36,393 nucleotides of DNA from Bacteroidota bacterium. GTDB taxonomy: Bacteria > Bacteroidota > Bacteroidia > Chitinophagales > Chitinophagaceae. The stretch spans positions 1-36,393 of the forward strand of contig JABDBG010000019.1 in assembly GCA_013288745.1 (NCBI GenBank). Direction: 5' to 3'. Below are positions 1 to 36,393 of this stretch, piece by piece; the stretch's first letter is position 1; every line of letters begins with the position of its first letter. The notes beneath the pieces are model-generated. The model saw only the letters and a program-made list of their open reading frames with translations, did not search any database and was not told where the DNA came from. The translations under genes were made by a program, and so were the position numbers.

Positions 1-827
1 TATTGAAAATAGCCCTGTAATTGCTTTTCTTTCGAAAAACATTTATCCTCCGTTCTAAGATCACCGGTATAAGCGTATTTCCATAAGTAATAGTTACCAC
101 TGATGCCTTCTTCCGTTGCGATCATCTGTACCATTTGTCCTGCATCATTATATTCAAATATAAAATCCGGGATGGCTTTTTGTTTTATCAGGTTATAGCG
201 TACTATATCAGTGATCCTGCCGCTATTATCATAATAGTAATAATAGTGTTTGCCGTAAACTGCCACTTCCTGCTCTTCAGAAACATTGCCCTTATCATCG
301 ATCGTAAAATCAACTTCCATTGAATCTTTACTATTTCTTATCAGCATCATTTTTACGGGCAATGATTTATCATTATAGGTGTACTGGCGAACTTCTAACA
401 GGGAAGTAACAAAGTCATCATCATTTGAACGCGAAACTGATGTTATAGATGTGATATTATTTTTTGCGTCATAGGCATATACAATGCTGGAAAAATTGGT
501 TTCTGAACTATCAGTCGTTTTTAATAAAAGTCCACCCTTGTTAAAAAAAGAGGTCACGATAGATCTACCGGTTGCTAAAGACTTGGTATAGGTCTCGATC
601 TTGCGGTAATCTTTACTGATATGTTTTTCACAAAAAAATCCTGTACTTGCAGTTCCATCAGATTCAAAGCTCTTTACAGTAACCATTCTCTTTTTCTGGT
701 CTTGCAATGCTTTTCTTTCTGTCATTACTTGCTTGGTGCCTAAAATATCCTTGTAATAATATTGTGCAATTGCACTGTATTGGATCGTTATGAGTAATAT
801 AGCGGCAATCAATAGTTTTTTGCTCAT
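1..827 (-). CDS. secreted hypothetical protein, C-terminus cut by window edge
   Basis: The reading frame starts at the ATG at 827 and runs off the left edge, giving about 275 residues with no stop seen. It opens with a clear signal peptide: MSKK, a hydrophobic stretch, then a likely cleavage after SAIAQ. The body has short repeated patterns of the type tY.YD..G.it.i, for example YAYDAKNNITSI, YYYYYDNSGRITDIV and FEYNDAGQMVQM. These resemble YD/RHS-like beta-strand repeats common in exported bacteroidete proteins. No catalytic motif was recognised. It is divergent from mazG. The signal peptide and open frame are seen directly. The YD-like label is inference and the function is unknown. Confidence 0.75.
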   Translation of the reverse strand, partial: MSKKLLIAAILLITIQYSAIAQYYYKDILGTKQVMTERKALQDQKKRMVTVKSFESDGTASTGFFCEKHISKDYRKIETYTKSLATGRSIVTSFFNKGGLLLKTTDSSETNFSSIVYAYDAKNNITSITSVSRSNDDDFVTSLLEVRQYTYNDKSLPVKMMLIRNSKDSMEVDFTIDDKGNVSEEQEVAVYGKHYYYYYDNSGRITDIVRYNLIKQKAIPDFIFEYNDAGQMVQMIATEEGISGNYYLWKYAYTGDLRTEDKCFSKEKQLQGYFQ

Positions 828-892
828 CGTTTTTTATTTCATTGTAAAATTACACCATTAAAGTATTGCATGGCACATAGTTACCAATAAGC

Positions 893-924
893 TTTAAACA
901 TCTAACAATTCTTTATTATTTTTA
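893..924 (+). promoter_or_regulatory. possible Bacteroidota-type promoter of mazG
   Basis: A TTTA element (893-896), a 20-base spacer and TATTTTTA (917-924) match the TTTG-N19-21-TAnnTTTG consensus with one mismatch in each box. Transcription would start near 929, about 17 bases before the mazG ATG. AT-rich DNA makes chance matches likely. Confidence 0.3.
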
Positions 925-945
925 ACATAACTCTATATCAATATT

Positions 946-1722
946 ATGGCAAACAACTCTGCGGAAGAATTTTTAAGGTTAATACAAATAATGGATGACC
1001 TCCGGGAAAAATGCCCCTGGGATAAAAAGCAAACCATTCAAACACTTCGCCAGCTAACGATCGAAGAAACGTATGAGTTGACGGATGCTATTACCGACAA
1101 TGATTGGAAAGGTATCAAAGAAGAATTAGGTGATATTTTATTACATATAGTTTTCTACGCCAAAATTGGCGCCGAAGAAAATAAGTTCACTTTAGAAGAG
1201 GTGATCAACGGGGTTTGTGAAAAACTGATCTACAGGCACCCGCATATATATGGCGATGTAAAAGTGAATGATGAAGAAGATGTAAAACGCAATTGGGAAA
1301 AGCTAAAATTGAAAGAAGGTAAGAAAACTGTTCTAAGCGGAGTACCTAAATCATTGCCGGCAACAGTAAAAGCCATGCGCCTGCAGGAAAAGGCCAAACA
1401 AGTAGGATTTGAATGGGATACTAAAGAACAGGTTTGGGATAAAGTAGAAGAAGAACAGCAGGAATTAAAAGAAGCGATCGCTTCAGGCGATAAAGACCAT
1501 ATGGAAGATGAATTGGGTGATGTATTTTTCTCCTTGATCAACTATGCCCGGTTCTTAAACCTGGATGCAGAGAATGCACTGGAGCGCACCAATAAAAAAT
1601 TCATCAGCAGGTTCAATAAAATGGAAGCAGCGGCTACGAGTACCGGAAAGCCATTGCAAGACATGACTTTAGAAGAGATGGACGCTATCTGGAATAAAGT
1701 GAAAAAGCAAAACAACACTTAA
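946..1722 (+). CDS. mazG: nucleoside triphosphate pyrophosphohydrolase MazG
   Basis: MazG hydrolyses (d)NTPs to NMP and pyrophosphate in the cytoplasm, clearing aberrant nucleotides and influencing (p)ppGpp metabolism. The 258-residue protein has the usual two tandem MazG domains. The first carries EExxE at 40-44 followed by E60 and D63 (EELGD). The second carries EExxE at 169-173 followed by E189 and D192 (DELGD). These acidic residues bind Mg2+. The hallmark CPWD is at 23-26. Length matches the E. coli-type enzyme (about 263). The stop overlaps the stop of the convergent polX-like gene by four bases, so there is no room for a terminator between them. Confidence 0.95.
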   Translation: MANNSAEEFLRLIQIMDDLREKCPWDKKQTIQTLRQLTIEETYELTDAITDNDWKGIKEELGDILLHIVFYAKIGAEENKFTLEEVINGVCEKLIYRHPHIYGDVKVNDEEDVKRNWEKLKLKEGKKTVLSGVPKSLPATVKAMRLQEKAKQVGFEWDTKEQVWDKVEEEQQELKEAIASGDKDHMEDELGDVFFSLINYARFLNLDAENALERTNKKFISRFNKMEAAATSTGKPLQDMTLEEMDAIWNKVKKQNNT

Positions 1723-3404
1723 ATATTTTTTAATTTTTTTCGCTCACTTACAAAAGCATCGAATTCTTTCAAACTAAAGCTGCTCAGGTTCTGTTCTTTG
1801 GTTACCATTGCTTTTTGTGCCATCAATACACCGTACCTGATATCATTAAATCCATCCGTAACATGCGCATCAGGATCAATTGATATCAATACATTTTTAT
1901 TTAACGCATAGTCAATATGTTTCCAATCAATATCTAAGCGACTGGGATGCGCGTTAAGCTCTATTACTACATTATTAGCTGCACAGGCATCAACGATCTT
2001 TCTATGATCAACAGGATAGCCCTTACGACTTAATAGTAACCTGCCGGTTAAATGTCCTAAAATAGTTGTGTATGGATTTTCAATTGCTTTGATAAGGCGG
2101 AGCATTGCTTTTTCTTCCGTCATTTTTAAATTACTGTGTATTGAAGCGATCACAAGGTCGAAAGTAGATAGGATACTATTGCTATAATCAAGATTGCCAT
2201 CATTCAATATATCAGATTCAATGCTTTTGAATATTTTAAAGGAAGTAAACTTACTATTTAACTCATCAATTTGTAAATGCTGTTGTTGAATACGTTCTTC
2301 AGTTAAGCCATTAGCATAAAAAGCACTTTTACTATGGTCGCTGATCACAAGGTACTCGAAACCCTTTGCCATAGCTGCTTTTGCCATCTCTTCCAATGTA
2401 TTGCTGCCATCGCTCCAGTTGCTATGGCTATGGATGATACCCTTAATATCGGTAGGCTGTATCACATCGGGAATAGAAGTAGTGACTGCAGCATCGATGA
2501 TCGATACATTTTCTCTGAGAAAAGGTTCAATGTATTGAATGCCTGCACTATCAAAAACGGATCGGTCAGTATTATCAGTTGCCGTATATTTTGCTGCAGG
2601 ATATTGCTGTTTAAAGGCGGTAATGAATTCTTCTGAACCCGTCGTATTGAATAAACGTTCTGTAAAAGATGCTTTATCTCCTGTATAAAAGCGAAGCTTT
2701 AATCCGTTTGTTAGTTTAAACAGAATACTAGTTGCCGTTTCTTCCAATATTTCGGGAGGGTTGGCACTTTGCATTTTCTGTTTTACCAATTCATTGGTAG
2801 CCGTAACTACAAATTCGATTTCATTAATGGTACTTTCTTGTCTTCTATAGGCTCCCGTAACGTTAATAACTTCTGGAAAAAATATTTTTTCCAGGTAGCC
2901 ATTTATTTGCGAAAAAACGGTTTCTACCTGCTGAAATAAAAAAATCCCCTCATTTCGAAAATAGAATTCGATGTTGTCCTGAATGTTCGTTTGTGTTTTT
3001 TCTCCGAAGCCTTTGAATAATTTTAAACGATTTTCCTGACATGCATATAATAATTCACCAACGGTTTCTATTTGCATTTCTTTCCAGATGGTAGCAATTT
3101 TTTTCGGACCGATTCCTTTTATACTCAACATCTCAATAATGCCGGGTGGTGTTTTTTCTATCATTTCTTTCAACACGATCAGTTCACCGGTATCTAATAA
3201 TTCAATTATTTTTTTACCGGTAGATTCTCCGATGCCTTTAATGCCGAATAATGTTTCTCTCGGCGTTTCACTTAATTGTGCAGGAAGCTTCTCTATCGTG
3301 TAAGCCGCTATGGCGTAGGATTTGGACTTAAAGCTATTTTCTCCATGTATGTCCATTAGCTTAGATAGAAAAGAAAAGTTATCTGCGATCTGCGAATTAT
3401 CCAT
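1719..3404 (-). CDS. PolX-like protein: helix-hairpin-helix, degenerate polymerase and PHP domains
   Basis: This is a 561-residue protein of the bacterial PolX family, which combines a family-X DNA polymerase with a PHP 3'-5' exonuclease and is linked to base-excision repair. An N-terminal pol-beta 8-kDa-like region with HhH motifs (GIKGIGEST near 54-62, SIKGIGPKK near 94-102) is followed by the palm region. A PHP domain starts near 320 with H325-S-H327, D332, SDH 355-357, E396, H423, H451 and DPDAH 510-514, so the metal-binding set looks complete. The palm is abnormal: the usual GSxRRG is GAYRRQ (184-189), the DxD pair is E195-I-E197, and the third aspartate position (VDLR in active enzymes) appears to be K236. 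The nuclease is probably active and polymerase activity is doubtful. The ATG at 3404 is the natural start. Confidence 0.88.
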   Translation of the reverse strand: MDNSQIADNFSFLSKLMDIHGENSFKSKSYAIAAYTIEKLPAQLSETPRETLFGIKGIGESTGKKIIELLDTGELIVLKEMIEKTPPGIIEMLSIKGIGPKKIATIWKEMQIETVGELLYACQENRLKLFKGFGEKTQTNIQDNIEFYFRNEGIFLFQQVETVFSQINGYLEKIFFPEVINVTGAYRRQESTINEIEFVVTATNELVKQKMQSANPPEILEETATSILFKLTNGLKLRFYTGDKASFTERLFNTTGSEEFITAFKQQYPAAKYTATDNTDRSVFDSAGIQYIEPFLRENVSIIDAAVTTSIPDVIQPTDIKGIIHSHSNWSDGSNTLEEMAKAAMAKGFEYLVISDHSKSAFYANGLTEERIQQQHLQIDELNSKFTSFKIFKSIESDILNDGNLDYSNSILSTFDLVIASIHSNLKMTEEKAMLRLIKAIENPYTTILGHLTGRLLLSRKGYPVDHRKIVDACAANNVVIELNAHPSRLDIDWKHIDYALNKNVLISIDPDAHVTDGFNDIRYGVLMAQKAMVTKEQNLSSFSLKEFDAFVSERKKLKNI

Positions 3405-3447
3405 GTATCAAAAATAATAAAAGTTGAATGTAGTAGGTACAAAAAAA

Positions 3448-3471
3448 AAGCCCTGGTGAAAACCAGGACTT
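3448..3471 (-). terminator. rho-independent terminator of the histone-like gene
   Basis: Read on the minus strand, AAGTCCTGG (3471-3463), loop TTTTCA and CCAGGGCTT (3456-3448) form a 9-bp stem with one G-T pair, followed by a T run to 3441. It lies 32 bases beyond the stop of the small K/A/P gene. A second, weaker hairpin (TTTGCTTT / AAAGCAAA, 3481-3500) lies between the two. Confidence 0.85.
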
Positions 3472-3502
3472 AGATATTTTTTTGCTTTGAAAAAAGCAAA
3501 AA

Positions 3503-3649
3503 CTACTTCTTTTTAGGAGCAGCTTTCTTCTTTGGAGCAGCTTTCTTTTTAGGAGCAGCTTTCTTCTTTGGAGCAGCTTTTTTAGGAGCAGCCTTTTTTA
3601 CAGCTTTTTTTGGAGCCGCTTTTTTCGCAGCTTTTTTTGCAGTTGCCAT
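3503..3649 (-). CDS. histone H1-like lysine/alanine/proline-rich small basic protein
   Basis: This is a 48-residue frame from the ATG at 3649 to TAG at 3505-3503. It consists almost entirely of Lys, Ala and Pro: it begins MATAKKAAKKAAPKKA and ends in repeated AAPKKK units. No acidic or aromatic residues are present. The composition matches the C-terminal tails of eukaryotic histone H1 and bacterial H1-like (Hc1/AlgP-type) nucleoid proteins, so binding to DNA or RNA is the likely role. It has its own promoter candidate (3684-3714) and terminator (3448-3471), so it is probably a single-gene unit behind rpmA. The repeated codons in alternating AAG/AAA order argue for real coding. Role in the cell is inferred from composition only. 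Confidence 0.8.
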   Translation of the reverse strand: MATAKKAAKKAAPKKAVKKAAPKKAAPKKKAAPKKKAAPKKKAAPKKK

Positions 3650-3683
3650 GTTTTTAAAATTTAAATGGTTAGTAAATAATACT

Positions 3684-3714
3684 TAAAATTAAAAACATTT
3701 TCCGAACTACCAAA
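3684..3714 (-). promoter_or_regulatory. Bacteroidota-type promoter for the histone-like gene
   Basis: On the minus strand TTTG (3714-3711), a 19-base spacer and TAATTTTA (3691-3684) match TTTG-N19-TAnnTTTG with only the last base different. The predicted start near 3679 gives a leader of about 30 bases before the ATG at 3649. Confidence 0.5.
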
Positions 3715-3727
3715 AAAAATTATTTAT

Positions 3728-4007
3728 TTATGCGATTGCTTCAACCAAAACTTCCATCGGTTTGATAGAAATTACGGTCTTATCGTTTCTTCCTTTTTTG
3801 TATTCTACAACTCCATCAGTCAATGCAAACAAAGTGAAATCTTTACCACATCCAACATTTTTGCCGGGATGATAAACTGTTCCACGTTGACGAACAATGA
3901 TGTTGCCTGATATAGCAGGTTGACCACCATAAATTTTTACACCTAGTCTTTTGCTTTGCGAGTCGCGGCCGTTCTTAACCGAGCCTTCACCTTTTTTTGT
4001 GTGCCAT
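3728..4007 (-). CDS. rpmA: 50S ribosomal protein L27, reading frame shifted by one base in an A7 tract
   Basis: L27 sits at the peptidyl-transferase centre of the 50S subunit. From the ATG at 4007 the frame reads MAHKK and then R and TGA, because the minus strand has seven A's (T7 at 3992-3998). Removing one A gives an uninterrupted 92-residue L27: [20 protein letters not shown] at the start, then VYHPGKN and [10 protein letters not shown], ending at TAA (3730-3728). The span of 280 bases equals 93 codons plus one, so only a single base is in excess. The gene follows rplU in the usual rplU-rpmA order. L27 is normally essential, so this is either a homopolymer sequencing error or a recoded gene; a true pseudogene is unlikely unless another copy exists. 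Confidence 0.9.
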
Positions 4008-4064
4008 TGTTTATTGTTTTAAGTTGTCCGTTTTAAATTGTAAGCAATAAGTTTTAAAAAACTT

Positions 4065-4092
4065 ATTACCTATTACTTATCACTTATTACTT
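4065..4092. repeat. heptamer tandem repeat between rplU and rpmA
   Basis: Four adjacent 7-base units read ATTACCT, ATTACTT, ATCACTT, ATTACTT and end two bases before the rplU stop codon. Next to them is an AT-rich inverted repeat, AATAAGTTTT / AAAACTTATT (4046-4067), which could form a weak hairpin between the two ribosomal protein genes. Confidence 0.75.
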
Positions 4093-4094
4093 GA

Positions 4095-4400
4095 TTAAGC
4101 GATTCCAGTTACTTTAATGTGAGTATACTGTGTACGATGTCCGTGTTTTTTACGGAAACCTTTTCTTCTTTTCATTTTAAAGGCAATTACTTTATCGCCT
4201 TGAATTAGGTCGGCAATTATTTCTGCCTTTACTACTGCTTTAACATCTTTTCCAGATAAAACTTTATCGCCAGAATGAGTGAACAGAACTTCTGCAAACT
4301 CTACTTTGTCGCCTTGTTTACCTTCAAGATGTGGTACATACAAGCTATCGCCTGCTTTAACCTTAAACTGTTGACCTGCTATTTTAACTACTGCTAACAT
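4095..4400 (-). CDS. rplU: 50S ribosomal protein L21
   Basis: L21 binds 23S rRNA in the large subunit. From the ATG at 4400 the product is 101 residues beginning MLAVVKIAGQQFKV, the standard L21 opening. An in-frame ATG three codons upstream (4409, adding MGN) is possible but would extend beyond the family's usual N-terminus and would overlap a promoter-like box. The C-terminal half holds the basic KMKRRKGFRKKHGHRTQYT segment that contacts rRNA. rpmA follows after an 87-base spacer, the usual L21-L27 arrangement. Confidence 0.95.
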   Translation of the reverse strand: MLAVVKIAGQQFKVKAGDSLYVPHLEGKQGDKVEFAEVLFTHSGDKVLSGKDVKAVVKAEIIADLIQGDKVIAFKMKRRKGFRKKHGHRTQYTHIKVTGIA

Positions 4401-4406
4401 ATTACC

Positions 4407-4428
4407 CAAATTTAGGACGGCGAAGGTA
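4407..4428 (-). promoter_or_regulatory. two overlapping -7-like boxes upstream of rplU
   Basis: On the minus strand TACCTTCG (4428-4421) and TAAATTTG (4414-4407) both resemble TAnnTTTG. The first would give a leader of about 14 bases before the ATG at 4400. The second, a full match, would start transcription almost on the ATG. No good TTTG box was seen 19-21 bases upstream of either, so which one is used is open. Confidence 0.35.
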
Positions 4429-4436
4429 AGGCTTTT

Positions 4437-4471
4437 AATTAATAATTGATAATTAAAAATGAATAATTATC
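4437..4471. repeat. heptamer tandem repeat in the rplU/plsC intergenic region
   Basis: Five adjacent 7-base units read AATTAAT, AATTGAT, AATTAAA, AATGAAT, AATTATC. They lie in the 244-base divergent region between rplU and plsC. Nothing else was recognised there apart from the promoter-like boxes and a second heptamer tract at 4586. Confidence 0.7.
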
Positions 4472-4585
4472 CAGAAATATTGAGGAGTATACTACTTACT
4501 ACCATTGTGTTAGGTGTATTTTAAAGGGATAAATGCTGGAGAAGGTTCAAAATTATTGATATTCAGCTAAATAAGCAGGTTTTGA

Positions 4586-4627
4586 GTTTTACTTTTCGGT
4601 TTTGCCTTTTTACTTTTTACTTATTAT
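4586..4627. repeat. T-rich heptamer tandem repeat just upstream of plsC
   Basis: Six adjacent 7-base units read GTTTTAC, TTTTCGG, TTTTGCC, TTTTTAC, TTTTTAC, TTATTAT. The tract ends 17 bases before the plsC ATG, so it would lie in or near the promoter and leader of that gene. Confidence 0.7.
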
Positions 4628-4644
4628 TATATTCGCTGTAAGTT

Positions 4645-5409
4645 ATGCGTTACTTACTTTTTCCGCTCAGGTTATTATATACTATATACACAGCTGCCCT
4701 ATTTCTGGCTTTTTTACTCATTTTCTTCCCTGTAACGGTGATAGCTGCATTTTTTGGTAAGATCAAGGGTGGAAACTTCATTTTAAAGATCTGCAGGCTT
4801 TGGACGGATATTCAGTTGCCTTTGTGTGCCATTTTTCACCGGAACTTATATGAAGTGCCGCACGACAGAAATAAACAATACATTTTTGTAGTGAATCATA
4901 TCTCTTACATGGATATTCCGATCATGTTACAGGCAGTGCGTAAACAGAATTTCAGGATACTTGGCAAATATGAAATAAGTAAAGTGCCGTTATTTGGTTT
5001 TCTTTATAAGTACGTGGTGGTTTTGGTGGATAGAAGCAGCGCATCCAAAAGGGCAACAAGTGTAAAGCAATTAAGATCGGTGATCAATAAAGGCATATCG
5101 GTTTTACTTTGTCCCGAAGGGACTTTCAATGAAACACATCAGCCTTTAAAAGAATTTTACGATGGCGCTTTCAAACTGGCCATTGAAACACAAACACCGA
5201 TAAAGCCAATATTATTTTTAGATACCTACGATATATTAAACTACAACAGCATGTTCTCTTTAACACCGGGAAGATCAAGAGCCATTTATTTAGATGAAGT
5301 GCCTGTTGAAGGATTGGCAATAACTGATACGAAAATATTGAGAGACAAAGTATATAAAATAATGGAAGAGCGTTTGGTATATTATAAAGCAAGCTGGATT
5401 GATAATTGA
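4645..5409 (+). CDS. plsC: 1-acyl-sn-glycerol-3-phosphate acyltransferase (PlsC family)
   Basis: This 254-residue membrane-associated enzyme should transfer an acyl chain to lysophosphatidic acid to make phosphatidic acid, the second acylation in phospholipid synthesis. A hydrophobic N-terminal segment (about 10-37) anchors it. The catalytic NHISYMD (N84, H85 and D90 of the HX4D motif) is followed by GKYEISKVPLFG (107-118) and the substrate-binding PEGT (157-160). All four core motif regions are in the expected order. Some family members acylate ornithine lipids or other acceptors, so the exact acceptor is inferred. The last codons and stop (ATT GAT AAT TGA) lie inside a heptamer tandem repeat. 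Confidence 0.88.
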   Translation: MRYLLFPLRLLYTIYTAALFLAFLLIFFPVTVIAAFFGKIKGGNFILKICRLWTDIQLPLCAIFHRNLYEVPHDRNKQYIFVVNHISYMDIPIMLQAVRKQNFRILGKYEISKVPLFGFLYKYVVVLVDRSSASKRATSVKQLRSVINKGISVLLCPEGTFNETHQPLKEFYDGAFKLAIETQTPIKPILFLDTYDILNYNSMFSLTPGRSRAIYLDEVPVEGLAITDTKILRDKVYKIMEERLVYYKASWIDN

Positions 5410-5439
5410 TTAATTGTTAATGATAAATTGTTAACAATA
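5398..5439. repeat. heptamer tandem repeat spanning the plsC stop codon
   Basis: Six adjacent 7-base units read ATTGATA, ATTGATT, AATTGTT, AATGATA, AATTGTT, AACAATA. The array begins within the last codons of plsC and runs into the plsC-priA spacer. Confidence 0.75.
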
Positions 5440-5452
5440 CCATAGAGAAAAA

Positions 5453-5492
5453 CAATTCAACAATTCAACAATAAAACAATAGAACAATAGAT
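5453..5492. repeat. octamer tandem repeat abutting the priA start
   Basis: Five adjacent 8-base units read CAATTCAA, CAATTCAA, CAATAAAA, CAATAGAA, CAATAGAT. The array ends one base before the TTG start of priA, and the last unit supplies the TAG that closes that frame upstream. Copy-number change here would alter the leader immediately before the start codon. Confidence 0.8.
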
Positions 5493-5493
5493 C

Positions 5494-7929
5494 TTGTTAT
5501 ACTGCGAAGTGATCATACCGTTGGCATTGCCAAAAACTTACACCTACTCGGTGCCGGACATTTTTGAAAAGAAAGTGCAGGTAGGTTGCAGGGTAGAAGT
5601 AGGTCTTGGAAAAAACAAACGTTACGCTGGTATCATCAAATCGATTGATACGATACAACCTCCTTACGCAACAAAGGATATTTTGAATTTGCTGGATGAT
5701 GAGCCTTTATTGTACCCTGAGCAATTACAATTGTGGCACTGGATAAGTGACTACTACATGTGCAGTGAAGGCGAAGTAATGGCGGCGGCACTACCGGCTC
5801 ATTTTAAATTAAGCGGCGAAACCATCTTATTGTACAATGAAGATTACGGTGATGATTTTGATGGTTTTGATAATGAGGAATATGTATTGGCAGAAGCATT
5901 GTTAATTAAAAAGCAGCTAAATATAGGTGAAGTACAACAAGTGCTGGATATAAACAACGTATATCCTGTAATAAAAAGATTGATAGATAAAAAGGTTTGT
6001 CTGGTTTGGGAATCTTTGAGCGAGCGCTATCAAACCAAAAAAGAGAATTTTGTTTTACTGAATCCACAATATGATAACGAGACAGCTTTGGCTGATCTCT
6101 TAAATAACTGGAGTGGCGCGCCAAAGCAAATGGAATTGTTGCTGAGTTATTTGCACCTTATAAAAACAGAAGGAGAAGTAACACAACCGGCATTATTGAA
6201 AAAGTCCGGCGCATCTGTCGCGCAATTGAAGGGGTTGGCAGATAAAAAAATATTACTGATAGAAAAACGTAGCGTAGACAGGATCAAAATGCCGCCCAAA
6301 GCAATGCAGACGGATTTTGATCTAAGTGCGGCCCAGCAAAAAGCATTTACAGAAGTTAAGGAAAGCTTTACCGATAAAGGTGTTTGTTTATTGCATGGCG
6401 TAACAAGCAGCGGTAAAACGCAGATCTATATTAAACTGATCGAAGAATATTACAAACAAGGTAAACAGGTTCTATACTTGCTACCGGAAATTGCATTAAC
6501 GGCACAAATGATCCGCCGTTTGCAAATGCATTTTGGTGGTAATATTGCGATCTATCATTCTAAATTCAATAACAATGAACGCGTTGAATTATGGAACAAG
6601 ATAAAAACAGGCGAGACGAGAATTGTGTTAGGTGCAAGAAGTGCTTTGTTTTTGCCCTTTAAAGACTTAGGATTGATCGTTGTTGATGAAGAGCATGATC
6701 CATCATTTAAACAACAGGATCCCGCGCCACGGTATAATGCACGCGATGCTGCGATATTTTATGCATCGCTTTTTAAAGCCAAAGTTTTATTGGGAAGCGC
6801 TACGCCATCGATCGAAAGTTATTTTAATGCACAAAGAGGTAAATATGGTTTGGTAGAATTGTTTGAAAGATTTGGCGGCATTCATTTGCCTGTCATTGAA
6901 ATTATTGATACCAGAAAAGTGGTGCAAAAAGGTAAAGTGATGTTATCGCCACAACTAAAAGAAGCGATCGAAAAAACAGTGGAGCATGGCAGACAGGTTA
7001 TTCTTTTTCAAAACAGAAGAGGTTATTCTCCATATATTATTTGCGGCACCTGCGGCTATTTACCTCAGTGTGTTAATTGCGATGTAACATTGACGCTGCA
7101 TAAATTTTCGAACAAGCTGCATTGTCATTATTGCGGTACAACTTATCCTAAATTAGTAGAATGCCCGGCTTGCGGAACAGTTAACTGGGCAGAGAAAAAT
7201 TTCGGCACGGAAAAGATCGAGGAGATGATCGAAGATGAATTTCCGAAATTGAAAGTGGCCAGGATGGACGTTGATTCGGTAAGAGGAAAATCTGCTCATG
7301 ATAACCTGATAAAATTGTTTGAACAACAACGCATAGACGTATTAGTTGGCACACAAATGGTGGTTAAAGGATTGGATTTCGAGAAGGTTAGCCTGGTAGG
7401 AATTTTAGATGCAGATGGTTTGCTAAGCTTTGCAGATTTCAGGGTGAATGAGCGGGCCTTTCAATTGATGGAACAGGTAAGCGGCCGTGCCGGAAGAAAA
7501 GACGAGCAGGGAAAAGTATTGATACAAGCATCGGCGATCAATCATCCGGTATTGCAATTTGTGCAGCAGCATGATTATAAAAAAATGTATGAATTTGAAT
7601 TGGTGAACCGAAAAGAATTTGCTTATCCGCCCTATAGCCGTATCATTCATATCACTTTAAAACACAAAGTAAAAGAAGTGGTGGATGACGCTGCTAATAA
7701 ATTAGGTGAAGCAATGCAAAAAGAATTGCGGAACTTTATAGTCGGTCCGGCAGCACCGGTTGTTGGCAGAATTCGAAATCAATATTTAATGGAGTTATTG
7801 ATAAAGCTGCCTTTAGATAGTAAACAAATACAACAGTATAAAAAGATAATTCGTCACCATTTTAATTTGCTACTGACAGAGAAAAGATTCGCTTCGGTAA
7901 CAATGATCGCAGATGTAGATAGCGTTTAA
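5494..7929 (+). CDS. priA: primosomal protein N', replication restart helicase PriA
   Basis: PriA recognises stalled replication forks, unwinds DNA 3'-5' and loads the primosome. The 811-residue product has the N-terminal DNA-binding region (EVIIPLALPKTYTYSVP), Walker A GVTSSGKT (302-309), DEEH (398-401), a zinc-binding cysteine block (about 517-560, opening CGTCGYLPQC) and a C-terminal helicase lobe with a VSGRAGR motif. Length is typical of the bacteroidete enzyme. The start is TTG at 5494: an in-frame TAG lies two codons upstream, no ATG is available nearby, and the conserved N-terminus begins at once. murB follows after two bases, so the two are co-transcribed. Confidence 0.95.
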   Translation: MLYCEVIIPLALPKTYTYSVPDIFEKKVQVGCRVEVGLGKNKRYAGIIKSIDTIQPPYATKDILNLLDDEPLLYPEQLQLWHWISDYYMCSEGEVMAAALPAHFKLSGETILLYNEDYGDDFDGFDNEEYVLAEALLIKKQLNIGEVQQVLDINNVYPVIKRLIDKKVCLVWESLSERYQTKKENFVLLNPQYDNETALADLLNNWSGAPKQMELLLSYLHLIKTEGEVTQPALLKKSGASVAQLKGLADKKILLIEKRSVDRIKMPPKAMQTDFDLSAAQQKAFTEVKESFTDKGVCLLHGVTSSGKTQIYIKLIEEYYKQGKQVLYLLPEIALTAQMIRRLQMHFGGNIAIYHSKFNNNERVELWNKIKTGETRIVLGARSALFLPFKDLGLIVVDEEHDPSFKQQDPAPRYNARDAAIFYASLFKAKVLLGSATPSIESYFNAQRGKYGLVELFERFGGIHLPVIEIIDTRKVVQKGKVMLSPQLKEAIEKTVEHGRQVILFQNRRGYSPYIICGTCGYLPQCVNCDVTLTLHKFSNKLHCHYCGTTYPKLVECPACGTVNWAEKNFGTEKIEEMIEDEFPKLKVARMDVDSVRGKSAHDNLIKLFEQQRIDVLVGTQMVVKGLDFEKVSLVGILDADGLLSFADFRVNERAFQLMEQVSGRAGRKDEQGKVLIQASAINHPVLQFVQQHDYKKMYEFELVNRKEFAYPPYSRIIHITLKHKVKEVVDDAANKLGEAMQKELRNFIVGPAAPVVGRIRNQYLMELLIKLPLDSKQIQQYKKIIRHHFNLLLTEKRFASVTMIADVDSV

Positions 7930-7931
7930 CT

Positions 7932-8954
7932 ATGGATATACAAGCTAACATATCGCTTAAAAAATTCAACACATTTGGAATAGATGCACATGCGAGGTAT
8001 TTCTCCAGGTTTAAAACCGTAGAAGAATTACATGACCTGCTTGATCTGAGAAAATCAATCGTTGATCTTTCTTCTTTTAGTGTATTAGGAGGAGGTAGTA
8101 ATATTTTGTTTACAAAAAACTACGATGGACTTATTTTAAAGAATGAATTAAAAGGAATAAAAAAAATAAAAGAAGATGAGCACCATGTATACGTGCAGGC
8201 AGGAGCAGGAGAGAACTGGCATCAGTTTGTATTGTATTGTATTGAAAATAATTTAGCAGGTATAGAAAATCTGTCATTGATACCTGGTAATGTCGGCGCA
8301 TCACCTATGCAAAATATTGGCGCTTATGGCGTAGAAATAAAAGATGTGTTTGCTTATTTAGAAGCGTATTCTATCAAAGAAAAAGTGTTGCATACTTTCA
8401 GTCTCAATGATTGTGAATTAGGGTATCGCGACAGCATATTCAAAAGAAAGTATAAAAATGAATTTATCATCACCAGTGTTACTTACCGCCTGAATAAGCA
8501 ACCGCATTTTAATGTGAGTTATGGCGCGATCAAAGATGAGCTGGAAAAGATGAAAGTGAAGGAGCTAAGTATCAAATCAATCTCACAGGCAGTAATAAAT
8601 ATTCGTAGCAGTAAACTACCTGATCCTGCAAAGATTGGCAATGCAGGAAGCTTCTTTAAAAACCCAACGGTTTCGCGTTCTTTTTTTGAAACATTAAAAA
8701 ATAAGTTTCCCGGTATTGTTGGATATGATGTTCATAATGGAGATATAAAGTTAGCCGCAGGCTGGCTGATAGAACAATGTGGCTGGAAAGGTTTTAGAAA
8801 AGGCGATGCAGGTTGTTATGATAAACAGGCATTGGTATTGGTCAACTACGGAACTGCTACCGGTGATGAAATTTATAATTTAAGCGAAGATATTTTACAA
8901 AGCGTTAAAGAGAAATTCGGTGTTAAGTTAGAACGGGAAGTAAATATTTTTTAA
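7932..8954 (+). CDS. murB: UDP-N-acetylenolpyruvoylglucosamine reductase MurB
   Basis: MurB reduces UDP-GlcNAc-enolpyruvate to UDP-MurNAc with NADPH and FAD, the second committed step of peptidoglycan synthesis. The 340-residue protein has the FAD-binding GGGSNILF (53-60), the GNVGASPMQNIGAYG segment (119-133), the proton donor S240 in GNAGSFFKNP and the C-terminal glutamate E336 in LEREV. This layout and length fit the E. coli-like type I enzyme (342 residues). It follows priA by two bases and ends at a strong terminator. Confidence 0.96.
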   Translation: MDIQANISLKKFNTFGIDAHARYFSRFKTVEELHDLLDLRKSIVDLSSFSVLGGGSNILFTKNYDGLILKNELKGIKKIKEDEHHVYVQAGAGENWHQFVLYCIENNLAGIENLSLIPGNVGASPMQNIGAYGVEIKDVFAYLEAYSIKEKVLHTFSLNDCELGYRDSIFKRKYKNEFIITSVTYRLNKQPHFNVSYGAIKDELEKMKVKELSIKSISQAVINIRSSKLPDPAKIGNAGSFFKNPTVSRSFFETLKNKFPGIVGYDVHNGDIKLAAGWLIEQCGWKGFRKGDAGCYDKQALVLVNYGTATGDEIYNLSEDILQSVKEKFGVKLEREVNIF

Positions 8955-8955
8955 T

Positions 8956-8985
8956 AAAAGGGCTGAATTTTTTTTCAGCCCTTTT
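8956..8985. terminator. bidirectional terminator between murB and the AAA ATPase gene
   Basis: AAAAGGGCTGAA (8956-8967), a six-T loop and TTCAGCCCTTTT (8974-8985) form a perfect 12-bp stem flanked by A and T runs. It therefore works for both converging transcripts: priA-murB from the left and the VWA-AAA pair from the right. Confidence 0.9.
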
Positions 8986-8992
8986 TATTGTA

Positions 8993-10525
8993 TTAATTCA
9001 GATCAATCTCATCAAAACCTTCGTCGTCATGAGATTCACTACCCATGCTGAACATACTGCCCATCAGGTCTTTAAATTCAATCTTGCCATCCAATACTTT
9101 TTTGCTGATCAGGGAATGCGCTGCTAAACCGTGTAATACAAATTCCATTAATAGCGCCGCTTCTTTTTCATCAGCCGACTTATAATATTTTTTAACCAGC
9201 GAATGCAACCCATCTACTTTATACAGTAATTGTATTTTATCAGCATCTTTTGTTTCAAAGAACGTATCCAAATGATTGCCTCCATCGAACCATCTTGTGA
9301 TCGCTTTGTAAGGACTTTCTTCAGCTTGCTGTTCCTTGCCTTTTGTTTTTCTTTTCTTTAATGAATCAGGATTAGGGAAGTATAAACCAAACTGTGTACG
9401 AATGGCTTTCTCTAATAAATTAAAAGCAACCTGGTAAGGGCCTTCTTGCTCACCTTCATACACTAATTCTATTTTACCTGTAATAGATGGGATGATGCCG
9501 ACCATATCGCTGATCCAAACCTGAGTTTGTTTTTCGTTGTTGATGATCGCCCTGCGTTCTGCAGCACTCATGGCATTTTCATAAGCCGCAATGGTTAACC
9601 TCGCACTTACACCACTTTTTTTATCAACCAGCTCACTTCCTCTTGCTTCAAAAGAAACCTGTTCGATCAATCTTTTAACCAGGTCGCTGATCTTTACTCT
9701 TTGTAACTGGTCATCATAAATATCCGCTTCCTGTTCGGTGATCGCTAAAGAGGTTTCGATTGATTTTGGATAGTGCGTTAAGATCTGGCTCTCGATCCTG
9801 TCTTTTAAAGGTGTAACGATACTTCCTCTGTTGGTATAATCTTCAGGATTGGCTGTAAATACAAACATAACGTCTAAGGGTAAACGCAATTTAAAACCGC
9901 GTATCTGCAGGTCGCCTTCTTCTAAAATATTAAATAGAGAAACCTGGATCCTTGCCTGCAGATCGGGTAATTCATTAATTACAAAAATGCTGCGGTTACT
10001 TCTGGGAATGATACCGTAATGCAGAACACGCTCATCTGCGAAGCTCAATTTTAAATTTGCCGCTTTGATAGGATCAATATCGCCGATCAGATCAGCCACA
10101 CTAACATCAGGCGTAGCAAGTTTTTCACCATAACGCTGACTACGGTGCAGCCAGGCAATAGGTGTATTGTCGCCATGTGCTTCAATCAAATCAATGGCAT
10201 AACGTGAAATGGGTTGTAGAGGATCATCATTGATCTCACTGCCTGCAATTACAGGAATATACTCATCCAATAACTGGATCATTTGCCTGGCCATACGCGT
10301 TTTTGCTTGTCCGCGTAAACCTAAAAACAAAATATTGTGACGGGATAACAAAGCTCTTTCAGTATCCGGGATAACAGAATCCTCGTACCCTAAAATACCG
10401 GGGAAAGTTGTTTCTTTTGCTTTGATCTTTTTAATAAGGTTATTGCGGATCTCATCTTTGACGCTTGTTGTAATATATCCGTTCTTCTTTAATTCGCCGA
10501 GTGTTTTAATTTTTGTGATATCCAT
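8993..10525 (-). CDS. MoxR/ChlI-like AAA+ ATPase
   Basis: This 510-residue AAA+ ATPase belongs to the MoxR/magnesium-chelatase-I clade. Such proteins usually act with a VWA partner as chaperones that insert metals or assemble complexes. The P-loop is GLRGQAKT (69-76), with the Ala-Lys-Thr ending common in MoxR proteins. The Walker B region reads FVINELPDLQ (181-190), with Asn in place of the first acidic residue. As far as I know this NELPDL form is usual in the subgroup rather than a loss. Sensor 1 is at N226 (FVFTANPEDY). A C-terminal helical region and an acidic tail follow. It lies 22 bases after the VWA gene, so the pair is one operon. No chelatase subunits or porphyrin genes are nearby, so a chelatase role is not supported. 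Confidence 0.85.
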   Translation of the reverse strand: MDITKIKTLGELKKNGYITTSVKDEIRNNLIKKIKAKETTFPGILGYEDSVIPDTERALLSRHNILFLGLRGQAKTRMARQMIQLLDEYIPVIAGSEINDDPLQPISRYAIDLIEAHGDNTPIAWLHRSQRYGEKLATPDVSVADLIGDIDPIKAANLKLSFADERVLHYGIIPRSNRSIFVINELPDLQARIQVSLFNILEEGDLQIRGFKLRLPLDVMFVFTANPEDYTNRGSIVTPLKDRIESQILTHYPKSIETSLAITEQEADIYDDQLQRVKISDLVKRLIEQVSFEARGSELVDKKSGVSARLTIAAYENAMSAAERRAIINNEKQTQVWISDMVGIIPSITGKIELVYEGEQEGPYQVAFNLLEKAIRTQFGLYFPNPDSLKKRKTKGKEQQAEESPYKAITRWFDGGNHLDTFFETKDADKIQLLYKVDGLHSLVKKYYKSADEKEAALLMEFVLHGLAAHSLISKKVLDGKIEFKDLMGSMFSMGSESHDDEGFDEIDLN

Positions 10526-10547
10526 TGGTATTTTTTAATTGTATCGA

Positions 10548-11645
10548 TTAATAAACTGTCTTTCTTTTTCCGCTTTCAAAATCTTTAAATATAAAAGAGC
10601 CTAAATTATCTAATCCTGCAAAAAACGCCTTGCCATTATTTGTTTCGGTAAATTCCTGAACAAATTTTTGAAGATAAGGATCCGTTGCGATCATAAATGT
10701 TGTGATAGGTATTTTTAATTTTTTGCATTGTGTTGCCAGGTTCATGCAACGGTTCAATATTTTTCTATCTACCCCAAAACTATTTTTATAATAACGGTTG
10801 CCAACTTTTAAACAGGTAGGCTTACCATCAGTTATCATAAATATCTGCTTATTAGGATTTCTTCTTTTTCTTAAGATGTCCATCGCTAATTCAAGTCCGG
10901 CAACAGTATTCGTGTGGTAAGGACCTACTTGTAAATAAGGCAGGTCTTTTACTTCTATTGTCCACGCATCGTTTCCAAACACTACAATATCCAATGTGTC
11001 TTTTGGGTATTTTGTTTTGATCAATTCGCTTAGCGCCATGGCTACTTTTTTTGCAGGTGTTATCCTGTCCTCGCCGTATAATATCATGCTATGCGAAATA
11101 TCGATCATCAATACGGTGGAGGTTTGCCCTTTATAATCAGTTTCTCTGATATCAAGATCATCTTCATGCAAAGAGAAATTTTCTACTCCGTGATTGATTT
11201 GTGCATTGCGGATGGAAGCTGTAAAATCAATTTGCTCTAATGTGTCGCCAAATTGATATGGTCTTGTTTCCGGATTGATCTCATCTCCGCCACCGGGTTT
11301 AAATGTATTGTGATTACCCTGCTTCGTTTTTTTTATTTTGCCGAAGATCTCATCCAGACTTTTTTTGCGAATACCCTGCTCTGTTTTTGGAGTGATCTTT
11401 ATTTCGCCATTCTGTTTGTTTTCGTCGATATAACCTTTGTCTTTTAGGTCTTCATAAAAATCCCCCATCCCATATTCATCGTTAGTAAGGTTGTATTGTT
11501 TATCCAGCTCGTTCATCCATTGCATAGCTTCATTAACATCTCCGCTGGTATATGTAAGTATTTGCGTAAACACATCGAGTAGCTGTTCAAATGGTGATTT
11601 GCTATTTTGGTTTGGGTTGTATTTGGAAAAATTGAAGCCTTTCAT
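10548..11645 (-). CDS. VWA-domain protein, partner of the adjacent AAA+ ATPase
   Basis: From the ATG at 11645 this is a 365-residue soluble protein with a C-terminal von Willebrand factor A domain. The metal-ion-dependent adhesion site is intact: DISHS (D182, S184, S186), a threonine in the YHTNT loop (near 245-247) and D273 in MITDGKP. The N-terminal half is charged and helical with no signal peptide. The frame can be extended to an ATG at 11732, but those 29 extra codons cross an AT-rich direct repeat, while MKGFNFSKYNP looks like a normal cytoplasmic start. The order VWA then AAA with 22 bases between suggests a MoxR-VWA-type chaperone system. Its client is unknown. Confidence 0.82.
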   Translation of the reverse strand: MKGFNFSKYNPNQNSKSPFEQLLDVFTQILTYTSGDVNEAMQWMNELDKQYNLTNDEYGMGDFYEDLKDKGYIDENKQNGEIKITPKTEQGIRKKSLDEIFGKIKKTKQGNHNTFKPGGGDEINPETRPYQFGDTLEQIDFTASIRNAQINHGVENFSLHEDDLDIRETDYKGQTSTVLMIDISHSMILYGEDRITPAKKVAMALSELIKTKYPKDTLDIVVFGNDAWTIEVKDLPYLQVGPYHTNTVAGLELAMDILRKRRNPNKQIFMITDGKPTCLKVGNRYYKNSFGVDRKILNRCMNLATQCKKLKIPITTFMIATDPYLQKFVQEFTETNNGKAFFAGLDNLGSFIFKDFESGKRKTVY

Positions 11646-11659
11646 TGGTGAATAATTTA

Positions 11660-11689
11660 GATAATTGATTGACTGATAATCGATTAAAA
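11660..11689. repeat. 15-base imperfect direct repeat upstream of the VWA gene
   Basis: GATAATTGATTGACT (11660-11674) is followed directly by GATAATCGATTAAAA (11675-11689). It resembles the heptamer-type spacers near plsC and favours the later start for the VWA gene. Confidence 0.5.
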
Positions 11690-11862
11690 AAGGAGTTCTT
11701 TTAATTAAGTCAAAAAATCGATGGTGCAACACACAATTTACGTAATATTTAGGCTTGTAGCACTTATAACAGAAGATTTTGTGTAGTAATTATTCGATAA
11801 ATAAGGTCGTTTTAGGGCTTTTAAAGCTCTGGTTAAGAACTTGTTATTATTTCTTTCCAATC

Positions 11863-11895
11863 TGTGATATTCTTAACAATAAATCTGTACCTTTG
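11863..11895 (+). promoter_or_regulatory. Bacteroidota-type promoter of the giant GH71/99-like gene
   Basis: TGTG (11863-11866), a 21-base spacer and TACCTTTG (11888-11895) fit the consensus, with the -7 box a full match. The predicted start near 11900 gives a leader of about 32 bases before the ATG at 11932. No Shine-Dalgarno sequence is present, as is usual in this phylum. Confidence 0.6.
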
Positions 11896-11931
11896 AAACG
11901 CTTAATGAAATAAATAAAAACGATTGTCTGT

Positions 11932-14900
11932 ATGAAGAAATGTTTACACTTCTCTTTGTCGCTTGCACTTTACTGTCTACTATATTCGAATGCAAATGCA
12001 CAATGTACACCTGTAGCGGTTACAAAAACCAACAGCACAAAAGTGTATGTACATTATATGCCCTGGTTTGCAGGGCCTATAAATCCTAATGCAACAAGTT
12101 CATACACCTGGGGACCGCATTGGTATGAAAATGGCGGCGACAACTCCAATACTCCAAATACTTTTACAAGTGTTACTGATTATACGGGAACAAATGTTAC
12201 GGTACGTAATATTGACGGGCATTATCATCCATTGATCGGGCCATATGATGAAACTGATCCTTATGTAGAAGAGTACCATTTATTATTAATGAAATTATCG
12301 GGTATCGATGGTGTGATGATCGATTGGTATGGTTTAGCAGGGAATGGCGCAAGTGATGCAGGAGCTAACCAAACCAATACAGCTGCCATGATTTCTCAAA
12401 TGGGGAATTACGGACTTAAATACGGATTGATCGTTGAGGATAAGGCAATGACAAATATCGGAGCTAACTTAAGCTATGCTGCAAGTAATTATTTCACAGA
12501 TGCTAATTATATAAAATTAGGAGACATGAGGGCCGGCGATCCGAACGCAGGAGCTCCTTTGGTTGGAGTGTTCGGTCCAATAACCTATAAATCAGGAAGT
12601 AGCTGGGCCAATCTTGGAAATACAAAAGCTTTCTTAACACTATACGGCCAGGCCTGGAATACAGTGCAAGGTACTGCCGGCGGAACATTTATGTGGCCTT
12701 ATCCTCAAGCAGGGCAGGGTATTGTAAATGGTGTTCCAGCCTGGTACAATGATGCCAATACTTACTATAATGGTAGCTTCTATACAGGGGGTGCGCCGAA
12801 TGTGTTTAATAACAAACAAGAAAACGGAGTAGGTTTAGGAAACAATGTAGTATTAGGAACAGCATACCAAGGCTTTAATGATTTTTATGGCGGCGGCGGT
12901 GCAGACGCAGATGGTATAATTCCACGTAACTATGGAGCAAGCGGTAATACGTTAAGCACCATGTTAAATTTAGCGCAGGCAAATAAGGGAGAGATAGCGG
13001 GTATTCAAATTGCTACATGGAATGATTTCAGCGAAGGAACAATTATTGAACCAACGGTAGAATTCGGTTTTCAAAGTTTGGTTACCGTACAACAATTTAC
13101 GGGAGTTCCCTATACAGAAACTGATCTTAGATATATTGATACCTTATACATGCTAAGAAAGCAATATAATGGCAATAGTTCTATTGAAGCAGCCTTAGAC
13201 CAGGCTTCATGTGATATGAAGCAGTTGAATACTTCTGTAGGGGAAGCATTGCTTGCTTGTATTCGTAAAACAGGAACTACAAGCTGTGCAAGCGGTCCTG
13301 GAATGAGCAATCAATCTACCAGCGTTACAGTTGGCGGAACAGTTAATTATACGATCGTTGCTTCTACAGCAAACGGTGCAATAACGGGATACGGTGCAAC
13401 AGGATTGCCATCAGGTTTAAGTGTTAACACAACAACGGGCGTGATCAGCGGTACTACATTTGCTGATCCGGGAGTTTATAATATTACTATCAGTGCAACA
13501 AATAGCCATGCTACTTCATCAGCTACATTAACATTAACCGTTAATGAGACAAGTACATTGCAACCTTATCTAGGTACAATTGCTCAAATCCCCGGCGTTA
13601 TACAAGCAGAAAATTATGATTATGGCGGACAAGCGCTTGCTTATAATGATAATGATGCGATTGATAATGGGGCTGCTACGGGATGTACATTTAGAACAGG
13701 CGAAGGTGTAGATATTGAAAATTGTGCAGATGCAGGTGGAGGGTATGATGTAGGCTGGACAAATGCCGGAGAATGGATGAAGTACACCGTAAATGTTAAT
13801 ACTGCAGGAACGTATACAATGACCGGCCGCGTAGCTACAGGAGGTGGTACGGCTACGACTAAGTTTCATGTGATGTTAGGGGCTACAAATATTGGGACCA
13901 TTACCGTTCCTAATACAGGAGGATGGGCTACTTTTCAAACAAGTGCAAACGTTACAACACCTGCACTTACAACAGGGCAGCAGACATTACAAATTTTTGA
14001 AGATTCTGGAAATTACAACATCAATTATTTAACATTTACGCTCAATGCACCTGCTAAACCTGTTATAACATCCAACACTGCAACAGGTACAGTTGGTACA
14101 GCGTTTACGTACACAATAACTGCAACAAATACACCAACAAGTTATACTGCGTCTGCATTACCAGCAGGTTTATCTTTCAATACAGCAACAGGTGTAATTA
14201 GTGGTACGCCAACAACAGCGGGTGGCCCTACAACAGTGAATATCACCGCAACAAATTCCGGTGGCACAGGAACAGGTACTGTATCTATTACAATAAATCC
14301 TCCGGCGCCGGTAGTTACAACGAATACTGCGACGGGTACATTCGGCACTGCATTTACATACACTATCAGTGCGACAAACACACCGACAAGTTATACAGCA
14401 ACACCGTTACCAGGTGGTTTGACATTTAATACAGCAACAGGTGTTATCAGTGGCACGCCAACAACAGCGGGTTCTACAACGGTAAACATTACAGCCACAA
14501 ATGCAGGAGGAACAGGAACGGGTACAGTAACGATCACTATCAGTGCGGCAAAACCAGTAGTAACAACAAATACAGCAACTGGCACAGTTGGTACAGCATT
14601 TACCTATACGATCAGTGCGACAAATACACCAACAAGTTATACTGCAACACCATTGCCAGCAGGATTAACATTTAATACGGCAACAGGTGTTATCAGTGGA
14701 ACGCCAACAACGGCTGGCCCTACAACAGTAAATATCAGTGCAACAAATGCAGGCGGGACAGGGACAGGAACAGTTACAATCACGATCTCCAATCCGGCCC
14801 CACCGGTAATATCAAGCGGCGCTACTGCCAATGGTGTTGTAGGTACTGCGTTTGCAGGTTATACAATAACTGCAAGCAATACACCAACAAGTTATGGAGC

Positions 14901-17900
14901 AAGCCCATTACCTCCAGGTCTAACTATTAATACGGCGACAGGTGTCATCAGCGGAACACCAACAACAATAGTAGGCTCACCTTTCTCAGTAACTATTACT
15001 GCAACGAATGCGGGAGGTACAGGATCAAAAACACTAACGATCACAATTACAAATCCGCCCGCTCCTGTAATAACAAGTACGAATACAGCAACAGGAACAA
15101 TCGGGGTGGCATTTACATATACAACCACAGCTACAAACAGTCCAACACAGTATAATGCAAGTGGCTTGCCTGCAGGTCTAACTATTAATACTTCAACAGG
15201 AGTAATAAGTGGTACGCCAACTGCGATCGGAACATTTACAGTTGTTGATACTGCAACTAATATAGGAGGTTCTGGCACTTTATCAATAACGATAACAATT
15301 TCAAATATCCCTGTACCTGTAATAACAAGTGCGGCTACAGCAAGTGGAACAGTCCTTTCATCTTTTGCAGGATATACAATTACCGCCACAAATAGCCCAA
15401 CAAGTTTTTCAATTGGAGGAACATTGCCAAGTGGGTTAACATTTAATGCAGCAACAGGTGTTATCAGCGGAACGCCGACAGCGGCAGGAACGTTTATTGA
15501 TACAGTGAAAGCAACGAACGGTGGTGGTACAGGAACAAAAGTTTTAACGTTCACTATTGCAGCATTGCCATCATGTGGTACATCAATGATCGTAAATGCA
15601 ACAACTACTCCTATTATTGATGGAACGATAGACCCGGTTTGGTCTACAGCACCAAAGAATACACTTACAAAAACGATTAGCGGAACAATACAAACAGGAT
15701 CTACCTGGCAGGCAATGTATGATGCTACGAATTTGTACGTATTGATCCAGGTAAAAGATGCTAACGTTAGTAACGTTGGAACAAATATTTATGATCAGGA
15801 TGGAATAGAACTTTTCCTTTCAGGAAATAATAGTAAAGCAGGAGCGTATACTGCAATGGATCATCAATACCGCTTTAATTGGGGAATGCCAAATACGATT
15901 GCAAATATAACAGGTAATACAGGTTCAACAACAGGTATCACTTATGCTATCCCATCTGTAACAGGCGGATATTTGTTAGAAGCATCAATACCATGGACAA
16001 CAATTGGGGGACCAGCACCAGTTAATGGCGCACCGATAGGATTTGATGTAAATTTAAATGATCAGCAAAATGCGTCGGGTGCAAGAGATGCAACAGTAGG
16101 ATGGAATGGAACTGCTACTGACGATTATATGAATACGGCCTCTTTTGGAACTGTTAATTTAACTATTTGTAACGCACCAACGCCTGCCCCTGTTGTAACA
16201 ACTAATACCGCAACAGGTACAGTTGGTACAGCGTTTACTTACACAATCAGTGCAACAAATACACCAACAAGTTATACCGCAACGCCATTACCAGCAGGAT
16301 TAACATTCAATGCAGCAACAGGTGTTATCAGTGGAACGCCGACAACGGCTGGCCCTACGACAGTAAATATCAGTGCAACAAATGCAGGCGGAACAGGAAC
16401 TGGAACGGTAACGATCACGATCAATCCTGCGGCACCGGTTGTAACAACCAACACTGCAACAGGTACAGTTGGTACAGCGTTTACTTACACAATCAGTGCA
16501 ACAAATACACCAACAAGTTATACCGCAACGCCATTGCCAGCAGGATTAACATTCAATACAGCAACAGGTGTTATCAGTGGAACGCCGACAACGGCTGGCC
16601 CTACGACAGTAAATATCAGCGCAACAAATTCAGGTGGAACAGGAACTGGAACAGTAACGATCACGATCAATCCTGCTAAACCGGTTGTAACAACAAACAC
16701 TGCAACAGGCACAGTTGGCACAGCCTTTAGTTATACAATCAGTGCAACAAATACACCAACAAGTTATACCGCAACGCCATTGCCAGCAGGATTAACATTC
16801 AATACAGCAACAGGTATTATTAGTGGAACACCAACAACAGTTGGTCCAACAACAGTAAATATCAGCGCAACAAATGCAGGTGGAACAGGAACTGGAACAG
16901 TTACAATCACGATCAATCCTGCTAAACCGGTTGTAACAACCAACACTGCAACAGGCACAGTTGGCACAGCCTTTAGTTATACAATTAGTGCAACAAATAC
17001 ACCAACAAGTTATACTGCAACACCATTGCCAGCAGGATTAACATTCAATACAGCAACAGGTGTTATCAGTGGAACACCAACAACAGTTGGTCCAACAACA
17101 GTAAATATCAGTGCAACAAATGCAGGCGGAACAGGAACTGGAACAGTAACGATCACGATCAATCCTGCGGCACCGGTTGTAACAACCAACACTGCAACGG
17201 GTACAGTTGGTACAGCGTTTACTTACACAATCAGTGCAACAAATACACCAACAAGTTATACCGCAACGCCATTGCCTGCAGGATTAACATTCAATACAGC
17301 AACAGGTATTATTAGTGGAACACCAACAACAGTTGGTCCAACAACAGTAAATATTAGCGCAACAAATGCAGGTGGAACAGGAACTGGAACAGTTACGATC
17401 ACGATCAATCCTGCGGCGCCGGTTGTAACAACGAACACTGCAACGGGTACAGTTGGTACAGCGTTTACGTACACAATAACTGCAACGAATACACCAACAA
17501 GTTATACAGCAACACCATTGCCTGCAGGTTTAACGTTCAATGCAGCAACAGGTGTTATCAGCGGAACGCCAACAACGGCTGGCTCTACAACAGTAAATAT
17601 CAGCGCAACAAATGCAGGTGGAACAGGAACTGGAACAGTTACGATCACGATCAATCCTGCTAAACCGGTTGTAACATCAAATACAGCAACAGGTACAGTT
17701 GGTACAGCGTTTACGTACACAATAACTGCAACAAATACACCAACAAGTTATACAGCAACGCCATTGCCTACGGGTCTAACATTCAATACGGCAACCGGTG
17801 TTGTTAGTGGAACGCCAACAACGGCTGGTTCTACAACAGTAAATATCAGCGCAACAAATGCAGGTGGAACAGGAACTGGAACAGTTACGATCACGATCAA

Positions 17901-20900
17901 TCCTGCTAAACCGGTTGTAACATCAAATACAGCAACAGGTACGGTTGGTACAGCGTTTACTTACACAATAACTGCAACAAATACACCAACAAGTTATACC
18001 GCAACGCCATTGCCAGCAGGATTAACATTCAATACGGCAACCGGTGTTATCAGTGGAACGCCGACAACGGCTGGTCCTACGACAGTAAATATCAGCGCAA
18101 CAAATGCAGGCGGAACAGGTGCAGGAACAGTAACGATCACGATCAATCCTGCGGCGCCGGTTGTAGCATCAAACACAGCAACAGGTACGGTTGGTACAGC
18201 ATTTAGTTATACAATCAGTGCAACAAATACACCAACAAGCTATACAGCAACGCCATTACCTGCAGGATTAACATTCAATGCAGCAACAGGTGTTATTAGT
18301 GGAACGCCAACAACGGCTGGTCCTACAACAGTAAATATCAGTGCAACAAATGCAGGCGGAACAGGAACTGGAACAGTAACGATCACGATCAATCCTGCGG
18401 CACCGGTTGTAACAACTAACACTGCAACAGGTACAGTTGGTACAGCGTTTACGTATACAATCAGTGCAACAAATACACCAACAAGCTATACGGCAACACC
18501 ATTGCCAGCAGGATTAACGTTCAATGCAGCAACAGGTGTTATCAGTGGAACGCCAACAACGGCTGGTTCTACAACAGTAAATATTAGCGCAACAAATGCA
18601 GGCGGAACAGGAACGGGAACAGTAACGATCACGATCAATCCTGCGGCACCGGTTGTAACAACTAACACTGCAACAGGTACAGTTGGTACAGCGTTTACGT
18701 ATACAATCAGTGCAACAAATACACCAACAAGCTATACGGCAACACCATTGCCAGCAGGATTAACGTTCAATGCAGCAACAGGTGTTATCAGTGGAACGCC
18801 AACAACGGCTGGTTCTACAACAGTAAATATTAGCGCAACAAATGCAGGTGGAACAGGAACGGGAACAGTAACGATCACAATCAATCCTGCAATACCTGTA
18901 GTAACTTCTGCAACATTGAGTGGTACGACAGGTACGGCATTTAATTATACAATTAGTGCTACAGGTTCGCCAACAAGTTATACAGCAACGCCATTGCCTG
19001 CTGGCTTAACATTGAATACTGTAACAGGTGTTATTAGTGGAACGCCAACAACAGCAGGTCCTACTACTGTGAATGTAACCGCTACTAATATTAGCGGAAC
19101 AGGATCAGGCGTTCTAACAATAAATATTACAACAACTTTACCGTCACCCCCAGTAGTGACATCAGGTTCTGTAACAGGAACAGTAGGTACAGCATTCAGT
19201 TATTCTGTTAGTGCAACAAATAGCCCAACTGGTTATAGTGCTTCATCATTACCTGCAGGTTTAAGCATAAATAGTTCTGGAGTAATCAGTGGTATACCAA
19301 CAGTTGCGGGTGGCCCAACTTCTGTCACAGTTACTGCAACAAATGCGGGTGGTAGTGGCTCTGGAACAATAACGATCACGATCAATCCAGCGATACCGGT
19401 TGTAACAACCAATACAGCAACAGGTGCAGTTGGTACAGCATTTACGTACACAGTCAGCGCAACGAATACGCCAACAAGTTATACAGCAACACCATTGCCA
19501 GCAGGATTAACATTTAATGCCGCAACAGGTATTATTAGTGGAACACCAACAGCGGTGGGTACTACTACAGTAAATATTTCAGCAACAAATGTTAGCGGTA
19601 CAGGAACCGGAACGGTAACGATCACGATCAATCCTGCGACACCGGTTGTAACATCAAACACAGCAACAGGTACAGTTGGTACAGTCTTTAGTTATACAAT
19701 GAGTGCAACAAATACACCAACAAGTTATACAGCAACGCCATTACCTGCAGGATTAACATTCAATACAGCAACAGGTGTTATCAGTGGAACGCCGACAACG
19801 GCTGGTCCTACAACAGTAAATATCAGCGCAACAAATGCAGGCGGAACTGGAACTGGAACGGTAACGATCACGATCAATCCTGCTAAACCGGTTGTAACAT
19901 CAAATACAGCAACGGGTACGGTTGGAACAGCGTTTACTTACACAATAACTGCAACAAATACACCAACAAGTTATACTGCAGCACCATTGCCTGCGGGTCT
20001 AACATTTAATACAGCAACCGGTGTTGTTAGTGGAACGCCAACAACGGCTGGTCCTACAACAGTAAATATCAGTGCAACAAATGCAAGCGGAACAGGTACA
20101 GGAACAGTAACGATCACGATAAATGCTGCGTTACCAGGAGCTCCGGTTGTAACAACAAACACGGCAACAGGTACGGTTGGTACAGCATTTAGTTATACAA
20201 TCAGCGCAACAAATACACCAACAAGTTATACAGCAACGCCATTGCCTGCAGGATTAACATTCAATACAGCAACAGGTGTTATCAGCGGAACGCCAACAAC
20301 GGCTGGTCCTACAACAGTAAATATCAGTGCAACAAATGCAGGTGGAACAGGAACGGGAACAGTAACGATCACAATCAATCCTGCGGCACCGGTTGTAACA
20401 ACCAACACTGCAACAGGTACAGTTGGAACAGCGTTTAGTTATACAATTACTGCAACAAATACACCAACAAGTTATACCGCAACACCATTGCCAGCAGGTT
20501 TAACATTCAATACAGCAACAGCTATTATTAGTGGAACGCCAACAGCGGCTGGTCCTACGACAGTAAATATCAGTGCAACAAATGCAGGTGGAACAGGAAC
20601 GGGAACAGTAACGATCACGATCAATCCTGCGGCACCGGTTGTAACAACCAACACTGCAACAGGTACAGTTGGCACAGCCTTTAGTTATACAATTACTGCA
20701 ACAAATACACCAACAAGTTATGCCGCAACACCATTGCCTGCAGGATTAACATTCAATACAGCAACCGGTGTTATCAGTGGAACGCCAACAGCGGCTGGTC
20801 CTACAACAGTAAATATCAGTGCAACAAATGCAGGTGGAACAGGAACGGGAACAGTAACGATCACAATCAATCCTGCTAAACCGGTTGTAACATCAAATGC

Positions 20901-22437
20901 AGCAACAGGTACGGTTGGAACAGCGTTTACTTACACAATAACTGCAACAAATACACCAACAAGTTATACTGCAACACCATTGCCTGCGGGTCTAACATTT
21001 AATACAGCAACAGGTGTTATTAGTGGAACGCCAACAACGGCTGGCCCTACGACAGTAAATATCAGTGCAACAAATGCAGGCGGAACTGGAACGGGAACAG
21101 TAACGATCACGATCAATCCTGCGGCGCCGGTTGTAACATCAAATGCAGCAACAGGTACGGTTGGTACAGCATTTATCTATACGATCACTGCGACAAATAC
21201 ACCAACAAGCTATACCGCAACACCATTGCCAGCAGGATTAACATTCAATACGGCAACAGGTGCTATTAGCGGAACGCCAACAACAACGGCTGGCCCTACG
21301 ACAGTAAATATCAGTGCAACAAATGCAGGCGGAACAGGTACAGGAACAGTAACGATCACGATTAACCCTGCTGCAATACCAGTACCGGTTGTAACATCAA
21401 ATACGGCAACGGGCGTAGTTGGTACAGCATTTAGTTATACAATCAGTGCAACAAATGCACCAACAAGTTATTCTGCAACACCATTACCGGCAGGTTTATC
21501 ATTCAATACCACAACAGGCGTTATTAGCGGAACTCCTACAGTAGCTGCTACAACTGTAGTAACAATAACTGCAACAAATGCAAGCGGAACAGGAACAGGT
21601 ACCGTATCAATAACGATCGATCCTCAACTGATGATAACAAGCAATGGAGCTGTAAGTGGTATTATTGGCGCACCATTTTCATATACTATTTTATCTAACA
21701 CTGGCACAAGCTATAGTTCAACGACTTTACCTCCGGGTTTAACATTAAACGGTGCAACAGGCGTTATTAGTGGAACGCCAACATTAATCGGCGTATACTC
21801 AGTGACGATTACTGCTACCAACGCAAGTGGTTCAGCAAGTAATATTTTAGAAATAACTATCACGAATCAAGCGCCTGTTATTACCAGCATTAATACGGAA
21901 ACAGTTGATGCAGGGGAAGATTTCTCCTATACGATCACTGCAACAAATACACCAACAAGCTTTACTGCTACAGGGTTACCAGTAGGCATAACATTTAATT
22001 CTACAACGGGTGAAATAAGCGGTTCAACATCAATTACAGGAGTTTATACTGTGAGACTGGGAGCTACTAATGCAGCAGGAACAGGAACTGAAACATTAAC
22101 TATTACTGTAGTAAGTTCCGATTCTCATTTCCCGCCTTCTATAAGCCCTGTTCTGGCGCCTAACCCGGTAAGAGTAGATCAGCTAATTCAAGTGTCAACT
22201 CCACAATGGAATGTAGGACAAGCAGTAAGTATCCAGGTATATAATTACTTAGGTGTATTAGCAGCTAGTGAAAATAATATTATAGTTACGGCGATCGTAT
22301 TGCTTGAGGATAGAACAAGCACACCATATAGCGGACCTGGAGTAGGCATTAATCTTCCTAATTTGATCGCAGGTGATTATATCTTAGTCTTAAGAAGCAG
22401 TGATGGTAGAATTGTCAAGAAATTTAGGGTACAGTAA
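11932..22437 (+). CDS. giant T9SS-exported GH71/99-like protein with CBM6, CBM9 and 31 Ig-like repeats
   Basis: This 3501-residue protein is probably a cell-surface or secreted polysaccharide-degrading enzyme. Residues 1-24 are a signal peptide (cut after ANAQ). Residues about 35-430 form a catalytic domain like glycoside hydrolase families 71/99: VHYMPWF near 40, MIDWYG, and WNDFSEGTIIEP at 363-374, matching the WNEWHEGT..IEP active-site pattern, with E368 and E373 as candidate catalytic acids. One Ig-like unit follows, then a CBM6 (about 547-705, YDVGWTNAGEW), six He_PIG units, a CBM9-like domain (about 1217-1413, IDGTIDPVW), 24 more He_PIG units and a C-terminal T9SS type A sorting domain (from about 3398, APNPV..., ending KKFRVQ). 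GH71/99 members cut alpha-1,3-glucan or alpha-mannan; the substrate here is not determined. It has its own promoter and terminator. Confidence 0.9.
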   Translation: MKKCLHFSLSLALYCLLYSNANAQCTPVAVTKTNSTKVYVHYMPWFAGPINPNATSSYTWGPHWYENGGDNSNTPNTFTSVTDYTGTNVTVRNIDGHYHPLIGPYDETDPYVEEYHLLLMKLSGIDGVMIDWYGLAGNGASDAGANQTNTAAMISQMGNYGLKYGLIVEDKAMTNIGANLSYAASNYFTDANYIKLGDMRAGDPNAGAPLVGVFGPITYKSGSSWANLGNTKAFLTLYGQAWNTVQGTAGGTFMWPYPQAGQGIVNGVPAWYNDANTYYNGSFYTGGAPNVFNNKQENGVGLGNNVVLGTAYQGFNDFYGGGGADADGIIPRNYGASGNTLSTMLNLAQANKGEIAGIQIATWNDFSEGTIIEPTVEFGFQSLVTVQQFTGVPYTETDLRYIDTLYMLRKQYNGNSSIEAALDQASCDMKQLNTSVGEALLACIRKTGTTSCASGPGMSNQSTSVTVGGTVNYTIVASTANGAITGYGATGLPSGLSVNTTTGVISGTTFADPGVYNITISATNSHATSSATLTLTVNETSTLQPYLGTIAQIPGVIQAENYDYGGQALAYNDNDAIDNGAATGCTFRTGEGVDIENCADAGGGYDVGWTNAGEWMKYTVNVNTAGTYTMTGRVATGGGTATTKFHVMLGATNIGTITVPNTGGWATFQTSANVTTPALTTGQQTLQIFEDSGNYNINYLTFTLNAPAKPVITSNTATGTVGTAFTYTITATNTPTSYTASALPAGLSFNTATGVISGTPTTAGGPTTVNITATNSGGTGTGTVSITINPPAPVVTTNTATGTFGTAFTYTISATNTPTSYTATPLPGGLTFNTATGVISGTPTTAGSTTVNITATNAGGTGTGTVTITISAAKPVVTTNTATGTVGTAFTYTISATNTPTSYTATPLPAGLTFNTATGVISGTPTTAGPTTVNISATNAGGTGTGTVTITISNPAPPVISSGATANGVVGTAFAGYTITASNTPTSYGASPLPPGLTINTATGVISGTPTTIVGSPFSVTITATNAGGTGSKTLTITITNPPAPVITSTNTATGTIGVAFTYTTTATNSPTQYNASGLPAGLTINTSTGVISGTPTAIGTFTVVDTATNIGGSGTLSITITISNIPVPVITSAATASGTVLSSFAGYTITATNSPTSFSIGGTLPSGLTFNAATGVISGTPTAAGTFIDTVKATNGGGTGTKVLTFTIAALPSCGTSMIVNATTTPIIDGTIDPVWSTAPKNTLTKTISGTIQTGSTWQAMYDATNLYVLIQVKDANVSNVGTNIYDQDGIELFLSGNNSKAGAYTAMDHQYRFNWGMPNTIANITGNTGSTTGITYAIPSVTGGYLLEASIPWTTIGGPAPVNGAPIGFDVNLNDQQNASGARDATVGWNGTATDDYMNTASFGTVNLTICNAPTPAPVVTTNTATGTVGTAFTYTISATNTPTSYTATPLPAGLTFNAATGVISGTPTTAGPTTVNISATNAGGTGTGTVTITINPAAPVVTTNTATGTVGTAFTYTISATNTPTSYTATPLPAGLTFNTATGVISGTPTTAGPTTVNISATNSGGTGTGTVTITINPAKPVVTTNTATGTVGTAFSYTISATNTPTSYTATPLPAGLTFNTATGIISGTPTTVGPTTVNISATNAGGTGTGTVTITINPAKPVVTTNTATGTVGTAFSYTISATNTPTSYTATPLPAGLTFNTATGVISGTPTTVGPTTVNISATNAGGTGTGTVTITINPAAPVVTTNTATGTVGTAFTYTISATNTPTSYTATPLPAGLTFNTATGIISGTPTTVGPTTVNISATNAGGTGTGTVTITINPAAPVVTTNTATGTVGTAFTYTITATNTPTSYTATPLPAGLTFNAATGVISGTPTTAGSTTVNISATNAGGTGTGTVTITINPAKPVVTSNTATGTVGTAFTYTITATNTPTSYTATPLPTGLTFNTATGVVSGTPTTAGSTTVNISATNAGGTGTGTVTITINPAKPVVTSNTATGTVGTAFTYTITATNTPTSYTATPLPAGLTFNTATGVISGTPTTAGPTTVNISATNAGGTGAGTVTITINPAAPVVASNTATGTVGTAFSYTISATNTPTSYTATPLPAGLTFNAATGVISGTPTTAGPTTVNISATNAGGTGTGTVTITINPAAPVVTTNTATGTVGTAFTYTISATNTPTSYTATPLPAGLTFNAATGVISGTPTTAGSTTVNISATNAGGTGTGTVTITINPAAPVVTTNTATGTVGTAFTYTISATNTPTSYTATPLPAGLTFNAATGVISGTPTTAGSTTVNISATNAGGTGTGTVTITINPAIPVVTSATLSGTTGTAFNYTISATGSPTSYTATPLPAGLTLNTVTGVISGTPTTAGPTTVNVTATNISGTGSGVLTINITTTLPSPPVVTSGSVTGTVGTAFSYSVSATNSPTGYSASSLPAGLSINSSGVISGIPTVAGGPTSVTVTATNAGGSGSGTITITINPAIPVVTTNTATGAVGTAFTYTVSATNTPTSYTATPLPAGLTFNAATGIISGTPTAVGTTTVNISATNVSGTGTGTVTITINPATPVVTSNTATGTVGTVFSYTMSATNTPTSYTATPLPAGLTFNTATGVISGTPTTAGPTTVNISATNAGGTGTGTVTITINPAKPVVTSNTATGTVGTAFTYTITATNTPTSYTAAPLPAGLTFNTATGVVSGTPTTAGPTTVNISATNASGTGTGTVTITINAALPGAPVVTTNTATGTVGTAFSYTISATNTPTSYTATPLPAGLTFNTATGVISGTPTTAGPTTVNISATNAGGTGTGTVTITINPAAPVVTTNTATGTVGTAFSYTITATNTPTSYTATPLPAGLTFNTATAIISGTPTAAGPTTVNISATNAGGTGTGTVTITINPAAPVVTTNTATGTVGTAFSYTITATNTPTSYAATPLPAGLTFNTATGVISGTPTAAGPTTVNISATNAGGTGTGTVTITINPAKPVVTSNAATGTVGTAFTYTITATNTPTSYTATPLPAGLTFNTATGVISGTPTTAGPTTVNISATNAGGTGTGTVTITINPAAPVVTSNAATGTVGTAFIYTITATNTPTSYTATPLPAGLTFNTATGAISGTPTTTAGPTTVNISATNAGGTGTGTVTITINPAAIPVPVVTSNTATGVVGTAFSYTISATNAPTSYSATPLPAGLSFNTTTGVISGTPTVAATTVVTITATNASGTGTGTVSITIDPQLMITSNGAVSGIIGAPFSYTILSNTGTSYSSTTLPPGLTLNGATGVISGTPTLIGVYSVTITATNASGSASNILEITITNQAPVITSINTETVDAGEDFSYTITATNTPTSFTATGLPVGITFNSTTGEISGSTSITGVYTVRLGATNAAGTGTETLTITVVSSDSHFPPSISPVLAPNPVRVDQLIQVSTPQWNVGQAVSIQVYNYLGVLAASENNIIVTAIVLLEDRTSTPYSGPGVGINLPNLIAGDYILVLRSSDGRIVKKFRVQ
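14053..15565 (+). repeat. He_PIG Ig-like repeat array I (6 units)
   Basis: Six tandem units of about 82-86 codons lie between the CBM6 and CBM9-like domains. Each carries the pattern LPaGLtfN.aTGvISGTPT..G....TATN.gGtG. The last three units (from about 14800) are clearly diverged, whereas the first three resemble array II. Confidence 0.9.
16189..22110 (+). repeat. He_PIG Ig-like repeat array II (24 units, 246-base period)
   Basis: Twenty-four tandem units follow the CBM9-like domain. The first eleven start at 16189 and recur exactly every 246 bases (82 codons) to 18894, with very high DNA identity. Two diverged units (18895-19395) interrupt the series. A second near-identical run continues to about 21370, and the last three units are diverged. 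Linkers alternate between NPAAPVV, NPAKPVV and variants. The domains probably form a long rod that holds the enzyme away from the cell. Confidence 0.93.
18403..18894 (+). repeat. most recent tandem duplication within array II
   Basis: Units 18403-18648 and 18649-18894 are identical over the first 240 bases except for two silent changes: GGC/GGT at 18603/18849 and ACG/ACA at 18633/18879. The last two codons form a variable linker. Confidence 0.9.
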
Positions 22438-22451
22438 TCAATCAAAATAAT

Positions 22452-22499
22452 TATACAAATAAAAACCGGGACTTATTAGTGCCGGTTTTTATTTGTATA
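22452..22499. terminator. strong bidirectional terminator between the giant gene and trmH
   Basis: TATACAAATAAAAACCGG (22452-22469) and its exact reverse complement (22482-22499) form an 18-bp perfect stem with a 12-base loop. A/T tracts lie inside the arms. It serves both converging genes. Confidence 0.92.
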
Positions 22500-22510
22500 C
22501 TATGGGTTTA

Positions 22511-23101
22511 CTATGTGTCTTCAATAAAGCCCCATTCATCGCGTAATTGAGTAAGTTGATCAGGACCTAGTTTAGGATCATTGTAATGTCCTGCATTATT
22601 TTTTTGACGATAGGCTTCATACAGGCTAACAGCGCAGGCTACAGAGATGTTTAATGACTTAATAATGCCTACTTGAGGGATTATAAAATTGCCGTCGGCC
22701 ATGGCTATTATTTCTTCACTTACACCACTGTGTTCATTTCCAAAAATAAGTGCAACTGATTCTGTAAGATCCAAATCATGTAAACTAACAGCATCGCTGC
22801 TTAAATGCGTGGTGTAAATTTTTTTGTATTTTTTTCTTAAAGTAATAAAACATTCGCTCGCATCTGTAAATTGATGAATGGTCAACCATTTAACAGCACT
22901 TGAGGAACTTTTTTCACCCCATTTTTTATGTGGAGCTATTTTGTGATTTAGGATGTAAATGTCCTGTATGCCAATGGCATCACAAGTACGCATTACTGCG
23001 GATATATTATGCGGGTCAAATACATTCTCTAATACCACTGTGATATCAGGCTGGCGCTTATTTAATACTGTAGTAAGCCGGGTGTAGCGTTCAGGAGTCA
23101 T
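22511..23101 (-). CDS. trmH: TrmH-family tRNA 2'-O-ribose methyltransferase
   Basis: This 196-residue SPOUT enzyme probably methylates the 2'-O of G18 in tRNA using S-adenosylmethionine. The three SPOUT motifs are present: ENVFDPHNISAVMRTCDA (25-42, with R38), ALIFGNEHSGVS (117-128, N122, E123) and the knot segment GIIKSLNISVACAVSLYEA (145-163). The start MTPERY is the usual TrmH N-terminus. Length matches the short TrmH group. rRNA-modifying relatives (RlmB-like) usually carry an extra N-terminal domain that is absent here. It is convergent with the giant gene. Confidence 0.88.
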   Translation of the reverse strand: MTPERYTRLTTVLNKRQPDITVVLENVFDPHNISAVMRTCDAIGIQDIYILNHKIAPHKKWGEKSSSSAVKWLTIHQFTDASECFITLRKKYKKIYTTHLSSDAVSLHDLDLTESVALIFGNEHSGVSEEIIAMADGNFIIPQVGIIKSLNISVACAVSLYEAYRQKNNAGHYNDPKLGPDQLTQLRDEWGFIEDT

Positions 23102-23105
23102 GCTG

Positions 23106-23113
23106 CAAAATTA
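23106..23113 (-). promoter_or_regulatory. -7-like box directly in front of trmH
   Basis: On the minus strand TAATTTTG (23113-23106) is a full match to TAnnTTTG and lies only four bases before the ATG at 23101. If used, the transcript would begin at or next to the start codon. No clear -33 box was found. The rest of the 258-base gap to 23360 shows nothing else recognisable. Confidence 0.3.
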
Positions 23114-23359
23114 ACCAAGAAATTGAGTTAATTATTGAGAAAATAATCTTTCATATAATAGCGTTATTCTGGTGGCTAAAAGCTGCAATTCTTTTTAAAT
23201 AAGAATCTTTTAGAAATGCGCAGGGATACTGCCCGTATTTTCAGGGTAATAGGTAAAACTTGTAAGTATTTAAGCGTATTTTCACACCAGAATATCATAC
23301 AATTTAGGTGATCCGTATACTACCAGAGCAACAACATTAATCTTTATAAACCTCTATAA

Positions 23360-24508
23360 TTGATATTGGAAAATAATTACATAGGCCGAAGCGTATACTT
23401 AATTATGCTGATAATTTTATTATCGCCGGTAATTTCATTTGCCCAATTTGCAGAGTACTCAAATGAATTTTTAAATATCGGTGCAGGAGCCCGGGGCCTT
23501 GCTATGGGTAGCGCTCAGGTAGCCTCCGTTAAAGATGGCACTGCCGGTTATTGGAACCCGGCGGGGTTAGTGGGCGTAAAAGGGGATGTGACGGTAGACC
23601 TTATGCACGCCGAATATTTTTCAGGCATAGGAAAATATGATTACGGAGCTATAGCAGTTCCTATCCAGGATAATAAAAGAACATTAGGCTTGTCTGTATT
23701 AAGATTTGCGGTAGATGATATTCCTAATACTTTGTTTTTGGTGCAACCGGATGGAAGCGTTAATTATAATAATATCCAAAGTTTTTCATCGGCTGATTAT
23801 GCAGTGTTATTATCTTTTGCACAAAATGTAAAAGAATCAAAAGATATGAATGTTAGTTTTGGGTTGAATGCAAAAATAATTTATCGCAAGGTAGGTTCGT
23901 TTGCAACAGCCTATGGTTTTGGGATCGATGCAGGAATACAGGCACATGGGGAACGCTGGCATTTTGGTGCAGTAGCAAAAGACCTGACAAGCACCTTTAA
24001 TGCGTGGACCTTTCATTTTACTGACGCACAGAAGCAGGTACTGTATTTAACTGACAACAATATACCTGTAAAATCAACGGAAATAACGGCACCAAGTTTA
24101 GTGATAGGTGGCGGATATGATATTAGAATAAGCAGGTCCATTAATATATCTCCCGAAGCAAGCTTTAATGTAACTTTTGATGGAAAAAGAAATACGGTTA
24201 TTGCAGGTAATACTATAAGTCTGGATCCTCACATAGGAGTAGAAGCATCTGTAAAAGATGTATTTTTTATCCGCGCCGGAATAACAAATTTTCAACAGGG
24301 CTTAGCAGATGGGGATACATTGAATCAAAAAAGAGTATGGATATATCAGCCAAGTCTTGGTGCCGGATTCAAAATAAAAAGCATAACAATTGATTATGCT
24401 TTTACCAATTTGGCGAATCAATCAAGTCCTTTATATACTAATGTTTTTTCTCTTCGGTTTGGATTAAAAGGGAAAAAGGAAGAGGAGCATAATACATCAA
24501 CGCCTTAA
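23360..24508 (+). CDS. PorV/PorQ-family outer-membrane protein, PorV2-like T9SS component
   Basis: In the T9SS, PorV-type FadL-like barrels carry cargo from the translocon to the sortase at the outer membrane. The 382-residue protein has a signal peptide ending at SFAQ (about residue 29). The conserved family opening follows: EFLNIGAGARGLAMGSAQVA...GTAGYWNPAGL. Alternating beta strands run to the end. The frame has no early ATG. TTG at 23360 gives a signal peptide with an arginine before the hydrophobic core, while the first ATG (23405, codon 16) would leave MLIILL with no basic residue, so a TTG start is preferred. The PorU-like gene follows after 46 bases, forming an operon. The PorV2 name rests on this pairing; plain PorV is possible. 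Confidence 0.8.
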   Translation: MILENNYIGRSVYLIMLIILLSPVISFAQFAEYSNEFLNIGAGARGLAMGSAQVASVKDGTAGYWNPAGLVGVKGDVTVDLMHAEYFSGIGKYDYGAIAVPIQDNKRTLGLSVLRFAVDDIPNTLFLVQPDGSVNYNNIQSFSSADYAVLLSFAQNVKESKDMNVSFGLNAKIIYRKVGSFATAYGFGIDAGIQAHGERWHFGAVAKDLTSTFNAWTFHFTDAQKQVLYLTDNNIPVKSTEITAPSLVIGGGYDIRISRSINISPEASFNVTFDGKRNTVIAGNTISLDPHIGVEASVKDVFFIRAGITNFQQGLADGDTLNQKRVWIYQPSLGAGFKIKSITIDYAFTNLANQSSPLYTNVFSLRFGLKGKKEEEHNTSTP

Positions 24509-24554
24509 ACAACCATTTTCTTTTTTTTAAGAAAATAAAAATATAATTAAAAGC

Positions 24555-27500
24555 ATGAAAAGAATATTGTTTGCATTCTTTCTATTTGTATCGTCAGTTG
24601 CTTATGCGCAATTGAGTAATAGTTGGATTGATTACAGTAAAACTTATTACAAATTTAAGCTTGCACAAAGTGGGTTATATCGTATCAATGAATCTGTATT
24701 ATCTTCAGCAGGCTTAAGCAGCATCCCTGCAGAACAATTTCAATTATGGAGAAATGGCAAGCAGGTAAGAATATATACATCCGTTCCAACAGGTCCGTTA
24801 GGCAGTACTGATTATATAGAATTTTGGGGTGAGATGAATGATGGGAAAGCGGATAAAACACTCTATCGCGATTCTGCTTTTCAGTTGAATGACCATTACA
24901 GCATGAGCTCAGATTCTGCTGCTTATTTTTTAACGGTAAATCCTGCAGGGGGCAATGCTGATTATACAACCGTTGCTAACAACACAAGCACTAACGTGCT
25001 GCCGGCAGAACCGTATTTTATGCGAAAGATCGAAACATTATTTAGAGACCAGGTGAATTTGGGTGCTCAGGTAGATCTTGGCGGAGAGTATATTTATTCT
25101 TCGGAATACGACAGAGGAGAAGGTTGGACCAGCAATCCTATCGCAGGCTGCTGTCTTAATAAAACTTTTTCAGGATTAAATACTTATACCGCAGGCCCAA
25201 CTAATAATGTTTCTTTTCATATCACAAGCAATGGTCTTGATACTGCTGTCAGGGATTTTCAAGTAAAATTATTTAGCACTGTTATATTTGATACTACGTA
25301 TCATGATTTTAATATCATTGATAAAACAATAAATAATATCGCATTGTCAACGTTAGAGAATTCTGACAATGCCTCTGTTTCTATTGGCACTGTTAGTAGT
25401 AATAATGCCGCTGATCAGATAGTTGTAGGAACTTTTTCATTTACTTATCCATCAACATTTAATTTTAACGGACAGACAAATTTTTATTTTGAGTTGCCTG
25501 CCGCACCTTCAGGCAATTATCTTGTAATAAATAATTTTAATAACAATGGTATTGCACCTGTTTTGTATGATCAAAATACAGGCAACAGGTATATAGGGGA
25601 TATTACTACTCCCGGGCAAATAAAATTCGAATTGCCTGCTTCGATGGATCCATTGCGAAGATTTTTATTAGTAAGTCAGGATCCCGGTAATATCGCTACG
25701 ATTAATTCACTTACTTCCAGAACATTTGTAGATTATAGTAATCCTGCTAACCAGGGCAACTATATTATCATAAGCAATCCCGTATTATATAATGATGGAT
25801 CAAGCCATAATTATGTAGATCAATATAGAGCATACAGGGCTTCTTCTCAGGGCGGTAGTTACAATGCAAAAGTTTTTCCAATAAGTGAATTAACCGATCA
25901 GTTTGCGTTTGGTATAAAAAATCATCCTGTAGCAGTTCGTGATTTTATACGATATGCGTATAATAATTTTGCAGTTAAACCTCAATACGTTTTTATCATT
26001 GGTGGTGGGGTCAGCGCATTAAACATTGCGCAAAGTGAAACTTCGCCACTAGCTGATCAACTTGATCTTATCCCAACTTTTGGGTATCCAGCATCAGATG
26101 TTTTACTTGCTTGTAATCCGGGTGAAAATGTGCCGCTTGTACCTATTGGCCGGCTATCAGCAGTTACAGGAACTGAAGTAGGATACTATTTACAAAAAAT
26201 GCAGGATTATGAAGCTGCACAGGCTTCAACAAGTCAAACAGTCACAGATAAACAATGGATGAAAAACTTCATTCACCTGTCTGGCGGTAATGATCCAAGC
26301 GATAACAGTGTGTTTACATTATACCTGAATGGCTATAAAAATATAGCCCAGGATACTTTGTTTGGCGCCAACGTGCAAACTTTTGTAAAAACAAGTACTG
26401 CTTCTGTTCAACAAGCTAACGGATCAACAATTACACAATTAATAAATAATGGCCTTGGGTTTATCGGTTACTTCGGCCATGCTTCCGGTACAACTTTAGC
26501 ATATAATCTTGGTACTCCGCAATCATATACGAATCTTGATAAATATTATTTCTTTGATGTGAGCGGTTGTATTGCTGGAGATAATTATGAATTGGATCCT
26601 AACCGTTTGCTAGGTTATACAACACTTTCTGAAGAATATGCTTTGGCTAACAATCGTGGAGCTATTGGCTTTTTAGGAGGCAGTTATTTAGGAGTTTCAA
26701 ATTATCTTGATAATTACAACACGATCTTTTATAATGAATTTTGTAAAAGTATGTATGGTAATACTGTTGGAAATCAATTGCAACAGGTATGCCAGACAAC
26801 AATGTTGAACACGCCAGGTTTTACAGATAATTCTCAAAATTCATTTTTAACAAGAGCTAATTTAGAAGAAGTTAATTTAGATGGGGACCCTGCATTAAAA
26901 ATCAATTCATTTGCATTGCCTGATTATGATATAGAAGATCAATTAATAAAAATAAGTCCATCGGTTATTTCTATAGCGGATAGCAGTTTTGCTCTCACAG
27001 TTAAGTGGGCAAATCTTGGCCGTGCAACAGATGATTCGATACGTATATTGATCGAACGTAAATTGCCCAATGGAACTATTCAGGTTTTATATAATCAAAT
27101 GATACTGGCCACCAAATACAGCGATTCTGTAAATCTTGAAGTACCTATTCATTCATTAACTGATAATGGAACGAATCAAATAATAGTATCGTTGGATGCT
27201 GATAATAAAGTAACGGAATTATCTGAAACCAATAATCTTTTCACAAAAAGCTTTCAAATTTTCGCTACGGAATTATCTCCCGTTTATCCTTATAATTATG
27301 CTATTGTTAATCAGCAAAACATCACTTACTCAGCTTCTACTGCAAACCCTTTAGGTCCGCTAAGTAAGTATATGATGGAAATAGATACTACAGCATTATT
27401 TAATTCACCTTTTTTGAAACAATATAGTTCAACAGGAATAGGGGGCGTTATTCAATTTACACCAGGTAATATCACGTTTACAGATAGTACCGTCTATTAT

Positions 27501-29705
27501 TGGAGAACGGCAATTATTCCTGCAAGCCCTACTGTACCAACAGTGTGGACCAGTTATTCTTTTGTTTATTTACCAACTGGTGGTACAGGGTTTAATCAAT
27601 CTCATTATTACCAACATCTTCAAAGTACTTATTCCAATATTGTTTTAAATTCAAATCGGGAGTTTACATTCCCGCAACAAAATAGTGATCTAAGGATTAC
27701 AACAGGTATATATCCTTACACTAATTATGACAATATAAGTGATCAGTTAAACGGCAATCAATTGGATTTTTACGGATGTACCTATAATGCAATACAATTT
27801 TATGTCTACGATAGCGCCACACTTCAGCCTTTATCTAATTACAATGTGCCGCCCGGATATACCAATGGACGTTTCGGAAGCCAGGCTGTATGTGTTGGAC
27901 CGAGGGACTTTTTCGAGTTTTATTATCCTGACCCTACCGCTAGAAAAAATGCTATAAATTTTCTCGATAGTATTCCCAGTGGAGATTATGTATCTATTAC
28001 CAATCTTGGAGCTACCTCCAATACTTCTTTTATAAGTGACTGGCAATCCGATCAGGCTACATTGGGAGCGGGTAATGATCTGTATCATAAACTAAAAGCA
28101 TTAGGTTTTACAGATATAGATAGCTTTACACAGAATATTCCTTTTTTGTTTTTTTATCAAAAAAATGTAAGTGGTTTCGCGCCAAAGCAATTTGTAGGAA
28201 CTGATCCCACCAGCAGAATAAATCAGGATTTTACATTGTCATCAAGACTCGACTCAGGGACAATACAATCTCCGGTATTTGGCCCCGCGAAAAACTGGAC
28301 GAGCCTGCATTGGAACGGCAAAAGCATAGATCCTACGGCCAGTGATCTGGTGCAGGTTCAGGTGTATGGCGTTAAAAGTGATGGCTCACAAACTTTACTT
28401 ACTACGGTTTCACCCGCAACGGATACATCACTTTCCTTTATTAGTGCAGCAACATATCCATACCTGCAGTTAAAAATGCTCAACTCCGATGTGCAATATG
28501 CAACACCCAATCAATTGCAATACTGGAGAATAAATGCAGATTATGTTCCCGAAGGGGCAATTGCACCTAATATTTTATATACGATGCGGGATACTATTGC
28601 CTTCGGACAAAAAATTCCTGTGGCCATTGCATTTAAAAATGTTAGTCAGGTTTCTTTTGATAGCGTACAGGTATCTTTTGTAATAACGGATGCTAATAAT
28701 ATAGCCCACACGATCCCGATACCGAAAGGAAAAATACTGATATCGGGAGATACACTATCAATACGCGATACCATTGATTCAAAATTGTATCCGGGTAACA
28801 ATACTTTATATATAATGTTCAATCCGAATAATGATCAACCGGAGCAATATTTATTTAATAATTTCTTATACGCAAACTTCTATGTGGCAGTAGATAATAC
28901 CAATCCATTATTGGATGTAACTTTTGATGGCGTTCATATTTTGAATAAGGATATTGTGTCAGCCAAACCAAATATATTAATTAAGCTAACAGATGAAAGC
29001 AGATTTCTTGCTATTACAGATACAAGTTCTATGACCGTACAGGTTCAGTTTCCTCCGTATTATAATGGTAGTGGTTCTGTAACACCGCCTTTACGAACCT
29101 ATACTTTTGGAGATTCAATGCGTTTCATTCCTGCAGACCTGTCTAAGGGAAACAATGTTGCCAGTATTGAATTTACACCTTCTTTCCCGATGGATGGAAC
29201 CTACCAGTTAATTGTAACGGGTAAAGATCCTTCGGGTAATCCGGCAGGAAGCCTGTCATATAGGGTAAGTTTTAACGTCATCAACAAAGAGATGATATCA
29301 AACCTATTGAATTATCCCAACCCCTTTACTACTTCTACAGCGTTCGTATTTACGATAACAGGTACACAAATACCTCAAAATATGAGGATCCAGATCTTAA
29401 CCATAACGGGTAAAGTGGTAAAAGAAATTACACAAAATGAACTAGGTCCGATCCATGTAGGCACTAACATTACAGAGTATAAATGGGACGGAACCGACAG
29501 ATACGGACAAAAATTAGCAAATGGTGTTTATCTGTACAGGGTTCTTACTAATTTAAATGGCAAGTCTCTGGATAAATATACGGGGGTAGTGGCAGAGCCA
29601 TCAAATGAGGACGGCAAGATTTCGAATACAACAATAACCAGTGGGCTCGGCACTACAGATCAATATTTTACAAAAGGCTATGGAAAAATGTATTTAATGA
29701 GGTAA
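24555..29705 (+). CDS. C25-peptidase T9SS sortase-like protein (PorU2-like)
   Basis: PorU-type gingipain-family peptidases cleave the C-terminal sorting domain from T9SS cargo and attach the cargo to surface lipopolysaccharide. The 1716-residue protein has a signal peptide (1-19, VAYAQ) and a beta-rich N-terminal region. A C25 domain (about 400-780) carries the catalytic pair H642 (GYFGHASG) and C672 (DVSGCIAGD). CARDB-like segments follow near 800-900 and 1345-1440. A FlgD-like C-terminal domain begins at NYPNPF (1586-1591), and the protein ends YFTKGYGKMYLMR. It is about 550 residues longer than classic PorU (about 1160), which together with the adjacent PorV-like gene suggests the PorU2 group. 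The family assignment is strong; the exact cargo and reaction are inferred. Confidence 0.82.
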   Translation: MKRILFAFFLFVSSVAYAQLSNSWIDYSKTYYKFKLAQSGLYRINESVLSSAGLSSIPAEQFQLWRNGKQVRIYTSVPTGPLGSTDYIEFWGEMNDGKADKTLYRDSAFQLNDHYSMSSDSAAYFLTVNPAGGNADYTTVANNTSTNVLPAEPYFMRKIETLFRDQVNLGAQVDLGGEYIYSSEYDRGEGWTSNPIAGCCLNKTFSGLNTYTAGPTNNVSFHITSNGLDTAVRDFQVKLFSTVIFDTTYHDFNIIDKTINNIALSTLENSDNASVSIGTVSSNNAADQIVVGTFSFTYPSTFNFNGQTNFYFELPAAPSGNYLVINNFNNNGIAPVLYDQNTGNRYIGDITTPGQIKFELPASMDPLRRFLLVSQDPGNIATINSLTSRTFVDYSNPANQGNYIIISNPVLYNDGSSHNYVDQYRAYRASSQGGSYNAKVFPISELTDQFAFGIKNHPVAVRDFIRYAYNNFAVKPQYVFIIGGGVSALNIAQSETSPLADQLDLIPTFGYPASDVLLACNPGENVPLVPIGRLSAVTGTEVGYYLQKMQDYEAAQASTSQTVTDKQWMKNFIHLSGGNDPSDNSVFTLYLNGYKNIAQDTLFGANVQTFVKTSTASVQQANGSTITQLINNGLGFIGYFGHASGTTLAYNLGTPQSYTNLDKYYFFDVSGCIAGDNYELDPNRLLGYTTLSEEYALANNRGAIGFLGGSYLGVSNYLDNYNTIFYNEFCKSMYGNTVGNQLQQVCQTTMLNTPGFTDNSQNSFLTRANLEEVNLDGDPALKINSFALPDYDIEDQLIKISPSVISIADSSFALTVKWANLGRATDDSIRILIERKLPNGTIQVLYNQMILATKYSDSVNLEVPIHSLTDNGTNQIIVSLDADNKVTELSETNNLFTKSFQIFATELSPVYPYNYAIVNQQNITYSASTANPLGPLSKYMMEIDTTALFNSPFLKQYSSTGIGGVIQFTPGNITFTDSTVYYWRTAIIPASPTVPTVWTSYSFVYLPTGGTGFNQSHYYQHLQSTYSNIVLNSNREFTFPQQNSDLRITTGIYPYTNYDNISDQLNGNQLDFYGCTYNAIQFYVYDSATLQPLSNYNVPPGYTNGRFGSQAVCVGPRDFFEFYYPDPTARKNAINFLDSIPSGDYVSITNLGATSNTSFISDWQSDQATLGAGNDLYHKLKALGFTDIDSFTQNIPFLFFYQKNVSGFAPKQFVGTDPTSRINQDFTLSSRLDSGTIQSPVFGPAKNWTSLHWNGKSIDPTASDLVQVQVYGVKSDGSQTLLTTVSPATDTSLSFISAATYPYLQLKMLNSDVQYATPNQLQYWRINADYVPEGAIAPNILYTMRDTIAFGQKIPVAIAFKNVSQVSFDSVQVSFVITDANNIAHTIPIPKGKILISGDTLSIRDTIDSKLYPGNNTLYIMFNPNNDQPEQYLFNNFLYANFYVAVDNTNPLLDVTFDGVHILNKDIVSAKPNILIKLTDESRFLAITDTSSMTVQVQFPPYYNGSGSVTPPLRTYTFGDSMRFIPADLSKGNNVASIEFTPSFPMDGTYQLIVTGKDPSGNPAGSLSYRVSFNVINKEMISNLLNYPNPFTTSTAFVFTITGTQIPQNMRIQILTITGKVVKEITQNELGPIHVGTNITEYKWDGTDRYGQKLANGVYLYRVLTNLNGKSLDKYTGVVAEPSNEDGKISNTTITSGLGTTDQYFTKGYGKMYLMR

Positions 29706-29761
29706 CGAGCCTCACTTTACGGCTACACCAAAATTAATAACAGTATTATAGTAGTATTGAA

Positions 29762-29792
29762 TTTGTGTATAGGTAGCTATTAGCTATTTTTG
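29762..29792 (+). promoter_or_regulatory. consensus Bacteroidota promoter at the start of tamB
   Basis: TTTG (29762-29765), exactly 19 bases, then TATTTTTG (29785-29792) match TTTG-N19-TAnnTTTG at every defined position. The spacer contains a TAGCTAT heptamer twice in tandem (29774-29787). Transcription would begin near 29797, beyond the TTG at 29790. Confidence 0.65.
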
Positions 29793-32700
29793 TATATAAT
29801 TTATACCAGCCTGCAAAGATCTCGGAAAATATTAAAGCAATTTGTTCTGACAGTTTTATTACTGTTGGCACTTGTTTATGTTACGCTTCATCTAACACCG
29901 GTACAAAACTGGATCGCAAGAAAAGTCACTACTACACTTTCAGAAAAATTACATACAGAGGTTAGTATTCAAAGCATAGGTTTTCGTTTTTTTGATAAGT
30001 TTGAATTGGAAGGGTTATTGATCAGGGATCTTCATAAGGATACCCTATTATATGCAGGTACCGCTAATGTGAGTATTACGGATTGGTTCTTTCTAAAAGA
30101 TAAACCTGTTTTAAAATATGTAGGTCTGGATGACGCAGTTGTAAATATGAATCGTAAAGATTCTGTATGGAATTATCAGTTCATAGCAGATTATTTATCC
30201 GGTGCCACAAAAGACACATCCACAAAACGCGGTGGAGGAATTGATATCGATCTTAAAACGTTGGAACTTCAAAACGTATTCATCAATAGCATTGATCAAT
30301 GGAAAGGGCAAGATATGCTGACTTCTGTAAAAAAATTAAATCTTTCTGCAGATGACATCGATCTTACTAAAAAGAAAATAGACCTTAATACGATCACAAT
30401 AGACGGAGGTTCTTTTGCCATTAAAGAATATACAGGTTACAGGCCAGATGCAGATATTCCTATTGATGTTATTGATACAACCCAGGCCTACAAATGGAAC
30501 AATGATGGATGGATCGTAAATATAAAGGATATTAAACTTACAAACAGTTCCTTTGCAAGCGATAATCAAACAGACAGACCGGCCTATACAGATCATTTTG
30601 ATGGATTGCATTTGCGTTTCGACTCCATTGCCGGAGATATAGATAATGTGCATTTTGAAAAAGATACGCTCACTTCTGGTGTAAAATTATCCAGTACTGA
30701 ACGCAGCGGTTTTAAAGTAAAAAAGCTAGAGGCGCAAATGAAGTTTACACCGGAGTTACTGGAGTTCAAACAACTCGATCTTGTTACTAACAGAAGCAGG
30801 CTCGGAAATTATTATGCCATGAAGTATAACAACTTTACGGATGACATGAATAGCTTTTTACATAAAGTAACGCTCTACGGTAATTTTGATAACTGTACAG
30901 TAAACAGCGATGACCTTGCTTTTTTTGCTCCGGAATTAAAAAACTGGCACCGTACTTTTTCCGTTAAGGGAACAGCTAAAGGAACGATAGATAATTTAAC
31001 TGCTACCAAGATGTTGATCAAAAGTGGCAACACAATTATTGACGGTGATATTACTTTAAGCGGCTTACCCGATATTGATAATACTTTTATCGATTTCAAA
31101 TCAAAAAATCTGCAAACGAATTATGCCGATGTTACAACGATCGTTCCCTCACTAAAACAGATTACTTATCCGCAGTTGAGCAGATTAGGAAACATACATT
31201 ATAAAGGAAATTTTACAGGCTTTATCAATGACTTTGTTGCATATGGCACTATCAATACTAATTTAGGAACCGTTACCGGTGACGTTAATATGAAATTTCC
31301 TACAGGAAAACCGATCACCTATTCAGGTAAAATAGCAACAGGTGGTTTTCAGCTTGGACAATTTTTAGACCTTGCAGAATTGGGAGCTATTGCTTTTAAT
31401 GGTGACGTTAAAGGGCAAGGGCTTAAAACAAAAGACCTAAAAGCAAATTTCGATGGAAATATTAGTTCCATCACTTTTATGGGCTATCCTTATAAAAATA
31501 TAAAACTGAATGGAGATTTTGACAAAAGATTATTCAATGGAACGGTGAGCGTAAATGATCCAAATCTTGAATTAGATTATCTTAAAGGAACGATCGATCT
31601 AAATAATGAAGAGCCAGTATTTAATTTTGATGCGAATCTTTCTAAAGCGGATTTTAAACAATTAAAACTGACACATGATAATTTCTTGTTAACAGGACAT
31701 TTTAATTTCAATTTTTCGGGTAGTAATATCGATAACTTCTTAGGTTCGGCAAAAATTTACAATGCTACTTTACTACATGAAAATAGTCCTTTGTCCTTTG
31801 ATTCTCTAACGCTTCATTCTAAAATAATCAATAACGAAAAGTTTTTGACCGTTCAATCCAATGAGATGGAAGCAAGTGTTACAGGTAAGTTCACGATACT
31901 TGAATTGCCTGATGCTTTTAAACTTTTCCTGAATCACTACTATCCATCTTATATTAAAAAACCAACCTACGCTTTAAATGATCAGGATTTCAGATTCATG
32001 ATCCAAACAAATAATATTGATAATTATATACAATTGGTAGATCCTAAATTACAAGGGTTTAACAATACCGTTATAACTGGAGATCTGCGGTTAAAAGAGA
32101 ATGAATTAAATATAAATGCATCTGTGCCTCAGTTTGGGTACAATGGAAAAATATTTAATAATATAAGATTGATAGGGCATGGAAATTTAGATACACTTGT
32201 AGCCAAGGTTGACGTATCTGACATAGCGATCAATGATAGTATACACTTTCCTAGTACTAAACTTGTTTTTTCTTCGCATAATGATATCTCAAAAATAAGT
32301 CTTACCACAAGCGCAACACAAACGTTAAACAATGCTTCCTTAAATGCGCAGGTACAAACAATGGCGAATGGCGTTAAGATCGATTTTTTCCCTTCGTCCT
32401 TTGTTATAAACGATAAGGAATGGGATATAGAAAAAGACGGAGAGTTGATAGTCGGCCCTTCCCAATTGATCGCCAGTAATATAAAATTATCACAAGGGAT
32501 ACAGCAGGTAAACATAGCAACAACGCCATCAACCACCGTACCTAATACGAACGATATATTAATTGGCGTAAAAAAAGTGAGTATCATAGATATCACACCA
32601 TACCTTTTTAAAGATCCAAGATTAGAAGGGTTATTAACCGGTACTATTACAATAACAGATCCTTTTGGAAAAGCAATTATCGATTACGATGCGGAAGCAG

Positions 32701-34565
32701 AAGAACTAAAGGTCAATTCAGATTCTGTTGGTATTGTAAATTCGAAAGGAAGGTACAATATGGCTACCGGTGTTGCAACCTTTACCGCAAAGGGGGATAA
32801 TGACAGGTATCAGTTCAATGTTGATGGAAGTTTTAATAGTCATGATTCAACGGCCAACCAAACAAATATCGTGTTACAAACTAATAAATTTGATCTGGCA
32901 CTTTTGAATAATTATTTAGGAGACATATTTAGTAATATCACCGGCGTTGCTAATACTTCCAATATGAAAATTTCGGGTAGTACGGATCATCTTTTGATCA
33001 CCGGTACAGCTGTAGTTGACAGCGGATCTGTAGTAGTAGGGTACACGCAGTGCAAATATAAATTTAAGAATACTTCAGTCAAATTTAATCCTGATGAAAT
33101 TGACCTGGGGACAATTCACTTAACAGATACATTGGGCAATACTGCAACAGTAAGCGGTAAAATATACCATACCTTTTTTGATGATTTCTCATTTGATGAT
33201 GTTCATTTCCAAACAAAAAAATTACTGTTACTGAACACAACAAAGAAAGATAATTCGCAGTTTTATGGCAAAGTGATCGGAAGAGGTACCATGTCTTTAA
33301 ATGGCCCGCTTACAAATATGGTAATGGATATTGACGGCGATCCTTCTAATAATGTTGCAGATAGCAACCATATTTATTTATTGACAGGAAATAGCGTAGA
33401 AAATAGCGGGATAGACTATATAGATTTTGTTCAGTATGGTAATAAAATGAAGGATAATACTAAATTGAAATTATCAAGCAGTTTATTGGTTGATATGAAT
33501 GTTACTGCAAATCCTTCTTGTAAAATTGATGTGATATTGGATGAAACAACGGGCGATGTCATCAAAGGACAGGGCAACGGAAAATTAAATATACGAGTAG
33601 GAACAAATGAACCTTTATCAATAAGAGGTAGGTACGATATAACGAAAGGTGAATACACTTTTAACTTTCAAACATTCTTTCATAAATTTTTTACCGTTAA
33701 TAGCGGAAGTATAGTTTGGACGGGCGATCCTTATCTGGCGAATGTTGATATGGTGGCAGAATACCTGGCTAAAGGAGTGGATCTTACAACGCTTCCATTA
33801 GCGAGTGCCAATACACCAAAAAGCGATGTTATTGTATTGGCTCATTTAACAGAGACCCTGTTAAAACCGAAAATAAACTTTGAATTTAAATTGCCTGATT
33901 ATAGCGGTGCCGGTAATGATTTTTCTGTGCTTAAAAGTTTTGACATATTTGCAGGAGATGAAAATGAGATGAATAAGCAGGTTACGTCTGTACTGTTATT
34001 CAATACGTTTATTAGTACGGGCGCAAGCCTTGCTGGTGGCGGTTATTCGGTGTTAACGAATACGATTGGCGGTGTAATATCCAGCGCACTCTCCAGTTCT
34101 TTTAATAAGATATTGCAAAAAGTATTAAATAATAATACGGTATCCACTTATGTAGATATTAATTCGAGTTTAGCAATAGACAACCAATTGCAGGGAGCGG
34201 GGAAAGTAGGAGTTACTAAAACCTTTTTGGATAACAGGCTTGTTGTATCGGTTGGTGGTAATCTTGATTATAATAATCCTAATGGCGCAGCAGCTGCAAC
34301 GCCCAATGGAAAATCCAATAGCTTTTTATTAACTCCCGATGTAATTATTCAATGGATATTGACAAAAGACGGAAGAATAAGAGTTGTAGGTTTTAACCAA
34401 ACTGATTACGACCCTATAGTTGGCGAAAGAAACAGAACAGGACTTAAACTCACCTACCACAAAGATGCAGATAAGGTGTTAAATATATTAAAGCGTAAAA
34501 AAGAAACACCTAAAAGTGATTTGCGAAGAAGAAGGCTGGATGATAAAGACAGCAATTCTGATTAG
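29790..34565 (+). CDS. tamB: TamB-family translocation and assembly module protein
   Basis: TamB/AsmA-like proteins bridge inner and outer membranes as a hydrophobic beta-groove that moves phospholipid and helps build outer-membrane proteins. The product is up to 1591 residues. It has one N-terminal membrane anchor (about 17-35, after RSRKILKQ), a long run of repeated beta strands, and the conserved C-terminal TamB domain (about 1250-1560), including GRYDITKGEYTFNF and VGVTKTFLDNRLVVSVGGN. A charged, basic tail ends the protein. No ATG exists before or near the anchor. The earliest start is TTG at 29790, three codons after an in-frame TAG, but it overlaps a consensus promoter box, so initiation may be at ATA 29796, ATT 29799 or CTG 29811. 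The stop is three bases from the convergent ribBA stop. Confidence 0.87.
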   Translation: MYIIYTSLQRSRKILKQFVLTVLLLLALVYVTLHLTPVQNWIARKVTTTLSEKLHTEVSIQSIGFRFFDKFELEGLLIRDLHKDTLLYAGTANVSITDWFFLKDKPVLKYVGLDDAVVNMNRKDSVWNYQFIADYLSGATKDTSTKRGGGIDIDLKTLELQNVFINSIDQWKGQDMLTSVKKLNLSADDIDLTKKKIDLNTITIDGGSFAIKEYTGYRPDADIPIDVIDTTQAYKWNNDGWIVNIKDIKLTNSSFASDNQTDRPAYTDHFDGLHLRFDSIAGDIDNVHFEKDTLTSGVKLSSTERSGFKVKKLEAQMKFTPELLEFKQLDLVTNRSRLGNYYAMKYNNFTDDMNSFLHKVTLYGNFDNCTVNSDDLAFFAPELKNWHRTFSVKGTAKGTIDNLTATKMLIKSGNTIIDGDITLSGLPDIDNTFIDFKSKNLQTNYADVTTIVPSLKQITYPQLSRLGNIHYKGNFTGFINDFVAYGTINTNLGTVTGDVNMKFPTGKPITYSGKIATGGFQLGQFLDLAELGAIAFNGDVKGQGLKTKDLKANFDGNISSITFMGYPYKNIKLNGDFDKRLFNGTVSVNDPNLELDYLKGTIDLNNEEPVFNFDANLSKADFKQLKLTHDNFLLTGHFNFNFSGSNIDNFLGSAKIYNATLLHENSPLSFDSLTLHSKIINNEKFLTVQSNEMEASVTGKFTILELPDAFKLFLNHYYPSYIKKPTYALNDQDFRFMIQTNNIDNYIQLVDPKLQGFNNTVITGDLRLKENELNINASVPQFGYNGKIFNNIRLIGHGNLDTLVAKVDVSDIAINDSIHFPSTKLVFSSHNDISKISLTTSATQTLNNASLNAQVQTMANGVKIDFFPSSFVINDKEWDIEKDGELIVGPSQLIASNIKLSQGIQQVNIATTPSTTVPNTNDILIGVKKVSIIDITPYLFKDPRLEGLLTGTITITDPFGKAIIDYDAEAEELKVNSDSVGIVNSKGRYNMATGVATFTAKGDNDRYQFNVDGSFNSHDSTANQTNIVLQTNKFDLALLNNYLGDIFSNITGVANTSNMKISGSTDHLLITGTAVVDSGSVVVGYTQCKYKFKNTSVKFNPDEIDLGTIHLTDTLGNTATVSGKIYHTFFDDFSFDDVHFQTKKLLLLNTTKKDNSQFYGKVIGRGTMSLNGPLTNMVMDIDGDPSNNVADSNHIYLLTGNSVENSGIDYIDFVQYGNKMKDNTKLKLSSSLLVDMNVTANPSCKIDVILDETTGDVIKGQGNGKLNIRVGTNEPLSIRGRYDITKGEYTFNFQTFFHKFFTVNSGSIVWTGDPYLANVDMVAEYLAKGVDLTTLPLASANTPKSDVIVLAHLTETLLKPKINFEFKLPDYSGAGNDFSVLKSFDIFAGDENEMNKQVTSVLLFNTFISTGASLAGGGYSVLTNTIGGVISSALSSSFNKILQKVLNNNTVSTYVDINSSLAIDNQLQGAGKVGVTKTFLDNRLVVSVGGNLDYNNPNGAAAATPNGKSNSFLLTPDVIIQWILTKDGRIRVVGFNQTDYDPIVGERNRTGLKLTYHKDADKVLNILKRKKETPKSDLRRRRLDDKDSNSD

Positions 34566-34568
34566 CTA

Positions 34569-35774
34569 TTATTTTTTATGCAATATGGTATGTCCTAATT
34601 TATCTCTTTTAGTAGTAAGGTATTTTTCATTATGTGCATTTGGTTTTATTTCAATAGGTACAGTATCTACCACTTCTAAACCATAGCCCAATAAGCCTGC
34701 ACGTTTGCGGGGATTATTGCTTATCAATTTCATTTTATTAATACCGAGGTGACGTAATATTTGTGCACCAACGCCGTAATCTCTTTCATCCATTTTAAAA
34801 CCTAATTCTAAATTAGCTTCAACGGTATCTCTGCCTTGTTCTTGTAACTTGTACGCTTTTAATTTGTTTAATAAGCCGATACCACGACCTTCCTGGTTCA
34901 TATACAATACCAAACCTTTGCCTTCAGCTTCTATCATTTGTAAAGCAGCATGTAATTGATCACCGCAATCACAGCGCAGCGAGCCTAAAATATCTCCGGT
35001 AACACAACTGCTATGTACTCTTACTAAGACAGATTCGTCTTTTGTCCATTCGCCTTTTTTTATGGCAAGATGTATCTCACCGGTGGTAATTTGTTCAAAA
35101 GCTATTAGTTCAAACATGCCATATTTAGTAGGCATTTGTACACGTACTTCTTCCTTTATCAGTGTTTCTTTGCTGAGTCTGTAGGTGATAAGGTCTTTTA
35201 TAGAAATGATCTTAAGATCGAATTTTTTAGCGATCTCGATTAGTTCAGGAAGGCGCGCCATACTTCCATCTTCATTCATGATCTCTACCAATACGCCTGC
35301 TGGTTCAAAACCGGCAAGTCTGGCTAGGTCAATCGTCGCTTCTGTATGTCCTGATCTTCTTAAAACACCACCTTTTTTTGCTTTTAACGGGAATATATGT
35401 CCGGGCCTCCCCAAAATTTCAGGGGTAGTAGCAGGATCAATCAATGCCTGGATAGTTTTAGCTCTGTCATGAGCCGAAATACCTGTAGTACAGCCATGAC
35501 CCAAAAGATCAACGCTGATGGTAAAGGCTGTTTCGTGCAAAGCCGTGTTAGATTGTACCATTGGTGTAAGCTCCAATTCTTTGCAACGTTCTTCAGTAAG
35601 TGGAGCACAGATCAATCCGCGGCCATATTTGCTCATAAAATTGATGATCTCAGGCGTTACCGTATTGGCTGCTATAACAAAATCACCTTCATTTTCTCTA
35701 TCCTCATCGTCCACCACAATTACCATTTTACCATTTTTAATATCTTTAATGGCACTTTCTATACTATCTAACAT
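34569..35774 (-). CDS. ribBA: bifunctional 3,4-dihydroxy-2-butanone-4-phosphate synthase / GTP cyclohydrolase II
   Basis: This is a 401-residue fusion catalysing the two entry steps of riboflavin synthesis: ribulose 5-phosphate to dihydroxybutanone phosphate (RibB) and GTP to the pyrimidine precursor (RibA). The RibB half (1-205) has DEDRENEGD (23-31), GHGCTTGIS and [10 protein letters not shown]. The RibA half has the zinc ligands C257, C268 and C270 ([10 protein letters not shown]), the GRGIGLLNK segment and [12 protein letters not shown] (329-340, with D329 and R331 as the catalytic pair by analogy with E. coli RibA). Both halves look intact. The length is standard for the fusion. No other rib gene is adjacent and no FMN riboswitch was recognised upstream. 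Confidence 0.96.
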
Positions 35775-35791
35775 ATTGATTATTTATTATG

Positions 35792-35830
35792 CAAAGGTAA
35801 CAAGGTTTACCCTCAATTTTAAAGGTAAAC
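35792..35830 (-). promoter_or_regulatory. ribBA promoter with an overlapping inverted repeat
   Basis: On the minus strand TACCTTTG (35799-35792) is a full -7 match, with a TTTA box 20 bases upstream, giving a leader of about 13 bases. A 7-bp inverted repeat, GTTTACC (35805-35811) and GGTAAAC (35824-35830), covers the spacer and -33 region and could be an operator. Its binding protein is unknown. Confidence 0.5.
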
Positions 35831-35944
35831 GATTATGAAATAGGGAAATGTTATCGGTACTGAATCGTAGGTTTTATCGTAAAAGTTGCTTTTAGCCTAT
35901 AGGTATTACATAAAACTCAGCTATCCATAGGGGAACAAGGGTTT

Positions 35945-35976
35945 ATTGCCAAACATAATTTGTTAAAGTACCTTTT
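35945..35976 (+). promoter_or_regulatory. possible promoter of the ATP-grasp-like gene
   Basis: ATTG (35945-35948), a 20-base spacer and TACCTTTT (35969-35976) differ from the consensus by one base in each box. The leader would be about 73 bases. The remainder of the 279-base divergent region holds no recognised feature. Confidence 0.3.
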
Positions 35977-36053
35977 ACAAAATATATTTACCATACTAAT
36001 CCTAGGCCCTTTAAAAAATCCAGCTAAATAAACACTATTAACAATCATTAGTA

Positions 36054-36393
36054 ATGAAGAAAATTGGAATTTTATTCGGTAAGGAAAGGGGTTTTGCGGA
36101 TGCTTTTATTGAAAAAATAAACAGTAAAAAGATCAAGGGTATCAAAGCGGAATCTGTTTACATCGAAAAAGTAGAGCATGGAGAGGGCAGCGGTTATGCT
36201 GTTATTGTAGACCGGATATCACAAAAAGTTCCCTTTTACAGGTCTTATTTAAAAAATGCAGCTTTACACGGAACAGCTGTTATTAATAATCCGTTTTGGC
36301 TAAGTGCAGATGAAAATTTCTTTAACAATGGCCTGGCTACAAAGATAAAAATAGCTGTTCCTAAAACAGTTATCCTGCCATCGAGAAACCTGC
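36054..36393 (+). CDS. ATP-grasp-like protein, N-terminal part, cut by window edge
   Basis: The frame opens at the ATG at 36054 (MKKIGILFGKERGFADAF) and is still open after 113 codons. The visible part looks like the N-terminal region of a RimK/glutathione-synthetase-like ATP-grasp protein: a first Rossmann-like strand, then DRISQKVPFYRSYLKNAAL, GTAVINNPFW and the PKTVILPS segment that usually precedes the ATP-grasp core. The core itself lies beyond the window. The family is inferred from pattern memory and the substrate is unknown. It is divergent from ribBA. Confidence 0.65.
   Translation, partial: MKKIGILFGKERGFADAFIEKINSKKIKGIKAESVYIEKVEHGEGSGYAVIVDRISQKVPFYRSYLKNAALHGTAVINNPFWLSADENFFNNGLATKIKIAVPKTVILPSRNL

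Follow-up and report, generated by a model that had tools for sequence, protein, structure and literature searches.

Seven A instead of six in the rpmA gene of a draft Chitinophagaceae genome: probably an isolated consensus error

Why does the gene for the 50S ribosomal protein bL27, rpmA, run out of frame after five codons in a draft genome of the Chitinophagaceae, and do the cells make L27 at all? The gene lies on contig JABDBG010000019.1 of assembly GCA_013288745.1 (G000 below); the window is the whole stretch of DNA that was analysed, 36,393 nucleotides. The locus and its neighbours are composed as follows, G436 being the relative with the best DNA match:

3728..4007, minus strand: rpmA (50S ribosomal protein bL27), off frame after five codons by one surplus A (PF01016 match, sequence, translations)
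3992..3998, minus strand: the A7 tract of rpmA (plus strand: T7); among the 373 family genomes with a matching rpmA start, the usual six-base spacing is present in 370 (by subtraction)
3987..3989, minus strand: premature TGA, in frame with the rpmA start codon (sequence)
3728..3991, minus strand: rest of the L27 frame, open from GGT onwards, including the stop (translation, codon comparison)
4095..4400, minus strand (ATG at 4400): rplU (ribosomal protein L21), intact, directly upstream of rpmA (PF00829; full-length alignment to G436)
3503..3649, minus strand: short, repetitive Lys/Ala/Pro-rich ORF of 48 aa with A6-A7 runs, directly downstream of rpmA (no Pfam family)

A first interpretation, made from the letters alone (the sequence-only reading), had held that the L27 frame is stopped early by a TGA behind the A7 and that one A fewer gives the whole protein, and both claims are borne out. 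On the minus strand, rpmA begins with ATG GCA CAC AAA AAA AGG TGA, with the ATG at 4007-4005 and the AGG at 3992-3990. Past the A7, the +1 frame encodes a complete L27 and is free of stops until the terminal TAA, whose last base is 3728: from two codons before GGT it gives 89 residues that end in VEAIA, and with M-A-H these make up the 92 residues expected. Another start codon that rescues the L27 frame can be ruled out: from the upstream stop to the tract the frame reads TAA AAC AAT AAA CAA TGG CAC ACA AAA AAA GGT, and there is no ATG, GTG or TTG between the TAA and the A7. A second intact rpmA, which had also been considered, was not found in a profile search of G000: the locus is the single PF01016 match (117.4 bits at a cut-off of 20.5, starting from profile position 2), with the reservation that the missing part of the 71.67% complete assembly could hide a further copy. 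One copy per genome was also the result in all 56 genomes in which a search gave a match.

The comparison with relatives, to which the sequence-only reading had pointed, gave a clear picture: among 394 family genomes, only the window's own has the seven-base spacing. The search used a pattern for the start of rpmA, ATGGCNCAYAA-N(2-6)-GGNGARGG, which matched in 373 of these genomes (the remaining 21 are outside the counts), and the longer spacing is absent from the other 372. The number with normal spacing was obtained by subtraction and not by individual inspection, as only some of the matches were listed; among those listed, at least G255 has the right spacing, yet lacks the two Lys codons. 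Three genomes have a shorter spacing: G123, where the match looks unrelated and a normal copy is present as well, and G170 (69% complete) and G401 (92% complete), in which rpmA is one base short at the Lys-Lys tract. In both of the latter the L27 frame is open just after the tract (loci L077 and L254 for G170, L255 for G401). Start and protein of G170 are those of L077 (JABDFW010000039.1, 2487 on); in L255 the L27 frame ends earlier than in the relatives, and the locus ends 421 bases past the start. Of 110 other fetched rpmA loci (30 and 80 from two retrievals, with some sequences present twice), only L077 is affected, being one base short; the other 109 have an intact tract region. In G436 (one contig), which gave the best DNA match of 93 genomes of the genus, the tract has six A; its alignment to the window runs from rplU to a PHP/HHH gene in a single piece of 2,654 bases at 74% identity. 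All relatives compared are other species than that of the window's genome.

The frame behind the tract had been described as perfectly conserved. This goes too far, but good conservation is indeed what we observe: the downstream part of L27 has 84% amino-acid identity to G436, and from GGT onward pN is 0.086 versus a pS of 0.50-0.56 relative to the two nearest fetched rpmA copies. The pN/pS ratio is 0.14-0.19 to the eight nearest copies, with a median of 0.19 over 124 relative loci. Judged from these codon comparisons, the L27 frame past the tract is under purifying selection and free of decay, and the normal constraint on L27 evidently lasted until very recently. Constraint up to such a recent time is required by an error in the data and by a very young mutation alike.

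If the seven A were real and the protein made, the expression of a ribosomal protein gene would depend on a frameshift. The functional reading assumes a programmed +1 slip at AAA-AGG before the TGA, or productive slippage of RNA polymerase, with normal amounts of L27 as the result. It would profit from a P-site AAA that is able to re-pair after a +1 move and from the intact downstream frame; nevertheless, we regard it as very unlikely. Programmed +1 frameshifting is known from prfB and Ty1. The rpmA site resembles them in a P-site codon that could re-pair in +1 and in a stop soon after the slip site, whereas it differs in that the tract is not conserved, AGG is not rare and the KKGE codons explain the context. 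Four observations speak against a +1 site. First, the frame transition is not kept in orthologues, as it is confined to the window itself among the 394 family genomes. The indels in G170 and G401 run the opposite way, and a conserved recoding site was rejected on this ground. Second, inserting one further A on paper creates AGG followed by TGA in 94 of the 139 intact loci of relatives, so that the supposed signal tells us little; the AGG-TGA context simply follows from the conserved Lys-Lys-Gly-Glu codons. Third, AGG does not look like a slow or hungry A-site codon: with 4.94 per thousand it is the fourth of six Arg codons in 424 long ORFs, a statement on codon usage that leaves tRNA supply aside. 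Finally, no stimulator was detected in the RNA downstream, where the 102 bases past the tract have a z of 0.42 and are equalled or outdone in folding by 133 of 200 shuffled sequences; a downstream stimulatory structure is, however, not always required for programmed +1 frameshifting. The Ty1-like recoding at AGG that the sequence-only reading had offered as an alternative does not survive the comparison with relatives. No published case of a frameshifted or recoded rpmA was found among the matches listed in our literature search.

Slippage on the tract itself deserves separate consideration. The heptamer A_AAA_AAA is known for a -1 slip. It is contained in the A7 of rpmA, but a -1 slip misses the L27 frame, for which +1 or -2 is needed; likewise, a transcript would have to undergo a net loss of one A or a gain of two to restore L27. 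In the part of PMC3711429 available to us, A_AAA_AAA is among the heptamers implicated in programmed frameshifting, which is in favour of recoding, and An with n > 7 is given for transcriptional slippage sites, a length that the A7 does not reach. The accessible sections of PMC5574713 cut both ways: insertions in transcription at homopolymeric (A/T) runs climb exponentially with run length, but in the transcriptome data deletions are rarely in homopolymers. Moreover, A7 runs are frequent in G000, with 342 in the same 424 long ORFs, where slippage would be a burden; these ORFs were picked for length, so that their intactness is built in. Two further A7GG runs (35053-35061 and 35371-35379) are present in the ribBA ORF of the window, which is intact and aligns to G436 over its full length; these sound runs also count against the reading of the rpmA tract as an error. 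A low-level rescue of rpmA by slippage is possible, although it is not indicated, and the same holds for slippage of RNA polymerase at the A7, another possibility raised from the letters, in support of which nothing was found. It seems highly improbable that the A7 is both genuine and fixed, with slippage on the tract as the only source of L27, which would tie its output to the fidelity of the ribosome or of RNA polymerase. In the insect endosymbionts Buchnera and Blochmannia, poly(A) frameshifts are rescued by slippage. Their cases (cf. PMC3017870) are similar to ours in that a conserved gene carries a frameshift in an A tract and has an open frame behind it; they are dissimilar in that the tract of rpmA has only seven A and that no other conserved gene seems to be split, as described below.

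Is the assembly error-prone in general? G000 comprises 1,956,043 bases in 84 contigs. For a frameshift test, the ORFs from 1,600,000 bases of G436 were compared by tblastn with 822,668 bases of G000, which yielded 163 non-overlapping conserved genes with 62,353 residues and 187,029 bases, in which there are 566 A/T runs of at least six. In this comparison, which is blind to shifts in the first few codons, i.e. to the type seen in rpmA, not one of the 163 genes was found to be split by a frameshift; of simulated single-base duplications placed within the central 70% of every gene, 143 of 163 were found. rpmA is itself one of the 163 genes, its alignment beginning at residue 4 of the relative, and a separate check of 33 genes whose alignment begins only at residue 5 or beyond turned up no case. 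A smaller first run (0 of 127 split) and the reverse direction (0 of 126) gave the same picture. A generally error-prone assembly is thus rejected for the sampled 822,668 bases, and the result argues against a technology with pervasive homopolymer errors, which also makes any single error less expected. As far as tested, the rpmA indel is an isolated event in an otherwise clean draft.

Our preferred reading, to which we assign a probability of roughly 0.75, is that the seventh A is such an isolated and sporadic error in the consensus of a draft genome. A single base would have been inserted into the consensus at the tract that encodes Lys-Lys of L27; the extra A presumably stems from sequencing or assembly rather than from the cell, and the genome is probably metagenome-assembled. 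Most likely, the tract has six A in the living cells, and the L27 that they make is ordinary. The homopolymer error favoured by the sequence-only reading therefore stands as the best-supported explanation, with seven A only here and six in G436. One correction applies: the assembly is not generally noisy at homopolymers, so that the error, if it is one, is a lone event. The rpmA tract has the marks of a consensus error, a change that is private to one assembly and a conserved frame on both sides, and the private spacing, the six A of G436 and the purifying selection past the tract all point in this direction. The one-base changes at the same tract in G170 and G401 may be counted for an error as well; they could also be read as signs of a natural indel hot spot, one of them being in G401, which is listed as 92% complete. 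Singleton frameshifts of draft genomes offer the closest parallel: a one-base homopolymer change in a conserved gene, private to one assembly, with G170 and G401 affected at the same tract. A difference is that no change of this kind occurs elsewhere in the tested genes of G000. In the portion of the PMC3711429 survey at hand, BLASTp-validated singleton frameshifts are expected to be sequencing errors and not genuine indels. As it stands, the matter is one of annotation only, as rpmA would be called a pseudogene or missed in G000.

The surplus A might, however, be real: a recent +1 insertion, private to the sequenced cells or to a single strain among them, that damages or kills rpmA. L27 would then perhaps be lost, or small amounts of it would come from chance slippage at the A7. 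We consider this unlikely. The lack of frameshifts in the other tested genes means that the site could be true sequence, and the changes in G170 and G401 fit in with it. According to the section of PMC3812077 that we could use, indels naturally concentrate at homonucleotide repeats, and a laboratory selection on the M.HaeIII gene showed bypass of frame-shifting indels where the repeats were 3-8 bases long. In the text available from a preprint (PMC12871816), E. coli does not strictly need rpmA, but its loss is very costly: growth is slow, and saturated cultures without rpmA suffer a 10,000-fold drop in CFU. It is because of this cost that we rank an error above the fixation of a null allele. 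The missing decay of the L27 frame past the tract and the absence of the longer spacing from all other matching family genomes also speak against a real insertion.

The same part of the preprint (PMC12871816) reports that deletion of ssrA lifts the CFU of E. coli without rpmA 100-fold, and one might ask whether the loss of L27 is tolerated here through a parallel loss of trans-translation, i.e. of tmRNA and SmpB. In G000, which is 72% complete, there is no match for SmpB and no tmRNA over the cut-off, the best match being a tRNA-Ser. By comparison, a genus sample of 39 genomes, the window's own among them, has SmpB in 36 and a tmRNA above the cut-off in 30. We find this explanation scarcely credible. 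In G004, smpB is flanked, by reading of the locus, by accD-like and sdaA-like genes, and both of these neighbours were not found in G000 either, in searches that had no positive control. Their absence suggests a missing stretch of the 72% assembly, which is the plain reading of the lack of smpB and tmRNA, and loss of trans-translation was rejected as the reason on these grounds. Moreover, G003, listed as 100% complete, has neither an SmpB match nor a tmRNA over the cut-off and yet an intact rpmA, and the purifying selection on the L27 frame argues in the same sense.

A few minor features of the locus and of the window may be mentioned. A Lys-rich frame similar to the short ORF downstream of the window's rpmA is also present 3' of rpmA in L255. 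On the plus strand, a protein of 1716 residues with a Peptidase C25 domain is encoded at 24555-29705; we take this domain to be as in sortase-like proteins of type IX secretion (PorU). An ORF of 3501 residues (11932-22437, plus strand) contains about 22 tandem units of 246 bases, with the repeats at 16192-21624, as well as 31 He_PIG Ig-domain stretches and the carbohydrate-binding modules CBM9 and CBM6, and looks like a large surface protein.
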